From: Opitutia bacterium
GTDB taxonomy: Bacteria > Verrucomicrobiota > Verrucomicrobiia > Opitutales > UBA953
Direction of reading: 5' to 3'
Length of the DNA: 64,000 bases
Assembly: GCA_003569245.1 (NCBI GenBank)
Contig: BGOM01000019.1
Coordinates: 62,001-126,000 of the forward strand
Both the position numbers and the translations under genes were made by a program. The notes under the pieces are model-generated. The model made no database searches. It saw only the letters and a list, made by a program, of their open reading frames with translations, and was not told where the DNA came from. Each line of letters begins with the position of its first letter. Position 1 is the first letter of the stretch. Shown one piece after another: positions 1 through 64,000 of the stretch.

Positions 1-1
1 C

Positions 2-871
2 TGGGCGATGGAACTCGGCCAACGGATCGTCGAACAGGAAAAGTCGCCGGTCTGCTTCATCAACGGGGCCGTCGGCGGAACGCGCATCGATCAGCACCAG
101 CGCAACGAGGCGGACCCGACCGACGCCGCGACGATCTACGGCCGGCTCCTCTCCCGCGTCCGCGGCGCCCGGCTGACCCACGAGGTCGACGCGATCTTCT
201 GGCACCAGGGCGAGAACGACCAAGGCGCCGACGGACCGGGCGGCTTCGGCTACGAACGCTACCGTGACTACTTCCACCGGCTGGCGGGCTCATGGAGCCT
301 CGACTACCCGAATGTAAGCCACCTGTACGTCTTCCAGATCTGGCCGAAGTCCTGCGCGATGGGCATCGACGGGTCCGACAATCGTCTGCGGGAGGTGCAA
401 CGGCGTTTGCCGGAGGACTTCGCCTGCCTGACGATCCAGTCGACCTTGGGCATCGAACCTCCCGGGGGCTGCCACTACCCGCCCGAGGGATATGCGGAGA
501 TGGCCCGCCAACTCTACCCGGTCGTGGCCCGGACGGAATTTGGCGCGAAGTTCCCGGACCCGGTGACGGCCCCGAACCTGCGGCAGGCGACGCTCGACGC
601 CTCCGGGACCAAGGTGACCTTGGCGTTCGACCAACCGATGCGGTGGGACGACTCCCTCTGCGGACAATTCTGGATCGACGGCATCGGCGGTCTCGTGACG
701 GGCGGCCAGGTCGACGGCGCGACCATCACGCTTCGCCTGAAGGAACCCCGGCCGCCCGGCGTCGGCGTGATCACCTACCTCGACAGCAAGGCCTGGAGCC
801 AGAAAACCCTGCTGCGCGGCGTCAATGGCCTTGCGGCGCTGACCTTCTGCGAGGTACCTCTGAGCCGCTGA
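2..871 (+). CDS. SASA-family (sialate O-acetylesterase-like) carbohydrate esterase, 5' truncated by window edge
   Basis: The frame is already open at the left edge, so the N-terminus, including the expected catalytic-serine block (GQSN), lies outside. About 289 residues remain. The block 'WHQGEND' and, further on, 'CHYPPEGYAEMA' match the conserved Gln/Gly and catalytic-His segments of SGNH/SASA esterases, which remove O-acetyl groups from sugars. After the His block about 100 residues look beta-rich and may form an accessory sandwich domain. The next gene begins 7 bases after the stop, so it probably heads or continues the secreted-enzyme run to its right. The substrate cannot be told from the sequence. 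Confidence 0.8.
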   Translation, partial: WAMELGQRIVEQEKSPVCFINGAVGGTRIDQHQRNEADPTDAATIYGRLLSRVRGARLTHEVDAIFWHQGENDQGADGPGGFGYERYRDYFHRLAGSWSLDYPNVSHLYVFQIWPKSCAMGIDGSDNRLREVQRRLPEDFACLTIQSTLGIEPPGGCHYPPEGYAEMARQLYPVVARTEFGAKFPDPVTAPNLRQATLDASGTKVTLAFDQPMRWDDSLCGQFWIDGIGGLVTGGQVDGATITLRLKEPRPPGVGVITYLDSKAWSQKTLLRGVNGLAALTFCEVPLSR

Positions 872-878
872 CCCCGCC

Positions 879-1646
879 ATGCGCCCCGCCCTCTGCCTGC
901 TCCTCACCCTCGCCGCCGGCGTCCGCGCCAATTACGCCGAGGAAGCCTACGCGGCGACCTTCAAGCTGCATAATATCGCCCTGAACGGTACCTGCTCGCT
1001 GTATCGCCGCCCCGCTCCGGACGAAGCCATCTACCTGGTGACAACCCAGCACCAGATGGAGGGGGCGAAGGGCGACACCTGCGTGATCGTCCTGCGTGAA
1101 CCGCAACCCGACGGCTCCTACAAGCGCAACGACTTCCCGATTGTCATCCGCAAGGACGGCCAGCCGGCCTGGGTCCGCCACCCGAAGCTCGACCTCGCCG
1201 TGCTGAAGCTGACGACCCCGCCGAAAGGCACCTACGCGACCTTGCCGACGAGCGAGATCGCCGATGATGCCCGCCTAGCCGCGGCGAAACCGACCATCGG
1301 CTCGCCGTTCCTGCTGCTTTCGTTCCCGCACGGGGTCGAATCCGTACGCGCGGGCTTCCCGGTCGCCCGCCAGGCGATCTTCGCCGCCCCTCCCCGGCTC
1401 TCCTCGACCGCCTACCCGACCTTCTTCGCGGACGTCCACGCGAGCGCGGGCGACAGCGGCGGACCCGGTTTCATCGAGGGCGCGAACGGACGCCCGCTCA
1501 TCGTCGGGATGTGCTTCGAGCGGGAGAACCATGACGAGCGGGTGAAGACCGAGCTGACCAACGGCATCATCAAGCACCCGCTCTACCTGGCCAACTTCAT
1601 CCACGGCCGCTACCTGCTCGAGACGATCGAGGCCGCCGCCCACTGA
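879..1646 (+). CDS. secreted trypsin-like (chymotrypsin-fold) serine protease
   Basis: A 255-residue protein with a short signal peptide (about residues 1-17). The segment 'GDSGGP' (Ser193) is the classic chymotrypsin-fold nucleophile motif. His58 in 'TTQHQM' and Asp105 in 'PKLDLAVLK' sit in the right order and spacing to complete a His-Asp-Ser triad. There is no PDZ domain, so it is not a DegP-type protein. It probably acts in the periplasm or outside the cell; the target is unknown. It lies 7 bases after the esterase and 12 before a sulfatase, with no Shine-Dalgarno sequence, which fits one operon. Overall similarity to known proteases appears low outside the triad. Confidence 0.72.
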   Translation: MRPALCLLLTLAAGVRANYAEEAYAATFKLHNIALNGTCSLYRRPAPDEAIYLVTTQHQMEGAKGDTCVIVLREPQPDGSYKRNDFPIVIRKDGQPAWVRHPKLDLAVLKLTTPPKGTYATLPTSEIADDARLAAAKPTIGSPFLLLSFPHGVESVRAGFPVARQAIFAAPPRLSSTAYPTFFADVHASAGDSGGPGFIEGANGRPLIVGMCFERENHDERVKTELTNGIIKHPLYLANFIHGRYLLETIEAAAH

Positions 1647-1658
1647 CCCTTTGCGCCG

Positions 1659-3095
1659 ATGCGTCCCCCGCCCCTGCTGATCCTCGCGCTAACGCTCATC
1701 GCGGCTGGCCCTATGGCCTGGTCCGCCGACGCCCCGCGCACGCCCAACTTCGTCTACGTCTTCACGGACGACCAACGCTGGGACGCGCTCGGGGTGGTGC
1801 AACGCGAACAGGGCGAACGCGGTCGTTTCCCCTGGTTGCGAACGCCGAACCTCGACCGTCTCGCCGCCGAGGGCGTGCGGTTCCGGAACGCCTTCGTGGT
1901 GAACTCCCTCTGTGCGCCGTCGCGGGCCTCGCTCGTGACGGGCCAGTACGGGCATGTCAACGGCGTGACCAACAACCACACACCGCACCCCGCGGGCAAC
2001 CTCTCGGTCGCCGCCCTGCTCCGCCCGGCGGGGTATGTCTCGGGCTACTTCGGCAAGTGGCATCACGGCAACCAATCCGGCAAACGTCCGGGGTTCGACA
2101 CCTCCGCGAGCTTCGTCGGCCAGGGCGTCTACTTCGACTGTCCGATCGAGGTCGACGGCGTCAAGACCCCGAGCCAAGGCTTCGTCGACGACGTGACCAC
2201 CGAGTACGCCGCCAACTTCATCAAGGCCAACCGGGCCAAGCCCTTCCTGATGATCCTTGGGCTCAAGACGTGCCACGGTCCCTTCACGCCCCCGCCCCGG
2301 CATGCGCAAGCCTACGAAGGCGCGCTGGCCCGCCGCACGCCCAACTACGGCTTGCCCGCCGTCTACGCGAAAGAAGGCGCGGGCAAAGGCAAGACGGCCG
2401 CCGAGGGCGCGGAAGTGCCCACCAACCTCGGGATGTTCCGCGGCATCAACGGGGTCGACGACAACGTGGGCAAGTTGCTGCGCCTCCTCGATGAGCTGAA
2501 GCTGGCCGAGGATACCGTTTTCGTGTTCTCGAGCGACAACGGCTACTACCTGGGCGAGCACAACCTGGGCGACAAGCGCACGGCCTACGAGGAATCGCTC
2601 CGTATCCCGATGCTGGTGCGCTACCCGCGCGCGCTCGCGGCCGGTCGCACCGAGGATCGGATGGTGCTGAACATCGACCCCGCCCCGACCTTCCTCGAGC
2701 TCGCCGGCCAGCCTATCCCGCCCGCGATGCAAGGTCGCAGCTGGAAACCGTTGCTGGCCGGGAAACCTGCCGATTGGCGCGAGGCTTTCTTCTACTGCTA
2801 TTTCCACGAACGGGGCTTCAACGCGCCCCTGACCACCGCCGTACGCACGGCCGACGCCAAGCTGATCAAATACCCCGGCCATGACGAATGGACGGAGGTC
2901 TTCGACCTGCGAGCCGACCCCTACGAGACGCGCAACCTCGCCGCCGACGCGGCGTCGGCCGACCTGCGTCGCAAGCTCGAGGCGGAGTACGACAAACAAG
3001 CCAAGGCGATCGGCTTCGTCATCCCGGACTTCGCGGACAAGCCGCCGGCCGCCGGCGAGGAGAGCCGCAAGAAGGGCGCGAAGAAAGCCAAGTGA
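1659..3095 (+). CDS. secreted sulfatase (arylsulfatase A / type I formylglycine family)
   Basis: A 478-residue protein with a signal peptide (about residues 1-23). 'FTDDQRWDALG' supplies the paired Asp metal ligands (37-38). 'LCAPSRASLVTG' carries the C-x-P-S-R motif whose Cys85 would be converted to formylglycine. 'GYFGKWHHGN' and 'VFSSDNGYYLGEH' are further family blocks. It should hydrolyse sulfate esters, most likely on a polysaccharide or oligosaccharide, outside the cytoplasm. The last 20 or so residues form a Lys/Ala-rich tail ending KKGAKKAK, a feature shared by the other three sulfatases here. The formylglycine-generating enzyme is not in the window. Confidence 0.93.
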   Translation: MRPPPLLILALTLIAAGPMAWSADAPRTPNFVYVFTDDQRWDALGVVQREQGERGRFPWLRTPNLDRLAAEGVRFRNAFVVNSLCAPSRASLVTGQYGHVNGVTNNHTPHPAGNLSVAALLRPAGYVSGYFGKWHHGNQSGKRPGFDTSASFVGQGVYFDCPIEVDGVKTPSQGFVDDVTTEYAANFIKANRAKPFLMILGLKTCHGPFTPPPRHAQAYEGALARRTPNYGLPAVYAKEGAGKGKTAAEGAEVPTNLGMFRGINGVDDNVGKLLRLLDELKLAEDTVFVFSSDNGYYLGEHNLGDKRTAYEESLRIPMLVRYPRALAAGRTEDRMVLNIDPAPTFLELAGQPIPPAMQGRSWKPLLAGKPADWREAFFYCYFHERGFNAPLTTAVRTADAKLIKYPGHDEWTEVFDLRADPYETRNLAADAASADLRRKLEAEYDKQAKAIGFVIPDFADKPPAAGEESRKKGAKKAK

Positions 3096-3123
3096 CCGCG
3101 GCCTGAAGACGCTACCTCTTTCC

Positions 3124-3567
3124 ATGAAAACCCTCCTGCTCTCCCTCCTCCTGAGCCTCGGCGCCGCCACTGCCGCCGAGCCGGCCCCCGATGCGGTCCG
3201 CGCGGCCGATGACGCCCGGGTCGCCGCGATGCTCAACCCCGACAAGGCGGTCCTCGACGCCGTCCTGTCCGACGACCTGCGCTACGCCCACTCGAACGGG
3301 AAGGTCGACACCAAGGCATCCCTCACCGCCTCGCTGCTTGGCGGCGAAGCCAAGTACTTGAGCTATAAATATACGGAGCGAAATTTCCGCTTCCCCGCCC
3401 CGGACGTGGCCGTGATGGCCGGACGTCTCGAGGTGCAGGCCAAGGTCGACGGCGTCGCGATGACCACCGGCATCAGCTACCTCGCCGTCTGGCGGCTGGA
3501 AAACGGCCGCTGGAAGTTCTTCGCCTGGCAGTCCTGCAAGATCCCGCCCGCGACCCCCGCCAAGTAA
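3124..3567 (+). CDS. exported NTF2-like / SnoaL-like (DUF4440-type) protein
   Basis: A 147-residue product starting at an ATG that gives a clean signal peptide (ending ATAAEP). The mature part has the DUF4440-type cone-fold pattern: an N-terminal helix with 'AADDARVAAML', a 'LSDDLRYAHSNGKVDTK' segment, and C-terminal strands 'SYLAVWRLENGRWKFFAWQSCK'. Such proteins act as small-molecule binding or isomerase-like domains, often beside secreted catabolic enzymes. The catalytic role here is undetermined. The reading frame is open further upstream inside the sulfatase gene, but only this start gives an export signal. It lies 28 bases after the sulfatase. Confidence 0.75.
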   Translation: MKTLLLSLLLSLGAATAAEPAPDAVRAADDARVAAMLNPDKAVLDAVLSDDLRYAHSNGKVDTKASLTASLLGGEAKYLSYKYTERNFRFPAPDVAVMAGRLEVQAKVDGVAMTTGISYLAVWRLENGRWKFFAWQSCKIPPATPAK

Positions 3568-3636
3568 CCCCGGCCCCTGTCCCCGCCCCATCCGCCATTT
3601 CCCGCACTGCCCCGGTCCCTTCAGTCTTTTAATACC

Positions 3637-4461
3637 ATGCGCCTCGCCACCGCCGCTTCGTTCCTGGCCGCCACCGCGCTGGCCCTCGACTACCCGCACC
3701 CGCCGGCCGACCCGCAACCGACCGGCTGGCCGCTGACCCCGGCGGAACGCGCCTACGTGGTCGGGAAGCCCGAATACGAACGTCGCCCCGGACGGGAGAT
3801 CAACCAGCACCTCCCGCAGTTCTGGCCCAGCGTGCCGAGCGCGGGCTTCTTCGGCGGCGACGCCTGGCTGAAACTGCACGAGGCCCACATCAAGACCGTG
3901 CAGGAAAACAAAGGTCCCTGCGACGTGCTGCTGGTCGGCGATAGCATCACGATCCAGTGGGGCGCGAACTGGGCGAAGCACTTCCCCGACCGCAAAGCGG
4001 TGAACATCGGCATCGGCGGCGACAAGACGCAGAACGTGCTCTGGCGCCTCGACCATGGTGGCGTCGACGGGCTGCGGCCCAAGACGATCGTGCTCATGAT
4101 TGGTAACAACAACATGTTCTTCACGCCCGAGACCGGCGTGCCCGCCGCCGCCCGCGGTATCCGGACCTGTGCGGCCAACCTCCGGGAGAAATGCCCCGAA
4201 GCCCGCCTCATCGTCGTCAAGATCCTGCCCTGCCACTCCCCGAAAGAACGCTTTTATCAGGACATCATCGCGACCAACGCCGCGCTCGACCAACTGTCCC
4301 TGGAACAGGACCCGAACATCCGGGTCCTCGACCTGACCAAGGATTTTATCAACGCCGACGGCACGATCCGGGCCGAGCTCTACACCCCGGACAAAATCCA
4401 CCTTTCCCCGGCGGGCTACGAAGCCTACGCTCGGCGCCTCCGCCCCCTCCTCGCCCCCTGA
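3637..4461 (+). CDS. secreted SGNH/GDSL-family hydrolase (PAF-acetylhydrolase-like)
   Basis: A 274-residue protein with a short signal peptide. 'LLVGDSITIQW' carries the GDSI nucleophile block (Ser103). 'IGIGGDKTQNVLWRL' supplies the oxyanion Gly, 'LMIGNNNMF' the block-III Asn, and 'DKIHLSPAGYEAY' the Asp252/His255 pair. This is the full SGNH catalytic set. The arrangement resembles the beta/gamma subunits of PAF acetylhydrolase and bacterial acetylxylan or rhamnogalacturonan esterases, so removal of acetyl groups from glycans is the likely role. It sits between a small exported protein and an alpha/beta-hydrolase, all on the + strand. Confidence 0.85.
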   Translation: MRLATAASFLAATALALDYPHPPADPQPTGWPLTPAERAYVVGKPEYERRPGREINQHLPQFWPSVPSAGFFGGDAWLKLHEAHIKTVQENKGPCDVLLVGDSITIQWGANWAKHFPDRKAVNIGIGGDKTQNVLWRLDHGGVDGLRPKTIVLMIGNNNMFFTPETGVPAAARGIRTCAANLREKCPEARLIVVKILPCHSPKERFYQDIIATNAALDQLSLEQDPNIRVLDLTKDFINADGTIRAELYTPDKIHLSPAGYEAYARRLRPLLAP

Positions 4462-4514
4462 GGAACGCCACCTTTCTCCTGACCCTGCCCTTCTTCCGCT
4501 TTCCCTTCACCCCC

Positions 4515-5537
4515 ATGCTCCCCTCCTTCCTCGCCCTCGCCCTCGGCACCGTCTCCCTCCTCGCGGCGGACACCCCTGCCGCCCCTAAGGCCCCCGCCCC
4601 GAAGGCCGAGGCCAAGAAAGCGCCGGCGCGTTTCGTCAACGACGGCAACCCGGAGCGCCTCAAGACGCCGCTGACCGTCAAGCCCGACGAGAATATCCCG
4701 TACGGCCCGCACCGGATGCAGGTGATGTACTTCTGGCGAGCGAAGTCCGACCAGCCGACGCCGGTCCTTTTCTACATCCATGGCGGCGGCTGGGCCAACG
4801 GCGACCGCTCGAGCGTCAACAGCCTGCTCAAGCCGTGCCTCGAAGCCGGGATCTCGGTCGTCTCCGTGGAGTATCGTTACATCAAGGACGCCACCGCCGA
4901 CGGCGTGGTGCCGCCGGTGAAGGGCCCGATGCTCGATTGCGCCCGCGCGCTCCAGCTGGTGCGCAGCAAGGCCCGGGAGTGGAACCTGGACAAGACCCGC
5001 ATCGTCGCGAGCGGCGGCTCCGCCGGCGCCTGCACGAGCCTCTGGCTCGCCTTCCACGACGACCTCGCCGACCCGAAGTCCGCCGACCCCGTGGCCCGCG
5101 AATCGACCCGCCTCCTCGCCGCGGCGGTGACCGTGCCGCAGACCTCCCTCGACCCGAAGCAGATGCGCGAATGGACGCCGAACAGCGGCTACGGCGCGCA
5201 CGCGTTCGGCATCGCCGGCGACGCGGCCAGGAAGGTCTCCTCGTTCCAGGCCTTCTACGACGCGCGGGAGCGGCTCCTCCCCTGGATCAAGGAATATTCC
5301 CCTTATGAACTCGTGACCAAGGACGACCCGGCGGTCGGCCTCTACTTCCCCACCCCGCCGAACCTCGGCAAGGAGGAGAAAGACGCCACGCACTCGGCCA
5401 ACTTCGGCGCCAAGCTCAAGGAACACTGCGACGCGATCGGCGTGCCGTGCGAGCTGGTCTACCCTGGAGCGCCCGACGTGAAACACCCGAAGGAATTCGA
5501 CTTCATCAAGGCGAAGCTCCTCCCGGCCGCGAAGTAA
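4515..5537 (+). CDS. secreted alpha/beta-hydrolase esterase (HSL / carbohydrate-esterase type)
   Basis: A 340-residue protein; the chosen ATG gives a signal peptide followed by an Ala/Pro/Lys-rich linker. 'IHGGGW' (89-93) is the oxyanion-hole motif of hormone-sensitive-lipase-type esterases. 'GGSAG' (Ser169) is the nucleophile elbow, and 'PDVKHPKEF' near the C-terminus may hold the catalytic His. Proteins like this in sulfatase-rich loci usually remove acetyl or other acyl groups from sugars. The upstream frame is open into the GDSL gene, but that part is a shadow translation of it. It ends 6 bases before the next esterase. Confidence 0.83.
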   Translation: MLPSFLALALGTVSLLAADTPAAPKAPAPKAEAKKAPARFVNDGNPERLKTPLTVKPDENIPYGPHRMQVMYFWRAKSDQPTPVLFYIHGGGWANGDRSSVNSLLKPCLEAGISVVSVEYRYIKDATADGVVPPVKGPMLDCARALQLVRSKAREWNLDKTRIVASGGSAGACTSLWLAFHDDLADPKSADPVARESTRLLAAAVTVPQTSLDPKQMREWTPNSGYGAHAFGIAGDAARKVSSFQAFYDARERLLPWIKEYSPYELVTKDDPAVGLYFPTPPNLGKEEKDATHSANFGAKLKEHCDAIGVPCELVYPGAPDVKHPKEFDFIKAKLLPAAK

Positions 5538-5543
5538 CGCCCG

Positions 5544-6671
5544 ATGCGCGCCCTGCTCGCCCTTTGCCTCGCTTGCGCGGCGCTCATCGCCGCGGAGCCG
5601 ACGCTCACGCTCGATGGTCCGCGCCCCAACCAGGTCTTCCAGCGCGATAACCGGACAACCGGCGGCGTGAGGGTGGAAGGATCGGTCGCGGGGGTCGATG
5701 ACTATGACACCCCCGTCGCCGAATATCGGCTGGACGGCGGCTCCTGGCGAAAGCTGGGGCTGACCTCGTTCGGACGGATGGACGGACGGACGGTCTTCAA
5801 CGGCGGCTTCCGGGCCGAGACGGGGGCGCATTCCGTCGAGCTCCGGGTGCTGCGCGGCGGCCAGCCTATCGCGACCCAGCCGGCGGTGAAGTTCTTCGTC
5901 GGCGAGGTCTTCGTGGTGACGGGGCAATCCAACTCCGCCAACCACGGCGCCGCCAAGACGAAGGCGACCTCCGACCAGGTCTTCACGCTGACGCCGAAGG
6001 GCGATTGGCAACCGTGCGCCGACCCTCAGCCCGGCGCCTCCGGCAACGGCGGCAGTATTTTGCCCGCCCTGGGCGACGAACTCCAGCAGCGCCTCGGCGT
6101 CCCCATCGGCTTCATCCCGTGCGGCATCGGCGCCACCAGCGTCCGCGAGTGGCTCCCCAGCGGCGTCCCCTTCCCCAACCCGCCGACAATCGTCAGCCGC
6201 GTGCGCAAGACCGCCGACGGCCAATGGGAGTCCGACGGCAAAGCCTACGCGATGCTGGTCAAGCGGATGGAATCCGTCCCCTCCTTCCGGGCGGTGCTCT
6301 GGCACCAAGGCGAAAGCGACGCCAACCAGAAGGATGCGACACGTACGCTGTCCGGCAAACTATACACCGAATACCTTAAGACGCTGATCAGCCGCACCCG
6401 GAAGGACGTCGGGGCCTACCGGTCCGGGCCTTGGTTCGTCGCCCAAGTCAGCTACCACGGGCCCGACGACGTCGGCTCCGAGGATATTCGCGCCGCCCAG
6501 GCGAGCCTGTGGAAGGATAAGGTCGCCCTCGAGGGACCCGACTCCGACGCCCTCCGCGGTCCGCTCCGCGACAACGGCGGCAAAGGCGTCCACTTCTCCG
6601 GCGAGGGCCTCAAGGCCCACGCCCACGCCTGGGCCGAGAAGCTCGTCCCCTGGATCGAAACCCAACGCTGA
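5544..6671 (+). CDS. secreted SASA-family (sialate O-acetylesterase-like) esterase
   Basis: A 375-residue protein with a signal peptide (about residues 1-17). A beta-rich N-terminal region (about 20-115) precedes the SGNH domain, which opens with 'FVVTGQSNSANHG' (nucleophile Ser129) and contains 'LWHQGESDANQ'. The C-terminal 'GVHFSGEGLKAHAHAWAEKL' supplies the catalytic His region. It is the second SASA enzyme of the locus but is clearly divergent from the one at the left edge, which suggests different acetylated positions or backbones. Its start lies 6 bases after the preceding stop without a Shine-Dalgarno sequence. Confidence 0.87.
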   Translation: MRALLALCLACAALIAAEPTLTLDGPRPNQVFQRDNRTTGGVRVEGSVAGVDDYDTPVAEYRLDGGSWRKLGLTSFGRMDGRTVFNGGFRAETGAHSVELRVLRGGQPIATQPAVKFFVGEVFVVTGQSNSANHGAAKTKATSDQVFTLTPKGDWQPCADPQPGASGNGGSILPALGDELQQRLGVPIGFIPCGIGATSVREWLPSGVPFPNPPTIVSRVRKTADGQWESDGKAYAMLVKRMESVPSFRAVLWHQGESDANQKDATRTLSGKLYTEYLKTLISRTRKDVGAYRSGPWFVAQVSYHGPDDVGSEDIRAAQASLWKDKVALEGPDSDALRGPLRDNGGKGVHFSGEGLKAHAHAWAEKLVPWIETQR

Positions 6672-6678
6672 TTTCCCC

Positions 6679-7077
6679 ATGCGCACCCTCCTCGCCGGAC
6701 TCCTCATCGGTCTCTCCACCCTGCACGCCGCGATCTCGCCAGACCACATCCGTCGTCTGCAGGAGGAGGCGGCGGAGGCGCTGGTCATCAAAGCCGACCG
6801 GGTCGAGGTCAAGACCACGCTGGGCAAGGACGGTCGGCAGCTCGACGTGCAGGTCACCGCGAGCGTCCAGTCCGTCCTCCGCTCCAAAGCCGGCCACAAG
6901 CCCGGCGAGGTGGTCAAGATCGCCTACACGATCATCCAGACCGTCATCCCGATGCCCGGCCCTGGCCAACCCAAGGTCCTGGAAAAAGGCGAAACCGTCC
7001 GCGCCTACCTGAACCACACCGCTGACCGGCAAACCCTCGGCCTGGCCGCTTACGGGCACAGTTTCCAGCAACCCTGA
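6679..7077 (+). CDS. small exported protein of unknown function
   Basis: A 132-residue protein with a signal peptide (about residues 1-17, ending LHAA). The mature part begins with a short helix ('[15 protein letters not shown]') followed by a predicted beta-barrel-like run ('[31 protein letters not shown]'). This resembles small OB-like exported proteins that carry 'G-x-V-x-x-Y' repeats, but no family is recognised with confidence. The spacing (7 bases after the esterase, 8 before the sulfatase) places it in the same transcription unit. Confidence 0.6.
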
Positions 7078-7085
7078 ACCCACCG

Positions 7086-8432
7086 ATGCGTCTCGCCCTG
7101 ATCCTGAGCTTACTGGCCGCCGCCCTCGGCGGGGCCGAGAACGTCGACCCAACATCCTGGTCATCGTCAGCGACGACCAAGGTTACGCCGACGTCGGCTT
7201 CAACGGCGGCCGGGCCGTCGCCACGCCGCACCTCGACGCGCTCGCGGCCTCGGGCGTGCGCTGCACCAGCGGCTACGTCTCGCACCCTTTCTGCTCACCG
7301 ACGCGCGCCGGCTTGCTCACCGGGCGCTACCAACAACGCTTCGGGCACGAGAATAACCCGGCCTACGACCCGACCAACGCCAGCCGGCCTGCCGCTGTCC
7401 GAGAAGCTGCTACCGCAGTTCCTCCGTGAGGCGGGTTACCGGACCGGCTGGATCGGCAAGTGGCACCTGGGCGCAACCCCGGCGCACGCGCCCTGGAATC
7501 GAGGCTTCGAGCAAACGTATGGCTTCATCGGCGGCGGGCACATGTTCGCGAACTGGGCCATCAACGCCCAGAAGGAATACAACGTCCCGCTCACCCGCGA
7601 CGGCCAGGCCACCCCGGACGTCCCCGCCCATCTGACCGAGACGTTGGGCCGGGAGGCCGCCGCCTTCATCCGTCGCAACGCCGGCGCGCCCTGGATGCTC
7701 TACCTCGCCTTCAACGCCCCGCACACGCCGCACCAGCCGACCGCCGAACGCGAGCAGAAGTTCGCGGCCGTCGCCGATCCGGTCCGCCGGAAATGCCTGG
7801 CCCAGATCAGCCTGCTCGATGACGCCGTCGGCACGGTCACCCAGGCCTTGGCCGCCAGCGACCAGACCCGGGACACCCTGGTCTTCTTCTTCAGCGACAA
7901 CGGCGGCACGCCGCCCTCCCTGGGCGCGGACAACACCCCGCTGCGGGGGAACAAAGGCATGGTCTACGAAGGCGGCATCCGCGTGCCTTTCGTGATCAGC
8001 TGGCCCGCCCAGCTCAAGGCCGGCTCCGTTTACGCCGAACCCGTGTCGTCGCTGGATGTCGCGGCCACCGCGCTCGCCCTAGCCGGCGTGCCGGCGCCGA
8101 CCGAGCGCAAACTGGACGGCGTCAACCTCGTGCCGTTCCTGAAGGGCGAGGCGAGCGGGCTCCCGCACCCGAACCTCTTCTGGCGCACGGGCGGCGGTCA
8201 GAGTTATGCCGTCCGCGCCGGCAGCTGGAAACTGGTGCGCAACGGCAAGCAACCCGACGAGCTCTACGATCTTTCCCAGGATATCGCGGAAGCCAAGAAC
8301 CTGGCCGCCGCCCAGCCCGAGGTCGCCGCCCGCCTTTCCGCCGAATTGGCCGGATGGAACCAGCAACTGGTCGCGCCCCTCTTCCAGAGCCCCCAGGGGG
8401 GCAAGGCCGACGCCAAAAAGCCGAAGAAATAG
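7086..8432 (+). CDS. secreted sulfatase, formylglycine family, with two compensating frame breaks
   Basis: Signal peptide and C-terminal three quarters lie in one frame. The segment about 7145-7384 is read in another and contains the essential N-terminal blocks: '[16 protein letters not shown]' (metal Asp pair) and '[12 protein letters not shown]' (C-x-P-T-R, the formylglycine Cys). A missing base near 7144 and an extra C at about 7385 restore each other, so the intact protein is a normal sulfatase of about 448 residues. '[10 protein letters not shown]' and '[12 protein letters not shown]' follow in frame. The C-terminus is the Lys-rich KADAKKPKK. The breaks are more likely sequence errors than inactivation, because the out-of-frame stretch is still perfectly conserved. 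Confidence 0.88.
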
Positions 8433-8468
8433 GCCCGTCCCGCGAAAGCGGACGACAAAGCTTTCCTT

Positions 8469-8545
<77 letters not shown>

Positions 8546-8559
8546 AGAAAGGAAGGTTC

Positions 8560-8588
8560 GTTAAGCCCAAGGGGGGCGGAGATGTCAA
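8560..8588 (-). promoter_or_regulatory. putative promoter of tRNA-Pro
   Basis: On the - strand a perfect TTGACA (8588-8583) is followed 17 bases later by CTTAAC (8565-8560). This ends about 14 bases before the mature 5' end of the tRNA. The -35 is ideal and the -10 weak. Confidence 0.5.
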
Positions 8589-8589
8589 C

Positions 8590-8630
8590 CCGACAAACAA
8601 AACCGCCCCTTTCCTCGACAGAAAGGGCGG
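8590..8630 (-). terminator. intrinsic-terminator-like hairpin upstream of tRNA-Pro
   Basis: Arms 8603-8613 and 8621-8630 (CCGCC(C)CTTTC / GAAAGGGCGG) form a 10-bp stem with one bulged C. On the - strand it is followed by TTTTGTTTG, a terminator tail. It lies just upstream of the tRNA promoter, so it may block antisense transcription coming from the sulfatase at 8650. Confidence 0.45.
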
Positions 8631-8649
8631 GATTGCCTAAGAAAACGGC

Positions 8650-10161
8650 ATGCGACGTCTCCCCGCGTTCCTCCTGCTGGTCGTGACCGCCTGGGCGACC
8701 GCGGCGGAGTCCCGACCGAACATCGTGTTCATCCTGGCCGACGACCTGGGCTACGGCGAGGTCGGCTTCAACGGACAGAAAAAAATCCTGACGCCGAACC
8801 TCGACCGGCTGGCCCGCGAAGGTCTCGTGCTCAACCGACACTACTGCGGCAACGCGGTCTGCGCGCCGTCCCGCGCGGTGCTGATGACCGGCCTCAATCC
8901 CGGTCAGGCGCCGGTGCGCGACAACGCGGACGTCGGCCAAGGCGAGCAGATTCCCTTGCCGGCGGGTATCATGACCCTGCCGAACACCTTGAAGAAGGCC
9001 GGCTACAAGACCGCGGCGTTCGGCAAGTGGGGCCTGGGTGGCATGGACTCGACGGGCAATATCTTCCAACAAGGCTTCGATCACTTCATCGGGCTCACCA
9101 GCCAATGGCAGGCGCATAGCCACTACCCCGCGGCGCTCTGGGTGGACGATAAGCTGACGCCGCTCAACAACGGGCCGCAGGGTGTGCCGGGCCACGGCGG
9201 CTTCCCGGCCGGCGCCGACGTGAACGACCCGGCGAACTACGCCGCGTTCATCGGTCAGGACTTCGCCCCGGACCATTTCATCCGCGGGGCCGAGGCCTTC
9301 ATCGCGGCGAACGCGAAGACTCCTTTCTTCCTCTACTTCCCGTCCCCGCTGCCGCACGTCTCGCTGCAGATCCCGACGGAGGACCTCAAGGATTACGCCG
9401 GCAAATTCCCCGAGGACAAACCCTTCGCCCCGGCGGCGAAGGGCTCCTACGTACCGAACCGCACCCCTTACGCGACCTACGCCGCGATGATCACCCGCCT
9501 CGACAAGGACGTCGGGCGGATCCTCGCCGCGCTCGAGCAAGCCGGCGTCGCCGACAACACGATCATCGTCTTCACCGGCGACAACGGGGCCACCCATGAC
9601 GTCGGCGGCGTGGACACGAAGTTCTTCGCCTCCGCGGGCGGACTGCGCGGACTCAAGGGCTCCCTGCACGAAGGCGGCGTCCGCGAGCCGACCGTGGTAC
9701 GCTGGCCGGCCGCGATCAAGCCGGGCCGGCGCTCGGACCTGACCTCGGGCTTCGAGGACTGGCTCCTCACCTTCGCCGACCTCGCCGGCGTCAAGCCGTC
9801 CGGCCCGACGACCGGCGAAAGCCTCGTGCCCACGCTCAAGGGCGAACCCCAGACCCGCGTCCACCCGCTCTACCGCGAGTTCCCCGGCTACGGCCACCAG
9901 CAGGCCATCTGGGACGGCAAGTGGAAAGCCATCCGCACCGAGATGCTCAAGCAGGTCAACCAGACCGGCAAGGTGACCACGCAACTGTACGACCTCGATG
10001 CCGACCCGGCCGAAGCCAACGACCTCGCGGCGAAGTTCCCGGAGGTGGTCAAGGAACTCGAGGCGAAGATGGCCGCGGCCCGCCGGCCCAACCCGCTGTT
10101 CCCGGTGGCCGGTCTCGACCCGCTGCCGGAAGGCAAGGCCAAGAAGAAGGCCGCCAAGTAA
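8650..10161 (+). CDS. secreted sulfatase (arylsulfatase A type)
   Basis: A 503-residue protein with a signal peptide (about residues 1-20). Motifs in order: 'FILADDLGYGEVGFNG' (Asp pair 31-32), 'VCAPSRAVLMTG' (C-x-P-S-R, Cys71 to become formylglycine), 'AAFGKWGLGG', and 'VFTGDNGATHDVGG'. The length and block order match the bacterial arylsulfatases that attack sulfated polysaccharides. The C-terminus ends in KAKKKAAK. It starts a new + strand unit after the tRNA and is followed 4 bases later by the redoxin-cytochrome fusion gene, so the two may be co-transcribed. Confidence 0.93.
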   Translation: MRRLPAFLLLVVTAWATAAESRPNIVFILADDLGYGEVGFNGQKKILTPNLDRLAREGLVLNRHYCGNAVCAPSRAVLMTGLNPGQAPVRDNADVGQGEQIPLPAGIMTLPNTLKKAGYKTAAFGKWGLGGMDSTGNIFQQGFDHFIGLTSQWQAHSHYPAALWVDDKLTPLNNGPQGVPGHGGFPAGADVNDPANYAAFIGQDFAPDHFIRGAEAFIAANAKTPFFLYFPSPLPHVSLQIPTEDLKDYAGKFPEDKPFAPAAKGSYVPNRTPYATYAAMITRLDKDVGRILAALEQAGVADNTIIVFTGDNGATHDVGGVDTKFFASAGGLRGLKGSLHEGGVREPTVVRWPAAIKPGRRSDLTSGFEDWLLTFADLAGVKPSGPTTGESLVPTLKGEPQTRVHPLYREFPGYGHQQAIWDGKWKAIRTEMLKQVNQTGKVTTQLYDLDADPAEANDLAAKFPEVVKELEAKMAAARRPNPLFPVAGLDPLPEGKAKKKAAK

Positions 10162-10165
10162 GCCC

Positions 10166-11908
10166 ATGCGCCTGTTCCTCGCGCTGCTCGGAATGACCGG
10201 CCTGGGGTCGCCCCTGATCGCGGGCGAGGCCCCCACCCTCCTGCCCGGCCGACAGGTGCCGGATATCGCGTTCACGGATCTGGGCGGCAAGCCCCACCGG
10301 CTCGCGAACGCCTCCCGCTACGCGGGTATGGCGATCGCGCTCTCCAGCTCCACGTGTCCGGTGAGCAAGCGGCAGATGCCTTCGCTCGCGAAGCTGGAGC
10401 AGGAACTCTCCAACCGCGGGATCGCCCTGCTCGTGCTCAACCCGATGAAGACCGAGACGGACGACGAGATCCGCGCGCAAGTGGCGGCGGCCGGCGTCCG
10501 GTCGACCGTCTGCCACGACGCGACCCAGGTGGTCGCCCGCGCCCTGCAGGCGCGTACCACGACGGAGGTCTTCCTCCTGGCGCCGGATCGCACGCTGGTC
10601 TACCGGGGCGCCCTCGATGACCAATACGGCCCGACCTTCAGCCGCGAGGCGCCGACGGTCAGCCACCTGCTCGAGGCCGCTGACGCGCTCAAGGCGGGTC
10701 GCAAACCGCGACGGCCTCTCACCGAGGCCCCGGGCTGCGAACTCGACCTCGGGCCGCGACCGGACGCCGTGCCGACGAGCCTGACCTACCACCGCGATAT
10801 CGCGCGGATCCTGCAGCAGCATTGCGTGGACTGCCACCGCCCCGAGGGTATCGCGCCCTTCCGCCTGGATACGGTGGCGGCCGTGACGGAGCGCGCCAAG
10901 ACCATCCGCCGGGTCGTGACCGAGGGCCAGATGCCCCCGTGGTTCGCCGCCCCGCCCACGGGCGGGAAGCCGAGCCCTTGGGCCAACGACTGCGCCCTGC
11001 CCGCCTCGGACCGACGGGACCTGCTGGCTTGGCTCGACTCCGCGGATCGTCCTCTGGGCGATCCGGCCGACGCGCCCAAGCCCCGGACCTACCCGGGGGC
11101 CTGGAGCATCGGCCCACCCGACGCGGTGCTGCCGATCAGCCGACCGCATGCGATCAAGGCCGACGGTTTCATGCGCTACGAGCATGACACCATCGAGACG
11201 TCCTTCCCCGAGGATCGCTGGGTGCAGGCGTACGAGATCCTGCCCACGGCGCGCGGGGTGGTGCACCATGTCATCGTCCGCTGCATCCCGAAGGGCAAGA
11301 AGGTCTCCTTCGGCGGGGCCGAGGACTACTGGGCGGCCTACGTGCCGGGCAACGGCAGCCATGTCTACCCGACCGGCTTCGCGCGCAAACTGCCCGCCGG
11401 CGCGACGCTGACGTTCCAGATCCACTACACGCCCAACGGCCAGGCTACCACCGACCAACTGAAGATCGGCCTGCGCTTCGCGAAGTCCCCGCCGCGCCAT
11501 GAGATGCGCACGGTCGGTCTGGCCAACCTCCGGCTCGACATCCCTCCGGGCGCCGCCCGCCACGTCGAGACGCTGGTCCGGCCCGTGCCGGTCGACCTGC
11601 CGGTCACCGCGCTGATGGCCCACATGCACGTGCGGGGCGCGGCCTTCAGGTTCGAGCTGCTCGGGGCGGACGGCTCCGTGGAGACGTTGCTCGACCTCCC
11701 CCGCTACGACTTCAACTGGCAGCTCCGGCACGACTATGCCGAGCCGCGCGTCCTTCCGCAGGGCAGCCGGGTACGGATCACCGCGGTCTTCGACAACAGC
11801 GCCGCGAACCCGGCCAACCCCGACCCGACCAGACGGGTGCGCTGGGGCGAGCAGACCACCGACGAGATGATGATCGGCTACGTCGAATACTACGTCCCGG
11901 TCCGCTGA
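10166..11908 (+). CDS. exported redoxin - cytochrome c - Cu(II) ascorbate-dependent monooxygenase-like fusion protein
   Basis: A 580-residue protein in three parts. After a signal peptide (about 1-20), residues 25-180 form a thioredoxin/AhpC-like domain with a single cysteine in 'SSSTCPVSK' (Cys64). Residues 205-295 contain 'HCVDCHRPEG', a C-x-x-C-H haem-c site (Cys220-His224). Residues 300-575 resemble the peptidylglycine/dopamine monooxygenase copper domains: 'GVVHHVIV', 'FQIHYTPNG', 'MAHMHVRGAAF' and 'TDEMMIGYVEYY' supply His and Met copper ligands. This architecture is typical of the Planctomycetes-Verrucomicrobia group; its substrate is unknown. The start gives the export signal and follows the sulfatase stop by 4 bases. 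Confidence 0.82.
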   Translation: MRLFLALLGMTGLGSPLIAGEAPTLLPGRQVPDIAFTDLGGKPHRLANASRYAGMAIALSSSTCPVSKRQMPSLAKLEQELSNRGIALLVLNPMKTETDDEIRAQVAAAGVRSTVCHDATQVVARALQARTTTEVFLLAPDRTLVYRGALDDQYGPTFSREAPTVSHLLEAADALKAGRKPRRPLTEAPGCELDLGPRPDAVPTSLTYHRDIARILQQHCVDCHRPEGIAPFRLDTVAAVTERAKTIRRVVTEGQMPPWFAAPPTGGKPSPWANDCALPASDRRDLLAWLDSADRPLGDPADAPKPRTYPGAWSIGPPDAVLPISRPHAIKADGFMRYEHDTIETSFPEDRWVQAYEILPTARGVVHHVIVRCIPKGKKVSFGGAEDYWAAYVPGNGSHVYPTGFARKLPAGATLTFQIHYTPNGQATTDQLKIGLRFAKSPPRHEMRTVGLANLRLDIPPGAARHVETLVRPVPVDLPVTALMAHMHVRGAAFRFELLGADGSVETLLDLPRYDFNWQLRHDYAEPRVLPQGSRVRITAVFDNSAANPANPDPTRRVRWGEQTTDEMMIGYVEYYVPVR

Positions 11909-11915
11909 GCGGGTC

Positions 11916-13121
11916 TTAGGCGCCGCCGCGGCGGATCTCGGAACCTTCGAAGCGGATCGAGACACGCCAGACCTTCTTCAGGCGCGTCAGGATGCGGCCC
12001 GTCGTCAGGTCGACCGACTCCGGGATCTCGATGCGGTGCTGGTCCACGACGGCGTGGAAACCGCGCTCGGAGAAGATGTCGATGAACATCGCGATCGCCA
12101 GGGCGTCGTCGAAGACCGGAGTCTCGATGTTGACGTGAGCCTGGCCGGAGATGGCGTGGGAGCGGATGATCGGCAGGAACTTCTCCTGGATCAGCTCGAT
12201 CACCCGGCGGAACAGCACGGTCTGGCGCTCGGCGTAATCGTCCAGACGGCGGACGAGGTCCTGGCGGGCGTGCTGGGTGATCTGCGACGACAGCGGGATC
12301 GGCGAGATGAGGTCGTAGGTCTCCTCCGACAACTCGAGGGAGCTCTGGTACTGCAGCTCCTTGATGATGCGGGCCTGGACCTCGGGCAGCGAGCCCTGGG
12401 CGTTGATGAAATGGTAGTGGAAGATGTCCCGCAGCGACTGCAGCGGCTCGTAGGTGCGCTCCTTGAAGACGCGGTAGCGGTTGCGGGCGGCCTCGGCGCT
12501 GAGGTCGGTCTTGCGCACCTCGATCTCGGGGGCGCCGTCGCGCTTGGCGCGCTCGTTCTGTTCGAGGCATTCCTGACCGCGCTTGAGCTGGCGGCGGACC
12601 GACTCGTTCTCGTCGACGAAGAGGACGAGGATGTGGAAATGGGGCTTGGGGAAACGGACGCCGTCCGCGGTGTGCCGGAACTCCTGGCGGAGGTCGTTGA
12701 GCCGCGCGAAGAGGTGCTTGAGGCACTCCACCTGGACCATCGAGCGCGGGAAGCCGTCGACCACGGCCCCGGTGACGTACTGGGGCTCGAGCAGTTTGCG
12801 AAAGAGGATCTCGACCACCTCGCGATCGCCGACGAGCATGCCGGCGTCGATACGCTTCTTGGCCTCGGGGCTGGAAAGAAGGTCGCTGACCACGATGGGC
12901 TCGGCGCCGTAGTCGCGGTACTGAAGGATGAACTGGGTGTTGGTACCCTTGCCGGCCCCCGGGGCGCCGTTCAGCCAGAAGATCTCGCGGGGGAACGACA
13001 GCTTGGCCCGGCCGAACTCCCGCTCGAGGCTGGACCAGACGGAGTCGAAGATGATCTGGCCATCCTTGACCTCAAGGTCGCTGATGCCGTTGCCGGCCGG
13101 TCTGGCGGGAGCTTCGCTCAT
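11916..13121 (-). CDS. adenylate-kinase-like nucleoside monophosphate kinase with long C-terminal extension
   Basis: A 401-residue protein. 'NGAPGAGKGTNTQ' (P-loop, about 51-63) and 'DGFPRS' (122-127) are diagnostic of adenylate and related NMP kinases, which transfer phosphate between nucleotides. A normal adenylate kinase is about 190-220 residues. Here an N-terminal segment of about 45 residues precedes the P-loop and some 170 residues follow the kinase core. The tail contains 'DLISPIPLSSQITQHARQDL' and 'ISGQAHVNIETPVFDDALA' and has no recognised domain. The chosen ATG follows the open frame's earlier, less likely start. The stop converges on the fusion-protein gene with 7 bases between them. 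Confidence 0.75.
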   Translation of the reverse strand: MSEAPARPAGNGISDLEVKDGQIIFDSVWSSLEREFGRAKLSFPREIFWLNGAPGAGKGTNTQFILQYRDYGAEPIVVSDLLSSPEAKKRIDAGMLVGDREVVEILFRKLLEPQYVTGAVVDGFPRSMVQVECLKHLFARLNDLRQEFRHTADGVRFPKPHFHILVLFVDENESVRRQLKRGQECLEQNERAKRDGAPEIEVRKTDLSAEAARNRYRVFKERTYEPLQSLRDIFHYHFINAQGSLPEVQARIIKELQYQSSLELSEETYDLISPIPLSSQITQHARQDLVRRLDDYAERQTVLFRRVIELIQEKFLPIIRSHAISGQAHVNIETPVFDDALAIAMFIDIFSERGFHAVVDQHRIEIPESVDLTTGRILTRLKKVWRVSIRFEGSEIRRGGA

Positions 13122-13180
13122 GCGTGGGGGAAAAGGAGTGATAGCACCCCCCACCCGCTTCGGGCGAGGCGAAAAACGCC

Positions 13181-14044
13181 CTATTTTCCGCCAGAACCCG
13201 TCTTATCCACCTTATCGGAGCCCGGCCGGACCCGGTCGAGACCCGGCTCGTCCGAACGATTTCGCCGAAATTGGTAGCGGTTGATGTCCTGCATCGAGAG
13301 TTGATCGATGGATTTCGGGACCGGACTGGGGAAGACGATCGGCTTCACGTCGTAGCGGCTGACCTTCTCGGTCGTGAGGCGGCCGTCGAGCCCCTTGACG
13401 TCCGCGGTCCGTCGCGACCAAGGGCTGCTGGGCAGCTCGACGGACTTCACCTCGATGGTGTCCTTGGGGCGGACTTCCGCGCCCAAGGTATCGGCCAGGT
13501 CGATCTCGGCCTTCTTCCGGCCATAGGTGTCATATTTGCCGCGCCACGAATCGAAGGTCACGAGGTTTTCGCGCGAGTAGCGGGGATCGAGGTTGAGCGG
13601 CGCCATCTCCTTCTCGTAGCGCTCCTCGAGCAGGCCCGAGCTCTTCGTCATCCGCTTGAGGGCCGCGCTGAAATCAACGCTGCCGTCGACCTCCTTACGA
13701 CCGACCCCTTCCAAGGTGAACGGCAGCTTGCGGCCGTCGGGAGTCGACAGGGCTTGGCTGACCGGGGAAGGCGCGGCGGTCTGCCCCGAGGTCCCGGCCG
13801 GCGAGCCCGATAGCGCGCCCGGGGGCAAAGGGGCGCCGTTACCCACGCGCGTCGTAGCAGGGATCCCGCCGCCGCCCACCGGCCGGCCGTCAGGTCCGTA
13901 TTCGACGACCTGCTTACCCTCCACCCCACCCTCGGTCGTGACCTTGAAACCCCGGAGGGTGGGCTTGGGCGGGGCGTCGGCGGCATGCGCCACCCCCGCC
14001 GCGAGGACGGTCAGCAGGGCGAGACTGGAGGTGCGCCAAAACAA
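13181..14044 (-). CDS. exported protein of unknown function, TTG start inside a terminator hairpin tail
   Basis: A 287-residue protein with a clear signal peptide (residues 1-21, ending AHA). It is followed by a Gly/Pro/Ser-rich low-complexity stretch (about 50-100) and a charged C-terminal half. No family is recognised. The only start that keeps the export signal is TTG at 14044. It lies in the T-tract of the glycogen phosphorylase terminator, and the hairpin's own 3' arm (GAGGGGG) would serve as the Shine-Dalgarno sequence. It may be translated only when that hairpin is not formed. It is followed 59 bases later by the kinase gene on the same strand. Confidence 0.6.
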   Translation of the reverse strand: MFWRTSSLALLTVLAAGVAHAADAPPKPTLRGFKVTTEGGVEGKQVVEYGPDGRPVGGGGIPATTRVGNGAPLPPGALSGSPAGTSGQTAAPSPVSQALSTPDGRKLPFTLEGVGRKEVDGSVDFSAALKRMTKSSGLLEERYEKEMAPLNLDPRYSRENLVTFDSWRGKYDTYGRKKAEIDLADTLGAEVRPKDTIEVKSVELPSSPWSRRTADVKGLDGRLTTEKVSRYDVKPIVFPSPVPKSIDQLSMQDINRYQFRRNRSDEPGLDRVRPGSDKVDKTGSGGK

Positions 14045-14066
14045 AGCCCCCTCAGATTGAGGGGGC
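14040..14066 (-). terminator. intrinsic terminator of glgP overlapping the next gene's start
   Basis: A 9-bp perfect stem (14046-14054 with 14058-14066; GCCCCCTCA / TGAGGGGGC, loop of 3) is followed on the - strand by TTTGTTTT. It lies 22 bases after the glycogen phosphorylase stop. The T-tract and 3' arm overlap the TTG start region of the downstream gene. Confidence 0.75.
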
Positions 14067-14088
14067 CGGGGCCGAACTCAACCCTGAC

Positions 14089-16683
14089 TTATCGGGGGAC
14101 CGGGTGGGAGCGGGTCTTCCAGATCATCCGGGCGTAGTCGCCGATCGAACGGTCGGAGGAGAACTTGGCGCAGCGGGCCACGTTGCGGATGGCCATGGCC
14201 GCCCAGCGGCGACGGTCGAGGAAGGCTTCGGCCGCCTTGTCCTGGGCCGCCACGTAGCTGCGGAAGTCAGCCAGGCACAGGTAGGGGTCGCCGCCGTCGA
14301 CCAACGAGTCGGCCACCGGGGACAGCAGACCGGGCTGCTCGGGCGTGAAGGTATCGGAGCGCAGCCAATCGATCAGGGTCGCCAGCTCGGGGTCGGCCTC
14401 GAGCACGGCACGGGGAGAATACCCACGTCGCCAGAGCTCGGCCACATCCTCGACCTCGAGACCGAAGATGAAGATGTTCTCGTCGCCCACCTCCTCGTGG
14501 ATCTCGACGTTGGCGCCGTCGAGCGTGCCGATGGTGACGGCGCCGTTGAGCGCGAGCTTCATGTTGCCCGTACCGGAGGCCTCCTTGCCGGCCGTGGAGA
14601 TCTGTTCGGAGAGGTCCGCCGCAGGGATGATGCGCTCGGCCAGCGAGACACGGTAGTCAGGAAGGAAGACGACCTTCAGCAGGCCGCGCACGCGCGGGTC
14701 GGCGTTGATGACGGCGGCCACGCGGTTGATGGCGTGGATGATGTGCTTGGCCAGGGCGTAGCCCGGGGCGGCCTTGGCGCCGAAGATACAGACCCGCGGC
14801 GTGAACCGGGTCTCCGGCTCGTTCAGGATCCGGCGGTAGAGGTGCAGGATGTGCAGCAGGTTCAGGTGCTGGCGCTTGTACTCGTGCAGGCGCTTGATCT
14901 GCACGTCGAAAAGGGCGTCGGGCGAGACCTCCACGCCGACGAGTTCGCGGATCCGGGCGGCCAGGCGCACCTTGTTGTCGCGCTTGACGGCGAGGAAGCG
15001 ATCCTGAAAGGCCGGGCGGTCCGCCAGCTCGTCGAGGGCGCGCAGACGGGTGAGGTCGGTCTCCCAACCGGCGCCGGCGACCTCGTCGCACAGGCGGGCC
15101 AGCTCGGGATTGCAACCGCGGACCCAGCGGCGGGGCGTGACGCCGTTGGTGACGTTGACGAACTTGCCGTCCCAGAGTTCGTTGAAGCCGGGGAAGAGGT
15201 GGGCGCGGAGGAGGCGGGTGTGCAGCTCGGCCACGCCGTTGACGTGGTGGGAGCCGACGACCGCGAGGTGCGCCATGCGGACGCGCTTCGGGCTGCCTTC
15301 CTGGATGATGGACAGCTCGGCCTTGCGGGCGTCGTCGCCGGGCCAGAAGCGACCGACCTCCTCGAGGTGGCGACGGTTGATCTCGTAGATGATCTCGAGG
15401 TGACGGGGCAGGACCTTCTCGAACAGCGGCACGGACCAGGTCTCGAGAGCCTCGGGCAGGAGCGTATGGTTGGTGTAACTGAAGACGCGCGTGCAGATGC
15501 CCCAGGCGTCATCCCAGGTCAGCCGCTCGACGTCGACCAGCAGGCGCATGAGCTCGGCCACGGCGATCGCGGGGTGCGTGTCGTTGAGCTGGATCGCGAC
15601 CTTGGCCGGCAGGGTGTCGAGCCCGCGGTTCAGACGGAGGTGCCGGCGCAGGATGTCCTGCAGGGAGCAGGACACGAAGAAGATCTGCTGGACGAGGCGC
15701 AGTTCCTTGCCGCTCTCGGTGCTGTCGTTCGGGTAGAGCACCTTGGAGACGGTCTCGCTGGTGTTGCGCTCCCGCACCGCGTCGACGTAGCTGCCGCGGT
15801 CGAAGGCCCGGAAGTCGAACTCGCTGGCCGCCTTGGATTCCCACAGACGCAGGAAGTTAACGCTGCTGGCGGCGAAACCGGCGATCGGGATATCCCACGG
15901 CACGCCGAGCAGGTCCTTGGTGTCGCGCAACGCGGCGGAATGATTACCGCGGTCGTCGGTCACGTGCTCGACCCGCCCGTAGAGCGGGACGGTCACGCGG
16001 AAATTGGGGCGACGGATCAGCCACGGGTTGTTGTTCGCCAGCCAGTTGTCGGCGACCTCGACCTGGCGACCTTGGGCGAAAGTCTGGCGGAAGAGGCCGA
16101 ACTCGTAATGGATGCCGTAGCCGATGGCCGGGATATCCATGGTCGCGAGGGAGTCCAGGAAACAGGCGGCCAGACGGCCGAGACCGCCGTTGCCGAGGCC
16201 CATGTCGGCTTCCTCGTCGGCGATCGTCTCGAGTTCCTGGCCGAGCTCGGCCAGCGCGTGGGAAGCGACGTCGCGCAGCCCAAGGTTGACGAGGTTGTTG
16301 CTGAGGACGCGCCCCATCAGGTATTCCAAGGAGAGGTAATAGACGCGGCGGACGTTCTGGCCGGCGTGCTCGGACTGCGTGTCGATGTAACGTTCGAGGA
16401 TCTGATCCCGGACGGCCATGCAGGTCGCCGACCACCAATCGTTGCGCGTGGCCGTGACCGGGTCGCGGGCGAAGGTGCTCTTAAGGTGGCGGAGGATGGC
16501 TTCGCGGAACGCGGCGACGCGGTCGGGGGCGACGGCGGGAGCGGCCGCGCGGGCGGCACGGGCGGCGCGAGCGGCGCGGGCGGGTTTCTTCACCGGTCGG
16601 GCCTTCGCGGTCGGCTTGGACCGGGGGGCCGCGCGGCGCTTGGCGGCGGGCTTCTTCGGAGCAGGCTTCTTCTTTTTCGGCAT
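14089..16683 (-). CDS. glgP: glycogen/starch phosphorylase
   Basis: An 864-residue GT35 enzyme that releases glucose-1-phosphate from glycogen in the cytoplasm. '[11 protein letters not shown]' and '[17 protein letters not shown]' are N-domain signatures. '[16 protein letters not shown]' holds the Lys that binds pyridoxal phosphate, and 'TLDGANVEI' follows it. The first 50 or so residues are a very basic Lys/Ala/Pro/Arg-rich extension (starting [11 protein letters not shown], then repeated ARAA units) absent from E. coli GlgP, which starts close to the catalytic domain. It lies downstream of the acyltransferase fusion and ends in an intrinsic terminator. Glycogen synthase is about 10 kb away. 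Confidence 0.96.
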
Positions 16684-16734
16684 GATCGGTGGTTAGGACA
16701 ATCCACCGTAAGCCACAAGCGAGCCAAAACCGCT

Positions 16735-19098
16735 TCAGCCCTGTGCCAACTGGCGCAACCTGTTCAAATCCAGCTTGCCGGTGCCCAAAATCGGGATGCC
16801 CGGCACCTTCTTGAACACCTTGGGGATCCAGAGGTTGGCGAGGCCCGCGGCGGCCAGGGCCGTGCGCGTCGCCTCGACGTCGAGATCATCGACGTGCAGG
16901 ACGACAAGCTGCTCACCCTTGGCGGGGTCGGCCGCGCAGCTCACGGCAAGCTTGAGCTCGGTGGCGCCCGCGAGGTCGAGCACCTTGAGCAAAGCCTCCT
17001 CCACGGTGCCGTGCGGGACCATCTCCCCGCCGATCTTGGAGAAACGCGAAAGCCGGCCGGCGAGGTGCAGGAAGCCGTCGGCATCCATGCGCGCGAGGTC
17101 GCCGGTGCGGTACCAGCCGTCGCCCTTCGCCTCCGCGGTGCGCGCGGGATCGCCCAGGTAACCGAGGAAGATGTTCGGCCCGCGGACCTCGAGCAGGCCC
17201 ACCTCGCCGGCCGCGAGCTCCGCGCCGCTCTCGGGGTCCTTGAAGCGGACGGCGATACCGCGGACCGGCCGGCCGACGGAACCGCGCAACCCACCCTGCC
17301 AGACGCCGCCCGGAGCCTCGGCATCCGGACGGTCAGGGACGTTGACGGAGAGCACGGGGCTGGTCTCGGTGATACCGTACCCTTCGAGCAAGGTGACCCC
17401 GAGCTGGTCGCGGAAGCCGACCGCGAGGTCCTCGGGACACTTCTCGGCGCCGACGACGGCGAAACGCAGCGAGGCGAAGTCCTCGGCGGTCGCCCGGCGC
17501 AGGTAGGGACGCAGGAAGGTAGGCGTACCGACGAGCACGGTGACCTGCTCCTCGCGGACGGCCTTGACCGCGCCGGCGGTGTCAAGCGGCGACGGCAACG
17601 TGACCAGACCGACCGGGTGGGTGAGCGGGTACCATAGGCCGACGGTGAAGCCGAAGCTATGGAAGACCGGCAGGCTGGACAGGAGCACCGCGCGCTCCGG
17701 GAGGATGTCGGCATCCTCGATCTGGCGGAGATTCGCGAGCACGTTGCGATGGGACAGCATCACGCCTTTCGGCTCGCCGGAACTGCCGCTGGTGAACAGC
17801 AGGGCGGCCTCTTCGTCGCCCCCGCGACGCGGTAGCCCGAGGAGCGCCGCGAGCGCCCAGGCCGGGAGCAGGCGGGCCGCGAGGAAAGCCGGCAGGACGT
17901 CCGCCTTAGCGAGCCCCTTGAGTTCCGCCGCGATGTCCAGCCGGCGGTCGCCCCACGGGAAGTCGGGGAACTTCTCCAGAAGTTTCTCCCGGAACGCCTC
18001 GGCGGTGACGATCAGATCGACCTCGGCCCGCCGGAGGCAGGAGGCGGCCTGCTCGCGTCCGAGGGTGTAGTTGAGGTTCACGGGCACCTTGCCGGCGAGG
18101 AGGCAGGCGAGGTTCGCGACCGTGGCGCCGACGCCCGGCGGCAGGATGATGCCGACGCGGCGGGCAGCCGTGAGGCGACGGAGCCGGCGGGCCATCACCC
18201 AGCCGAGGGCGAGCAACGTGGCGCCGGAGAATTCGCGACGTCCGACGGTACGGTCCACGAGCGCGACCCGTCCAGCCTTGCGGACCAACCCGTGCACGAC
18301 CTCGCGACCCAGATGGTGGTCCAGGGAGTCATGCCGGGCGAAGGCCTGACCGGCGAGTTCCAGCAGACGCAGCCGGGTGGTGGCATGCTCGGCGGCCGGG
18401 AACGGCTCGCCGACGACCACATGGAGCGGACGCGGGAAGTGCCGTGGGAGTTTCCAGAAGAACTTGCCGCCGCTATGGCTGAAGATCGAACCCCACAGGC
18501 CGTCGATCACCATCGGGACGATCGGCACGCCGGCGCGGCGCGCGATGAGCTCGTAGCCGCGGCGCAGCGGCAGGACGCCGCCGGTCCGGGTGAGGCTACC
18601 CTCGGGGAAGATGCAGACGACCTCGCCGCGCGCCAAGGCGTCGGCCGCGCGTTGGATGGCATCCTTGGCCTTCTCCTCGGAGACCGGCACGGTGCCCATC
18701 ATGCGGGTGATGACCTTCATGACCGGGACGCGCTCGAAGCCTTCCCAGGAGAGGAACCGCACGGGGCGGCGGAAAAGGATGCCGACGATCACGGCATCCA
18801 TGTAGGAGACGTGGTTGCAGACGATCAGCGCGCCGCCGGTGGCCGGCAGGTGCTCCAGCCCCTGGGCGCGGATGCGGTAGAAAAGCTTGCTGAAGATAAG
18901 GCAGGCCGACTGCACGGCGCAGTAACCGACGCCCATGGAGCGGTCCTTCACGGCCAACCGGTAGGCAAAGACGAAAAGGAAGAGCGCCGCGGTGACCGTC
19001 AGGGCCACGGCCGCGAGCAAGGCCAGCAGGGCGGCCAGCAGGATAAGAGCGAATATCTGCACAAAACCGGAGCGTGGCGAAGAGCTGCGCGGGCGCAA
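16735..19098 (-). CDS. lysophospholipid acyltransferase - acyl-ACP/acyl-CoA ligase fusion (Aas-like)
   Basis: A 787-residue membrane-associated protein. After an N-terminal hydrophobic segment (about 12-45) comes a PlsC-type acyltransferase with 'CNHVSYMD' (H-x4-D) and 'FPEGSLTRTG'. This is followed by an AMP-forming ligase with 'LLFTSGSSGEPKGVMLSH', 'GYGITETSPV' and 'WYRTGDLARMDADG'. The pairing matches E. coli Aas (719 residues), which re-acylates lysophosphatidylethanolamine and activates fatty acids. The start is TTG, preceded at good spacing by AAAGGA. The gene is divergent from the Yej transporter, separated by 56 bases. Confidence 0.87.
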   Translation of the reverse strand: MRPRSSSPRSGFVQIFALILLAALLALLAAVALTVTAALFLFVFAYRLAVKDRSMGVGYCAVQSACLIFSKLFYRIRAQGLEHLPATGGALIVCNHVSYMDAVIVGILFRRPVRFLSWEGFERVPVMKVITRMMGTVPVSEEKAKDAIQRAADALARGEVVCIFPEGSLTRTGGVLPLRRGYELIARRAGVPIVPMVIDGLWGSIFSHSGGKFFWKLPRHFPRPLHVVVGEPFPAAEHATTRLRLLELAGQAFARHDSLDHHLGREVVHGLVRKAGRVALVDRTVGRREFSGATLLALGWVMARRLRRLTAARRVGIILPPGVGATVANLACLLAGKVPVNLNYTLGREQAASCLRRAEVDLIVTAEAFREKLLEKFPDFPWGDRRLDIAAELKGLAKADVLPAFLAARLLPAWALAALLGLPRRGGDEEAALLFTSGSSGEPKGVMLSHRNVLANLRQIEDADILPERAVLLSSLPVFHSFGFTVGLWYPLTHPVGLVTLPSPLDTAGAVKAVREEQVTVLVGTPTFLRPYLRRATAEDFASLRFAVVGAEKCPEDLAVGFRDQLGVTLLEGYGITETSPVLSVNVPDRPDAEAPGGVWQGGLRGSVGRPVRGIAVRFKDPESGAELAAGEVGLLEVRGPNIFLGYLGDPARTAEAKGDGWYRTGDLARMDADGFLHLAGRLSRFSKIGGEMVPHGTVEEALLKVLDLAGATELKLAVSCAADPAKGEQLVVLHVDDLDVEATRTALAAAGLANLWIPKVFKKVPGIPILGTGKLDLNRLRQLAQG

Positions 19099-19154
19099 GC
19101 CGAGTCCTTTGGGGTTGACCCCCCGAGAGGCTCGATTGCCCTAGGAGACCCCGC

Positions 19155-20417
19155 ATGCGCGACTACGTCCTCAGACGGTTGCTGCTGATTCCGCTGACCT
19201 TCGTCGGGATCACCTTCGTCGCGTTCTGCTTCACGCGTTTCGTGCCGGGCGGTCCCATCGAGCAGGCCATGGCCGCCCGCCAGCAGGCCGACCAGAAACG
19301 CGGCGCCGGCCAGGCCCGCCCGACCGGACCCGCCTCCCCGGAGGAACTGGACAACCTTCGCCGCCGCTACGGCTTCGATAAGCCGCTGGTGGAAGCCTAC
19401 GCCATCTGGCTCGGCGTCTGGCCTGGCGCCGGCGCCTGGCAGACAGGTCGCCTTGACCCCCAAGGCACGGCGACCGTCGAGGTCGAGGCCGGCCCGGCCA
19501 CGGCGGAGGCCGCCCCGGTCACCCGCAAGCTGAAAGTCACCCGCGCGAGCGATCGGCTCGCGGTCACCGATGAAGCCGGCCTAGCTGTGCCGGACTGGCG
19601 CGCCGAAGCCGCCCCGCTGCCCGACGACCCCGACAAGGCCCCGCGCTTCGTGCTCTACCGCCCATCGTTCTCCGGCCTGCTCCAGCTCGACCTGGGCGAA
19701 TCGACGGAGAGCAACAAACCCGTCTGGGCGGAGATCAAAGCCCGCCTCCCGCTGTCGATCTGGTTCGGAGGCTGGTCGCTCTTGCTCGCCTACGCGGTCT
19801 CGATCCCCCTCGGCGTGGCCAAGGCGCTCAAGCGCGACGGCGCCTTCGACCGGAGCTCGACGCTCACGCTCTTCATCCTCTACTCGATCCCGAGCTATGT
19901 GCTGGCGGTCGTGCTGCTGAAATACCTCGGCTACGAGCTGCATTGGTTCCCGACCAAGGGCTTCGCCTGGGATGGGCTGTCCTGGGGCGCGCGCTTTCAC
20001 CACACGCTGCTGCCGCTGGGCTGCATGACGGTCGGCGCCTTCACGGCCCTCACCCTCTTCACGCGCAACGGCCTGCTCGAGAGCCTGGGCTCGGACTACA
20101 TCCGCACCGCCCGCGCGAAGGGCGTCAGCCATCGCCGCATCGTGTTCGTGCACGCGCTGCGCAACTCGCTGATCCCGATCGCGGCGACGTTCGGTCATAA
20201 CCTCGGCTTCTTCCTGACGGGCTCCTTCCTCATCGAGGTCACCTTCAACCTGCCCGGCATGGGTCTGCTGGGCTACGATGCCCTGCTCCACCGCAACTTC
20301 CCGGTCTTCCTCGGCCTGCTCACCCTCTCCAGCCTCGCGATGCTGCTGGGCAACATCGTCTCCGACCTCTGCGTCGCGGCCGTCGATCCCCGCATCCGCT
20401 TCGACAAGAAAGCATGA
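19155..20417 (+). CDS. yejB: Yej-type oligopeptide ABC transporter permease (YejB-like)
   Basis: A 420-residue inner-membrane permease of the DppB/OppB family. N-terminal 'MRDYVLRRLLLIPLTFVGI' is typical, and 'SDYIRTARAKGVSHRRIVF' is the EAA loop that docks the ATPase. About 85 residues (88-170) form an extra hydrophilic, beta-rich insert in the first periplasmic region, making it longer than the E. coli protein (364 residues). The start has a good Shine-Dalgarno sequence (AGGAGA). The stop overlaps the next permease start (ATGA). It heads a five-gene transporter operon. Confidence 0.88.
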   Translation: MRDYVLRRLLLIPLTFVGITFVAFCFTRFVPGGPIEQAMAARQQADQKRGAGQARPTGPASPEELDNLRRRYGFDKPLVEAYAIWLGVWPGAGAWQTGRLDPQGTATVEVEAGPATAEAAPVTRKLKVTRASDRLAVTDEAGLAVPDWRAEAAPLPDDPDKAPRFVLYRPSFSGLLQLDLGESTESNKPVWAEIKARLPLSIWFGGWSLLLAYAVSIPLGVAKALKRDGAFDRSSTLTLFILYSIPSYVLAVVLLKYLGYELHWFPTKGFAWDGLSWGARFHHTLLPLGCMTVGAFTALTLFTRNGLLESLGSDYIRTARAKGVSHRRIVFVHALRNSLIPIAATFGHNLGFFLTGSFLIEVTFNLPGMGLLGYDALLHRNFPVFLGLLTLSSLAMLLGNIVSDLCVAAVDPRIRFDKKA

Positions 20418-21703
20418 GCTGGCTCGATCCCATCACCCGCGGCCGCCTCGCCCGGTTCCGCGCCCACCGCGCCGCCTGGTGGTCCTTCGTCGCGCTCGCG
20501 ACCCTGGCCTTGCTCGCGCTGCTGGGACCGCTGCTGGTCGGCAACCGCCCGCTCCTCCTGAAGGTCGACGGCGTCTGGCGTTTCCCCTTGTTCGTCCGCC
20601 ACCTCTCCGGGGCCGAGCTCGGCGTCGGCGGTCCCGCCGAGCCCAACTTCCGGCTGCTGGCCCGCCGCCTCGAGGCCGAGGGCCGCGGCTGGGCGCTGCT
20701 CCCGCCGGTGCCGTTCGCGGCCGACGAAGTCTGCGAGGTCATGCCGGCGGTGACGCGCGACGCCCAGGGCCGCTGGTGCGACCCGCGCGGCGTGATCGCC
20801 GAAGGCCGCATCTTCACCCTGCAGACGGACGGCACCCGCGCCCGCACCTGGTCCATCGTCGATGGTCGTCCGCATGGCGATGCGCGGGTCATCACCGACG
20901 GCGTCTCCGTCGCGCGCGCCAAGTTCGTCGACGGCGTCGTCGTCCAAGCGCTGCCCGCCGGTCTCAAGGTCGACTGGACGCCGACCGGCGAGCTGCGCAC
21001 GCTCCTGCCGTCGCCCTGCCCGCCCGGCCTCGACGGGCACTGGCTCGGCACCGACGAATCCGGGCACGACGTCCTCGCCCGCCTCTTCGGAGGCTTCCAG
21101 GTGCTGCTGAAGGCCGCCCTGATCTTCGTGCCCGTGGCCTACCTCGTCGGCCTCCTGCTCGGCGCCGCGATGGGCTACTTCGGGGGCTGGTTCGACCTCG
21201 TGTGCCAGCGCCTGATGGAGATCTGGTCCAACATCCCCTTCCTCTACGCCATCATCCTGCTGTCCAGCCTGCTGGAACCGTCGCTCGCGGTCCTCGTCCT
21301 CATCCTCGTCGCGTTCTCGTGGATCGGGATCGCCCAGCAGCTCCGCGCCACCGCCTACCAGGTCTCGGCGCGCGACTACGTGCTGGTCTCGCGCACGCTC
21401 GGGGCGGGCCACCTGCGCATCCTCTGGCGCCACGTCCTGCCGAACTGCACCACGGTGATCCTCACCACCCTGCCGTTCACCCTGCACGGGCTCATCTTCT
21501 CGATGTCGGCGCTCGACTACCTCGGCTTCGGCCTGCCGCCCACGCAACCTTCCTGGGGCGACCTGCTGCATCAGGCGAAGGAGAACTGGCAGGCGTGGTG
21601 GCTGCTCCTGCCCTCCGTCGGCTGCATCGTCGGCGCCATGATCCTCATCAACTACGTCGGCGAGGGCCTCCAGGACGCCTTCGACCTCAAACGCTCCCGC
21701 TGA
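20414..21703 (+). CDS. yejE: Yej-type oligopeptide ABC transporter permease (YejE-like)
   Basis: A 429-residue DppC/YejE-family permease. 'RFRAHRAAWWSFVALATLALL' is the N-terminal membrane helix. 'GNRPLLLKVDGVWRFPLF' matches the YejE-specific periplasmic stretch, and 'LGTDESGHDVLARLFGG' and 'SARDYVLVSRTLGAGHLRILWRH' (EAA loop) follow. Between about residues 105 and 200 there is extra periplasmic sequence, so it is larger than E. coli YejE (341). Translation is coupled at both ends: ATGA with yejB and TGATG with the binding-protein gene. Confidence 0.88.
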   Translation: MSWLDPITRGRLARFRAHRAAWWSFVALATLALLALLGPLLVGNRPLLLKVDGVWRFPLFVRHLSGAELGVGGPAEPNFRLLARRLEAEGRGWALLPPVPFAADEVCEVMPAVTRDAQGRWCDPRGVIAEGRIFTLQTDGTRARTWSIVDGRPHGDARVITDGVSVARAKFVDGVVVQALPAGLKVDWTPTGELRTLLPSPCPPGLDGHWLGTDESGHDVLARLFGGFQVLLKAALIFVPVAYLVGLLLGAAMGYFGGWFDLVCQRLMEIWSNIPFLYAIILLSSLLEPSLAVLVLILVAFSWIGIAQQLRATAYQVSARDYVLVSRTLGAGHLRILWRHVLPNCTTVILTTLPFTLHGLIFSMSALDYLGFGLPPTQPSWGDLLHQAKENWQAWWLLLPSVGCIVGAMILINYVGEGLQDAFDLKRSR

Positions 21704-23588
21704 TGCGCCTCTTGCTGCTGCTCCTCCTGTCGCTGACCGGCCTCGACGCCGCCGAGATCTACCGCGACCCGAACGCCTGGAAGTTCTACGCCGCGCATCC
21801 CGAGTTCTTCCGTTTCGCCCGGCCCGAGGACCTGCCGAAGGACCTCGTCTGGCACGAGGGCGCCGAGCAGCAGGAGTTCGCGGACCCGCGCGCGGTCCGC
21901 GGCGGCACGCTGCGCCAGGCCGTCATCACCAGCCCGCCGACCCTCCGCCGCGTCGGCGCCAACGCGAACAACGGCTTCCGCGGCTACCTGTACGACGACA
22001 ACGATTTCGGCCTGCTGGCGTCCCATCCCAACACGGACGAGCCGATCCCGGCGCTCGCCACGCGCTGGGCGCTCTCCGCCGACGGGCTGACGGCCTACTT
22101 CCGCCTGGATCCGGCGGCGACGTTCACCGACGGGCAACCGGTGACGGCGGACGATTACCTGTACGCGTTCTATTTCTACCGGTCGCCGTGGGCGGACGCC
22201 GACTGGTACGCCGACTACTACTCGAAGGAGTTCGGCGGGATCACCAAGTACGACGACCACACGATCGCGGTCCATGCCCCGCGCCTCCGCCCCACCAGCT
22301 CGAGCTGCTCGGGGCCCTGCGACCGGTGCCGCGCGAATTCTTCCGCGAGTTCGGCCCGGACTACCTCAAGCGGTACAACGACCGCTTCCAGCCGACCACC
22401 GGGGCCTATGCGATCAAGCCGGGCGGCTTCGTGCGCAACCAATCCGTGACCTTGCAGCGGGTGACGAGATGGTGGGGCGACGGCCGGCGGTTCTTCCGCC
22501 ATCGCTTCAACCCGGATACGATCCAGTACCTGGTGATCCGCGAACCCGACAACGCCTACGAATCGCTGATGGCGGGCGAGCTGGACATGATGCTGATGGG
22601 GCAGCCTCGCTACTGGTATGGCGCGAACGACCGGCCCGCCTACGCGCGCGGCTTCCTGACGAAGACGCAGTTCTACAACGATATCCCGCGGCCGCCCTAC
22701 GGGCTTTACATCAACACGCAGAAACCCGGCCTGGACAACCGCGACGTGCGCGTGGGCCTGCAGCATGCGACCGATTTCCAGCGGGTGATCGACGGCTTCT
22801 ACCGCGGGGATTACGAGCGCCTGAACCAGTTCAGCGAAGGCCTCGGGGTCTACACCGACCCGTCGATCCGGGCCCGCCGCTACTCGCCGGAACTCGCCCG
22901 CGCGGCGTTCGCCCGGGCCGGCTACGGGCGCGTCGGCGACGACGGCATCCTGATGGACGCCCAAGGCCGCCGCCTCTCCTTCCGGCTGACCTTCGACACG
23001 AGCGACCGGCGCAAGATGCTGGCCACGCTGATCGAATCGGCCCGCCGCTGCGGCGTCGAGTACCTGCCCGAGACGCTCGAGCACACGACGATGTACCGCA
23101 AGGTCATGGAGAAGAACCATGAGATCTGCTTCTGGGCCTGGAGCGTCTCGAGCCGCCTCCCCGCCTTCTGGGAGTCGCACCATTCCGACAATGCGCTGGA
23201 GAAACTGCCCGACGGCCGCCGCGTGCCGAAACGTCAGACCAACAACATCACCGGGATCGACAACCCCGAGCTCTCCGGGCTGATCGACGCCTTCCGCGTC
23301 GCCACGAAGGACGACGAGATGATCCGGCTCTCCTTCCGCATCCAGCGGATCATGCACGAGGAGGCCGACTTCATCCCGGGCTGGCGCCTGCCGGGCTACC
23401 GCGTGGGGCACTGGGGCTGGGTCAAGTTCCCGGCGGGCTTCGACGTGCGCTCGGCCGACGAACCGCTGACCTACGGCTTGTTCTGGCTCGACCCGGCCCA
23501 ACGCGAACGGGACCTGCGGGCCTTCCGCGCCGGCGAGACCAAGGGGCCGCCCCGGTCGGTCATCGAGGACGCCTTCCGGGTGAATTGA
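21703..23588 (+). CDS. yejA: Yej-type peptide-binding protein (extracellular solute-binding family 5), one frame break
   Basis: A secreted binding protein of about 628 residues when joined; the signal peptide is residues 1-17. 'RGGTLRQAVITSPPTLRR' and 'DGLTAYFRLDPAATFTDGQPVTADD' are family-5 hallmarks. The second half ('RKMLATLIESARRCGVE', 'FWAWSVSSRLPAFWESHHSD') is YejA-like. A single base is missing in about 22276-22293, where the frame passes from '..IAVHAPR' to '..HQLELLGALRPVPREFF'. Both sides are well conserved, so the gene is probably intact in the organism. It should bind oligopeptides and deliver them to the two permeases. Confidence 0.86.
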
Positions 23589-23636
23589 ACGCCGTTCTGC
23601 CTTCCCCTGCCGCCCTCCGCCGCCTAACCTGCCGCC

Positions 23637-24475
23637 ATGTCCGCCGCGCCCCTCCTGAAAGTCCGGGACCTAGGCGTCACCTTCCGCACGGGTGACCGCG
23701 TCACGGTCGCCTCCACCGAGGTGAGCTTCGACCTGGCCGCGGGCGAGGTCCTGGCGGTCGTAGGCGAATCGGGCTCGGGCAAGTCCGTCTCCGCCCTCGC
23801 CCTCACCCGCCTGCTCCCGCCCGCCCCGACCTGCGAGGTCGTCGGCACCATCGAGCTCGCCGGGCGCGCGCTGACCGGCCTGACCGAAGCCGCGCTGTCC
23901 AAGGTGCGCGGCAAGGACATCGCCTACATCTTCCAGGAGCCCGGCACCTCCCTCAACCCGGTCTACACGATCGGCTTCCAGATCGGCGAGGCCATCGGGC
24001 TCCACCGTCCCGACGTCACCGACGTCCGGGCCGCGGTGCTGGCGGCGCTGCGGGACGTCCACATCGACGACCCGGCGCGCGTGGCCGACAGCTACCCCCA
24101 CGAGCTTTCCGGCGGCATGCAGCAGCGCGCGATGATCGCGATGGCGCTGGCCTGCGACCCGAAGATCCTCGTGGCCGACGAGCCGACCACGGCCCTGGAC
24201 GTCACCATCCAGAAGGAGATCATGGACCTGCTCGCCCGCCTGCGCCGCGAGCGCGGCATGAGCATCCTGCTCATCACCCACAACTTCGGCATCGTGGCCA
24301 ATTTCGCGGACCACGTGCAGGTCATGCGCAAAGGCCGCATCGTCGAGCAAGGCCCGACCGCCCAGGTGATGGGTTCGCCCGCGCACGAGTACACCAAGGG
24401 GCTCATCGCCTGCATCCCGCGGCTGGGCCAGCGCCGCCACCGCCTCACCACCCTCAAGGACGAACTCAAGGTCTC

Positions 24476-24479
<4 letters not shown>
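23637..24479 (+). CDS. oligopeptide ABC transporter ATP-binding protein, first subunit (OppD/YejF N-half-like)
   Basis: A 280-residue ATPase: Walker A 'GESGSGKSVSALAL', Q-loop 'YIFQEPGTSLNPV', signature 'ELSGGMQQRAMIAMAL', Walker B 'LVADEPTTALDVT' and H-loop 'LLITHNFGIV'. In E. coli YejF the two ATPase halves are fused; here they are two genes with a GTGA overlap at 24476. The gap after the binding-protein gene is 48 bases and holds a possible TAACCT box just before the ATG, but no good -35. Confidence 0.92.
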
Positions 24480-25276
<797 letters not shown>

Positions 25277-25278
25277 GG

Positions 25279-26307
25279 ATGGCCGACGCGGCCCCGCGCC
25301 CCGCCCACCCGCTCGACCGCACGACGCTCGGGCTCGCGGCGTTGCTCGCGGCGTTCGCGGCCTTCACCACCTGGGACCAGTGGGCGATCTGGAGCACCAA
25401 GGATGATTACACGTTCGGCTACCTCGTGCCGGTCTTCGCCGCCTACGTGCTCTGGGACCGCTGGCCCGAGCTCCGCGCCCTGCTGACCGGCGAACGCGGG
25501 TTCGTCTCCGCGCCGAGCCGGCCGTGGCTCGTCCGTCTCGCCGGGATCGTCGCTTTCGCCACCTTGCTGGCCTTCGTCCTCGGCGCGGTCGGCCGGATCA
25601 TCTACGGCACCGGGGCGGCCGCGACCATGCTCATGGCAGGCGGGCTCACCGGACTGACGCTCGCGACCGCCTTCCTCTCGGCCCGGGGCCCCGGGGACAC
25701 CGCGCCCTCGGCCGAGGCCCGCTGGCGGCTGACCGGACTCGTCGTCTTCCCCGCCGCGGTCTGGCTCATCTCCGGTCCGTTCCTCTACCTGGTCGACAAC
25801 CGCATCAAGCTGGCGCTGCTGACGAACGTCACCGAGATCGTCTCGGGCTTCCTGCGCGCCTCCGACCAGGCCATCCGCGTCAGCGGCAACACGATCGTCT
25901 TCGCCAACGGCGACGCCGTGGGCGTGGCCGACGCCTGCTCGGGGATCCGCTCGCTGTCCGCCTGCGTCTTCGCGGGGGCCTTCCTCGGCGCGCTCTTCCT
26001 CGAGGGCGGCCCGATCGGCCGGCTGCTCCGGGGCGGCGCCCTGCTCGCGCTCTCCGCCGGCACCGCGCTCCTCCTGAACATCGGCCGGAACACCTTCCTG
26101 GCGTTCCATGCCCTGGGTCACGGGTCGAAGTCGCTCGAGCTCGACCTGCAAGGCGTGGCGCCGGGCCAGCCCGGCTTCTCCGGCCTGGGGACCGTGCACG
26201 ACCTCGCCGGCAACGTCGCGATGGGGCTGGCCCTGATCGTGCTTATCGCCTTGGTGCCGGCGCTCAATCGGCTCGGCCGAGCGCCCCGCCCCACCCCTCC
26301 CGCATGA
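25279..26307 (+). CDS. exosortase / archaeosortase family transpeptidase
   Basis: A 342-residue polytopic membrane protein. The three conserved catalytic residues of exosortases are visible: Cys220 in 'ADACSGIRSL', Arg270 in 'LNIGRNTFLAF' and His307 in 'TVHDLAGN'. Exosortases are thought to cut PEP-CTERM-type sorting signals and attach or release exported proteins, usually in bacteria that make exopolysaccharide. No PEP-CTERM protein or polysaccharide operon is seen in the window, so its substrates lie elsewhere. The stop overlaps the glycogen synthase start (ATGA), so it sits in an operon between peptide import and glycogen genes, which is not its usual setting. Confidence 0.88.
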   Translation: MADAAPRPAHPLDRTTLGLAALLAAFAAFTTWDQWAIWSTKDDYTFGYLVPVFAAYVLWDRWPELRALLTGERGFVSAPSRPWLVRLAGIVAFATLLAFVLGAVGRIIYGTGAAATMLMAGGLTGLTLATAFLSARGPGDTAPSAEARWRLTGLVVFPAAVWLISGPFLYLVDNRIKLALLTNVTEIVSGFLRASDQAIRVSGNTIVFANGDAVGVADACSGIRSLSACVFAGAFLGALFLEGGPIGRLLRGGALLALSAGTALLLNIGRNTFLAFHALGHGSKSLELDLQGVAPGQPGFSGLGTVHDLAGNVAMGLALIVLIALVPALNRLGRAPRPTPPA

Positions 26308-27731
26308 AGATCCTGCACCTTTCCCCGGAACTCGCGCCCTGGTCCAAGGCCGGCGGGCTGGGCGACGCCGTCGCGGCCCTCGCTAAGGCCATGGGGGCGC
26401 TCGGCCATGAGGTCCGCGTGGTCACGCCGCTCTACGGCTCGGTCCCCGGCGCGGAACGCATGGGCGTGCTGCTGCCGAGCCTGCAGGTCGGCGTCGGCGG
26501 CGACCCCCGCAAGGCGGGCTGCCGCGTCCGGACGCAAACCGTGGCCCCGCAGGTCGAGGCCTGGTTCGTCGAGCACGAGGATTACTACGGCGCCCGCGAG
26601 ATCTACCCGCCGCGCGAGGACGCGGGCGAACGCGCCCATTTCTTCGCCCGGGCCGGCCTCGATGCCTGCGTCGCCACCGGCTGGATCCCTGACATCATCC
26701 ACTGCCACGACTGGACGACGGGCCTGATTCCCCCGCTCCTCAACACGACGCTGCGCGAGGGGCCGCTCGGCGCGGCGCGCTCCGTGCTGACGATCCACAA
26801 CCTGCAGCACCAAGGCCTGCACCCGCGCCGCACGCTGGATTTCGCGCGGCTCCCGGAGCACCTGTTCCGGCCCGATGAGCTGGAGTGCCTCGGCGGCGTG
26901 AACTACCTCAAGGGCGGCATCCTCCACGCCCGCACGGTCCTCACCGTGAGCCCGACCTATGCGCGGGAGATCCTGACGCCGGCCTTCGGTCACGGCCTCG
27001 AGGACGTCGTGCGGCGGCGCGCCGACGCGTTGCACGGCATCCTCAACGGCGTCGACCGCGACGAATGGGATCCGGCGCGCGACCCGCACCTGGCCCAACC
27101 CTTCTCCGCCGGAGACCTCGCGGGCAAAGCGGCCTGCAAGGCGGCCTTGCTCCGGGAACTGGCCCTTCCGTCGGAGCCGGACCGCCCGCTCGTCGGCGTC
27201 ATCTCGCGCCTTTGGGATCAGAAGGGTCTCGATCTCGCCTTGGCGGTGCTCCCGCGCCTGCTGCGCGAGGATGCCCTGCGCTTCGTGTTGCTGGGCAGCG
27301 GCGATGCTTCCCTCGAGCAAGGCTTCCGGCGCCTGGCCGACGAGTTCCCCGCCGCCTGCGCGGTGCGGATCGGCTACGACCACGGCTTGTCCCATCGCAT
27401 CGAGGCCGGAGCGGATTTCTTCCTGATGCCGAGCCGCTTCGAACCCTGCGGGCTCAACCAGATGTACTCGATGGCCTACGCGACCCTGCCGATCGTCCGC
27501 GAGACGGGCGGGCTGGCGGACACCGTGACTCCGTGGGACGGGGAGAAAAAGGGGACGGGCGTGGTCTTCACCCATGCCGATCCGGCCGGCGTGGAGTGGG
27601 GCCTCCGCCGGGCGCTGGAACTCTACGCCCAGCCGAAGAAATTCGCCGCCGTGCGTCGCGAGGCGCTCCGGCAGGACTTCAGTTGGCGTCGTTCGGCGGA
27701 GGAACACCTCCGCCGCTACGCATCAGCGTAG
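26304..27731 (+). CDS. glgA: glycogen (starch) synthase
   Basis: A 475-residue GT5 enzyme that extends alpha-1,4-glucan from ADP-glucose. 'HLSPELAPWSKAGGLGDA' carries the KxGGLGD sugar-nucleotide site (Lys15). 'CHDWTTGLIP' and 'TIHNLQHQG' are family blocks, and 'SRFEPCGLNQMYSMAYATLP' is the C-terminal donor site. The length is standard (E. coli GlgA has 477). The start is coupled to the exosortase stop. With the phosphorylase at 14089-16683 the window holds both the building and the degrading enzyme of glycogen. Confidence 0.95.
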   Translation: MKILHLSPELAPWSKAGGLGDAVAALAKAMGALGHEVRVVTPLYGSVPGAERMGVLLPSLQVGVGGDPRKAGCRVRTQTVAPQVEAWFVEHEDYYGAREIYPPREDAGERAHFFARAGLDACVATGWIPDIIHCHDWTTGLIPPLLNTTLREGPLGAARSVLTIHNLQHQGLHPRRTLDFARLPEHLFRPDELECLGGVNYLKGGILHARTVLTVSPTYAREILTPAFGHGLEDVVRRRADALHGILNGVDRDEWDPARDPHLAQPFSAGDLAGKAACKAALLRELALPSEPDRPLVGVISRLWDQKGLDLALAVLPRLLREDALRFVLLGSGDASLEQGFRRLADEFPAACAVRIGYDHGLSHRIEAGADFFLMPSRFEPCGLNQMYSMAYATLPIVRETGGLADTVTPWDGEKKGTGVVFTHADPAGVEWGLRRALELYAQPKKFAAVRREALRQDFSWRRSAEEHLRRYASA

Positions 27732-27810
27732 TTTCAAGCAGTCCGGGGAGGCGAAAAATCGCCAGCCAGAAGGCGGGTTGCCTAAAAAAAGCCTAAAATA
27801 GTCGCTTCGG

Positions 27811-27826
27811 ACGTGCGGGAGCACGT
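27811..27826 (+). promoter_or_regulatory. leader hairpin ahead of the barrel-protein gene
   Basis: ACGTGC-GGGA-GCACGT is a perfect 6-bp stem closed by a GNRA tetraloop. It lies 40 bases before the ATG, in a 135-base gap that also holds TAAAAT (a possible -10, 27794-27799) without a convincing -35. It could stabilise the mRNA 5' end. No function is shown. Confidence 0.3.
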
Positions 27827-27866
27827 TTGGCGGCTTTGGCACGGGGCAAGCATAAGGGGAGTCGCC

Positions 27867-28671
27867 ATGAAGCACATCACCGCACTCACCCTCACCACCC
27901 TCCTCGCCGCGACCGGTCTTGCCCAGACCGCCGCCGCTCCCGCCGCCTCTCCGGTCTCCTACGACCTGACGGCCGGGTACGACAGCGAGTACTACTACCG
28001 CGGCCTCTGGTTCTCCAACCAGAACGCCTGGTACAACATCGGCGCTTCCAAGAAGCTGTCCGACAAGACCACGGCCAGCGCCCTGGCCTACTACACCTCG
28101 AGCAACGACGTGCGCTCCCAGTACCAGGAGCTGGATCTCGGCGCCTCCGTGTCCTACGATGCGGGCTTCGCCACGCTGACCGCCGGCTACACGTACTTCT
28201 TCTTCTTCAACGGCTACCTCGGCAACAAGAACGGGCGCCCCGAGCCAGAGTTTCTCCCATGAGCTCTACCTGAGCGCGGCCAAGACGGTCGGCCCGGTGA
28301 ACGTCACGGCGACCTACGCCTACGACCTCTACATCGACGCCGGTTACGCCGAGCTCGCCGCGGACAAGTCCTTCACCCTGAACGACACGACCTCCCTCGT
28401 CCTCAAGGCCGCGGCGGGCTACAGCGTCGGTGGCTACTACACGCTGTTCAATCCTGCCAACGGCCAGAACGTCGGCACCGAAAGCACCTGGACCCACGTG
28501 TTGCTGAGCGCCTCCCTCCCGATCGCGCTCTCCAAGACCGCGACCCTGACGCCGTACGTCTCGTACAACATGTCCGGGGCCGGTCGTGAGGAATCCAACA
28601 CCGGCTCGATCTCCCTGGGCGCCGACGACGACCAGTTGTTCTTCGGCTTCTCCCTGAAGGCGGTCTTCTAA
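27867..28671 (+). CDS. outer-membrane beta-barrel (porin-like) protein, one frame break
   Basis: About 268 residues when joined. A signal peptide (about 1-19, ending GLAQ) is followed by alternating amphipathic strands rich in Tyr, Thr and Gly, such as 'YDLTAGYDSEYYYRGLWFS' and 'LDLGASVSYDAGFATLTAGY'. The protein ends in Phe ('SLKAVF'), the usual outer-membrane assembly signal. The YRG strand resembles the TIGR02001-type putative porins. An extra T in the TTT run at 28251-28253 breaks the frame; without it '..EPEF' continues as 'SHELYLSAAKTVGPVN'. The chosen ATG has a strong Shine-Dalgarno sequence (AAGGGGA), rare in this window, suggesting high expression. Two tandem terminators follow. Confidence 0.78.
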
Positions 28672-28678
28672 GCCTCCG

Positions 28679-28712
28679 GGCGGGCGGTCCTCGGACCGTC
28701 CGCCTCCCTTTC
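28679..28712 (+). terminator. first of two tandem terminators after the barrel-protein gene
   Basis: Arms 28679-28690 and 28693-28704 (GGCGGGCGGTCC / GGACCGTCCGCC) pair over about 11-12 positions with one G-T, followed by TCCCTTTCTC. It begins 8 bases after the stop codon. Confidence 0.6.
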
Positions 28713-28753
28713 TCGACCTGATTCAACTCAGGACGGGAGATGTCAACATAGCC

Positions 28754-28793
28754 AAGGGGCGTCTTCCGCGAGGAAGACGCCCCTTCCTTGTTT
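28754..28793 (+). terminator. second tandem terminator after the barrel-protein gene
   Basis: A 14-bp perfect stem (AAGGGGCGTCTTCC / GGAAGACGCCCCTT) with a GCGA tetraloop is followed by CCTTGTTTG. It isolates the highly expressed barrel gene from lipA. Confidence 0.75.
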
Positions 28794-28838
28794 GTAGGTT
28801 GAAAAACCCCGGAAGCGGACAATCTTGGGCCGCTACCG

Positions 28839-29726
28839 ATGATCGAGTCCGCCCGCAAACCCGATTGGCTCCGCGCCAAGCTTCCCGCCGGACCCGAGTT
28901 CCTCGCGACCAAGCAGAACGTCGACCAGCACAAGCTGCACACCGTCTGCCAGTCCGCCCAGTGCCCGAACATGGGCGAATGCTGGTCCCGGCGCTCGGCC
29001 ACGGTCATGATCCTGGGCAACGTCTGCACCCGCTCCTGCACCTTCTGCGCGGTCCAGTCCGGCCGCCCGAGCGAGCTCGACCTCGGCGAACCGCCCCGCG
29101 TGGCCGAGTCGATCGCCCAGATGAACCTGAAGCACGTCGTGATCACCTCGGTGGCCCGCGACGACCTCAAGGACGGCGGCGCCTCGGTCTGGGCGGCGAC
29201 CATCCGCGCCACCCGGCACCGCAACCCCGAGACGACCATCGAGGTCCTGCCCGCCGACTTCCGCGGCGAGCAGGTCCACCTGGACACGCTGCTCGACGCC
29301 CGCCCGGACATCCTGAACCACAACCTGGAAACCGTGGAAAGGCTCCAGCGTCCCGTCCGCAAGACGGCCCGCTACGACCGTTCCTTCTGGGTGCTGAAGC
29401 ACGCCAAGTCGCGCGACTTCATCACCAAGACCGGCATCATGCTCGGCATCGGCGAACAGAAGGACGAGGTCGCCGCCCTGCTCCGGGACATCGCCGCCGC
29501 CGAGGTCGACATCCTGACGATCGGCCAATACCTCTCGCCGAGCAAGGAACACGCCCCGATCGACCGGTGGGTCCACCCCGACGAGTTCGCGGAGTGGAAG
29601 GCGTTCGCCCTCGCCGCGGGCGTGAAGCACGTCGAATCCGGACCCTTGGTCCGTTCCTCCTACCGGGCCGACGAGCAGGCGGTGAAGTTCGCCTTGATGG
29701 AGCGGCGCCAGCGCCCGGCCCGCTGA
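28839..29726 (+). CDS. lipA: lipoyl synthase
   Basis: A 295-residue radical-SAM enzyme that inserts two sulfurs into octanoyl groups on carrier proteins. 'CQSAQCPNMGECW' is the C-x4-C-x5-C auxiliary iron-sulfur motif unique to lipoyl synthases. 'CTRSCTFCAV' is the C-x3-C-x2-C radical-SAM cluster, and 'GIMLGIGEQKDEV' follows. The C-terminal Ser of the auxiliary cluster fits 'SGPLVRSSYRADEQ'. No lipB or 2-oxoacid dehydrogenase gene is nearby. The helicase gene starts 4 bases after the stop. Confidence 0.96.
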   Translation: MIESARKPDWLRAKLPAGPEFLATKQNVDQHKLHTVCQSAQCPNMGECWSRRSATVMILGNVCTRSCTFCAVQSGRPSELDLGEPPRVAESIAQMNLKHVVITSVARDDLKDGGASVWAATIRATRHRNPETTIEVLPADFRGEQVHLDTLLDARPDILNHNLETVERLQRPVRKTARYDRSFWVLKHAKSRDFITKTGIMLGIGEQKDEVAALLRDIAAAEVDILTIGQYLSPSKEHAPIDRWVHPDEFAEWKAFALAAGVKHVESGPLVRSSYRADEQAVKFALMERRQRPAR

Positions 29727-29730
29727 GCCC

Positions 29731-31782
29731 GTGGAAGGCCTGCCCCCGATCGATTTCCGCGGCGAGCTCAACGCCGAGCAGTTCGCCGCCGTGACCTCGC
29801 GGCCGGGCCCCGCGTTGGTGCTCGCCGGCGCCGGCTCCGGCAAGACCCGCACCCTCACCTACCGCGTCGCCTGGTTGCTGCACCAAGGCGCCCGCCCTTG
29901 GGACATCCTGCTGCTCACCTTCACCAACAAGTCCGCCAAGGAGATGCTGGAGCGCGTCGAGGACCTCACCGGCGTGCCCCGGGGCCAGTTCTGGGGCGGG
30001 ACCTTCCACTCGATCGGCCAGCGCATCCTCCGCCGCAACGCGGCCGCCGCCGGACGGCAGCCGGACTTCACCATCCTCGACCAGAAGGAATCCGAGCAGC
30101 TCTTCTCCGAGGTGGTCAAGGAGACCGACGGCGCCTTCATCAAGGACAAGACGAACCCGAAGGCCGCGGTGATCCTGGACGCCTACTCCCACGCCCGTAA
30201 CACGCTGCGGCCCCTCGAAGAGGTGCTGACCGAGCGTCTGGACTGGATGAAAGGCGGCCCGGACAAGTTGCTGGCGTTCTGCGCCCGCTACGAGGCCCGC
30301 AAGGCGGAAGGCAACCTCTGCGATTTCGACGACCTGCTCGCCCTCTGGCTGAAGGTGCTCGAGACGGACCCGGCCGCCCTCGCCCACTACCGCCAGCGCT
30401 TCCAGCATATCCTGGTCGACGAGTTCCAGGACACGAACCGGTTGCAGAGCCGCATCATCGACCTGCTGGGCGACCGGCACCAGATCATGGCGGTGGGCGA
30501 CGATGCGCAGTGCATCTACACCTGGCGCGGCGCCGACTGGGAGAACATCATGGCGTTCCCGCAGCGTCATCCCGGCACGGAGTTCCACCACATCGACACC
30601 AACTACCGCTCGACGCCGGAGATCCTCGCCTTCGCCAACGAGATCCTGCGCCACCGCCCCAAGGTCGACGGCTTCGACCGCCGGTTGCTCGCCGTGCGTC
30701 CGGCCGGACCGGCGCCCACCGTCTTCACGGTCGGCGACACCTCCCAGCAGGCCAAGCTGGTGGGCCGGAAGATCCTGCAGCTGCACAACGAAGGGCACGC
30801 CTTCGGGGACATCCACGTGCTCTACCGCGCGCACTACCAGTCGCTCGAGCTGCAGATGGAACTGACCAACCTCGGGATTCCTTTCGTCATCACCAGCGGA
30901 CACAAGTTCTTCGACCTGATCCACGTCAAGGACGTGCTGGCCCACCTGCGCTTCGTGCACAACCCCCGCGACCAGGTGGCCCTCTCCCGCCTGCTCTGCC
31001 TGCTGCCCAAGGTCGGCCCCGTGGCCGCCAACCGCATCACCCAGGCCGCGCAGGAAGTCGAGGCCGCCCAAGGGCGCGGCCTCGTCCGCGCGCTGCGCGA
31101 CCCGGCCGTGCTGCGCAAGGTACCCGAGACGGCCAAGGACGATTTCAACGACCTCACCATCACCCTCGAGGACATGCTCGAGGGCCTCGAGGCCGCCCGG
31201 GCCAAGCCGGCGCCGACCAACCCGGCGCCCGACCTCTTCACCGCGGCCACCGAGGCGAGCTCCGTGAAGGTGGCGCGCACCCCCGCCGAGACGACGCGCG
31301 TCTGCATCGAGGGCTGGTACGGCACCCACCTCAAGACGCTCTTCCCCGACTGGCGCGACCGCGAGCAGGACCTCACGGGACTGCTGGGTTTCGCCGCGAA
31401 GTTCGAGGACCTCGGTGACCTCGTCGCGCAGGTTGCCCTGCTCAACGGGGAGTCTTCCGACAAGAAAGCCGAGCCCGAGGAGGACATGCTCCGGCTCACG
31501 ACCATCCACCAGTCGAAGGGCCTCGAGTTTCCGATCGTCTTCCTGCTCGGGGTCGCCGACGGGCTGCTCCCGCTGACCCGGGCGATCGACGACGGCGACG
31601 TCGAGGAGGAGCGCCGGCTCTTCTACGTGGCCTGCACCCGCGCCGAGAACATGCTCTTCCTTTTCGCGCCCCGCTTCGCCGTTTCGGGCGAGGGCTACCG
31701 CCCCTTGGACCCCTGCCGTTTCCTCGAGGAAATGAGCCCGGATTGTTACGAATTGGCGGATTACGCCCACCGCCGGCTTTAG
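29731..31782 (+). CDS. UvrD/PcrA/Rep-family superfamily 1 DNA helicase
   Basis: A 683-residue cytoplasmic 3'-5' helicase with a GTG start 4 bases after lipA. Motifs in order: 'FAAVTSRPGPALVLAGAGSG' with Walker A KTR, 'LLLTFTNKSAKEM' (Ia), 'LVDEFQDTN' (II), 'GDDAQCIYTWRGA' (III), 'NYRSTPEIL' (IV), 'TIHQSKGLEFPIVF' (V) and 'EERRLFYVACTRAE' (VI). The length is close to Rep/PcrA (about 670-720). It is likely to act in repair or in clearing replication blocks. UvrD, PcrA and Rep cannot be told apart from sequence alone. Confidence 0.93.
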   Translation: MEGLPPIDFRGELNAEQFAAVTSRPGPALVLAGAGSGKTRTLTYRVAWLLHQGARPWDILLLTFTNKSAKEMLERVEDLTGVPRGQFWGGTFHSIGQRILRRNAAAAGRQPDFTILDQKESEQLFSEVVKETDGAFIKDKTNPKAAVILDAYSHARNTLRPLEEVLTERLDWMKGGPDKLLAFCARYEARKAEGNLCDFDDLLALWLKVLETDPAALAHYRQRFQHILVDEFQDTNRLQSRIIDLLGDRHQIMAVGDDAQCIYTWRGADWENIMAFPQRHPGTEFHHIDTNYRSTPEILAFANEILRHRPKVDGFDRRLLAVRPAGPAPTVFTVGDTSQQAKLVGRKILQLHNEGHAFGDIHVLYRAHYQSLELQMELTNLGIPFVITSGHKFFDLIHVKDVLAHLRFVHNPRDQVALSRLLCLLPKVGPVAANRITQAAQEVEAAQGRGLVRALRDPAVLRKVPETAKDDFNDLTITLEDMLEGLEAARAKPAPTNPAPDLFTAATEASSVKVARTPAETTRVCIEGWYGTHLKTLFPDWRDREQDLTGLLGFAAKFEDLGDLVAQVALLNGESSDKKAEPEEDMLRLTTIHQSKGLEFPIVFLLGVADGLLPLTRAIDDGDVEEERRLFYVACTRAENMLFLFAPRFAVSGEGYRPLDPCRFLEEMSPDCYELADYAHRRL

Positions 31783-31814
31783 TCCGGGTATGACGCGGAC
31801 CCGGGGGTAGGTGC

Positions 31815-31843
31815 TTGCCATTGCCAAGGGTGGGCCTTTATGA
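31815..31843 (+). promoter_or_regulatory. putative sigma-70 promoter of serA
   Basis: TTGCCA (31815-31820), exactly 17 bases, then TTATGA (31838-31843). It lies in the 89-base gap after the helicase gene, and a start about 7 bases on would leave a leader of roughly 22 nt before serA. Confidence 0.6.
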
Positions 31844-31871
31844 CTCAAACCAATCTTTATACGCCATCGCC

Positions 31872-33461
31872 ATGCCTAAGGTACTCGTCGCCGACAAGAT
31901 CTCGCCCACCGGGGTCGCCCTCCTCAAGTCCCAGCCGGGTTATGAGGTCATCGAAGCCTACGGCTCCACCCCGGAGAAGATCCTGACGCTCGTCGGCGAC
32001 GTCCACGCCATCCTCGTCCGTTCCGAGACCCAGATCACCAAGGAAGTCCTGGCCGCCGCCCACCGCCTCGTCTGCGTCGGCCGCGCCGGCGTGGGGGTCG
32101 ACAACATCGACGTCGACGCGGCCACCGAACGCGGCGTGATCGTGATGAACACCCCCTCGGGCAACACCATCGCGACCGCCGAGCTGACCTTCACCCACCT
32201 GCTCTCCCTCGCCCGCCCCGTGCCCGAGGCCGTCCAGTCGATGCGCGAAGGCAAGTGGGACCGCAAGACCCTCTCCGGCACCGAGCTCTTCGGCAAGACC
32301 CTCGGCGTGCTCGGCCTCGGCCGCATCGGCGCCGAGGTCGCCAAGCGCGCCCTCGCCTTCGGCATGAAGGTCGCCGCCTACGACCCCTACCTCACCGAGG
32401 CCCGCGCCAAGTCGCTCGGCGTCATCATGGCCACCCTCGACGAGGTCTTCGTGACCGCCGACTACATCACCGTGCACATGCCCCTCACGGAGCAGACCGA
32501 GGGCATGGTCAACGCCGCGGCGTTCGCCAAGATGAAGAAAGGCGTCAAGATCGTGAACTGCGCCCGCGGCGGCATCGTCGACGAGGCCGCGCTCGCGGCC
32601 GCCCTCGCCTCCGGCCAATGCGGCGGCTGCGGCTTCGACGTGTTCGTCGAGGAGCCCCTCGCCAAGGACCATCCGCTGCGCTCGCTGCCCAAGGCCCACC
32701 TCTCCCCGCACCTCGGCGCCTCCACCTCGGAAGCCCAGGAGAACGTCGGCGTCGAGGTCGCCGAGGCCGCCATCACCGTGCTCGGCGGCGGCTCGCCCGC
32801 CAACGCGGTCAACCTGCCTTCCGTCGACTCGCAGACGCTCGCGGCCATCCGCCCCTTCCAGAGCCTGGCCGAGAAGCTCGGCGCCATCGCCCGCCAGCTG
32901 GCCGCCCCGGGTCGCGTCGAGTCGCTCCGCCTGACCACCTTCGGCGCCGGCTCCGAGCAGGGCGCCTCGGCCATCGCTCGCTCCATCCAGCGCGGCTACC
33001 TGCGCGGCATCAGCGAAGGCGTCAACGACGTCAACGCCCCGAGCAAGCTCAAGGCCCTCGGCGTCGAGGTCCAGTCCGTGCGCTCCTCGGCCGAGGCCGA
33101 CTACAAGGAACTCGTGCTCGTCGAGGCCTTCCTCGCGGGCGGCAAGTCCGTCTCCGTCGCCGGCACGATCCTCGGCAAGGCCCACTCGCCCCGCATCGTC
33201 TCGATCAACGGCCGCACCCTCGAGTTCGTCCCCGAGGGCAAGCTGCTCCTCATCGAGAACCAGGATCAGCCCGGCATCATCGGCGCGCTCGGCACCCTGC
33301 TCGCGCAGGAACGCGTGAACATCGCCAACATGGCGCTCAGCCGCACCGGCGGCGCGAACGCCCTCGCCGTCTACCAGCTCGACACCGCCCCCGGCGCGGC
33401 CGCCCTCGCGGAGATCCTCCGCAACCCGGCGATCGTCAGCGCCAAGCTGATCGACGCCTAA
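31872..33461 (+). CDS. serA: D-3-phosphoglycerate dehydrogenase
   Basis: A 529-residue first enzyme of serine synthesis. The Rossmann site is 'LGVLGLGRIGAEVAK'. The active-site Arg region is 'NCARGGIVDEAAL' and the catalytic His is in 'HLSPHLGASTSEAQ'. After the catalytic part (about 1-310) come the intervening domain of the long type-I enzymes and a C-terminal ACT domain ('IENQDQPGIIGALGTLLA') that usually binds serine for feedback inhibition. The chosen ATG matches the family N-terminus (MPKVLVADKIS). plsY starts 3 bases after the stop. Confidence 0.96.
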   Translation: MPKVLVADKISPTGVALLKSQPGYEVIEAYGSTPEKILTLVGDVHAILVRSETQITKEVLAAAHRLVCVGRAGVGVDNIDVDAATERGVIVMNTPSGNTIATAELTFTHLLSLARPVPEAVQSMREGKWDRKTLSGTELFGKTLGVLGLGRIGAEVAKRALAFGMKVAAYDPYLTEARAKSLGVIMATLDEVFVTADYITVHMPLTEQTEGMVNAAAFAKMKKGVKIVNCARGGIVDEAALAAALASGQCGGCGFDVFVEEPLAKDHPLRSLPKAHLSPHLGASTSEAQENVGVEVAEAAITVLGGGSPANAVNLPSVDSQTLAAIRPFQSLAEKLGAIARQLAAPGRVESLRLTTFGAGSEQGASAIARSIQRGYLRGISEGVNDVNAPSKLKALGVEVQSVRSSAEADYKELVLVEAFLAGGKSVSVAGTILGKAHSPRIVSINGRTLEFVPEGKLLLIENQDQPGIIGALGTLLAQERVNIANMALSRTGGANALAVYQLDTAPGAAALAEILRNPAIVSAKLIDA

Positions 33462-33464
33462 GCG

Positions 33465-34118
33465 ATGTTCCTGGCGCTCGGCATCTTCGCCGTCCTCGGC
33501 TACCTCCTGGGTTCCGTCAACTTCGCCGTGCTCGTGGCGAAGAAGCATGGCGTCGACATCCTGAAGGCCGGCTCCGGCAACCCCGGCGCGACCAACGTCA
33601 AGCGCGTGCTCGGCAAGGGGCCGGGCAACCTGGTCTTCGCCCTCGACGCCCTCAAGGGTTTCGTCGGCACCGGTCTGCCCTACCTCCTGATCACGGTCGT
33701 GGTCGAGCCCCCGGACCCGGCCCGGCGCGCCGAGGAGCAATTCCTGCTTTGCATCGCCGGCTTCGTCGGCACCTTGCTCGGCCACTGCTTCTCCTGCTTC
33801 CTCGGTTTCAAGGGCGGCAAGGGCGTGGCCTCGACCATCGGCGGCCTGCTCGTCCTCCTGCCCGTGCCGATCGTCATCGGCGCCGCGATCTGGGGCGTCG
33901 TCTTCGCCCTCTCGCGCTACGTCTCCCTCGCCTCGATCGCGCTCGGCGTCTCCCTCCCCCTCTCCTGCTGGCTCCTGCCGCTCGCCACCTCCCTGAGGTT
34001 CGGCCCGGCCGAGTTCTGGTTCGCCGCGGCCCTCGCCGCGTTCAACGTCTGGACCCACCGGTCCAACCTCGGTCGCCTGCTCGCCGGCACCGAGAACCGC
34101 TTCGAGAAGAAAGCCTGA
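33465..34118 (+). CDS. plsY: glycerol-3-phosphate acyltransferase PlsY
   Basis: A 217-residue polytopic membrane enzyme that transfers acyl groups from acyl-phosphate to glycerol-3-phosphate, the first step of phospholipid synthesis. Conserved loops: 'GSVNFAVLVAKKHGVDILKA' and 'GSGNPGATNVKRVLGKGPG' (motif 1), 'GHCFSCFLGFKGGKGVAST' (motif 2, phosphate-binding), and 'HRSNLGRLLAGTENRF' (motif 3). It is embedded in an amino-acid biosynthesis cluster, with gaps of 3 bases upstream and 10 downstream. The acyl-phosphate synthase PlsX is not in the window. Confidence 0.95.
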   Translation: MFLALGIFAVLGYLLGSVNFAVLVAKKHGVDILKAGSGNPGATNVKRVLGKGPGNLVFALDALKGFVGTGLPYLLITVVVEPPDPARRAEEQFLLCIAGFVGTLLGHCFSCFLGFKGGKGVASTIGGLLVLLPVPIVIGAAIWGVVFALSRYVSLASIALGVSLPLSCWLLPLATSLRFGPAEFWFAAALAAFNVWTHRSNLGRLLAGTENRFEKKA

Positions 34119-34128
34119 CCCTTTCGCA

Positions 34129-35460
34129 ATGACCGCCCCTCGCACCATCGGCATCGGCATCCTCGGCCTCGGCACCGTCGGCCAAGGCGTCTGGAAGCAC
34201 CTCACCGAGAAGCAGACCGACCTCGAGTCGCGCCTCGGCGTGAAGCTCGACCTCCGCCGCGCGGCGGTACGCGACCTGAAGAAGAAGCGCGCGGTCAAGG
34301 TGCCTTCCGCCAAGACCACCCGCAACCCGCTCGAGGTCGTCGACGACCCCAGGATCCACGTCGTGTGCGAGCTCATCGGCGGCACCACGGTCGCCCGGGA
34401 ACTGACCCTGCGCGCCCTCCGCGCCGGCAAGGTCGTCGTCTCCGCCAACAAGGCGCTGCTCTGCCAGCATGGCCCGGAGATCTTCGACGCCGTCCGCCGG
34501 CACGGCGGCCAGTTCCTCTTCGAGGCCAGCGTCGCCGGCGGCATCCCCATCATCAAGGCCATCCGCGAGGGGCTCGTGGCGAACCGCTTCGACCTGATCG
34601 TCGGCATCCTCAACGGCACCTGCAACCACATCCTCACGCGCATGGGCGAGGACGGCCTCTCCTTCGCCGACGCGCTGAAGGAAGCCCAGGAACTCGGCTA
34701 CGCCGAGGCCGACCCGACGCTCGACGTCGAAGGTATCGACGTCTTCCACAAGGCCTCGATCCTCGCCTGGCTCGCCCACGGCAAGTGGGCGCCGCGCAAC
34801 CGCACCCTCGTCGAGGGCATCCGCCACATCGGCCCGGCCGACATCGACTTCGCCCGCCGCTTCGGCTTCGCGCTCAAGCACCTCGCCGTCATCCGCCGCG
34901 ACTTCCGGGCCGGCTGGATGACCGTCGGCGTCTACCCCGCCCTCGTCCCCAACCGCGACATCCTCGCGCGCGTCTCGGGCGTGAACAACGGCATCACCCT
35001 GCGCGGCGACGTGGTCGGCGCGACGACCCTGACCGGGCGCGGCGCGGGCGGCGACGCCACCGCCTCCGCGGTGATCGGCGACATCGTGGACGCCATCGCC
35101 GCCCTGACCGGCGCGGCCAACCCCGGCCTCTCCGCGGAGAGCCTCGCCGCCCGCGAAAGCCAGGGTCGCAAGGTCCGCATGGCCGACCTCCCCGAGATCG
35201 TCTCGCCGTTCTACCTTCGCCTGTCGCTGCTCGACAAGGCCGGCGTCTCCGAGGGCGTCTACCGCATCTTCTCCAAGCACAAGGTCTCCATCGCGCGCGT
35301 CATCCAGTACGAGCACCCGAACCAGGGCCGCGGCACCGTCACCCTCTCGACCTACCCGGTGAACGAGCAGAAGATGTCCAAGGTCTTGACAGAGCTCCGC
35401 CGCCTCAAGACGGTGCTCGAAGAGCCCGTCGTGCTCCGCATCTTCTCCCCCGAATCCTAA
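34129..35460 (+). CDS. hom: homoserine dehydrogenase
   Basis: A 443-residue NAD(P)-dependent enzyme converting aspartate semialdehyde to homoserine on the way to threonine and methionine. 'GILGLGTVGQGVWKHL' is the nucleotide site. 'VSANKALL' and 'LNGTCNHILTRM' are the diagnostic catalytic blocks. The C-terminal 80 residues ('VSEGVYRIFSKHKVSIARVI') form an ACT domain for amino-acid feedback. The aspartokinase gene begins 2 bases after the stop, so the first and third steps of the pathway are co-transcribed as separate, unfused enzymes. Confidence 0.96.
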   Translation: MTAPRTIGIGILGLGTVGQGVWKHLTEKQTDLESRLGVKLDLRRAAVRDLKKKRAVKVPSAKTTRNPLEVVDDPRIHVVCELIGGTTVARELTLRALRAGKVVVSANKALLCQHGPEIFDAVRRHGGQFLFEASVAGGIPIIKAIREGLVANRFDLIVGILNGTCNHILTRMGEDGLSFADALKEAQELGYAEADPTLDVEGIDVFHKASILAWLAHGKWAPRNRTLVEGIRHIGPADIDFARRFGFALKHLAVIRRDFRAGWMTVGVYPALVPNRDILARVSGVNNGITLRGDVVGATTLTGRGAGGDATASAVIGDIVDAIAALTGAANPGLSAESLAARESQGRKVRMADLPEIVSPFYLRLSLLDKAGVSEGVYRIFSKHKVSIARVIQYEHPNQGRGTVTLSTYPVNEQKMSKVLTELRRLKTVLEEPVVLRIFSPES

Positions 35461-35462
35461 GG

Positions 35463-36679
35463 ATGGCCCTGATTGTCCAGAAATACGGCGGCACTTCCGT
35501 CGGCAACGTCGACCGCATCCAGAATGTGGCGGCCAAGATCAAGGAGCAGTGGTCCCGGGGGCACCGGCTCGTGGTCGTCGTCTCCGCCCGCAGCGGCGTG
35601 ACCAACGACCTGATCGCCCGCGCCAAGGCCCTGCAGAAACTCCCCGACGAACGCGAGATGGACGTCCTCATGGCCGTCGGCGAACAGGAGACCATCGCGC
35701 TCACCGTCATGGCGCTCCACGCCATCGGCGTGCCCGCCGTCTCCGCACGGGCGCCCAGGCCGGCATCTTCACCGACGACATCCACACCCGCGCCCGCATC
35801 ACCCGGATCTCCGGCGGCGACCTCCTCGCCCGCCTCGACGAGGGCAAGGTGGTCGTGGTCGCGGGCTTCCAGGGCGTGACCGAGCAAGGCGAGGTCACGA
35901 CGCTCGGCCGCGGGGGCTCCGACCTGACCGCGATCGCCGTGGCCGCCTCCATCAAGGCCGACCTCTGCCAGATCTACACCGACGTCGACGGCGTCTACAC
36001 CGCCGACCCGCGCATCGTGCTCAACGCGAGCAAGCTGCCCGAGATCTCCTACGAGGAGATGCTCGAGCTCGCCTCCAGCGGCTCCAAGGTGATGCAGTCG
36101 CGCTCCGTGGAGTTCGCGCAGAAGTACAACGTCCCCTTCGAAGTCCGCTCCTCCTTCAACGACCAACCCGGTACCCTCGTGAAAGCCATCGCCAAAACCC
36201 TCGAAGACGCGGCCATCGCCGGCGTCGCCCTCGACCGCCTGCAGACCCGCGTGACGGTCAGCGACCTGCCCGACAACCCGCAGGCGTTCGCCGCCCTCTT
36301 CGACGACCTCGGCGAAGCCGGGCTCAGCGTCGACATGATCATCAAGAACCTCGGCAAGGACGGTAAGTCCAACCTCACGTTCTCGGTCACCACCGACCAG
36401 TTCAGCCGCGTCGAGAAGGTCGTCGGCGAGACGCTGAAGAAGCTCGGCTCGGGCTCCGTCCGCTCCGCGGGCGAGATCTCCAAACTCTCCATCGTGGGCG
36501 TCGGGATGATCTCCCACCCCGGCGTCGCGGGCACCTTGTTCAAGGCCCTGGCCTCCGTCGGGGTGAACAGCGAGCTCATCACGACCTCCGAGATCAAGAT
36601 CTCGGTCGCCCTGGAGCCCGCCAAGGCCGATGCCGCCGTCCGCGCCGTGCACACGGCCTTCGGTCTGGACAAGGCCTGA
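35463..36679 (+). CDS. lysC: aspartate kinase, one frame break
   Basis: About 405 residues when joined. 'IVQKYGGTSVGN' is the N-terminal signature of aspartokinases. 'AVGEQETIALTVMAL', 'TLGRGGSDLTAIAVA' and 'YTDVDGVYTADPRIV' complete the kinase domain. Two ACT domains follow (about residues 265-400). One base is missing around 35744-35746, where 'VPAVS' should run into 'TGAQAGIFTDDI'. The two halves are otherwise complete, so a sequence error is the likely cause. It phosphorylates aspartate as the entry to the Lys/Thr/Met branch and is probably feedback-regulated through the ACT domains. Confidence 0.93.
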
Positions 36680-36701
36680 GCCGCCCGCACTCCCCTCTTG
36701 C

Positions 36702-36749
36702 CCGAGGCATCGGACCGACCATTGTCGGGTCGATGCCTCGGTTGTTTCT
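36702..36749 (+). terminator. terminator-like hairpin containing the next gene's ATG
   Basis: An 11-bp perfect stem (36702-36712 with 36731-36741; CCGAGGCATCG / CGATGCCTCGG) is followed by TTGTTTCT. It lies 22 bases after lysC. The ATG at 36733 is inside the 3' arm, so folding would both end transcription and hide the start codon. Confidence 0.6.
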
Positions 36750-39543
36750 GGCCACCCTCCTCGCCGTCGTCGGCGGCCTCCCCGGCGCGGCGTTCGCGCA
36801 GGACCTGCCGTCGGCGACCCTCGGCCTCGGCGTGCCGAACCCGCCGGACCGCGGCCCGCGCCAGCGCACGACGCTCGAGCTCGCCGAGGAAGCCCTCGCC
36901 GCGGGCCTGGCCGCGACCGCGGAGGAACTTTTCGTCCAGGCCCGCAAGACGACCGCGGCCGACCGCGGTCGCATCGCGCTCGGCCTGTCCGCCGCCCTCC
37001 TCGAAAGGACCCGGCCGGCGGAAGCCAAGGCCGCCCTGGTCGAAGCGCCGGCGGGCCCGGCGCGCCGGCTCCGCGAGGGCCTGCTCGCCCTGCTCGACGA
37101 CCAGCTGCCCGAGGCGGCCGCCATCGCGAGCGGTCTGGACCCGAACCGCCTGCCTCCCGACGAGGTGGCCTGGGGCTACGCGCTGCGCTGGATGATCGCC
37201 GCGGCCAACGGCGACAACCTCGCCATCAACCTCAACCTCGAGGCGGCCGCGCGGACCGCGACCTCCGAGGAGCAACGGCAGCGGATCGAGATCCTCGGGT
37301 ACCGCGCCCTGGTCTCGGCGGGCAAGGTCGAGGAACGCACCGTGGGGCTGCTGCGAGAGATGACGGCCAACGCGAAGGGCTCGCCGCTCGCCTTCGCCTA
37401 CGCCCGCAACCTCGCGCTAGGCATCGCGCGGCTGCACGACTGGCCCCGGCTACCCGCCGGCGCGCCGGAGACCGAAGCCTTCCGCAAGGAGCGGGAGCGC
37501 GTCCGCGCGGCCCGCCGCGAGGCGACCCGCGCCCTCGCCGACTGCGGCCCGCTCAGCGAGGCCCGGCGGGCCGAGGCCGACCTGCTGGCCGGCCTGATCC
37601 ACGGCACGGACGACCCCGAGGGTCGCCGACTCCTGATGGCCGCGGCCCGCAATGGCGCGAACCCCGCGGTCCGCCTGACCGCGCTGCGCGGGCTGGTCGC
37701 CGCGGCCTTCGAGGCCCCGCTCTCGGAGCGCAAGTCGGTGGCCAACGAGGTCTACGATTTCCTGATGAAGCGCCAAGGCGAGTTCGCCTATGCCTGCCCC
37801 CGCGACCCGAAGGTGCTCGACGCCATCCACCTCGCCCGCGCCCAGCTCATGACCTTGGCCGGCAACCGGGAGATCGCCCGCCAGGCGGCCGCGGACCTCC
37901 TCCGCGACGTCCCGGCGAGCCCGTTGGCCCGCGAGGCCCACCGGACGCTGGCGCTGGCCTACTGGGGCGAAGGCTCCTACCGGCTGGCCGCGGAGACCCT
38001 GGGTCGCTTGCGCGACCTCACCACCGCCCCCGCGGAACGCGACACCCTCGCCGTGCTGGCGGCCGACTGCCTCTTCCTGGCGGGAGATTTCGTGCTCGCG
38101 GAGAAGGCCTACGCCGCGGCGCAGGCGGAGTCCGGCGACCCTCGCCTGGCCGGGGACGCCTGCTACCAACGCGTGCTCAGCGTCCTCGCCCAAGGCAAGG
38201 AGGCCGCCCTGCGCGACCGCGCCGCCGGCATCATCGAAGCCTCCGCCCGCGGCGTCCGCGCCCCGGAACTCGCGATCACCTGGCGCAACACCTGGAACGT
38301 GATCGACGACGCGCGCCAGGCGCTCCGTCCCGCGGAAGCCGACCAGCTCGTGACGCGCCTCGCGCCTTTCATCGCCAGCGCCGCCGACGACCCCGCCTTC
38401 GGCCTGCGCTTCGCCTGGCTGAAGGCGCTCGTCGCGCTGGGCAACGGTCAGGCGACGGTCACGGCGCGCCTCGCCGACGAGATCGCCGGCCGGCTCGACC
38501 GCCTGGAAGCCGGAGCCGACACCGCCGCCCTCCGCGAACTGCGCGGCCAGGTGCCGGAGCTGCGCGGCCACCTCGCGTTGCTGCGCGCGCGCACCTTCCT
38601 CGGGCAGGACGCCGCGAAGGGGCGCGAGGAGTTCCGCAAGCTGCGCCAGAGCCAGCCCGAAAGCCCCGCCGCGGCCGCGTCTTTCCTGGCCGAAGGGCGC
38701 TTCCTCGCGGGTCGCGAGGAGCACGCCGAAGCCCAGGCGCTCTTCACCCGGCTGGGCAAGGATTTCGCGGGCAAACCGGGCCTGGCCGATTTCGCGGCGC
38801 TCGGGCTCTATGAGGCCGCCGAACAGGCGGTCCAGCAGTCGCCCGCCGAGGGCGAGGCGAAGCTGAAGGAGGCCGTCGAACTGCTCGAGCTGTTCGCCGA
38901 ACAGCACGGCCGCCACCCGCTGATCGTCCGCGTGACGCTGCGGCGCGCCGAGCTGCTCCGCGCCCTCGGCCTCTTCGATAATTCCTACAAGATCCTCGAC
39001 GACCTCATCCGCGCCCACGCCGACGACCCCGCGCGACCGCAGGCCGAGATGGCGCGCGCCGACTCGCTGCTCGGCCGCTCGGAACTGAACCGCGACCGCG
39101 TGGGCCAGCTCGACCGGCAACGCATCGGGCTCGCCGTCGCCGCCTACCAACGCGTCTGCGACGCCTACGCCAAGGACCCCGACACGGCCGCCGAGGCCCG
39201 CTACAAGCTCGCCCTGTCCTTGCTGGAGCGGACCGGGACGGAGACCGGCGTGGACGCGGCCGCCTCGCTGCGCGAGGCGCGCGCCAACCTCGTCGGCGTG
39301 CTGGGACCCTTGCGCGCCGGCACCGCGACCGCCCCGGAATTCAGCCGCGGAGGCCGGATCTGGCTCGCCCGCGCCATCCTGCTCCTCGGGCAGATCTGGG
39401 AGAAGGAAGGCAACGTCGCCGAGGCCATCGCGGCCTACCAGCTGATCCCCGAACTTAACCGCGGGCTGAAGCCGGGCGAAGCCCGGTTGCCGGGCCAGGC
39501 CGCCGCCGAAAGCAAACTTGCGACGCTCCGCCGCCCCAAATAA
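36733..39543 (+). CDS. large exported TPR-repeat protein
   Basis: A 936-residue protein with a signal peptide (about residues 1-21, ending AAFAQ). Nearly all of the rest is Ala/Leu/Arg-rich alpha-helical repeat of the TPR type, for example 'EVAWGYALRWMIAAANGDNLAI', 'PLAREAHRTLALAYWGEGSY' and 'PDTAAEARYKLALSLLERTG'. No catalytic motif is seen. It is followed 9 bases later by ExbB-like and ExbD-like genes, an arrangement seen for periplasmic TPR scaffolds linked to proton-motive-force motors. A start at TTG 36742, just past the hairpin, would also keep the signal peptide. Its partner and cargo are unknown. Confidence 0.75.
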   Translation: MPRLFLATLLAVVGGLPGAAFAQDLPSATLGLGVPNPPDRGPRQRTTLELAEEALAAGLAATAEELFVQARKTTAADRGRIALGLSAALLERTRPAEAKAALVEAPAGPARRLREGLLALLDDQLPEAAAIASGLDPNRLPPDEVAWGYALRWMIAAANGDNLAINLNLEAAARTATSEEQRQRIEILGYRALVSAGKVEERTVGLLREMTANAKGSPLAFAYARNLALGIARLHDWPRLPAGAPETEAFRKERERVRAARREATRALADCGPLSEARRAEADLLAGLIHGTDDPEGRRLLMAAARNGANPAVRLTALRGLVAAAFEAPLSERKSVANEVYDFLMKRQGEFAYACPRDPKVLDAIHLARAQLMTLAGNREIARQAAADLLRDVPASPLAREAHRTLALAYWGEGSYRLAAETLGRLRDLTTAPAERDTLAVLAADCLFLAGDFVLAEKAYAAAQAESGDPRLAGDACYQRVLSVLAQGKEAALRDRAAGIIEASARGVRAPELAITWRNTWNVIDDARQALRPAEADQLVTRLAPFIASAADDPAFGLRFAWLKALVALGNGQATVTARLADEIAGRLDRLEAGADTAALRELRGQVPELRGHLALLRARTFLGQDAAKGREEFRKLRQSQPESPAAAASFLAEGRFLAGREEHAEAQALFTRLGKDFAGKPGLADFAALGLYEAAEQAVQQSPAEGEAKLKEAVELLELFAEQHGRHPLIVRVTLRRAELLRALGLFDNSYKILDDLIRAHADDPARPQAEMARADSLLGRSELNRDRVGQLDRQRIGLAVAAYQRVCDAYAKDPDTAAEARYKLALSLLERTGTETGVDAAASLREARANLVGVLGPLRAGTATAPEFSRGGRIWLARAILLLGQIWEKEGNVAEAIAAYQLIPELNRGLKPGEARLPGQAAAESKLATLRRPK

Positions 39544-39552
39544 GACCCCGCC

Positions 39553-40194
39553 ATGACCACCTGCGCCTTCTCCTTCCCCTTCGACGCCGGCCCGTTCGCC
39601 TGGCTGCTGCTGGTCCTGGCCTTCCTGGTCCTGGTGTTCGTGGTGGAGCGCTCCCTCTTCCTGCACCGCGGCCTCGTGCTCTCGTCCGACTTCATCGACG
39701 GGGTGCGCAACAACCTGCTGGCCGGCCGACCGCTCGAGGCGCTCGCCGCCTGCGAGGAGTCGCCAGGGCCCATCCCGCGGGTGGTCAAGGCCGCCCTCCT
39801 CCGCTCGGGCCAAGGCGAGGAGGCCATGCGCGCCGCCGCCACCGAAGCCGCCCTGCTCGAACTCCCGGTGCTGGAACGCCGCCTCGGTTCGATCGCCGCG
39901 ATCGGCCGGGTCGCCCCGTTGCTCGGCCTGGCGGGCGGCGTGCTGTCCGGCTACGGCATCGTGACCGCCCTGCGCGACGGCAGCCTCTACGCCAGCGGCG
40001 ACGCCATCCTGGGACAGGCCCAGGCGGCCTTGGCGACCGCGGGCTTCGGCCTGCTCATCGCGGCGCTCTGCGCCCTCGCCCACCATTTCCTCGTGGGACG
40101 GGTCCGCTCGATCGTGACCGAGATGGAAGTCGCGGCCCATACCATCATCACGTTCGTCCGCCACGAACTGCCGGCGACGCCGCCGAAGGCCTGA
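39553..40194 (+). CDS. MotA/TolQ/ExbB-family proton channel subunit
   Basis: A 213-residue inner-membrane protein. One N-terminal helix ('FAWLLLVLAFLVLVFVVERS') is followed by a cytoplasmic loop and two further helices. The second region, 'IAAIGRVAPLLGLAGGVLSGYGIV', is the ExbB/TolQ signature. The third is 'AALATAGFGLLIAALCALAHHFL'. These proteins form the pentameric stator that couples proton flow to envelope work. It sits between the TPR protein and an ExbD-like protein (1-base gap), so the three are probably one complex. Confidence 0.85.
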   Translation: MTTCAFSFPFDAGPFAWLLLVLAFLVLVFVVERSLFLHRGLVLSSDFIDGVRNNLLAGRPLEALAACEESPGPIPRVVKAALLRSGQGEEAMRAAATEAALLELPVLERRLGSIAAIGRVAPLLGLAGGVLSGYGIVTALRDGSLYASGDAILGQAQAALATAGFGLLIAALCALAHHFLVGRVRSIVTEMEVAAHTIITFVRHELPATPPKA

Positions 40195-40195
40195 G

Positions 40196-40669
40196 ATGCG
40201 CACCCCTCTCGGAGTTCTCGCGAAGGTCCGCCCCGCGGAGCAAGGCCTCGACCTGGCCCCGCTGGCCCTCGCCGGCCTGGCGCTGGCGTTGGTCTGGACC
40301 TTGGTCGCGCACTTCGCCCTGACCGCCGGCACCGCCGTCGCGTTCGATGAACGCGTGGTCGCGTTCGCCCGCCGGACCCAGGTGCCCCGCAACGCGGAGC
40401 CCGACCTCGCCCGCACCGCCCTCGCCGTCACCTTGGTCTCGGCGCGCGGCACCGGCATCTATGTCGTGGCCGGACGAGTCATCGACCGGACGGGCCTGCG
40501 CAAGGAGCTCAGCCGCGTGGCCGCCACCGGCGGACGCGACCGGCCGGTCCTGGTCAAGGCCGACGCCGCGCTGACGATGCAGGCCTTCGTGGAACTCTGC
40601 GCGCTGGTCCGCGAGGCCGGGTTCCCGGGCGTGCTGATCGCCACCGAGGAGCCCCGGGGCGAACGTTGA
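40196..40669 (+). CDS. ExbD/TolR-like protein lacking the usual transmembrane aspartate
   Basis: A 157-residue protein with a short cytoplasmic N-terminus, one membrane helix (about 19-45), and a periplasmic domain ending 'PVLVKADAALTMQAFVELCALVREAGFPG', which is like the ExbD/TolR C-terminal domain. In ExbD and TolR the helix starts with a TPL-x-D motif whose Asp carries protons; here the matching stretch reads 'APLALAGLAL', with Ala at the Asp position. Overall similarity is low, so it could be a degenerate or regulatory relative. The stop is 47 bases before uppS. Confidence 0.62.
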   Translation: MRTPLGVLAKVRPAEQGLDLAPLALAGLALALVWTLVAHFALTAGTAVAFDERVVAFARRTQVPRNAEPDLARTALAVTLVSARGTGIYVVAGRVIDRTGLRKELSRVAATGGRDRPVLVKADAALTMQAFVELCALVREAGFPGVLIATEEPRGER

Positions 40670-40676
40670 TTCGCGA

Positions 40677-40706
40677 TTGCCACGGGCGGTGAGGCGGGGG
40701 CAATCT
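40677..40706 (+). promoter_or_regulatory. putative promoter of uppS-cdsA-miaA
   Basis: TTGCCA (40677-40682), 18 bases, then CAATCT (40701-40706). It ends 10 bases before the GTG start of uppS, implying a nearly leaderless transcript. Confidence 0.45.
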
Positions 40707-40716
40707 GCCCGCTCCC

Positions 40717-41472
40717 GTGCCCGCCCCCGACGACCAGCGCCCCACCGACCTCCCCCGCCACGTGGGGATCATCATGGATGGGAACGGCCGCTGGGCCGCC
40801 GCGCGCGGCCTGCCTCGGCTGGAAGGCCATCGCCGGGGGGCCGAGCGCCTGATCGAGATCGTCGACGACTGCATCGACCTCGGCATCGGCACGCTCACCG
40901 TCTTCGCGTTCTCGGCGGAGAACTGGAAGCGCCCGCCCGAGGAGATCAGCGGCCTCTTCAAGCTCGGCGAGTGGGTGCTGCGCGCGCACCTCGCCCGGCT
41001 CGAGCGGCGCGGCGTGCGCCTCCGCGTGATCGGCGACCTCGCCGCGATGCCGGACTTCGTGCGCCGCCCCCTGGAGGACGCCATCGCGAAGACGCGTGAT
41101 TTCACCGCCTTCCAGCTCGTCGTCGCCCTGAACTACGGCGCCCGCCAGGAGATCGTCGCGGCCGCGCGGCGGCTCGCCGCGGACGTCGCGGCCGGTCGCC
41201 AGGATCCGGCGCAGGTCGACTGGGCCGCGCTCGAGGCCCGCCTGCAGACCGCCGGCCTGCCGGACCCCGACCTCATCATCCGCACCTCGGGCGAACATCG
41301 CCTGAGCAACTTCCTGCTGCTGCAGTCGGCGTACGCGGAGATTGTATTTGCATCGGTGCATTGGCCCGACTTTACCAAGGACCAACTCCGGCTCGCCCTC
41401 GCGGAATACGCGAAGCGTGAGCGCCGTTTCGGCATGACCCCGGAGCAACTCCAAACCCCGCCCCCCGCATGA
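40717..41472 (+). CDS. uppS: isoprenyl (undecaprenyl) diphosphate synthase
   Basis: A 251-residue cis-prenyltransferase that makes the C55 lipid carrier for peptidoglycan and polysaccharide export. 'IIMDGNGRWAAARGL' holds the catalytic Asp and the diphosphate site. 'GHRRGAERLIEI', 'FAFSAENWKRP' and 'PDLIIRTSGEHRLSNFLL' are the remaining signature regions. The GTG start matches the family N-terminus. The stop overlaps cdsA (ATGA). This uppS-cdsA pairing is common across bacteria. Confidence 0.96.
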   Translation: MPAPDDQRPTDLPRHVGIIMDGNGRWAAARGLPRLEGHRRGAERLIEIVDDCIDLGIGTLTVFAFSAENWKRPPEEISGLFKLGEWVLRAHLARLERRGVRLRVIGDLAAMPDFVRRPLEDAIAKTRDFTAFQLVVALNYGARQEIVAAARRLAADVAAGRQDPAQVDWAALEARLQTAGLPDPDLIIRTSGEHRLSNFLLLQSAYAEIVFASVHWPDFTKDQLRLALAEYAKRERRFGMTPEQLQTPPPA

Positions 41473-42353
41473 AAGACCGCGCCCTGAGCACCCTCGGCCT
41501 GTGGGTGGTCGTCGGCCTGGTGATCTGGGTCGGCGGGTTCTTCTCGGTGGCGGAGCAAGCGGCCTTCGGCCTGCTCGCCCTGCTCGTCGGCGCGGCGCAG
41601 TACGAGTTCCACCAGCTGGCCGCCCGCATCCCCGGCGTCCCCCGGCCGCGCCCGAGCGGGATCGTGGCGGGCTTCGTGCTGCTCTTCGCGCTCTTCTTCC
41701 TGGCGAACGAACGCGCCCGGGCCAACACGGCCCTCACCCTCGGCGCCCTGCTCTTCGGGCTCCACCTGCTCGCGTTGCTGCGGCGCCCCGGCGAAGTCCC
41801 GGCGCTCCTCCGCCGCTTCCCCACCCTCTACGGTTTCGCCTACATCCCGTTCATGCTCGCCTCGCTGGTGGCGATCGCCCGGATGGAGGACGGCCAGCTG
41901 CTGAGCCGCCAGCCCATCGGGCTTTATTACGTCATCTGGGTGGTGGTCGCGACCAAGTTCACCGACGTCGGCGGCCTGCTCATCGGCGTGCCGTTCGGCC
42001 GCCATAAGATCGCCCCGAGCATCAGCCCGGCCAAGAGCTGGGAGGGCTGCGCGGGCGGGCTCGCTTTTTCCGCCGCCGCCTCGGCCCTCTTCGCCTGGAT
42101 CTGCGTCGGCCCGCTCGGCCTGCCGTTCATGACGCCTGCGAAGGCCGCCCTCATGGCGCTCCCGCTCGCGCTGCTGAGCATCCCCTCCGACCTGGCCGAA
42201 TCCGTCTTCAAGCGGCTGGCCGGGGCGAAGGATTCCGGCGCCACCATCCCGGGCATCGGCGGCGCGCTCGACCTCATCGACAGCCTCGTGCTGACCGCGC
42301 CGACCGCGCTCGTCCTCCTCTCGTACGGCCTCGATTGGGCGAAGCGGGCCTGA
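41469..42353 (+). CDS. cdsA: phosphatidate cytidylyltransferase
   Basis: A 294-residue polytopic membrane enzyme that makes CDP-diacylglycerol from phosphatidate and CTP. The C-terminal signature is clear: 'SPAKSWEGCAGG', then 'SDLAESVFKRLAGAKDSG' followed by 'IPGIGGALDLIDSL'. The usual HGG-x-x-D-R is replaced by IGGALDL, a mild variation. About eight hydrophobic segments are present. It overlaps uppS (ATGA) and miaA (TGATG), so the three genes are translationally linked. With plsY and the Aas-like fusion it gives the window three phospholipid-synthesis genes. Confidence 0.94.
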   Translation: MKDRALSTLGLWVVVGLVIWVGGFFSVAEQAAFGLLALLVGAAQYEFHQLAARIPGVPRPRPSGIVAGFVLLFALFFLANERARANTALTLGALLFGLHLLALLRRPGEVPALLRRFPTLYGFAYIPFMLASLVAIARMEDGQLLSRQPIGLYYVIWVVVATKFTDVGGLLIGVPFGRHKIAPSISPAKSWEGCAGGLAFSAAASALFAWICVGPLGLPFMTPAKAALMALPLALLSIPSDLAESVFKRLAGAKDSGATIPGIGGALDLIDSLVLTAPTALVLLSYGLDWAKRA

Positions 42354-43246
42354 TGGCGGAGGCGCCCGCGATCCATGTCCTGACCGGCCCGACGGCGGTC
42401 GGCAAGACCGAGGCCGCCCTCGTCTGGGCGGAGCAGAATAACGCGGAGATCCTCTCCTGCGATTCGGTCTGCGTCTATCGGGGCATGGATATCGGCTCGG
42501 CCAAGCCGACCGCCGCGCAGCAGGCACGGGTGCGGCACCACGGGCTCGACCTCGTGGCGCCGACGGAACGTTACTCGGTCGTGCAGTTCGTGACGATGGC
42601 GCAGGCGGCGCTCGCCGACGCCCAAGGCCGCGGCAAACGCCTCCTCGTGACCGGCGGCAGCGGCTTCTACCTCGCGGCGTTCTTCGGCCCGGTGTCCGAT
42701 GACCAACCCATCGGCGAGGCGGTCATCGAGGCGTCGCGCGCGCTCCAGGCGCGCGGACTGGAGGCGATGCTCACGGCCCTGCGCGAACTTGAAGGGACGA
42801 CGACCCTGCCCGCCTGGTTGGATACCCGGAACCCGATCCGCGTGCTCAAGGCCTTGGAACGGAGGATGGCCTCCGGCCGACCGCTCGAAGCGCTGCGGGA
42901 GGAGTTCCTCCGGCGCCGCGGGCCGTTTGCCGACCACCCGGTGACCTTCGACCTGCTGGAACGTCCGGACCGCGACCTACGGACCCGCATCGCCCGACGA
43001 ACCGACGAGATGCTGGGTAGCGGCTTGATCGAGGAAGCCGAGCGATTGCTGGCCCTGAACCTGGACCCGGAACTGGCCTCCGCCCGGGCGGTGGGCTACC
43101 GGGCGACCATGGACTGGCTCGCCGAGGGCAGGCAGGTCGCCTTGGAGGGACTCGCGGAACGCATCAACCTGGACACATGGGCACTGGTCCGGAAACAGCG
43201 TAAGTGGTTCCGCCGGCTAGGCTTGACCCCGAATCTCGGGGAATAA
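42353..43246 (+). CDS. miaA: tRNA dimethylallyltransferase
   Basis: A 297-residue enzyme that adds a dimethylallyl group to A37 of tRNAs reading UNN codons. 'LTGPTAVGKTEAAL' is the P-loop, 'LSCDSVCVYRGMDIGSAKP' the DSxxxY tRNA/prenyl site, and 'VTGGSGFYLAAF' and 'LVRKQRKWFRRL' are conserved. The ATG overlapping the cdsA stop is chosen because the protein then starts just ahead of the P-loop. A longer form from 42335 is possible but would overlap cdsA further. A terminator hairpin follows. Confidence 0.95.
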   Translation: MAEAPAIHVLTGPTAVGKTEAALVWAEQNNAEILSCDSVCVYRGMDIGSAKPTAAQQARVRHHGLDLVAPTERYSVVQFVTMAQAALADAQGRGKRLLVTGGSGFYLAAFFGPVSDDQPIGEAVIEASRALQARGLEAMLTALRELEGTTTLPAWLDTRNPIRVLKALERRMASGRPLEALREEFLRRRGPFADHPVTFDLLERPDRDLRTRIARRTDEMLGSGLIEEAERLLALNLDPELASARAVGYRATMDWLAEGRQVALEGLAERINLDTWALVRKQRKWFRRLGLTPNLGE

Positions 43247-43282
43247 GCCCTTTTCTGAGCGTCGAGGGGGATTAAGTACGGG

Positions 43283-43307
43283 AAAAATGGCCTTCTTTGC
43301 CATTTTT
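43283..43307 (+). terminator. intrinsic terminator after miaA
   Basis: A 9-bp perfect stem AAAAATGGC / GCCATTTTT with a 7-base loop; the arm itself supplies the T5 tail. It could work in both directions. Confidence 0.75.
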
Positions 43308-43377
43308 CAAGCCTACGGCCTTGCTCTGGATAGTTTTATGCCCTTTTTTAGAGGTCCACCCTCACCCCACCTCCCCC

Positions 43378-43863
43378 ATGCCCCTCAAACTCGGCCAGCC
43401 CCTCCCTGAAATCACGCTGAAGCAGAAGACCGAAGCCGGCCTCGTCGACGTCAACCTGCGCCGCAACGTCGGCAAGGGCAAGACCGTCATCCTCTTCGTC
43501 CCGCTCGCCTTCACCGGCGTCTGCACCGACGAGCTCTGCAAGGTCACCGGCCTCCTCGACGAGTACAAGAAGCTGGGCGCCGACGTCATCGCGATCTCCG
43601 TCGACAGCCCCTTCGCCCAGGAAGCGTGGGCCAAGTCCGCCAGCATCGGCGTGACCCTCGCCTCCGACTTCAACCGCGTGGCGGTCAAGGCCTTCAAGGT
43701 CAAGGACACCCGCGTGATCCCCGAGAAGACCGGCCTCCTCAACGTCGCCAAGCGCTCCGTCTTCGTGGCCGACAAGAACGGTCTCGTCGTGCACTCCGAG
43801 GTCAAGCGTGACCCGAGCTCGATGCCGAACTTCGCCAAGATCAAGAAGGCCGTCGAAGCCTGA
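43378..43863 (+). CDS. peroxiredoxin (AhpC/TSA, one-cysteine or AhpE-like)
   Basis: A 161-residue cytoplasmic thiol peroxidase. 'VPLAFTGVCTDELCKV' holds the peroxidatic Cys in the P-x3-T-x2-C-T context, with a second Cys five residues later. 'DVIAISVDSPFAQEAWA' and 'RSVFVADKNGLVVHSEV' complete the thioredoxin fold. No signal peptide is present. The frame is open upstream, but this ATG gives the family N-terminus. It lies between two terminators, so it is a single-gene unit. It should reduce hydrogen peroxide or organic peroxides; the reductant is unknown. Confidence 0.9.
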   Translation: MPLKLGQPLPEITLKQKTEAGLVDVNLRRNVGKGKTVILFVPLAFTGVCTDELCKVTGLLDEYKKLGADVIAISVDSPFAQEAWAKSASIGVTLASDFNRVAVKAFKVKDTRVIPEKTGLLNVAKRSVFVADKNGLVVHSEVKRDPSSMPNFAKIKKAVEA

Positions 43864-43885
43864 GCCCTTAATACCCTCACCTTCG

Positions 43886-43924
43886 AAGGCGGTCGGGCTT
43901 GCCCCGGCCGCCTTCTTTGCTTTT
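43886..43924 (+). terminator. intrinsic terminator after the peroxiredoxin gene
   Basis: A 12-pair stem (AAGGCGGTCGGG / CCCGGCCGCCTT, one G-T) with a 5-base loop is followed by CTTTGCTTTT. It starts 22 bases after the stop. Confidence 0.8.
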
Positions 43925-43979
43925 GGCTACCTGACCGCCCGGCCGCGCCGGACACCCTCGCTTTCACCCACCTAACTCC

Positions 43980-46675
43980 ATGGCCCACCACGACCCGTTC
44001 AAAGCCCTTCGCCCCTTCTCCGCCGGCGGCCGATCCGGCCAGCTCTACTCCCTGCCCGCCCTCGAGCAGGCCGGCCTCGGGCAGATCTCCCGCCTCCCCG
44101 TCTCCGTACGCCTCGTGCTGGAGTCCGTGCTGCGCAACTGCGACGGCGTCGCCGTGACCGAGCAGGACGTCCGGACCCTCGCCCACTGGAACGCCGCCAA
44201 GCCGGTCGACACCGAGATCCCTTCGTCGTCGCGCGCATCGTCCTGCAGGACTTCACCGGCGTGCCGCTGCTCGTCGACCTCGCCGCCATGCGCGAGGCCG
44301 TCGCCAAGCTCGGCAAGGATAGCGCCGTGATCGAGCCGCTCGTCCCCGTCGACCTCGTCGTCGACCACTCCGTGCAGGTCGACCGCGCCGGTACCGCCAA
44401 CGCCTTCCTCGAGAACCTCCGCCAGGAGTTCGGCCGCAACACCGAGCGCTACGAGTTCCTCAAGTGGGGCATGCAGGCCTTCAAGACCTTCGGCGTCGTC
44501 CCGCCCGCCATCGGCATCGTCCACCAGGTCAACCTGGAATACCTCGCCAAGCTCGTCTTCGAGAAGGAAGGCGTCTTCTACCCCGACACCCTCGTCGGCA
44601 CCGACTCGCACACGACCATGATCAACGGCATCGGCGTCGTCGGCTGGGGCGTGGGCGGCATCGAGGCCGAGGCCGGCATGCTCGGCCAGCCCGTCTACTT
44701 CCAGACCCCCGAGGTCATCGGCGTCAACCTCACCGGCCGCCTCCGCGAAGGCGTCACCGCCACCGACCTCACGCTCCGCCTCACCGAGATCCTCCGCAAG
44801 GCCAAGGTCGTCGGCAAGTTCGTCGAGTTCTACGGCGAAGGCACCGAGGCCCTCTCGCTCGCCGACCGCGCCACCATCGCCAACATGGCCCCGGAATACG
44901 GCGCCACCATGGGCTTCTTCCCGGTCGACGACAAGTCGCTCGACTACCTCCGCCAGACGGGCCGCGACGAGTCCCACGTGGCCCTCGTCCGCGAGTACTA
45001 CCGGGCCCAGGGCCTCTTCGGCATCCCGAAGGCCGGCAGCATCGACTACACCCAGACCATCGACCTCGACATCGGCACCGTCGTCCCCTGCGTGTCCGGC
45101 CCGAAGCGCCCGCAGGACCGCATCGATCTGCCGAAGATCAAGGACACCTTCAACACGCTCTTCACCGCGCCGAAGGACAAGAACGGCTTCGGCAAGGCCG
45201 CGGCCGACCGCGCCGCCGCCGCCCCCGTGGGCGCGACCGGCCGCTCGCTCAAGCACGCCGACGTCGTGATCGCCGCGATCACCTCCTGCACGAACACCTC
45301 CAACCCCTCCGTCATGGTCGCCGCCGGCCTCGTCGCCAAGAAGGCCGTCGAGAAGGGCCTGAAGGTGAACCCGAACGTCAAGTGCTCGCTGGCTCCCGGC
45401 TCCCGCGTCGTCACCGATTACCTGAACGAGATCCAGCTCTCCGGCTACCTTGACCAGCTCGGCTTCAACCTCGTCGGCTACGGCTGCACGACCTGCATCG
45501 GCAACTCCGGCCCCCTTGACGCCGACATCGAAGGCGCGATCAAGGCCGGCGACCTCGTCACGGCTTCCGTGCTCTCCGGCAACCGCAACTTCGAGGCCCG
45601 CGTCCACGGCGCCGTCCGCTCGAACTTCCTCATGTCCCCGCCCCTCGTGGTCGCCTTCGCCCTCGCCGGCCGCGTCGACCTCGACCTCGACGCCGAGCCG
45701 CTCGGCACGGGCAAGGACGGGAAGCCGGTCTTCCTGAAGGATATCTGGCCCACCCAGGCGGAGATCGCCGACCACGTCGCCCGCGGCCTCAAGCCCGCGA
45801 TGTTCAAGTCGAAGTACGCCCCCGACTCCCTCGCCAACGCCACCGCCGAGTGGAAGGGCGTCCAGGGCGGCACGGGCGCGCGCTTCAGCTGGAAGGAATC
45901 GTCCACCTACATCCAGGAGCCCCCGTTCTTCAAGGGCTTCTCGATGACGCCCCCGCCGGTGCCGTCCCTCGCCAAGCTGCGCCCTCTGGCGCTCCTCGGC
46001 GACTCCGTCACCACCGACCACATCTCGCCCGCGGGCTCGTTCGCCGAGTCCACCCCGGCCGGCAAGTTCCTGCTCGCCGCCGGCGTCACCAAGAAGGACT
46101 TCAACTCCTACGGTTCCCGCCGCGGCAACGACCGCATCATGACGCGCGGCACCTTCGCCAACACCCAGGTGAAGAACAGCATGGCCGACGGCAAGGAAGG
46201 CGGCTTCACCAAGGTCCAGCCCGACGGCAAGATCGAGGCCATCTACGACGCCTGCCAGACCTACGCCCAGCGCGGCGAAGGCATGATCGTCTTCGGCGGC
46301 GTCGACTACGGCATGGGCTCGTCCCGCGACTGGGCCGCGAAGGGTACCGCCCTCCTCGGCGTCAAGGCCGTGGTCGCGCAGTCCTTCGAACGCATCCACC
46401 GCTCCAACCTCATCGGCATGGGCGTGCTGCCCCTCGAGTTCGCCGACGGCAAGAACGCCGCTTCCTACCAGCTCGACGGCACCGAGACCTTCGACCTCGA
46501 AGGCCTCGCCAGCCCGATCAAGCCGAAGACCGCGGTGACCCTCGTCATCCGCCGCGCCAACGGCCAGGTCGACAAGGCCCCGCTCGTCGCCCGCATCGAC
46601 ACGGCGATCGAAGGCGAGTACTACCGCCACGGCGGCATCCTGCCGTACGTGCTGCGCCAGATCCTGAAGAAGTAA
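43980..46675 (+). CDS. acnA: aconitate hydratase A, one frame break
   Basis: About 898 residues when joined; the TCA-cycle enzyme interconverting citrate and isocitrate. '[15 protein letters not shown]' and '[13 protein letters not shown]' hold the three Cys ligands of the 4Fe-4S cluster. '[19 protein letters not shown]' and '[18 protein letters not shown]' are swivel-domain active-site blocks. One base is missing at about 44219-44221, between '..KPVDTEIP' and '[19 protein letters not shown]'. Everything else is intact, so the enzyme is almost certainly functional. It stands alone with a terminator on each side. Confidence 0.95.
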
Positions 46676-46697
46676 GCGCCGCGCACGCGACGTGACC

Positions 46698-46732
46698 AGG
46701 GGCGGCCCCGCGAGGGACCGCCCCTTTTCCTT
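46698..46732 (+). terminator. intrinsic terminator after acnA
   Basis: AGGGGCGG-C-CCC pairs with GGG-A-CCGCCCCT around a GCGA loop, with one internal C/A mismatch. It is followed by TTTCCTT and lies 22 bases after the stop. Confidence 0.75.
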
Positions 46733-46759
46733 GCCCGCCTACCCCGCCCGCCCTAGGAC
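46731..46759 (+). promoter_or_regulatory. putative promoter of aroQ (leaderless)
   Basis: TTGCCC (46731-46736), exactly 17 bases, then TAGGAC (46754-46759). Transcription starting about 7 bases on would begin at or next to the aroQ ATG at 46766. Confidence 0.45.
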
Positions 46760-46765
46760 TGGGGC

Positions 46766-47254
46766 ATGGAAATCGGCATCGTCAACGGCCCCAACCTCGA
46801 CCGGCTCGGCAAGCGCGAACCGGAGGTCTACGGCCACGCCACCCTCGCCGACCTCGAGGCGTCGATCGCCGCGCACGCCCGGAAGTCCGGCGTGAAGACC
46901 CGCTTCTTCCAGTCCAACCACGAGGGCAAGCTGATCGACACCATCGCCAAGTGGGCCGACGACGGCGTGAAGTTCCTCGTCATCAACCCGGGCGGCCACA
47001 CGCACGTCAGCGTGGCCCTGCGCGACTGCCTCGCCGGGGCCGGCATGAAGGTCGTCGAGGTGCACATCTCCAACATCTACAAGCGGGAGGAATTCCGCCA
47101 TAAGTCCGTGACCGCCTCCGCGTGCGAAGGGGTCATCACCGGTCTCGGCTTCCCCGGCTACCTGCTGGCGGTCGACTACCTCGTGGCCCAGCACAAGCCG
47201 GTCGCCAAGGCCAAGGCGGCGAAGAAGCCGGTCAAGCCGGCCAGGCGCAAGTAA
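46766..47254 (+). CDS. aroQ: type II 3-dehydroquinate dehydratase with basic C-terminal tail
   Basis: A 162-residue shikimate-pathway enzyme. 'NGPNLDRLGKREPEVYG' carries the flexible-loop Arg and catalytic Tyr. 'FFQSNHEGKLID', 'VINPGGHTHVSVALRD' (catalytic His) and 'VEVHISNIYKREEFRH' are the other conserved blocks. The catalytic domain ends near residue 142; the last 20 residues are Lys/Ala/Pro-rich (KPVAKAKAAKKPVKPARRK), unlike typical AroQ proteins, which end just after the domain. The enzyme normally forms a dodecamer, so twelve basic tails would be displayed on one particle. Confidence 0.94.
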   Translation: MEIGIVNGPNLDRLGKREPEVYGHATLADLEASIAAHARKSGVKTRFFQSNHEGKLIDTIAKWADDGVKFLVINPGGHTHVSVALRDCLAGAGMKVVEVHISNIYKREEFRHKSVTASACEGVITGLGFPGYLLAVDYLVAQHKPVAKAKAAKKPVKPARRK

Positions 47255-47311
47255 GGTCGCAGCCGCCGATTGGCGGCTTCCCCTCGGGTCCGTTTTCGCC
47301 ATAACGAGGGC

Positions 47312-48875
47312 ATGCCCCGCCTCCTCGCCCTGCTCCTCGCGTGCGTCGCCACCCTGTCGGCGCCCGCCGCCCCGCCGAACATCATCGTCATCCTGGTCGA
47401 CGACATGGGCTTCTCCGACCTCGGGTGCTACGGTTCCGAGATCCCCACGCCGCACCTCGACGCGCTCGCGAAAAACGGGCTGCGTTTCACCCAGTTCTAT
47501 AACACGGGACGCTGCTGCCCGACGCGCGCCTCGCTGCTGACCGGGCTCTACCCGCATCAGACGGGCGTCGGTCACATGATGGAGAACAAGGGGCTACCCG
47601 GTTACCAGGGCCACCTCAACGACCGATGCGCGACGATCGCGGAATCGCTCAAGCCGGCCGGCTACTTCACCGCGATGACCGGCAAGTGGCACGTCGGCCA
47701 GGAACAGGGCGTCACCCCGGCCAACCGCGGCTTCGACCGCAGCCTGAACGCGGCGGCCGGCGGCTTCTACCAGCCGGGCGCGGCCCGGGCGAAGCTGTTC
47801 CTCGACGGGCAGCCGATCGCCAACGACGACCCGCGTCTGCCGAAGCAGTGGTATTCCACCGACCTCTGGACGAGCTTCGGGCTCAGGTTCATCGACGAGG
47901 CCCGGGCCGCCAAGAAACCGTTTCTTCCTCTACCTCGCCCACAACGCCCCGCACTTCCCCTTGCAGGCGCCGGCGGACGAGATCGCGAAGTTCCGCGGGA
48001 AGTACCTTGCGGGCTGGGGACCGCTGCGCATCCAACGTCACGCCCGCCAGGTGGAGATGGGGCTCGTCGACCCGGCCTGGCCGCTGGCGCCCCGCCCCGA
48101 GGCCATCAAGGCCTGGACCGCCCTCACGGACGCCGAGAAAGACCGCTTCGACCACCTGATGGCGGTCTACGCGGCGACGGTCGCCCGCATGGACCAAGCC
48201 ATCGGCTCGCTCGTCGCGGGACTCAAGGAGCGCGGCGAACTGGACAATACCCTGATCCTGTTCCTCAGCGATAACGGCGGCAACGCCGAGGCGGGGCCGG
48301 GCGGGCGCACCGAAGGCGACCCGACGAAACCGGACTCGGACTGGTTCTGCGGCGAGAGCTGGGCGTTCCTCGAGAACACGCCGTTCCGTCGCTACAAACA
48401 TTACAACCATGAGGGCGGTATCGCCACCCCGCTGATCGCCCACTGGCCTGCCGGGATCACGGCGCGCAACGAACTGCGCCGCCAGCCCGGCCATCTGATC
48501 GACCTCCTGCCCACCTGCCTGGACGTCGCGGGCGCCAGCCTTTTGAAGGAGCGCGCCGGCGTGGCGGTCCTCCCGCCCGAAGGACGCAGCCTCCGGCCCG
48601 CGTTCGCCGACCAGCCGATCGCGCGCGAAGCCCTCTTCTGGGAACACGAAGGCAATGCCGCGATCCGCGTCGGCGACCTCAAGCTCGTGCGCGCCGGACG
48701 CAACGGCGCCTGGGAACTCTACGACCTCCTCAAGGACCGCACCGAACAGCGCGACCTCGCCGCGACCCTGCCCGACAAGGTCAAGGAACTCGCCGCCCAG
48801 TGGGAAGCGTGGGCGCTTCGCGCGAACGTCAAACCCTACCCGGAAGCCGGCGGAAAGAAAAAGAAGGGGAAGTAG
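47312..48875 (+). CDS. secreted sulfatase, formylglycine family, one frame break
   Basis: About 520 residues when joined. A signal peptide (about 1-20) is followed by 'VILVDDMGFSDLGCYG' (metal Asp pair) and 'GRCCPTRASLLTGLY' (C-x-P-T-R; Cys68 becomes formylglycine). 'AMTGKWHVGQ' and 'ILFLSDNGGNAEAG' follow. An extra T at 47921-47923 breaks the frame, where 'AAKKPF' should continue 'FLYLAHNAPHFPLQAPADE'. The C-terminal tail is GGKKKKGK. The insert 'GDPTKPDSDWFCGESWAFL' after the DNGG block resembles sulfatases similar to choline sulfatase and arylsulfatase A. It converges on the - strand FAD oxidoreductase gene, with a repeat-rich gap between them. Confidence 0.9.
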
Positions 48876-48879
48876 GTCA

Positions 48880-49132
48880 AGGAGGACAGGGGCAAGGAAT
48901 CAATCAGTGCAGAGTAAGGAGTTCGGAGTACAGAGTTCAGAAGAGGACTGAACCATCGGGCAACCCGCCCTTGGTCCTCTGCCCTCTGTCCGCTGTCCTC
49001 TGCACTCTGTACTCTGTACTCTGTAATCTATAATCTCTACTCAGTACTCTTCACGCTGTGCTCCATTCCCAGACTACGCCCCTAAACCCTCTCCAGCCCT
49101 AGCCCTGCCCCCAGCCCCAACCCTACCGATAC
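48880..49132. repeat. low-complexity convergent intergenic region: inverted ACTCTGT-type repeats plus a C-rich array
   Basis: No gene is seen in this 257-base gap. Its base composition is clearly different from the coding DNA. GTGCAGAG (48907-48914) and GAGTACAGAGT (48926-48936) are inverted copies of CTCTGCAC (48998-49005) and ACTCTGTACTC (about 49005-49015). The right arm runs on as imperfect tandem ACTCTGT units to about 49050. From about 49078 to 49126 follow C-runs of 3-5 separated by CTAGCC-, CAGCC- or AACC-like steps, which are G-quadruplex-capable on the - strand. Confidence 0.7.
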
Positions 49133-50146
49133 TCACCTCCTCCGGGATGCCCTTCCTTCCACCAGGTAGTCCGCCATGGCTTCGGCCAGGGTCGGAGCCC
49201 AGACGGTGCCACGAGGACCGAGTCCGTTGAAGAGGTGGAAGCGGGGGTGATCGGGGTGCGAACCGAGGAAGGGACGGTTATCCGCGGTACAGGGCCGGAC
49301 GCCCGCCAGGTGGCCGGTGACCTCGACGGTGACCGACCCCTGAAAGTAGCCTTGGAAGCGGCTGACGAACTTATCCCGCTGCGCCTGGGTCGGGCTCTCG
49401 TCCAGACCGGTCCATTCCCAGTTCGTGCCGGCCCGCCAGCGCCCTTGGCCCAGCGGGAGAGCCCAACCCTCGCGATTGAGGATGAACGGGCTCTGGGGGG
49501 CATCTGAGGTCAGATTCAGGGCCTCCCCCTTGGCTGGCTGCCACGGCAGATAAGTAAACGGGCCTCGTTGGGCGGATTTGTAGCCGTCGCAGTACACCAC
49601 CCCCGCCGCGCGGACATGGCGCCAGGTGACCCCCCCGGGCGTCTCCTGTACTTCCGCGGGATCGAAGGCGGCCTCGATCAACGCACCTTCGGCCTCGAGC
49701 AGGACCCGGGTCTCCGCCAGCAGTTTCGGCAGGTCGACCCAGGCACCCTTCATGAGCGCCCCGCCTTGTTCATCCGTGAGCTCCGCCAGCAATTCGCCAC
49801 GGCGCTCGGTCACGCGACGGATGAAGGGCTGGCAAGTCGGGTCAGCCGCGCGCTTGAGACCACGCTCCCGCTGCTCGGCGTCCACGAAGAGACGGTAGAC
49901 GTCGACGGGATGAAAGACCCCGAGCGCGCCCAGGACCTCGCCGGCGCGTGCGAAGAGCCCGGGGTAATCCGGGGTCAGCGTGAAACGACGACCGGTGAGC
50001 GGGGTCATCAGGCCGGCGGCGACCTGGGTGGCGGCGGATTTCCAGCGATTGTCGACCACGGCGACCCGGGCGCCCCTGACCCGCAGCGCACGGGCGAGGA
50101 GCGAACCGGCCAGACCTTGGCCGACGATCAAAAAATCAACCTGCAT
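49133..50146 (-). CDS. FAD-dependent oxidoreductase (DAO / ThiO-like)
   Basis: A 337-residue flavoprotein. 'DFLIVGQGLAGSLLARAL' is the N-terminal GxGxxG dinucleotide site and 'VAVVDNRW' the acidic end of the second strand. 'AAGLMTPLTGRRF' resembles the D-amino-acid oxidase and glycine oxidase fold. The C-terminal 'GVRPCTADNRPFLGSHPDH' and 'HLFNGLGPRGTVWAP' close the FAD site. It may oxidise an amine, as in thiamine synthesis (ThiO), but no thi gene is nearby and the substrate is undefined. It is last in a - strand series after the lipoprotein trio (52-base gap). Confidence 0.78.
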   Translation of the reverse strand: MQVDFLIVGQGLAGSLLARALRVRGARVAVVDNRWKSAATQVAAGLMTPLTGRRFTLTPDYPGLFARAGEVLGALGVFHPVDVYRLFVDAEQRERGLKRAADPTCQPFIRRVTERRGELLAELTDEQGGALMKGAWVDLPKLLAETRVLLEAEGALIEAAFDPAEVQETPGGVTWRHVRAAGVVYCDGYKSAQRGPFTYLPWQPAKGEALNLTSDAPQSPFILNREGWALPLGQGRWRAGTNWEWTGLDESPTQAQRDKFVSRFQGYFQGSVTVEVTGHLAGVRPCTADNRPFLGSHPDHPRFHLFNGLGPRGTVWAPTLAEAMADYLVEGRASRRR

Positions 50147-50198
50147 CTCCGGAGGGAGACGCAGGTTGCGACAAGGTCAAACGGCGGGCGAGGGTTTC

Positions 50199-50744
50199 TT
50201 AGAAACCGACAGAATTCTTGGAGCCCTGCTTGGTGACGATTTTCTCGTCCTGCCAGACGGCCAGGCTGCTCTTCACCTCGACCAACGTGAGCTGGAAGAC
50301 GAAGGAGGCCTGGCGGGTCCGGCCGGCGTTGGAGCGGTCCTCGAGGATCTTGCCCTTCAGCACAAACTCGGCGACCGGCACCGCGGCGCCCGGGGTAGCC
50401 TTGCGGGCGGCCACGGCGGCGGGATCGGAGTCGAGCAGGCGGACGCGTCCGGCGTTGACGAGGGGGGCGGTGATCTTGGTCAGCAGCAGGCTGGTGTCGA
50501 AATTGCTGGCCGTGTCGTTCAGGACGTTGCCGACCTGCAGGACGGGCGCGGCGCCGGCCTTCTGGAAGGCGGGCGCGTTGACCATCGACTGGAGCATCGT
50601 CGAGCCGGCGGTGGCGAAATCCTGGATATCGACCTTCTCGAGGCTGACGACCAAGTCGCGCCCGTTGGGGTCCTTGTAGGAGGCGGGAGTACCGCAACCC
50701 GCGATGAGGAAGGCGGTGGCGGCAAGGGCGAGGAGCTTGTGCAT
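50199..50744 (-). CDS. LpoB-family lipoprotein (penicillin-binding protein activator-like)
   Basis: A 181-residue lipoprotein with lipobox 'FLIAGCG' (Cys17). The mature part has the LpoB pattern: 'DIQDFATAGSTMLQSMVNAPAF', 'PVLQVGNVLNDTASNFDTSLLLTKI', 'AEFVLKGKI' and 'FQLTLVEVKSSLAVWQDEK'. In E. coli LpoB reaches from the outer membrane to activate the peptidoglycan synthase PBP1b. The Pro-rich linker of E. coli LpoB is absent, as in many distant members. It lies 19 bases after the YcfL-like gene on the same strand. Confidence 0.8.
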   Translation of the reverse strand: MHKLLALAATAFLIAGCGTPASYKDPNGRDLVVSLEKVDIQDFATAGSTMLQSMVNAPAFQKAGAAPVLQVGNVLNDTASNFDTSLLLTKITAPLVNAGRVRLLDSDPAAVAARKATPGAAVPVAEFVLKGKILEDRSNAGRTRQASFVFQLTLVEVKSSLAVWQDEKIVTKQGSKNSVGF

Positions 50745-50763
50745 GGGGAGAAGGAGCTGGTGA

Positions 50764-51195
50764 TCAGCGGGAGATCAGCCGGAGGCGGCACTCGGCGGAC
50801 TCGGCCTTGAGCGCGGTGGCGTTCACGAGAGTGATGGCGCCGGGCTCGAGCGGGGTGACGACCCAGTTGGGCTGGGTCTCGGTCACGCGGCCATCGGCGG
50901 CGAGCCATTCGAAGCTGACGTTGATGGTGCGCCCGAGGAGCGAGTCGTTGCGCAGCTCGAATTGCGCCTGGGCGAAGCCGGCGGGGGTCTTGGATTTGCG
51001 GGCGGCGAGGAGGGCGAGCTTGCCGGCGATGCGGTGGTCGTTGATCTGCGTCTCGAAGGTCCCGTCCGCCTTGGTGGTGACGTAATTCACGGCGTCGGGC
51101 GGAGTCAGGCCGCGCTCAAGGCGATCGCCGGTCGAGAGGAGGCTGGTGCAGCCGGCCAGTAGGCCGAGCGAAAGAAGGGGGAGAAGTTTGTTCAT
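50764..51195 (-). CDS. YcfL-like (DUF1425) lipoprotein
   Basis: A 143-residue protein with lipobox 'LGLLAGCTS' (Cys16). The C-terminal two thirds follow the YcfL/DUF1425 pattern of a small beta-sandwich: 'FAQAQFELRNDSLLGRTINVSFEWLAADGRV' then 'TPLEPGAITLVNATALKAE'. In E. coli ycfL and lpoB (ycfM) are neighbours; here too they are adjacent. The ATG overlaps the stop of the upstream gene (ATGA). The frame is open much further upstream, but only this start gives a lipobox. Function is unknown; a link to cell-wall synthesis follows from the neighbour. Confidence 0.75.
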   Translation of the reverse strand: MNKLLPLLSLGLLAGCTSLLSTGDRLERGLTPPDAVNYVTTKADGTFETQINDHRIAGKLALLAARKSKTPAGFAQAQFELRNDSLLGRTINVSFEWLAADGRVTETQPNWVVTPLEPGAITLVNATALKAESAECRLRLISR

Positions 51196-52598
51196 GGGAC
51201 CAAAGGGACGCACCGCAGGGTGACCGGAGCATTTTCCGAGGCGACCTTGAGGCTTACAAGCAGAACCTTGCCCGGCGGAAGCGTCAGGGAAGCCTCCGGA
51301 TGACCGGGCACCTCCAGCCGGGCCCCGGGTCCCGCCTCCAGCCGCGCCAAGGAAAAGCGCCCGGGAAGACCGCTCCAGTGACGCAGGTCGGCCCGGGTCG
51401 AGACGATGGTGTAGGCGGCCGTGCCCACCTTCGTGACCAAGGCCAGCAAAGCCGACCCGGAGCCGGCATCGCGACGCTCCGCCTTTTGGGCGGCCGCCCG
51501 GTTGAGCACATAACTGGCCGTCGCCTTGACGGCGGCGGAGGTGAAAGCCCGGGCCCGGATACCGGGCAAGGCCGCCTCGAAGTGCCGGGCGACCAAAGCG
51601 GAAGGTCGCGAGGCGAGCTCCGCGGCGACCGGCTTCCCGTCCAAGCGGAGGCCGAGATTGTAACCGGTCGCGACCGGCGAAAGGGCCGGCAAGGCGACCG
51701 AGACGTAGGGCACATGGCCGCCGGCCACGAAGAGCGGGATGTCGACACGCTCCTCCCGCCACGCCGGACCCACGCCGGACTCGACGAGCACGTAGACGAC
51801 GCGCGTCGCCCCCGGGCGACCGGCCAGCGCACCTTCCGCCTCCGCGAGATCCCGGGTGAAGACGGTGGAAGCGCGGTTGAGGGCGGTCGCGGCGAGCAGC
51901 TCCTTGCGGGCCTTCTCAAGGTCGGCCCCGCCCTGCCCCAACCGCAGGAAGAACATCCCCTGCAACCAATGACTGAAGGCGTCATCGTAGGTGCCGCCTT
52001 CGCTCAGGACGGCGAGGTCATCGGTGATGCGGGCCAGGTCGGCGCGGGTCCGCTCATCCCGGGCGGCTTTGTCCGCGTCGTACTGGTCGGCGCCCTCGAC
52101 GGGTTTCGCCGCCCGATAGAGCGCGCCGTCGCCGAAGGTCTCCTGCACGAAGCGAAGCCGCGTCAGCGAGACGCGCGCGGCGTCGACCTGGCCGAGCTCG
52201 AGACGGTTGAGCGCCTGGTAGGTGGAGGCGTAGATACGGTCGTAAGGCTTGGCTCGGTAGGGCGCGGCGATATCGTTGACCAGCAGCGAGGCTCCCGCCT
52301 CCGAGACGGAAAAACCGGGGGCTTCCTCCTCGGCGCGCAAACGGCGCTCCACGTCCTCGAAGACCCGCACGCTCTCCGGCAGGCGCCCGAGGGCCCGCAA
52401 CGCCGCACCTTGCTCCAGTTTCCAGACCAAGGCGTCGCCGGGGTCATCCTCGGCCGCCGCGGCCGCCAAGGTCGCGACGATCTCATAATCGCCCGTCTCG
52501 TTCGCGGCGCGCGCCCGCGGCCCCTTCTCAGGGTAGGAGGCGCAGCCGGCGAGCGCGGCGACGAAGATGGCAAGGAAGGGTCTCAAACGAGGAAGCAC
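51192..52598 (-). CDS. COG3014-like TPR-type lipoprotein
   Basis: About 468 residues. The likely start is GTG (52598) or TTG (52586); either gives a lipobox ending 'AALAGCAS'. The N-terminal half is helical-repeat-like ('LVWKLEQGAALRALGRLPESV'). Then come 'YDRIYASTYQALNRLELGQVDAARVSL' and a C-terminal part with 'ATRVVYVLVESGVGPAWREE' and 'LPGIRARAFTSAAVKAT'. Uncharacterised COG3014 proteins share this layout and cluster with ycfL and lpoB homologues in other bacteria. It is first of the trio and overlaps the next gene by ATGA. No Shine-Dalgarno sequence is visible. Confidence 0.68.
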   Translation of the reverse strand: MLPRLRPFLAIFVAALAGCASYPEKGPRARAANETGDYEIVATLAAAAAEDDPGDALVWKLEQGAALRALGRLPESVRVFEDVERRLRAEEEAPGFSVSEAGASLLVNDIAAPYRAKPYDRIYASTYQALNRLELGQVDAARVSLTRLRFVQETFGDGALYRAAKPVEGADQYDADKAARDERTRADLARITDDLAVLSEGGTYDDAFSHWLQGMFFLRLGQGGADLEKARKELLAATALNRASTVFTRDLAEAEGALAGRPGATRVVYVLVESGVGPAWREERVDIPLFVAGGHVPYVSVALPALSPVATGYNLGLRLDGKPVAAELASRPSALVARHFEAALPGIRARAFTSAAVKATASYVLNRAAAQKAERRDAGSGSALLALVTKVGTAAYTIVSTRADLRHWSGLPGRFSLARLEAGPGARLEVPGHPEASLTLPPGKVLLVSLKVASENAPVTLRCVPLVP

Positions 52599-52639
52599 CC
52601 AGACTGGACCGTGACGGCGAAGGTGTAAAGGGGACTCGG

Positions 52640-53599
52640 CTAGGCGGCGATGCCCAGGAAGCGGGCGCCGACGTAGAGCCAGACCGTGGTGACCACCGGG
52701 CAGGCGAGCATGGTGACGACGGCGTAACGCAGCGAGACCTGCACCTGACCGCCGAACATCTCGACGATGAGGAAGGTGAACATGCCGGCCGGCATCGCGG
52801 CCTGCACCAGCATGACCTTGCGCAGCGAGGGGTCCGTGATGACCGCGCCCGCCACGAGCAACAGACTGGCCGGCATGATGAGCCAGCGGACGGCCGCGAT
52901 GCCGAGCGTGAGCCGCGGTTCGGCGAAGAGGCGAAACCCCCGTAGCGCCTCGTGGAGGTAGATGCCCGTCAGGATCGTACCGACCGGGATCGCGCATTCG
53001 CCGACGGCATGGCAGCAGCCCTGCACGAACTGCGTGGGGGCGGCGGCGCCGAGCCCGGCGAAGTTCAACGCGAGCGCCAGGAAGAGCGCGACCGGCATCG
53101 GCTGGAGGAAGTTGCGCAAGCCCGCCAGGCCGGGTTTGCCGGAGAGCACCGAGATACCGACCGTCCAGACCGCGGCCTCGACGCCGACGTTATGGACCAG
53201 GAGCACGCCCACGACGTCGCGGTCGAAGAGGGCCGCGGTGATGGGGATGCCGAGGTAGCCGAAATTGTTCGTACCGGAGGCGAAGGCGAAGGTGCGACGG
53301 CAGACGTCGCCCGGTAAGGCGAGGGCTTGGGCCACGAGCCGGCCGACGAGGATGCCCGTGACGATCATGCCGAAACCGACCCCCAGGTAGAGGAGCGCGG
53401 TGGTCCCGCTGTTGATGAGCGGATTGCCGCAGACGCGGTCGAAGATCATCGCCGGGAAGAAGACCCAGATGACGAGCCGCATCAGCGATTGCCGCGAGGC
53501 GGCCACGACCCAGCCTTGGCGGGCGAGGAACCACCCGAGACCGAGCAGCAAAGCCAGGCGGGTGATCACGAGAGCCAGGTCGGTGGTGAAGACGTTCAT
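52640..53599 (-). CDS. AEC-family (auxin efflux carrier-like) transporter
   Basis: A 319-residue inner-membrane protein with about 10 hydrophobic segments in two halves, each with a broken-helix motif: 'SGTNNFGYLGIPI' and 'VQAAMPAGMFTFLIVE'. The NFGYLG(I/L)P block is typical of the AEC family, whose bacterial members (such as MdcF or MleP) export or import organic anions such as malonate and malate. The malonate genes about 2 kb away make this worth noting, but a direct link is only inferred. It lies 41 bases upstream of the lipoprotein trio on the same strand. Confidence 0.85.
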   Translation of the reverse strand: MNVFTTDLALVITRLALLLGLGWFLARQGWVVAASRQSLMRLVIWVFFPAMIFDRVCGNPLINSGTTALLYLGVGFGMIVTGILVGRLVAQALALPGDVCRRTFAFASGTNNFGYLGIPITAALFDRDVVGVLLVHNVGVEAAVWTVGISVLSGKPGLAGLRNFLQPMPVALFLALALNFAGLGAAAPTQFVQGCCHAVGECAIPVGTILTGIYLHEALRGFRLFAEPRLTLGIAAVRWLIMPASLLLVAGAVITDPSLRKVMLVQAAMPAGMFTFLIVEMFGGQVQVSLRYAVVTMLACPVVTTVWLYVGARFLGIAA

Positions 53600-53828
53600 G
53601 GACGGGCTGACTATTGGAGCCCGAGGGCCGAGGGCAAGGAAAGGCAGGAAAAGGGGCCTGGGCTAGGGTCAGGGCCAGGGACCGTAGCGCCCCTCCGCGA
53701 AGGTACGCGGTCCTTTCGAAAAGCAGCGCCCTCTGATGGTTGCAATGAAGTCACGGAAAGAACGAGAAGGGGGAAAGAGAACCCGGCCCCAACCCAGGCC
53801 CCAGCCCAAGCCCTCTCTTCCCCACCCC
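53600..53828. repeat. gene-free stretch with G-rich and C-rich arms upstream of tmRNA
   Basis: Between the AEC gene and the tmRNA promoter no gene is seen. G-runs occur at about 53653-53690 (GGGGCCTGGGCTAGGGTC, then AGGGCCAGGGACC). Matching C-runs occur at about 53783-53812 (CGGCCCCAACCCAGG, then CCCCAGCCCAAGCCC). The two arms are imperfectly complementary and separated by about 95 bases, so they could form a long hairpin or a quadruplex/i-motif pair. Confidence 0.55.
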
Positions 53829-53858
53829 TTGACTTCCCGACGCTTACCGGCATGATAA
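53829..53858 (+). promoter_or_regulatory. sigma-70-type promoter of tmRNA
   Basis: TTGACT (53829-53834), 18 bases, then TGATAA (53853-53858). A start near 53865 leaves a leader of about 45 nt that must be processed to give the mature tmRNA 5' end. Confidence 0.6.
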
Positions 53859-53909
53859 GACTTCGTTCCTTCTCAGTCGGACCCGACCAATGGCCGACTA
53901 ACCATTTTC

Positions 53910-54278
<369 letters not shown>

Positions 54279-54330
54279 TGAGAAGTTCCCCGCCCACGAC
54301 CACCCGGTCGTGGGCTGGACGCGTTGCCGC

Positions 54331-55260
54331 CTATTTCACCGGACGCACCAACACCAGCGAACTGCAACGTTCGGCTGGGATCCACCGAATCGTACCCGGG
54401 AGCCGGGGCGCGAAGTAATTGTCGATCACGCCGACGAAGCGGGCGCCGGCGATCTCGGCCTGCCCGACGGCCACGACTTCATGGCCCCAGGCGAGCTCCG
54501 GCTTGCGCGGGACGAGCACGATGCACGAGACGAGCGCCGGTCGGCCGACGGCAAGTTCCTCCGCCAAGGTTTCGGGCCGGAACGGGGCTACCGTCACGCG
54601 CACGGGGATGCGATACTGGTCGGCGTCTTCCTGCAGACCGACGGCCAGGGAGCCGGGGAAACAGCCCGCCAGCGCCATCTTGCCGTCGGTGTAGCCTTCG
54701 GTATCCGCGATGACGGACATGGGCAGTCGGTCGCGGACGCGGCGAACGAGCCCCTCATGACTATCGTCCGCCTGCCAGTCGAAGGTGCCGCGATTGGACC
54801 AGTAAGCGATCAGGCTCGCGCCCGCGGTGGGCACGCAACCCGAAGCGACGACCTGCCCGCCCGCGCCTTGAATCGGGAACTGCTGGATGGCCGGCACCCC
54901 GCCCAAGGCCAGCACCTGCGGGAGGTCGATCGCGACGAGGCCTTCGAGCGAGAAGTCGAGGAGTCCGCGGTCACCGCTCTCGCGCCACGCGAGGTAGCCC
55001 GCGGATCCCTCGGGACCGGTGAGCTCAGCCCACCAGAACGGCTCGCCAGGCGCGGACCAACGCGTGGCGACCGGGACGATGCGGCGCACCTCGCCGAGCC
55101 GCGTCTGCGCGCGCGCCCCCGCCAGCAGGCCGCATCTTCGCAGGTATTCGAGATGCGCGCGCCCGTCGGCGACCGGCCGCGATTGGAAGGGCCACCACGT
55201 CAGCAACGACAGCAACAGGCCCGCGGCCAGGAGGGTCGTCAGCAGCAGACCGCGCTTCAT
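54331..55260 (-). CDS. putative exported C39-like cysteine peptidase
   Basis: A 309-residue protein with an N-terminal signal anchor (about 4-24), from an ATG chosen because it begins this segment. 'VASGCVPTAGASLIAYW' (Cys142) looks like the nucleophile block of C39-like peptidases. 'WGHEVVAVGQ' (His, about 264) and 'VIDNYF' (Asp/Asn, about 281) could complete a papain-type triad. The family includes bacteriocin-leader peptidases and lone secreted proteins of unknown role. No transporter or toxin gene is attached. It stands alone on the - strand between tmRNA and the structured RNA. Confidence 0.62.
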   Translation of the reverse strand: MKRGLLLTTLLAAGLLLSLLTWWPFQSRPVADGRAHLEYLRRCGLLAGARAQTRLGEVRRIVPVATRWSAPGEPFWWAELTGPEGSAGYLAWRESGDRGLLDFSLEGLVAIDLPQVLALGGVPAIQQFPIQGAGGQVVASGCVPTAGASLIAYWSNRGTFDWQADDSHEGLVRRVRDRLPMSVIADTEGYTDGKMALAGCFPGSLAVGLQEDADQYRIPVRVTVAPFRPETLAEELAVGRPALVSCIVLVPRKPELAWGHEVVAVGQAEIAGARFVGVIDNYFAPRLPGTIRWIPAERCSSLVLVRPVK

Positions 55261-55407
55261 CCGACACGGTAAACCGGGCCGCTTTCCTAGGTCAATCGAG
55301 GCTATTTCAAACTCACCAGCGATTCTTTGGGTAGGCCTAACCCGTTGCCAGCCAAGCCTATCTCGCCGCCCGTCCCCCGCCGACAAGAGCCTCGCTTGTT
55401 ACGCCCC

Positions 55408-55438
55408 TTGACAACCCCGGATCGGATAGGCATATATC
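55408..55438 (+). promoter_or_regulatory. promoter of the structured RNA
   Basis: A perfect TTGACA (55408-55413) is followed by TATATC (55433-55438) with 19-base spacing (ATATAT with 18). It is one of the best -35 boxes in the window and lies in DNA that is more AT-rich than its surroundings. Confidence 0.6.
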
Positions 55439-55444
55439 ACTACA

Positions 55445-55606
55445 GTTGAATTTAACTCGGAAGGCGCGTCCCTTATAAAGGATGCATAAGTCGCGAGGGC
55501 GACTAACGGTAAGAAGATAATATTCCCCGTCACCGACCCCAGAGCGCGGTAGCTATCGCTCTGGCACCACTTCAAAGACGATCTCCCCCGAGGTCGTCTT
55601 TTTTGT
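55445..55606 (+). ncRNA. unidentified small structured RNA (independent sRNA or leader of madL)
   Basis: About 160 nt between a good promoter and a strong terminator, not recognised as tRNA, SRP RNA or a familiar riboswitch. Stem-loops are visible at 55466-55485 (GCGTC(C)CTT / AAGGATGC), 55489-55504 (AGTCGC-GAGG-GCGACT) and 55539-55564 (CCAGAGCG / CGCTCTGG, 8 bp perfect, 10-base loop), followed by the terminator. A 12-codon frame (55482-55520, MHKSRGRLTVRR) begins at an ATG inside the first hairpin but has no usable Shine-Dalgarno spacing. The madL ATG lies 66 bases past the terminator, so it could act as an attenuating leader for malonate uptake genes. Confidence 0.6.
55574..55606 (+). terminator. 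intrinsic terminator of the structured RNA
   Basis: A 12-bp stem AAAGACGATCTC / GAGGTCGTCTTT (one T-G pair) with a CCCC loop, ending in T6. It is one of the strongest terminators in the window. Confidence 0.88.
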
Positions 55607-55671
55607 TAACCCACGTGGCTCGCTCCGCGTCTTTACACGGCAAGGCTTCGGGATTGAGTAGACGGACCCCT

Positions 55672-56052
55672 ATGACCCTTTACGGCACGACCTTGCTGGC
55701 GGTTTGCCATCTCCTTGGCATCCTCTTCGGAGAGTTGCTCGGACGCGCCCTCGGCGTCCAGGCCAACGTCGGCGGAGTCGGCATCGCGATGCTGTTGCTG
55801 ATCTCGGCCCGCCTCTACGGCCATCGCCGCGGCTGGCTGGATGCCAAGAGCGAGGAAGGCGTCCATTACTGGGCGGCGCTGTACATCCCGGTGGTCGTCG
55901 CGATGGCCATGCAGCAGAACGTCCTCAAAGCCCTCAGCGGAGGCCCTATGGCCCTGCTGGCCGCGGTCGCGACCGTCGCGGCCGGCGCCGGCTGCGTCGC
56001 CTTCATCAACCGCGACGAACCGGTCTCGCCCTCCGGACAAGCCCCGAAGTAA
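55672..56052 (+). CDS. madL: malonate transporter subunit MadL
   Basis: A 126-residue membrane protein with four hydrophobic segments. 'YGTTLLAVCHLLGILFGELLG' and 'IAMLLLISARLYGHRRGWLD' match the MadL family, the small subunit of the sodium-dependent malonate carrier first described in Malonomonas rubra. The chosen ATG begins the first membrane helix; a longer frame from 55603 would add an unlikely polar extension. It ends 6 bases before madM. A weak TTTACA box (55632-55637) may give it a promoter of its own in addition to read-through from the RNA upstream. Confidence 0.86.
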   Translation: MTLYGTTLLAVCHLLGILFGELLGRALGVQANVGGVGIAMLLLISARLYGHRRGWLDAKSEEGVHYWAALYIPVVVAMAMQQNVLKALSGGPMALLAAVATVAAGAGCVAFINRDEPVSPSGQAPK

Positions 56053-56058
56053 GCCGCC

Positions 56059-56832
56059 ATGGAATCCCTGCTGCAAAAGCTGGCCGTCGAGAACGGCCTG
56101 GTGCTCGCCTTCGCCGTCGTCGGCCTGGTCGTGCTGTTCTCGGGCGCCGTCTCCCGCCACCTGACCTTCGGGCGCATCCAAGGCTCGGCCATCGCCATCC
56201 TGCTCGGCCTCGTCCTGGCCTATGTCGGCGGGCGGATGACCGGCGGGAGCAAAGGCCTGGCGGACCTGACCTGCTTCGGCGGGCTCGCCCTGATGGGCGG
56301 CACCATGCTCCGCGACTTCGCGATCGTGGCCACGGCGTTCGAGGTCCAGCCCGCCGAGGCCCGGCGGGCCGGCTGGATCGGCGCGACGGCGTTGCTCATC
56401 GGGACGTTCCTGCCCTTCGTCATCGGCGTGGCCGTCGCCTACGCCTTCGGCTACCGCGATGCCGTGAGCCTGACGACCATCGGCGCCGGCGCCGTCACCT
56501 ACATCGTGGGCCCCGTCACCGGCACCGCCATCGGCGCGTCCTCCGAGGTCATCACGCTCGCGATCGCGATCGGCGTCTTCAAGGCGATCCTGGTGATGGT
56601 GACCACCCCGATGCTGGCCGGCTTCATGCGCCTGGGCACCCCCCGCTCGGCGATGGTCTTCGGCGGCCTGGCCGGCACGGTCAGCGGCGTCTCCGCCGGC
56701 CTCGCCGCCACCGACCGCAAACTGGTGCCCTATGGCGCGCTCGTCGCGACGTTCCACACCGGCCTGGGTTGCCTGCTCTGCCCTTCCCTCCTCTACCTCG
56801 TCATCCGCGCCCTGTTCCCCGCCCATGCCTGA
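56059..56832 (+). CDS. madM: malonate transporter subunit MadM
   Basis: A 257-residue polytopic inner-membrane protein. The blocks 'FGRIQGSAIAILLGLVLAY', 'GGLALMGGTMLRDFAIVATA', 'GAVTYIVGPVTGTAIGASS' and 'VFGGLAGTVSGVSAGLAATD' are characteristic of MadM, the large subunit of the malonate:Na+ symporter. Together with MadL it should import malonate. Its last codons overlap the start of the acyl-CoA synthetase gene by 8 bases, so uptake and activation are translationally coupled. Malonate decarboxylase genes (mdc/mad), the usual partners, are not in the window. Confidence 0.9.
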   Translation: MESLLQKLAVENGLVLAFAVVGLVVLFSGAVSRHLTFGRIQGSAIAILLGLVLAYVGGRMTGGSKGLADLTCFGGLALMGGTMLRDFAIVATAFEVQPAEARRAGWIGATALLIGTFLPFVIGVAVAYAFGYRDAVSLTTIGAGAVTYIVGPVTGTAIGASSEVITLAIAIGVFKAILVMVTTPMLAGFMRLGTPRSAMVFGGLAGTVSGVSAGLAATDRKLVPYGALVATFHTGLGCLLCPSLLYLVIRALFPAHA

Positions 56833-58312
56833 GCTCCCGCCCATCGCCCGTGCCCGTGGGCACGCCGGCTCGATCGCCTTCCGCACCCCGCAAGGCGTCA
56901 CCACTTACCAGGAACTGCTCGACCGCTCCGCTTCCCTCGCGACGACCCTGCTGGCGGGCGCGGCGGATCTCCGGGAAGCGCGGGTCGCCCTCCTCGCTCC
57001 GGCGGGACCGGACTACGTCGCCGCCCAGTGGGGCCTCTGGCGCGCCGGCGGCGTCAAGGTGCCGATCTGCCTGACGGCCACCGAGCCCGAATGGGAATAC
57101 GCGCTCACGGACAGCGGTGCCTCGGCCGTGCTGGCCGATGCCGCCAGCGCCCGGCGGATCGCCCCGCTCTGCGCCCGGCTCGGGCTTCGGCTGATCGACA
57201 TCGAGGCTCACGCCGGTCCCGCCGGGAGCCTGCCCGAACTCACGCCGGCCCGCCGGGCGATGATCCTCTACACCAGCGGCACGACGAGCAAGCCGAAGGG
57301 CGTCGTGACGACCCATGCGCACATCGCCGCGCAGATCGGGAGCCTGATCCAAGCCTGGGCGTGGCAGCCCTCCGACCGGATCCCGCTCTTCCTGCCGATG
57401 CACCATATCCACGGGATCATCAACGTGACGGGGTGCGCTCTCTGGGCGGGCGCCTGCATCGAAGCGTTCGCGAAGTTCGACCAGCCGGCCATCCTCGCCC
57501 GGGTCCGGGCCGACGCCTACACGCTCTTCATGGCCGTGCCGACGATCTACGTGAAGCTCATCCAAGCGCTCGAGGCGGCCGCGCCCGCCGAACGCACCGC
57601 GCTCGTCGCCGGGTTCGCCCGGATGCGGCTGATGGTCTCCGGCTCCGCCGCCCTGCCCGCGAGCGTGCATGAGCGATGGACCGAGCTCACCGGGCAGCGG
57701 CTGCTCGAACGCTACGGCATGACCGAGATCGGCATGGCCCTCTCCAATCCGCTGCACGGCGAACGGCGCCCCGGTGCGGTCGGGCAGCCCCTGCCCGGCG
57801 TGGAGGTCCGCCTCAAGTCGGAGCACGGCGAGATCGTCACCGCCGAGGATACCCCCGGCGAGATCCAGGTGCGCGGCCCGAACGTCTTCACGGAATATTG
57901 GGGCAAGCCCGCGGCCACGGCGGAGTCCTTCGAGGCCGACGGCTGGTATCGCACCGGCGACATGGCGGTCCGGGAGCGCGGCTACTACCGCATCATGGGC
58001 CGGCTCTCCGTCGACATCATCAAAAGCGGGGGCTACAAGCTGTCGGCGCTCGAGATCGAGGCCGCCCTGCTGGAACATCCGGCGATCGCGGAATGCGCCG
58101 TGATCGGCCTGCCGGACGACACGTGGGGCGAGGCGGTCAGCGCCGCGGTCGTGACCAAGGACGGGGCCGAACTAGGGCTGCCCGCGCTCCGCGAGTGGTG
58201 CAAATCCCGGCTCTCCGTCTACAAGGTGCCGCAACGGCTGGTGGTCGTGCGCGAGCTCCCCCGGAACGCGATGGGCAAGGTCACCAAACCGGCGGTCCGA
58301 CAGCTTTTCTGA
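56825..58312 (+). CDS. matB: malonyl-CoA synthetase (MatB / ACSF3-like)
   Basis: A 495-residue AMP-forming acyl-CoA synthetase. 'MILYTSGTTSKPKGVVTTH' is the ATP loop. 'LMVSGSAALPASVHERW' with 'LLERYGMTEIGMALSNPL' is very close to the malonate-specific MatB and ACSF3 enzymes, and 'RELPRNAMGKVTKP' holds the catalytic Lys. It should turn malonate, ATP and CoA into malonyl-CoA, the fatty-acid building block. The ATG at 56825 is chosen over an earlier open-frame start because it matches the family N-terminus. The overlap with madM supports the assignment. Methylmalonate is a possible second substrate. Confidence 0.88.
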   Translation: MPELPPIARARGHAGSIAFRTPQGVTTYQELLDRSASLATTLLAGAADLREARVALLAPAGPDYVAAQWGLWRAGGVKVPICLTATEPEWEYALTDSGASAVLADAASARRIAPLCARLGLRLIDIEAHAGPAGSLPELTPARRAMILYTSGTTSKPKGVVTTHAHIAAQIGSLIQAWAWQPSDRIPLFLPMHHIHGIINVTGCALWAGACIEAFAKFDQPAILARVRADAYTLFMAVPTIYVKLIQALEAAAPAERTALVAGFARMRLMVSGSAALPASVHERWTELTGQRLLERYGMTEIGMALSNPLHGERRPGAVGQPLPGVEVRLKSEHGEIVTAEDTPGEIQVRGPNVFTEYWGKPAATAESFEADGWYRTGDMAVRERGYYRIMGRLSVDIIKSGGYKLSALEIEAALLEHPAIAECAVIGLPDDTWGEAVSAAVVTKDGAELGLPALREWCKSRLSVYKVPQRLVVVRELPRNAMGKVTKPAVRQLF

Positions 58313-58336
58313 GGTGACCGGTCACTTGCCGGCCAC

Positions 58337-59520
58337 TCACTTCGCCTCGGAGCGCATCTTGAGATTCGCCTCCGCGAAGGCTTCGCCCATGAGGGCGAAG
58401 GTCTTCGCGCAGCCGAGGTAGTGGTAGCCGGCGTTGGAGGAACCGCGCTTGAGCTGGGCCGCCTCGGCAGGGGTGATCAGCTTGGCCTCGTAGTCCTTGA
58501 GGAATTCACGCTGCTGCTCCTCCGTCATCTTGCCGTCGGCATTGGCGGAGCGCTTGCCCTTGTTGCGGAGTTCGTAGGCCATCTGGCGAACCTTCTCCTT
58601 CTTGGCCTGGATGGCGCCGAGCTGCTCGTCCCAGAACGGCGCGGTGCGCACGGCGGTGACGTTGCCCTTGAATTCCGGCAGGTCCGCCGGCGCGGCCATG
58701 GCCTCGCGGAAGGCGAGATTATCGTCGCCGGGCTCCTTGCCGCCGACGCCCATCACACCGATGACGAACGGCATCTTCGGAGCGCCGAACTCCCGGCGGA
58801 CATCCCGGATGAAGGCGGCCATGAGTTCGGAATACTTGGCGAAGCGGTTACCCGGCGCGCCCTTGGGCTGCTTCGGATAGAAGTTGCCGTCAACCATGTC
58901 GTTGAAGCCTTGGAGCCAGATGAACCCGGCGATCTCGTAACCCTCCTTCGGGTCGTAGGCCGGACAGACCCGCCCCGGATTGGCCAGGACTTGCTTCACA
59001 TGGGCGGCCATCAGGCGGTAGTAGTGCCCGGAGTTCTCGAGCGTGTTCCGGTTCTTCTCGATGTCGGACGGGGTGCGCGGGTACGGGCCGGCGCTGGGCG
59101 AGCGGAAATCGTAGTTCAAGGACTTGCCGCCCCAGGCCGCCTTGATGAGCAGCACCGGCTCGGAAACGCGCGGTCCATCGCGAGACCGAAGGTGTATTCC
59201 GGACCGATCTTGCCGCCGTCCTTGGTCGGATCCTGACGCGAACCGTAGCCCGTGGTCAGTTTGCCGAAGCCCTCGCCATTCCGATCGCCGCTCCCCGTGT
59301 GGTAGGTGATCCAGACGCCCTCGCCGACCGCGGGCTTACCGTCCGGGCCTTGCATGCGCTTCAGCAATGGCGCCGTGGCGGGGTCATCGCCGATGTAGTC
59401 GATGGTCTCGACCCGGGCATGGCCCTCCATGTTCGACTGGCCGACCAGGATGAAGACCTTCATCGGGGCGGCCGAAGCGACCACGGAGCACAGACCAAGC
59501 AGCCAGAGGGGGTATCTCAT
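58337..59520 (-). CDS. secreted SASA-family carbohydrate esterase, one frame break
   Basis: About 394 residues when joined. After a signal peptide (1-18) comes 'VFILVGQSNMEGHA' with nucleophile Ser29, then 'GFIWLQGFNDMV' (block III, with LQG where many members have HQG). A C-terminal 'NAGYHYLGCAKTFALMGEAFA' carries the catalytic His. One base is missing at about 59160, where 'GLAMDRAFP' should run into 'EPVLLIKAAWGGKSLN'. Relatives in the Planctomycetes-Verrucomicrobia group are annotated as sialate O-acetylesterases. It is the third SASA esterase of the window and converges on the matB gene; a GH79-like gene lies divergently upstream. Confidence 0.87.
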
Positions 59521-59570
59521 GTTTGGTTCGTAGGGGACCTGAGCGGGACTGGCAAGCGTGGCTGGCGCTT

Positions 59571-59600
59571 TTGCCCTTCCCCGCCCTCGCCGGCTAGGCC
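59571..59600 (+). promoter_or_regulatory. putative promoter of the GH79-like gene
   Basis: TTGCCC (59571-59576), 18 bases, then TAGGCC (59595-59600), ending 12 bases before the ATG. It lies in the 92-base divergent gap with the SASA esterase gene. Confidence 0.4.
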
Positions 59601-59612
59601 AACCTCAGCCCC

Positions 59613-61022
59613 ATGCTGCCGCTGTTGTTCGCCGCCACCCTTGCCGCCGCTGCGCCGACCCCCGCGACCGTCACGGTCCATGCGGACCAGCCCGGGCTCT
59701 TGCTGCCGGCCGATTTCGTGGGGCTGAGCACCGAGAAGAAGCTGATGACCCGCGATTGCTTCCACCCGAAGAATCAGACGCTGATCAACCTCTGCCGGAC
59801 GCTGGGGCCGGGGGTGCTGCGCATCGGGGCGAACAACGTGGACTCCACCTTCTTCACGCGCGACGGGCAACCGCCTCGGGAGTCGATGAAAGACAACCGC
59901 TACGTGGTCGATCCGCGCACGATCGGGACCGAAGCGGTGGACGAGTTCTTCGCGTTCGCCCGGGCCGCCGGCTGGAAGGTCATCTACGGCGTGAACCTCG
60001 GCGCGAACAACCCGGCCATGGCGGCCGAAGAGGCGGACTACGCCCTCCAGGTGGGCGCGAAGGAGATCCTGGCCATCGAGATCGGCAACGAACCGAACCT
60101 CTACCCGAAGGGGCCCAAGCGCGAGGGCATCCGACCGGGCAACTGGGGCTACCCGCAGTACCAGGCCGAGTTCACCGCGACAGCCGACGCCATCGTCGCG
60201 AAGCGGCCACAGGCCCCGCTGACGGGCCCGGCGCTGACCAAGAGCACGAAGTGGATGCCGCTCTTCCTGGCCGACTTCAAAAGCCGGGTGGTGCTGGCCA
60301 CCTCGCACGTCTACCCGCTGTCCGCGCCGGAGACCGACCCGCAGGCCCAGCGCTTCACCTCGATCGAAAAGCTCCTCGGCGAGAAATACCTGGACGATTG
60401 GGCGATCAAGCTGGCTGATGCCCAGGCGGTCGGCGTGCCCTACCGCGTGGGCGAGTGCAACACTGCGTCCGGCGGCGGCAAACGCGGCGTGAGCAACGCG
60501 TTCGCCTCGGCGCTGTGGTCGATCGACTTCCTCTTCGACGTCGCCACCCGCGGCGGCCAAGGGGTCAACTTGCACGGCAGTTTCACGCCCAACAACTACT
60601 CGCCGATCGTCTACGACAAGAAGACCGAAACCTACGGCGCCGCCCCGCTCTACTACGGCCTGCTCTTCTTCAGCCAGGCCGCGCAAGGCCGGCTCGTGGC
60701 GTCGGAAACAAAGTGCGCCGCCAATTTCGTGGCCCATGCCGTGCGCGGGTCCGATGGCAAACTGCGGGTGACCTTGCTCAACAAGGACCTCGCCCAGCCG
60801 GTGGCCGCCCAACTCGACCTCGGGGCCGCCTACAAGACCGGGCATGTCCTGCGGCTCACCGCGCCCAGCGTCGATGCCACCGCAGGCGTGACCTTCGCGG
60901 GTGCGGCGGTGACCGCCGAAGGCAAGTGGACGCCGCAAGGGACCGAGCCCCTGACACTGACGGCCGGCAAGGCCACCGTGACCCTGCCGCCCGCCTCCGC
61001 CGCCCTGATCATCGCGGAGTAG
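59613..61022 (+). CDS. secreted glycoside hydrolase, GH79-like (beta-glucuronidase/heparanase type)
   Basis: A 469-residue protein with a short signal peptide (about 1-14). A TIM-barrel region (about 30-360) has 'AIEIGNEPNLYPKG' (acid/base Glu160 in an N-E-P context) and 'PYRVGECNTASGGG' (nucleophile Glu281). This is the clan GH-A pattern seen in GH79 and also GH30, GH39 and GH44. The last 100 residues ('GKLRVTLLNKDLAQPVAAQL') look like the C-terminal beta domain of GH79 enzymes. It may cut uronic-acid-containing glycans; assignment to an exact family needs a profile search. Confidence 0.75.
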   Translation: MLPLLFAATLAAAAPTPATVTVHADQPGLLLPADFVGLSTEKKLMTRDCFHPKNQTLINLCRTLGPGVLRIGANNVDSTFFTRDGQPPRESMKDNRYVVDPRTIGTEAVDEFFAFARAAGWKVIYGVNLGANNPAMAAEEADYALQVGAKEILAIEIGNEPNLYPKGPKREGIRPGNWGYPQYQAEFTATADAIVAKRPQAPLTGPALTKSTKWMPLFLADFKSRVVLATSHVYPLSAPETDPQAQRFTSIEKLLGEKYLDDWAIKLADAQAVGVPYRVGECNTASGGGKRGVSNAFASALWSIDFLFDVATRGGQGVNLHGSFTPNNYSPIVYDKKTETYGAAPLYYGLLFFSQAAQGRLVASETKCAANFVAHAVRGSDGKLRVTLLNKDLAQPVAAQLDLGAAYKTGHVLRLTAPSVDATAGVTFAGAAVTAEGKWTPQGTEPLTLTAGKATVTLPPASAALIIAE

Positions 61023-61099
61023 AGACAGGTCTGACCTTGCCCGGACACCGCTGCGGGCCAACGGGCGAGCGACGGACGAATCAGTTCCACGGCCGACCC

Positions 61100-62188
61100 C
61101 TACCACCCCTTCTTCAGCAGGGCCCGCCACTCGTCCTCGCGCCCCTGGGGGACCCGGAAGTCCAGCGGACGGTCAGGCTCGAACCTGCCTTCGAAGAAGC
61201 CGAAACTCACGCAGAGGACCACCCACCAAGCCCGCCCCCATGAGAAACGGCGATCGAACCGTCGTTGGGCCTCACGGAGATCCAACGCTCCCCCGTGGCC
61301 GAAGCCCTTACGGAAAAAGCTGCGCAAGGAGACGAGCCGGACCTGGCCCGACTTCACCGGGGCGGACTCGAGCAGCTCCTTGAAGTTTCCTTGGGCCGAC
61401 AAGGGCTCGCCGAAAATGCTCTCAATGAGGTAGCCGGAGCCATCGGCAAAAGTGAGCAAGGGTCCGGCCAAGCTGACCCCGAAGCGCAGCCGGAGGGCGA
61501 CGACAAGCTCCTCGTACTTGGCGAGCTTGCGGGACTCTTCGCTCAACCGCGCCTCGGTCCGCCTGGCTTCGCCCGCGAGACTGGCCTCCAGCGCCTCCTT
61601 CTCGGCCTTCAAGGACTCGATGATCAAGCGCAGTTCCCGGACTTCCCCCGCGGCCGCGCGTTTGGCTGCCTCGGCCTCCTCGAGGCGAGCCACCTTCTCC
61701 AGGAAGGCTTCGTCCTGGGCGGAAAGCATCCGCTTGAGAGCCGCGAACTGTTCCGGATAGGGCGCCGTGGGATCGGGCGTCAGCCGCCTCACGGCAGCCT
61801 TCAGCAGACGGCGACGGGCGACCTCGATCCGTCGCTCCTCGCGGATCTTGATCGCGGGCACCGACTTCTTGCGCACATACGCCAAGGCGTCATAAGACGA
61901 ACCTCCGGTGCGCTCGATGAAATCGGTCGAGACGGATACCCCAAGGCCCTCGAGGAAGCCCTCGACGTCGGCGGCATCGTCCAGATCCGGCGGCGACGCG
62001 AAATCGACCCCGTCGAAGCCGAGGGCCTCGGCCTCGTCGAACAAGCCCTGCCTTACCTCGGCGATGGCGGTCAGCCAAGCCGGCCAGTCGGCGACCAGGC
62101 TTTCCCCGTCGCCGATGACGAGATAGTTCCGGTCATTGCAGATTCGCTCCACCCAGCTTTCCCCGTCGGCGTCATCGTCGCAGCTCAT
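61100..62188 (-). CDS. coiled-coil protein of unknown function
   Basis: A 362-residue protein without a signal peptide. The acidic N-terminal third ('WVERICNDRNYLVIGDGESL') is followed by a basic stretch ('KIREERRIEVARRRLLKAAVRRL'). A long coiled coil follows (about 165-235, 'LEEAEAAKRAAAGEVRELRLI'), then a C-terminal part with one short hydrophobic segment ('WGRAWWVVLCVSFGFF'). No domain is recognised. Codon use looks like its neighbours, so recent transfer is not suggested. It is 124 bases from the methyltransferase gene on the same strand. Confidence 0.6.
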   Translation of the reverse strand: MSCDDDADGESWVERICNDRNYLVIGDGESLVADWPAWLTAIAEVRQGLFDEAEALGFDGVDFASPPDLDDAADVEGFLEGLGVSVSTDFIERTGGSSYDALAYVRKKSVPAIKIREERRIEVARRRLLKAAVRRLTPDPTAPYPEQFAALKRMLSAQDEAFLEKVARLEEAEAAKRAAAGEVRELRLIIESLKAEKEALEASLAGEARRTEARLSEESRKLAKYEELVVALRLRFGVSLAGPLLTFADGSGYLIESIFGEPLSAQGNFKELLESAPVKSGQVRLVSLRSFFRKGFGHGGALDLREAQRRFDRRFSWGRAWWVVLCVSFGFFEGRFEPDRPLDFRVPQGREDEWRALLKKGW

Positions 62189-62311
62189 GACGTAGCAGTC
62201 TACCCGACCGCGGGCGGCCGTCTAGGCCCCCGCCTGTCATCGGTCCGACATCCGTGAAAGCGCTCGGGGAGGCCTGACCGGTCGGTGCGCGCCGCCCCGG
62301 CCAACCAACCC

Positions 62312-63843
62312 TCACCGCTTCCGATAGACTTCGACGCGGCACTCATAGCCGCCGAGGTCCACCGGGCGGCGGGACTCGAGGCGCAGGGTCGGGTCGACGG
62401 ATTCGAGGCGCAGCGGGTTCACGAAGACGAGGCGACCGCCGGGGCGCAGGACCTCGGAGGCGAGCCGGAAGAGGTCGGCGAAGAGGCCATGCATGTTCGG
62501 CACCCGCACGCGCCGTCCGAGGGGCGGGTTGGAGATGACCAGCGAGACCTTGCCGCGGCGAGCTGGGGGATCTTGGTCACGTCGCGGAAATCGCAGGCAT
62601 GGAAAGCGCCCTTCGTCCGCGGCAGCTTGGCCGCGGCGAAGTTCGCCTGGGCGATCGCGATCGCCGCCGGGTCGATGTCCGTGCCGACCACCTGGGCCAC
62701 CTCGCCGAACAAGGCGGCCTCGATCAGCTCGAGACCCGAACCGCAGAAGGGATCCCAGACGAGCTCATCGGCCTGCTTGCCGGCGAGACGGGCCAGGCAG
62801 GCGGCGAGCGGCGGGTGGGAAGCCGCGTTGATGGCGTCGGTGCGGTAATAAAGGCGGGGGTTCGGGCTCAGGCGCGGCCGCAGTTCGACCGAGGCGCTGA
62901 GCTCATTGAAAAGCACGTCGACCGACCACGGGGACTCGCGGGCATCATTGAGGATGCGCGGGTTGAGGCGGAAGGCCTCGGCCGTGACCTTCGCGACCGC
63001 CGCGTCATGGTTACCCTCGGCCAGCATGCTGAGGCGGTAGCGCAGGGCGCCTTCCGTCAGGGTCTTCATCAGGAACTCCGTCCGGGGCGAGGCGATCAGT
63101 TTGGCCAGTTCGCCGATGGCCGCGGGCGACTGCGGGGAACGCACCAACCCCAGCACGAAGCTCGCCGTGTCGAAGCAACGGAAGCGGTAGAGGTCAGCCA
63201 GCGCGAAGGGGCCCTTGGGCTCGACCACGACGCACGTGCCGCGCACCTCGACGACCCGGAACTTACCCTGGCGCGCCTCGGCCTCGCGCACCTCATCGGC
63301 CACGATCGACTCCAACCCCGCCCGGCAACGCAGGTGAAGCTTAAGCCCATCCTGCTTGGGCAGAACCGCCTCCAGGCGGACCGCTCCGGGGCTCTCCTGC
63401 CGGGCCACGCTGGCGCGCACCTTCTGCTCGGACACCAGTTGGTCGCCCTTCCCCGTGACCACCTTGAGGGTCTCGGCGCCACCGATCTTCTCCAAGGCCT
63501 CGGCGACCTTGCGCTTCTCGCGGTCGACCTGCGTGGTCTGGAGGATATCCAGCAGCCGCTTCTCGGAGGACTCGTCGCCCCCGAGCTTCGGGATCGCGGC
63601 GGTGGCGTAGCGGCGAATCTTCTCGTTCGGGTCCTGCAGCAGGCCCACCATCCAGGCCTTCACCGCCGCCTTCATCTCGGGGTTACGGGAAGTCGAGAAG
63701 ACCACCCCGACCGCCCGGACCAGGGCGACCTGCTGGTTGCGCTCCTTCGGGGATAGACGGTCGAACTTGGGGACCTCCTCCGTCCAGAGCTGCTGGGGCG
63801 GCAGTTCCCGCAGCTGGCGGTAGAGCTCGTTGTCGGCTTTCAT
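62312..63843 (-). CDS. RlmL-like 23S rRNA methyltransferase with N-terminal HEAT-like region, one frame break
   Basis: About 510 residues when joined. Residues 1-120 look like HEAT-type helical repeats ('AVKAWMVGLLQDPNEKIRRYA'). A THUMP-like section follows ('LKLHLRCRAGLESIVADEV'), then a Rossmann methyltransferase with 'VWDPFCGSGLELIEAAL' (motif I) and 'VGTDIDPAAIAIAQANF' (motif II). One base is missing near 62555. Across it the sequence resumes as 'SLVISNPPLGRRVRVPNMHG', restoring the catalytic N-P-P motif. Family members make N2-methylguanine in rRNA or tRNA. The HEAT-like N-terminus is not part of E. coli RlmL. Confidence 0.78.
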
Positions 63844-63893
63844 GGATAAGTCAGTCGGGGCGGGGGGAGCGGAAGTCAAGGATGGCGGGCGGA

Positions 63894-63920
63894 GGGGCTT
63901 GGGCTTGGGCTTGGGCTTGA
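63894..63920 (+). repeat. short tandem GGGCTT repeat
   Basis: GGGGCTT followed by three more GGGCTT units upstream of the methyltransferase start. It is four G-runs with 3-base loops, a textbook G-quadruplex pattern. From 63920 to the window end no gene is seen. Confidence 0.7.
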
Positions 63921-64000
63921 TCGCGAAGGACGCACGGCCGACCGGGGACGGTCAGCCCTACCTGGCTACTTCCCTCCAGCCCTCGAGTCCTCCGGCCCTC

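Follow-up and report, generated by a model that had tools for sequence, protein, structure and literature searches.

One gene of an Opitutia bacterium joins, in a single chain of 580 residues, a thioredoxin-like domain, a haem c domain and a two-copper domain of the PHM/DBH kind, and we consider it probable that its product is an exported O2-dependent hydroxylase with the PHM/DBH fold, supplied with electrons by its own attached cytochrome c rather than by free ascorbate. The gene is an open and intact reading frame (10166–11908) on contig BGOM01000019.1, of which we analysed a stretch of 64,000 nt (the window); all coordinates are positions in this window, and all features of the gene lie on its + strand. 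From the N-terminus, a signal-peptide-like start (residues 1–20, 10166–10225) is followed by the thioredoxin-like domain (residues 27–195, 10244–10750), the mono-haem cytochrome c-like domain (residues 205–300, 10778–11065) and the two-copper domain (residues 318–580, 11117–11905). Read by eye, the N-terminus, MRLFLALLGMTGLGSPLIAGEA, resembles a Sec signal peptide. A preliminary description of this DNA had proposed three redox modules in a single exported chain; our analysis confirms the domains, the full set of copper ligands and the PHM/DBH fold, with export read by eye. The architecture is real and unusual. It is not a chance product, since all ligands are kept in 137 of 137 alignment rows and dN/dS among the three closest copies (the window gene and those in loci L004 and L005) is 0.15–0.17; the window gene is under purifying selection.

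Enzymes of the copper type II monooxygenase superfamily carry two coppers about 11 Å apart and catalyse ascorbate-dependent hydroxylation. Sequence and model together identify the C-terminal part of the window protein as a predicted two-copper domain of this PHM/DBH kind, in which we infer that both sites are occupied. Pfam places Cu2_monoox_C below threshold in the window protein (16.2 bits against a cut-off of 23, E 0.0076) and above the cut-off in relatives, e.g. that of L204 (33.3 bits); Pfam E-values by themselves would have missed the domain. A profile of the haem-copper part matches DBH (4zel) at 1.5e-10 and PHM entries at 2e-5, with the HH, HY and HxH motifs in register in the main stretch of the alignment and the DEM motif aligned to SSDEM of PHM in a second, weak stretch. 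An AlphaFold2 model built from 19 alignment rows (pLDDT 82, pTM 0.59; model residue n is protein residue n+19) superposes on PHM over model residues 300–561 (Z 20.7, rmsd 2.7, 246 residues aligned) and on DBH with Z 20.2, spanning model residues 199–561; Foldseek likewise ranks PHM first (1.4e-13). The predicted ligands of CuH are His367 and His368 (11264–11269; H107 and H108 of PHM, aligned to its VHH) and His420 (11423–11425; H172), those of CuM His486 and His488 in an His-Met-His motif (11621–11629; H242 and H244) and Met568 of DEM (11867–11869; M314). All six are kept in 137 of 137 rows, the window included, these being the rows that align over the copper part after one further split fragment was dropped. 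Gln519 is also invariant (137/137) and aligns with a Gln kept in DBH, while Gln418, two residues before His420, is found in 121 of the 137 rows. The alignment of fused proteins comprises 82 rows, one of which (L172) is broken by a stop; all 81 intact ones keep CxxCH, Met256, His367, His368, His420, His486, His488 and Met568. With its six ligands (137/137) and the PHM fold (Z 20.7), the protein has the ligand set and fold of the superfamily, and the structure prediction that the preliminary description had put forward as a check on both copper sites bears them out only at the level of fold and ligands. We also considered, and rejected, an LPMO identity: the protein has no N-terminal His for a His brace, its first His being residue 44, beyond any signal-peptide cleavage site.

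The haem c domain carries the attachment motif CVDCH (residues 220–224, 10823–10837) and, in MPPW, Met256 (10931–10933) as the probable axial ligand. Both features of class I c-type cytochromes, CxxCH and the distal Met, are kept in 136 of 137 rows, the single CxxCH miss being a split fragment. Pfam leaves only a trace of Cytochrome_CBB3 in the window protein (0.0022, below cut-off), and a profile of the haem domain matches cytochrome c555 (9l08) at 4e-7. Folded alone, the domain yields a weak model (pLDDT 72.5) for which cytochrome c is absent from the few fold-search rows listed and no fold match was obtained; such a poor isolated model leaves a cytochrome c fold compatible with the prediction. 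Both haem c and O2 use are within reach of the host, whose genome includes genes for c-type cytochrome assembly proteins (PF01578) and for subunit I of a haem-copper oxidase (PF00115). Directly upstream of a three-domain relative, L054 encodes a multihaem cytochrome c with TPR repeats (6369–8669, +), a possible electron donor.

The N-terminal domain is the part most readily recognized: Pfam assigns it above threshold to AhpC-TSA (3e-9) and Redoxin (6e-7), and the matches of a single-sequence PDB search with the window protein are confined to it (3u5r, 1.5e-11). Residues 1–180 of the model match the PRX-like thioredoxins 2ywo/2cvb, 3u5r and 2ywi at Z 22.4–22.9 (22.9 for 2ywo, 22.7 for 3u5r), and all features of that group are present, i.e. 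the fold, the CPxx motif and a C-terminal GC cysteine. The domain had been described as a single-cysteine redoxin. Its CPVS motif indeed holds one cysteine, Cys64 (10355–10357), conserved in 80 of 82 fused rows, but the label is misleading, as a second one, Cys191 (10736–10738), stands in the GC motif at the domain end, is conserved alongside it (78/82) and is its probable redox partner. Both are present in 77 of 81 fused rows; of the others, two lack both, one lacks Cys191 alone and one is gapped at Cys64. A third cysteine, making CPxC, occurs in 17 of 81. Where the matched stretch of a separate thioredoxin gene extends that far, it mostly shows this pair too. The thiol pair is accessory, since it has been lost as a pair in L061 and in one L185 copy, where all metal ligands are kept. 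L185 (82–5486, –) contains three tandem copies of the three-domain gene, of which the middle one lacks both thioredoxin cysteines and has its metal ligands intact.

The thioredoxin-like domain and the haem-copper part form a real partnership, in which the core unit is haem plus copper and the thioredoxin a statistically linked partner. This signal comes from the proximity of separate genes and from repeated fusion or fission. Among 138 core ORFs in 133 loci, the thioredoxin is fused in 81, encoded next door in 19 and neither in 38; the 19 include L172, where one in-frame stop between domains interrupts a fused gene, and the 38 include two pieces of a single gene. Four loci were dropped from this set and from the neighbour counts: L049 (which repeats the L006 locus), L068 (gene truncated at the contig end), L131 (a very short contig) and L019 (thioredoxin only). 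The neighbour test also omits L172 from the unfused set and the two L220 fragments, one of which was left out of the ligand count, tree, dN/dS and peptide-residue analysis as well. A separate thioredoxin gene lies within 1 kb of 18 of the 54 unfused cores, always on the same strand, against 2 in 472 kb of their farther flanks (p about 6e-12), and within 1 kb of none of the 81 fused cores. It is mostly upstream of the core, and downstream in four loci (L007, L008, L209 and L211). On a tree of the 137 rows, made by a quick method, with two long branches flagged and L172 counted as fused, at least 10 changes between the fused and unfused states are required; setting "fused" against every other label raises this to 12, 7 of them forced by starred branches. 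Fusion or fission of the redoxin and the haem-copper unit has thus happened many times over, which speaks for a functional pairing rather than an accident of fusion. It is nevertheless dispensable in part of the family, as 32 of 137 core genes have neither a fused nor an adjacent copy; 5 more, all unfused and with either short flanks, a stop or a fused neighbour, are unsure.

What the redoxin does for its partner admits an alternative that we take seriously while judging it the less probable reading, namely that it is a biogenesis helper rather than part of a catalytic electron path, the haem-copper part still being an oxygenase. It would keep the CxxCH thiols reduced for haem attachment or assist copper loading, much as ResA/CcmG and TlpA do in the biogenesis of other cytochromes and oxidases. 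Next in structural similarity to the domain come ResA and further TlpA/DsbE-like proteins, and the domain can be a separate gene and is missing from about a quarter of core genes (the 32 of 137). PRX-like proteins are, however, far better neighbours (Z 22.9, compared with 16.6 for ResA-like proteins), the motif that is strictly kept consists of Cys64 and Cys191, with CxxC in only 17 of 81 fused rows, and a maturation factor does not require fusion.

In PHM and DBH, ascorbate supplies one electron to each copper, and O2 reacting at CuM leads to hydroxylation of a C–H bond. For the window protein, the joining of three redox modules, with a complete ligand set on a PHM/DBH-type fold, makes the electron path into a copper oxygenase, as put forward in the preliminary description, plausible. 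With CuH bound by its three His and CuM by its two His and Met568, O2 would be activated at CuM, as in the PHM mechanism, and a C–H bond of a small organic or glycan-derived substrate would be hydroxylated. Single electrons would be handed from periplasmic donors to the copper pair by haem c, held by CxxCH and Met256. Essentially all members have this fold joined to haem c, a one-electron carrier, and the simplest reading is hence that the haem replaces ascorbate. The thioredoxin-like domain, a fused or neighbouring accessory, would act through Cys64 and Cys191 as a thiol-disulfide pair, serving the haem-copper unit as thiol reductant or peroxide sink; the two thiols may be a source of electrons, a means of clearing peroxide or an aid to assembly. 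The broader view, of a self-sufficient and widespread bacterial branch of DBH/PHM in which the attached cytochrome c, helped by the fused or neighbouring thioredoxin, replaces ascorbate as electron supply, has in our estimate slightly less than an even chance of being right.

The haem-copper unit might alternatively be no oxygenase at all, the protein using the PHM scaffold only to handle copper, peroxide or electrons, as a periplasmic peroxidase, a cuprous oxidase or a redox sensor would. The redoxin domain would suit peroxide or thiol chemistry, relatives carry extra modules such as Ig domains and TPR arrays, and neighbours are unconserved apart from the thioredoxin. We regard this as unlikely, given that none of the 137 rows has lost either mononuclear copper site, or the CuM ligand Met568 needed for the oxygenase reaction, and that the invariant Gln519 aligns with the Gln kept in DBH. 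An O2-dependent hydroxylase remains our preferred reading.

The preliminary description had placed this architecture in Planctomycetes-type bacteria. It is indeed found in Planctomycetota, but is not restricted to them. In a first scan of contigs, 16 loci were found, assigned by record title to Verrucomicrobiota, Planctomycetota, Armatimonadota, Bacteroidota and Acidobacteria, the Acidobacteria match covering the thioredoxin part only. Subsequent counts are lower bounds, because the phylum searches scored few candidates per genome. At E 1e-20 there are matches in at least 122 of 294 sampled genomes of Planctomycetota (the phylum of L007), at least 53 of 151 in the phylum to which L009 belongs and at least 17 of 198 in a search that started from a Bacteroidota core. 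Within the window's own phylum at least 52 of 387 genomes match at E 1e-10, mostly to the thioredoxin part only; the haem-copper part is present in at least 18 of the 387 genomes among the matches listed, plus one fragment at a contig end. Two Bacteroidota haem-copper proteins without the thioredoxin (L016, 7968–9494, and L018, 7995–9494) end in a type 9 secretion tail (Por_Secre_tail) and are therefore probably secreted. The haem-copper proteins of L063, L065, L066, L245 and L247 show a different accessory arrangement, with long C-terminal TPR arrays, and the relative in L061 carries Ig domains.

More doubtful than a non-oxygenase role is an oxidative attack on sulfated or acetylated glycans in concert with the upstream sulfatase, LPMO-like in effect and on a different fold. 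The sulfatase gene (8650–10161, +; PF00884, E 2.6e-57) ends four bases before the start of the three-domain gene. The same 4-base gap is kept in L004 and L005, and a sulfatase is directly upstream also in L006 (58% identical); gene calling in this comparison of close relatives used a simple purpose-written codon-usage script. Genes for SASA and BD-FAE esterases lie upstream of the three-domain gene in the window, and same-strand sulfatases are found directly downstream of the gene in L173, L177 and L191. Against this, a sulfatase within 1 kb is missing from 84 of 89 other loci and present in five, in three of these on the same strand. The density near the core in these loci is 0.029 per kb against 0.007–0.012 farther out (p 0.038 for all sulfatases, 0.10 for the same strand), and a second test with one query on 129 loci gave p 0.15 and 0.22, the window and L004–L006 being left out of both. 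The 2.45 Mb host genome has 39 sulfatase matches, so finding one next to the gene by chance would be no rarity. Small molecules and the ends of peptides are the substrates of the known PHM/DBH enzymes, and a single glycan partner cannot account for a family of this spread. The link to sulfatases and glycans, and the co-occurrence suggested as a check on it, thus hold in the window lineage and are weak or absent elsewhere; we take the sulfatase link to be real for this lineage and not the key to the family.

Just upstream of this sulfatase, a second one (7013–8432, +) is split over two frames (matches 7013–7429 and 7026–8432), either by an assembly-error frameshift or because the gene has decayed. 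On the other side, a convergent gene (11916–13154, –) encodes a protein whose N-terminal half is adenylate kinase-like and whose C-terminal half has no clear Pfam match. Unbiased clustering and annotation of neighbours across the loci gave no general substrate hint, and together with the neighbour tests revealed no conserved neighbour beyond the thioredoxin. The recurrent ones (DUF1501, PSD1/PSCyt genes, an FAD/FMN oxidoreductase and WD40 proteins) occur mostly within groups of close relatives. Neighbour p values of 0.001 to 0.07, BD-FAE among them, were set aside, as they concern few loci and families picked post hoc. In five related genomes (L153, L155, L158, L159 and L160) the gene lies near a same-strand fusion of FAD_binding_3 and Oxidored_FMN, possibly a hint of an aromatic substrate.

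A bacterial peptidylglycine hydroxylase making C-terminally amidated peptides, as the shared fold and copper ligands of PHM might suggest, is very improbable on sequence grounds, because Arg240 and Asn316 of PHM, which we take to be its peptide-carboxylate binders, correspond to Met484 and Ile570 here and are absent from all rows (Arg 0/137, Asn 0/137), and the Pfam search finds no PAL lyase domain in the chain.

PHM and DBH are the textbook copper oxygenases that take electrons singly from ascorbate, and enzymes of their kind make amidated hormones and noradrenaline. How a PHM/DBH-type centre can be fed in organisms without ascorbate could be tested on this family, with its attached cytochrome c and linked thioredoxin. 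The family is common, as the at least 122 matching genomes among 294 sampled Planctomycetota illustrate, and would extend the known C–H hydroxylases by a large periplasmic or secreted class, in which the fused enzyme could be a self-contained catalyst. Should the self-sufficient branch be confirmed, the hydroxylases of animal hormones and neurotransmitters would be relatives of many exported bacterial oxygenases. In agreement with the preliminary description, we found no assigned function for, or account of, the haem/thioredoxin/copper architecture in open-licence PMC papers, an absence that is weak evidence; nor does a bacterial PHM appear in the part of PMC6919629 consulted.

Several known systems resemble parts of the window protein. 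Rat PHM (1phm/3mih) shares the C-terminal fold, the six copper ligands and the Gln two residues before the third CuH His; the window protein differs from it in its low identity (16%), in lacking the peptide-carboxylate Arg and Asn, in the attached haem c and thioredoxin and in having no lyase partner in the chain. Human DBH (4zel) is the best sequence match of the core (1.5e-10; Z 20.2) and, like the window protein, has an N-terminal accessory domain; in DBH this is a DOMON domain, whereas here the accessory domains are a c-type cytochrome and a thioredoxin. The PRX-like thioredoxins 2ywo/2cvb, 3u5r and 2ywi, themselves uncharacterised, share the fold (Z 22–23), CPxx and the C-terminal GC cysteine, but are single-domain proteins, while here the domain is fused to a haem-copper protein or encoded beside it. 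ResA/TlpA thiol-disulfide reductases, also extracytoplasmic and of thioredoxin fold, are weaker neighbours (Z up to 16.6), and their CxxC active site is found in only 17 of 81 fused rows. Cellobiose dehydrogenase (CDH) and LPMO are separate proteins; the haem of CDH is haem b, not haem c, and the copper site of LPMO is a His brace on another fold. As a working analogy, a haem protein feeding a copper oxygenase may be likened to CDH acting as an electron source for LPMO (PMC5094447). The fold class of the copper domain is known; its combination with cytochrome c and thioredoxin is new.

Follow-up and report, generated by a model that had tools for sequence, protein, structure and literature searches.

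A stand-alone small RNA gene was found on the plus strand at positions 55408-55605 of the window, which is the whole stretch of 64,000 nucleotides that was analysed, taken from the 2.45 Mb genome of an uncultured member of the Opitutales. The RNA forms a new family within a well-known kind, the stand-alone small RNA. The family appears to be undescribed, since it is absent from Rfam 15 and no description was found in the literature searched (open-licence papers). Its identity as a conserved non-coding RNA that stands on its own is held with high confidence. This agrees with the sequence-only reading of the same DNA, which had proposed an undescribed stand-alone sRNA, and the proposal is now supported by the RNA's own -35 box and terminator, its conservation across a genus, the missing Rfam match and the changing neighbours. 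Judged from the genome comparisons, the RNA is vertically kept and single-copy within one Opitutales genus of freshwater-lake bacteria. The family is ready for use as a covariance model and comes from an abundant lineage of freshwater bacteria, in an order that is apparently Hfq-free, and it provides a concrete object for studying small-RNA action in Opitutales.

The RNA gene and its conserved core

The gene consists of a promoter box, a core of ~125 nt and a terminator. It lies inside the gap of 411 bases that had been described between the start of a minus-strand ORF (55260) and the ATG of madL (55672). The features of the locus are the following.

55408..55413, plus strand: -35 box TTGACA (alignment of 32 loci)
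55431..55436, plus strand: probable -10 element CATATA, 17-nt spacer (position and alignment)
55466..55485, plus strand: hairpin 1, GCGTCC-CTTATAAA-GGATGC (alignment A3, pair counts)
55489..55504, plus strand: hairpin 2, AGTCGC-GAGG-GCGACT (alignment A3)
55506..55530, plus strand: hairpin 3, ACGG ... CCGT (alignment A3, folding)
55534..55540, plus strand: C-rich linker CGACCCC between hairpins 3 and 4 (alignment A3)
55539..55564, plus strand: hairpin 4, CCAGAGCGCGGTAGCTATCGCTCTGG (alignment A3, double changes)
55574..55605, plus strand: intrinsic terminator, 12-bp stem and T6 (terminator scan)
55672..58312, plus strand: madL-madM-AMP-binding acyl-CoA synthetase (matB-like) operon (PF03817, PF03818, PF00501)

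The perfect TTGACA box of the earlier reading was recovered as a conserved element: in 32 aligned loci each position of the hexamer was 91-100% conserved, compared with mostly 40-80% for the flanking bases. The box is found at an equal distance from the RNA in all full-length loci, with the exception of the L045/L046/L047 clade. The -10 element CATATA is poor and an automatic promoter scan of the locus returned nothing; in relatives, the alignment places CATAAC, CACAAC or AATAGT at this position. For the RNA we infer a 5' start at about 55442. At the other end, the 12-bp terminator with T6 was detected as had been claimed, with a 12-pair stem at 55574-55601, the T6 at 55599-55604 and a distance of about 67 bases to the madL ATG. 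This type of terminator is confined to the window species and its near-identical sister, and the 3' hairpins differ in other clades. In two loci (L030 and L068), hairpin 4 and the T-rich stretch that follows it score as a terminator by themselves. As an independently transcribed gene, the RNA would be about 125-165 nt in length, and with its own predicted promoter and terminator it would be independent of the neighbouring genes.

The minus-strand ORF upstream of the RNA (54334-55260) had no Pfam match; by eye only, its motifs CVPTAGASL and, later, GHEVVAVG recall C39-like cysteine peptidases. A tmRNA gene with the tag AKNTITFENDNVLALAA is located at 53910-54276 of the window.

The region 55441-55608 folds with a minimum-energy z of -3.3 against dinucleotide shuffles, 1 out of 200 of which was equally stable. 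When the terminator was left out, z was -2.3 and 3 out of 200 shuffles were equally stable. A structured region had thus been recognised correctly by the sequence-only reading, although not its number of stem-loops, as the comparative alignment revealed a conserved core of four hairpins in place of three. The structure alignment (A3) was built from 42 full matches, corresponding to 29 distinct sequences; three opposite-strand matches that covered only the self-complementary hairpin 4 were left out. Among the 29 sequences, 98.6% of the pair cells were standard pairs, versus at most 40% when the partners were slid by 1-3 columns, and the stems were found to be kept in close relatives.

The four hairpins differ in how they are conserved. 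Hairpin 4, with its conserved loop GTAGC, retained pairing in 5 of 9 pairs in which both sides had changed, and its double-change cells amounted to 28 against a shuffle mean of 7.6. In the most distant homologue (L068), AGAG...CTCT is replaced by AGTACAA...TTGTACT with preservation of the helix. Hairpin 1 has a conserved CUYAKAAA loop and is almost invariant, so that covariation says nothing either way, and in hairpin 2 every base, stem included, was identical in 29/29 distinct sequences. Because both are invariant, helices 1 and 2 are unproven by covariation. Hairpin 3 is backed by folding; its outer stem is kept and has no double changes, and the sequence of its inner stem varies by clade. 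The linker CGACCCC was likewise invariant in all 29 distinct sequences, CGACC being unpaired and the last CC opening hairpin 4. Close homologues in 37 species-level genomes of the genus, together with the covariation of hairpin 4, indicate that the RNA is more than chance.

Two other interpretations of the locus were rejected. A closing helix between the core ends was predicted in L030 and L046 and was unsupported by the strand-swap and shuffle controls. A protein-coding gene was discarded, since the window copy has stops in each of the three frames and clades differ by single-base indels.

Occurrence within one genus

By blastn, similar DNA was detected in 31 of 57 relatives, every one of them belonging to the same genus. 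The covariance model R1 located the RNA in 37 of the 55 genomes of this genus (the GTDB genus containing Opitutia bacterium UBA953), a count that leaves out weak matches in G267 and G275, which were judged to be chance after reading. Among genus genomes with a completeness of at least 90%, it was present in 16 of 22. Models R1 and R2 were run over order, family and phylum. The covariance model gave no RNA in 24 genomes from four other genera of the family, and in the 223 order genomes and 387 phylum genomes sampled only genus members were retrieved, besides two chance matches; these order and phylum scans used strict filters with few candidates scored per genome, and strongly diverged relatives could therefore escape. 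Six further weak matches (L069, L070, L135, L136, L156 and L159) were read or aligned to the model and discarded as unrelated, mostly coding sequence. A DNA pattern run over 84,980 species genomes returned 38 contigs, mostly metagenome-assembled, which were named Opitutae, Opitutales, Opitutus or Verrucomicrobia/-ota; the label Akkermansia muciniphila carried by one of the 38 is probably wrong. As to a phage, plasmid or viral origin, no trace of the RNA was found in IMG/VR viral contigs, phages or plasmids.

There is usually one copy per genome. Several draft contigs end in or beside the RNA (G007 C43/C112, G032 C88/C126, G004 C106/C129 and others), which results in apparent double copies; these are probably assembly breaks at a sequence common to co-occurring species.

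The RNA was not found in four small-genome members of the genus (G172, G218, G272 and G018; 1.4-1.5 Mb, at least 93% complete), nor in the larger members G151 and G271. The absence from these six genomes suggests loss or strong divergence.

Possible mode of action

The RNA would be transcribed from a sigma-70-type promoter and released by intrinsic termination, after which it would persist as a stable folded molecule acting in trans. It may then pair with mRNAs through its exposed invariant segments, namely the CUYAKAAA loop, the GAGG loop, the CGACCCC linker and the GUAGC loop, in a Hfq-independent manner. Base-pairing regulation is the mechanism that we favour, at somewhat better than even chances. 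Most stand-alone bacterial sRNAs base-pair with mRNAs, and the preference is based on these general grounds and not on direct evidence. When seeds and duplexes were tested at 274 translation starts (about 430 kb from one species, and underpowered), no convincing target signal was obtained, and the top 7-mers fell partly in the non-conserved tail of the RNA. Hfq (PF17209) was absent from the host genome and 37 relatives, 38 order genomes in total, and 5 of 14 control genomes contained it; any pairing would therefore be Hfq-independent. The whole order Opitutales may lack Hfq, as 0/38 of the genomes searched had PF17209.

The main competing explanation is a protein-binding or housekeeping-type RNA, whose core is recognised by a protein that is sequestered or guided, with no mRNA pairing. 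The invariance of hairpin 2 including its stem, a core densely packed with hairpins, the single copy per genome and an order in which no Hfq was found are all in line with it. Nevertheless, the RNA is missing from 6 of 22 high-quality genus genomes and from all other sampled genera, a distribution uncommon among housekeeping RNAs, and this explanation is considered distinctly less probable than pairing, although a serious contender. The invariant segments, which are presumably exposed, are candidate pairing or protein-contact sites, and the invariant stem of hairpin 2 would suit a protein-binding site equally with a pairing site. In a bolder version, the four hairpins, with hairpin 2 invariant, would define in a Hfq-free branch of the phylum a new class of compact regulatory RNA that binds a protein or ligand and acts through this partner, instead of an antisense sRNA; we regard this as rather improbable.

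For the preferred base-pairing sRNA, the closest analogy is offered by Yfr1 and Yfr2, lineage-specific trans-acting sRNAs that are almost universal in cyanobacteria (PMC6778093, PMC1242208). Like these, the Opitutales RNA is a short stand-alone RNA gene with conserved single-stranded motifs, found by comparative genomics and retained throughout a single lineage of small-genome aquatic bacteria. In contrast to them, it is longer, has four hairpins and is restricted to one genus. Yfr1 and Yfr2 are a good analogy and not relatives.

Neighbouring genes and known RNA families

Five genomic contexts of the RNA were distinguished altogether. In the commonest one, a Vut_1 transporter gene lies upstream of the RNA, which is followed by a convergent tRNA-Leu(UAA) and then trpA. 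Further downstream neighbours are a gene for an FAD oxidoreductase, aspS and a short-chain dehydrogenase (SDR) gene, and only in the window species and the near-identical G014 (L048) are madL and madM found 3' of the RNA. A same-strand gene starts roughly 65-100 nt downstream in four of the five contexts, as would be expected of a general cis-regulatory element, such as a riboswitch, acting on whichever gene follows. However, the genes that follow are unrelated to each other (malonate transport, FAD oxidoreductase, aspS, SDR), the next gene in the commonest context is the convergent tRNA-Leu and genomes carry essentially a single copy, which makes such an element very unlikely. In the same way, the RNA resembles orphan riboswitch candidates and leader RNAs in being a structured RNA that a terminator separates from the transporter operon on its 3' side, and differs from them in that its neighbours are not conserved and its commonest context is a convergent tRNA gene and not a same-strand one.

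An equally small chance is given to the possibility that the RNA belongs to a known family and is too divergent for Rfam to recognise. Opitutales are thinly represented among curated families, which counts for this explanation. With the 4227 families of Rfam 15, no match at gathering score was obtained for the RNA locus, and a permissive cmscan (E<=10) yielded one chance match there and likewise chance matches only at the loci of three relatives. This bears out the earlier statement that the RNA is not SRP RNA, tmRNA or a common riboswitch, and the suggested Rfam check for 6S RNA or any other family gave no match at the locus. A divergent 6S, tmRNA, SRP or RNase P RNA was discarded, each of these being located elsewhere in the same genome: SRP RNA on contig C11, RNase P RNA at C19:142399 and the tmRNA gene in the window. 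The 6S RNA model (RF00013) had no match at the RNA locus; it had two 6S-like matches on other contigs of the host genome (45.4 bits, versus a gathering score of 46.4), and 20 relatives had a match above the gathering score. The Opitutales RNA shares with 6S RNA a stand-alone structured nature and a similar length. It lacks the long closing stem with a central bubble, and a separate 6S match is present elsewhere in the host genome and most relatives. The two equal-scoring matches (C13:640-803 and C24:182097-182260, 45.4 bits each) could stem from a duplication or from an overlap in the assembly close to the C13 start.

The least probable explanation, to which hardly any weight is given, is the premature-termination leader or riboswitch of madL-madM-matB, sensing malonate or malonyl-CoA, that had been put forward by the sequence-only reading on account of a terminator-ended RNA upstream of madL on the same strand. 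The RNA adjoins madL in just 2 of 37 RNA-carrying genomes, those of the two near-identical species, and 12 genomes have madL with no RNA in front. Across the genus, madL was detected in 14 of 55 genomes: in 2 it is adjacent to the RNA, in 9 it is on another contig and in 3 it occurs without a detected RNA, and in 26 genomes with the RNA no madL was detected. As many of the genomes compared are incomplete drafts, single absences are weak; in the complete-looking G057 and G163, the RNA and madL are on different contigs. The RNA core was not found in the regions upstream of the other madL genes, and this, together with the distribution of RNA and madL, excludes a conserved malonate leader. Directly 5' of madL, TTTACA-17-TGAGTA is a possible promoter of its own. 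As far as the sequence comparisons go, the madL-madM-matB-like operon is a neighbour only and lies outside the RNA system, and a tempting but wrong malonate-riboswitch annotation is removed. In two other species (L149 and L150), a terminator-like hairpin and a TTGACA were observed about 47 bases 5' of the madL ATG, which suggests a short leader and a separate promoter for madL there.
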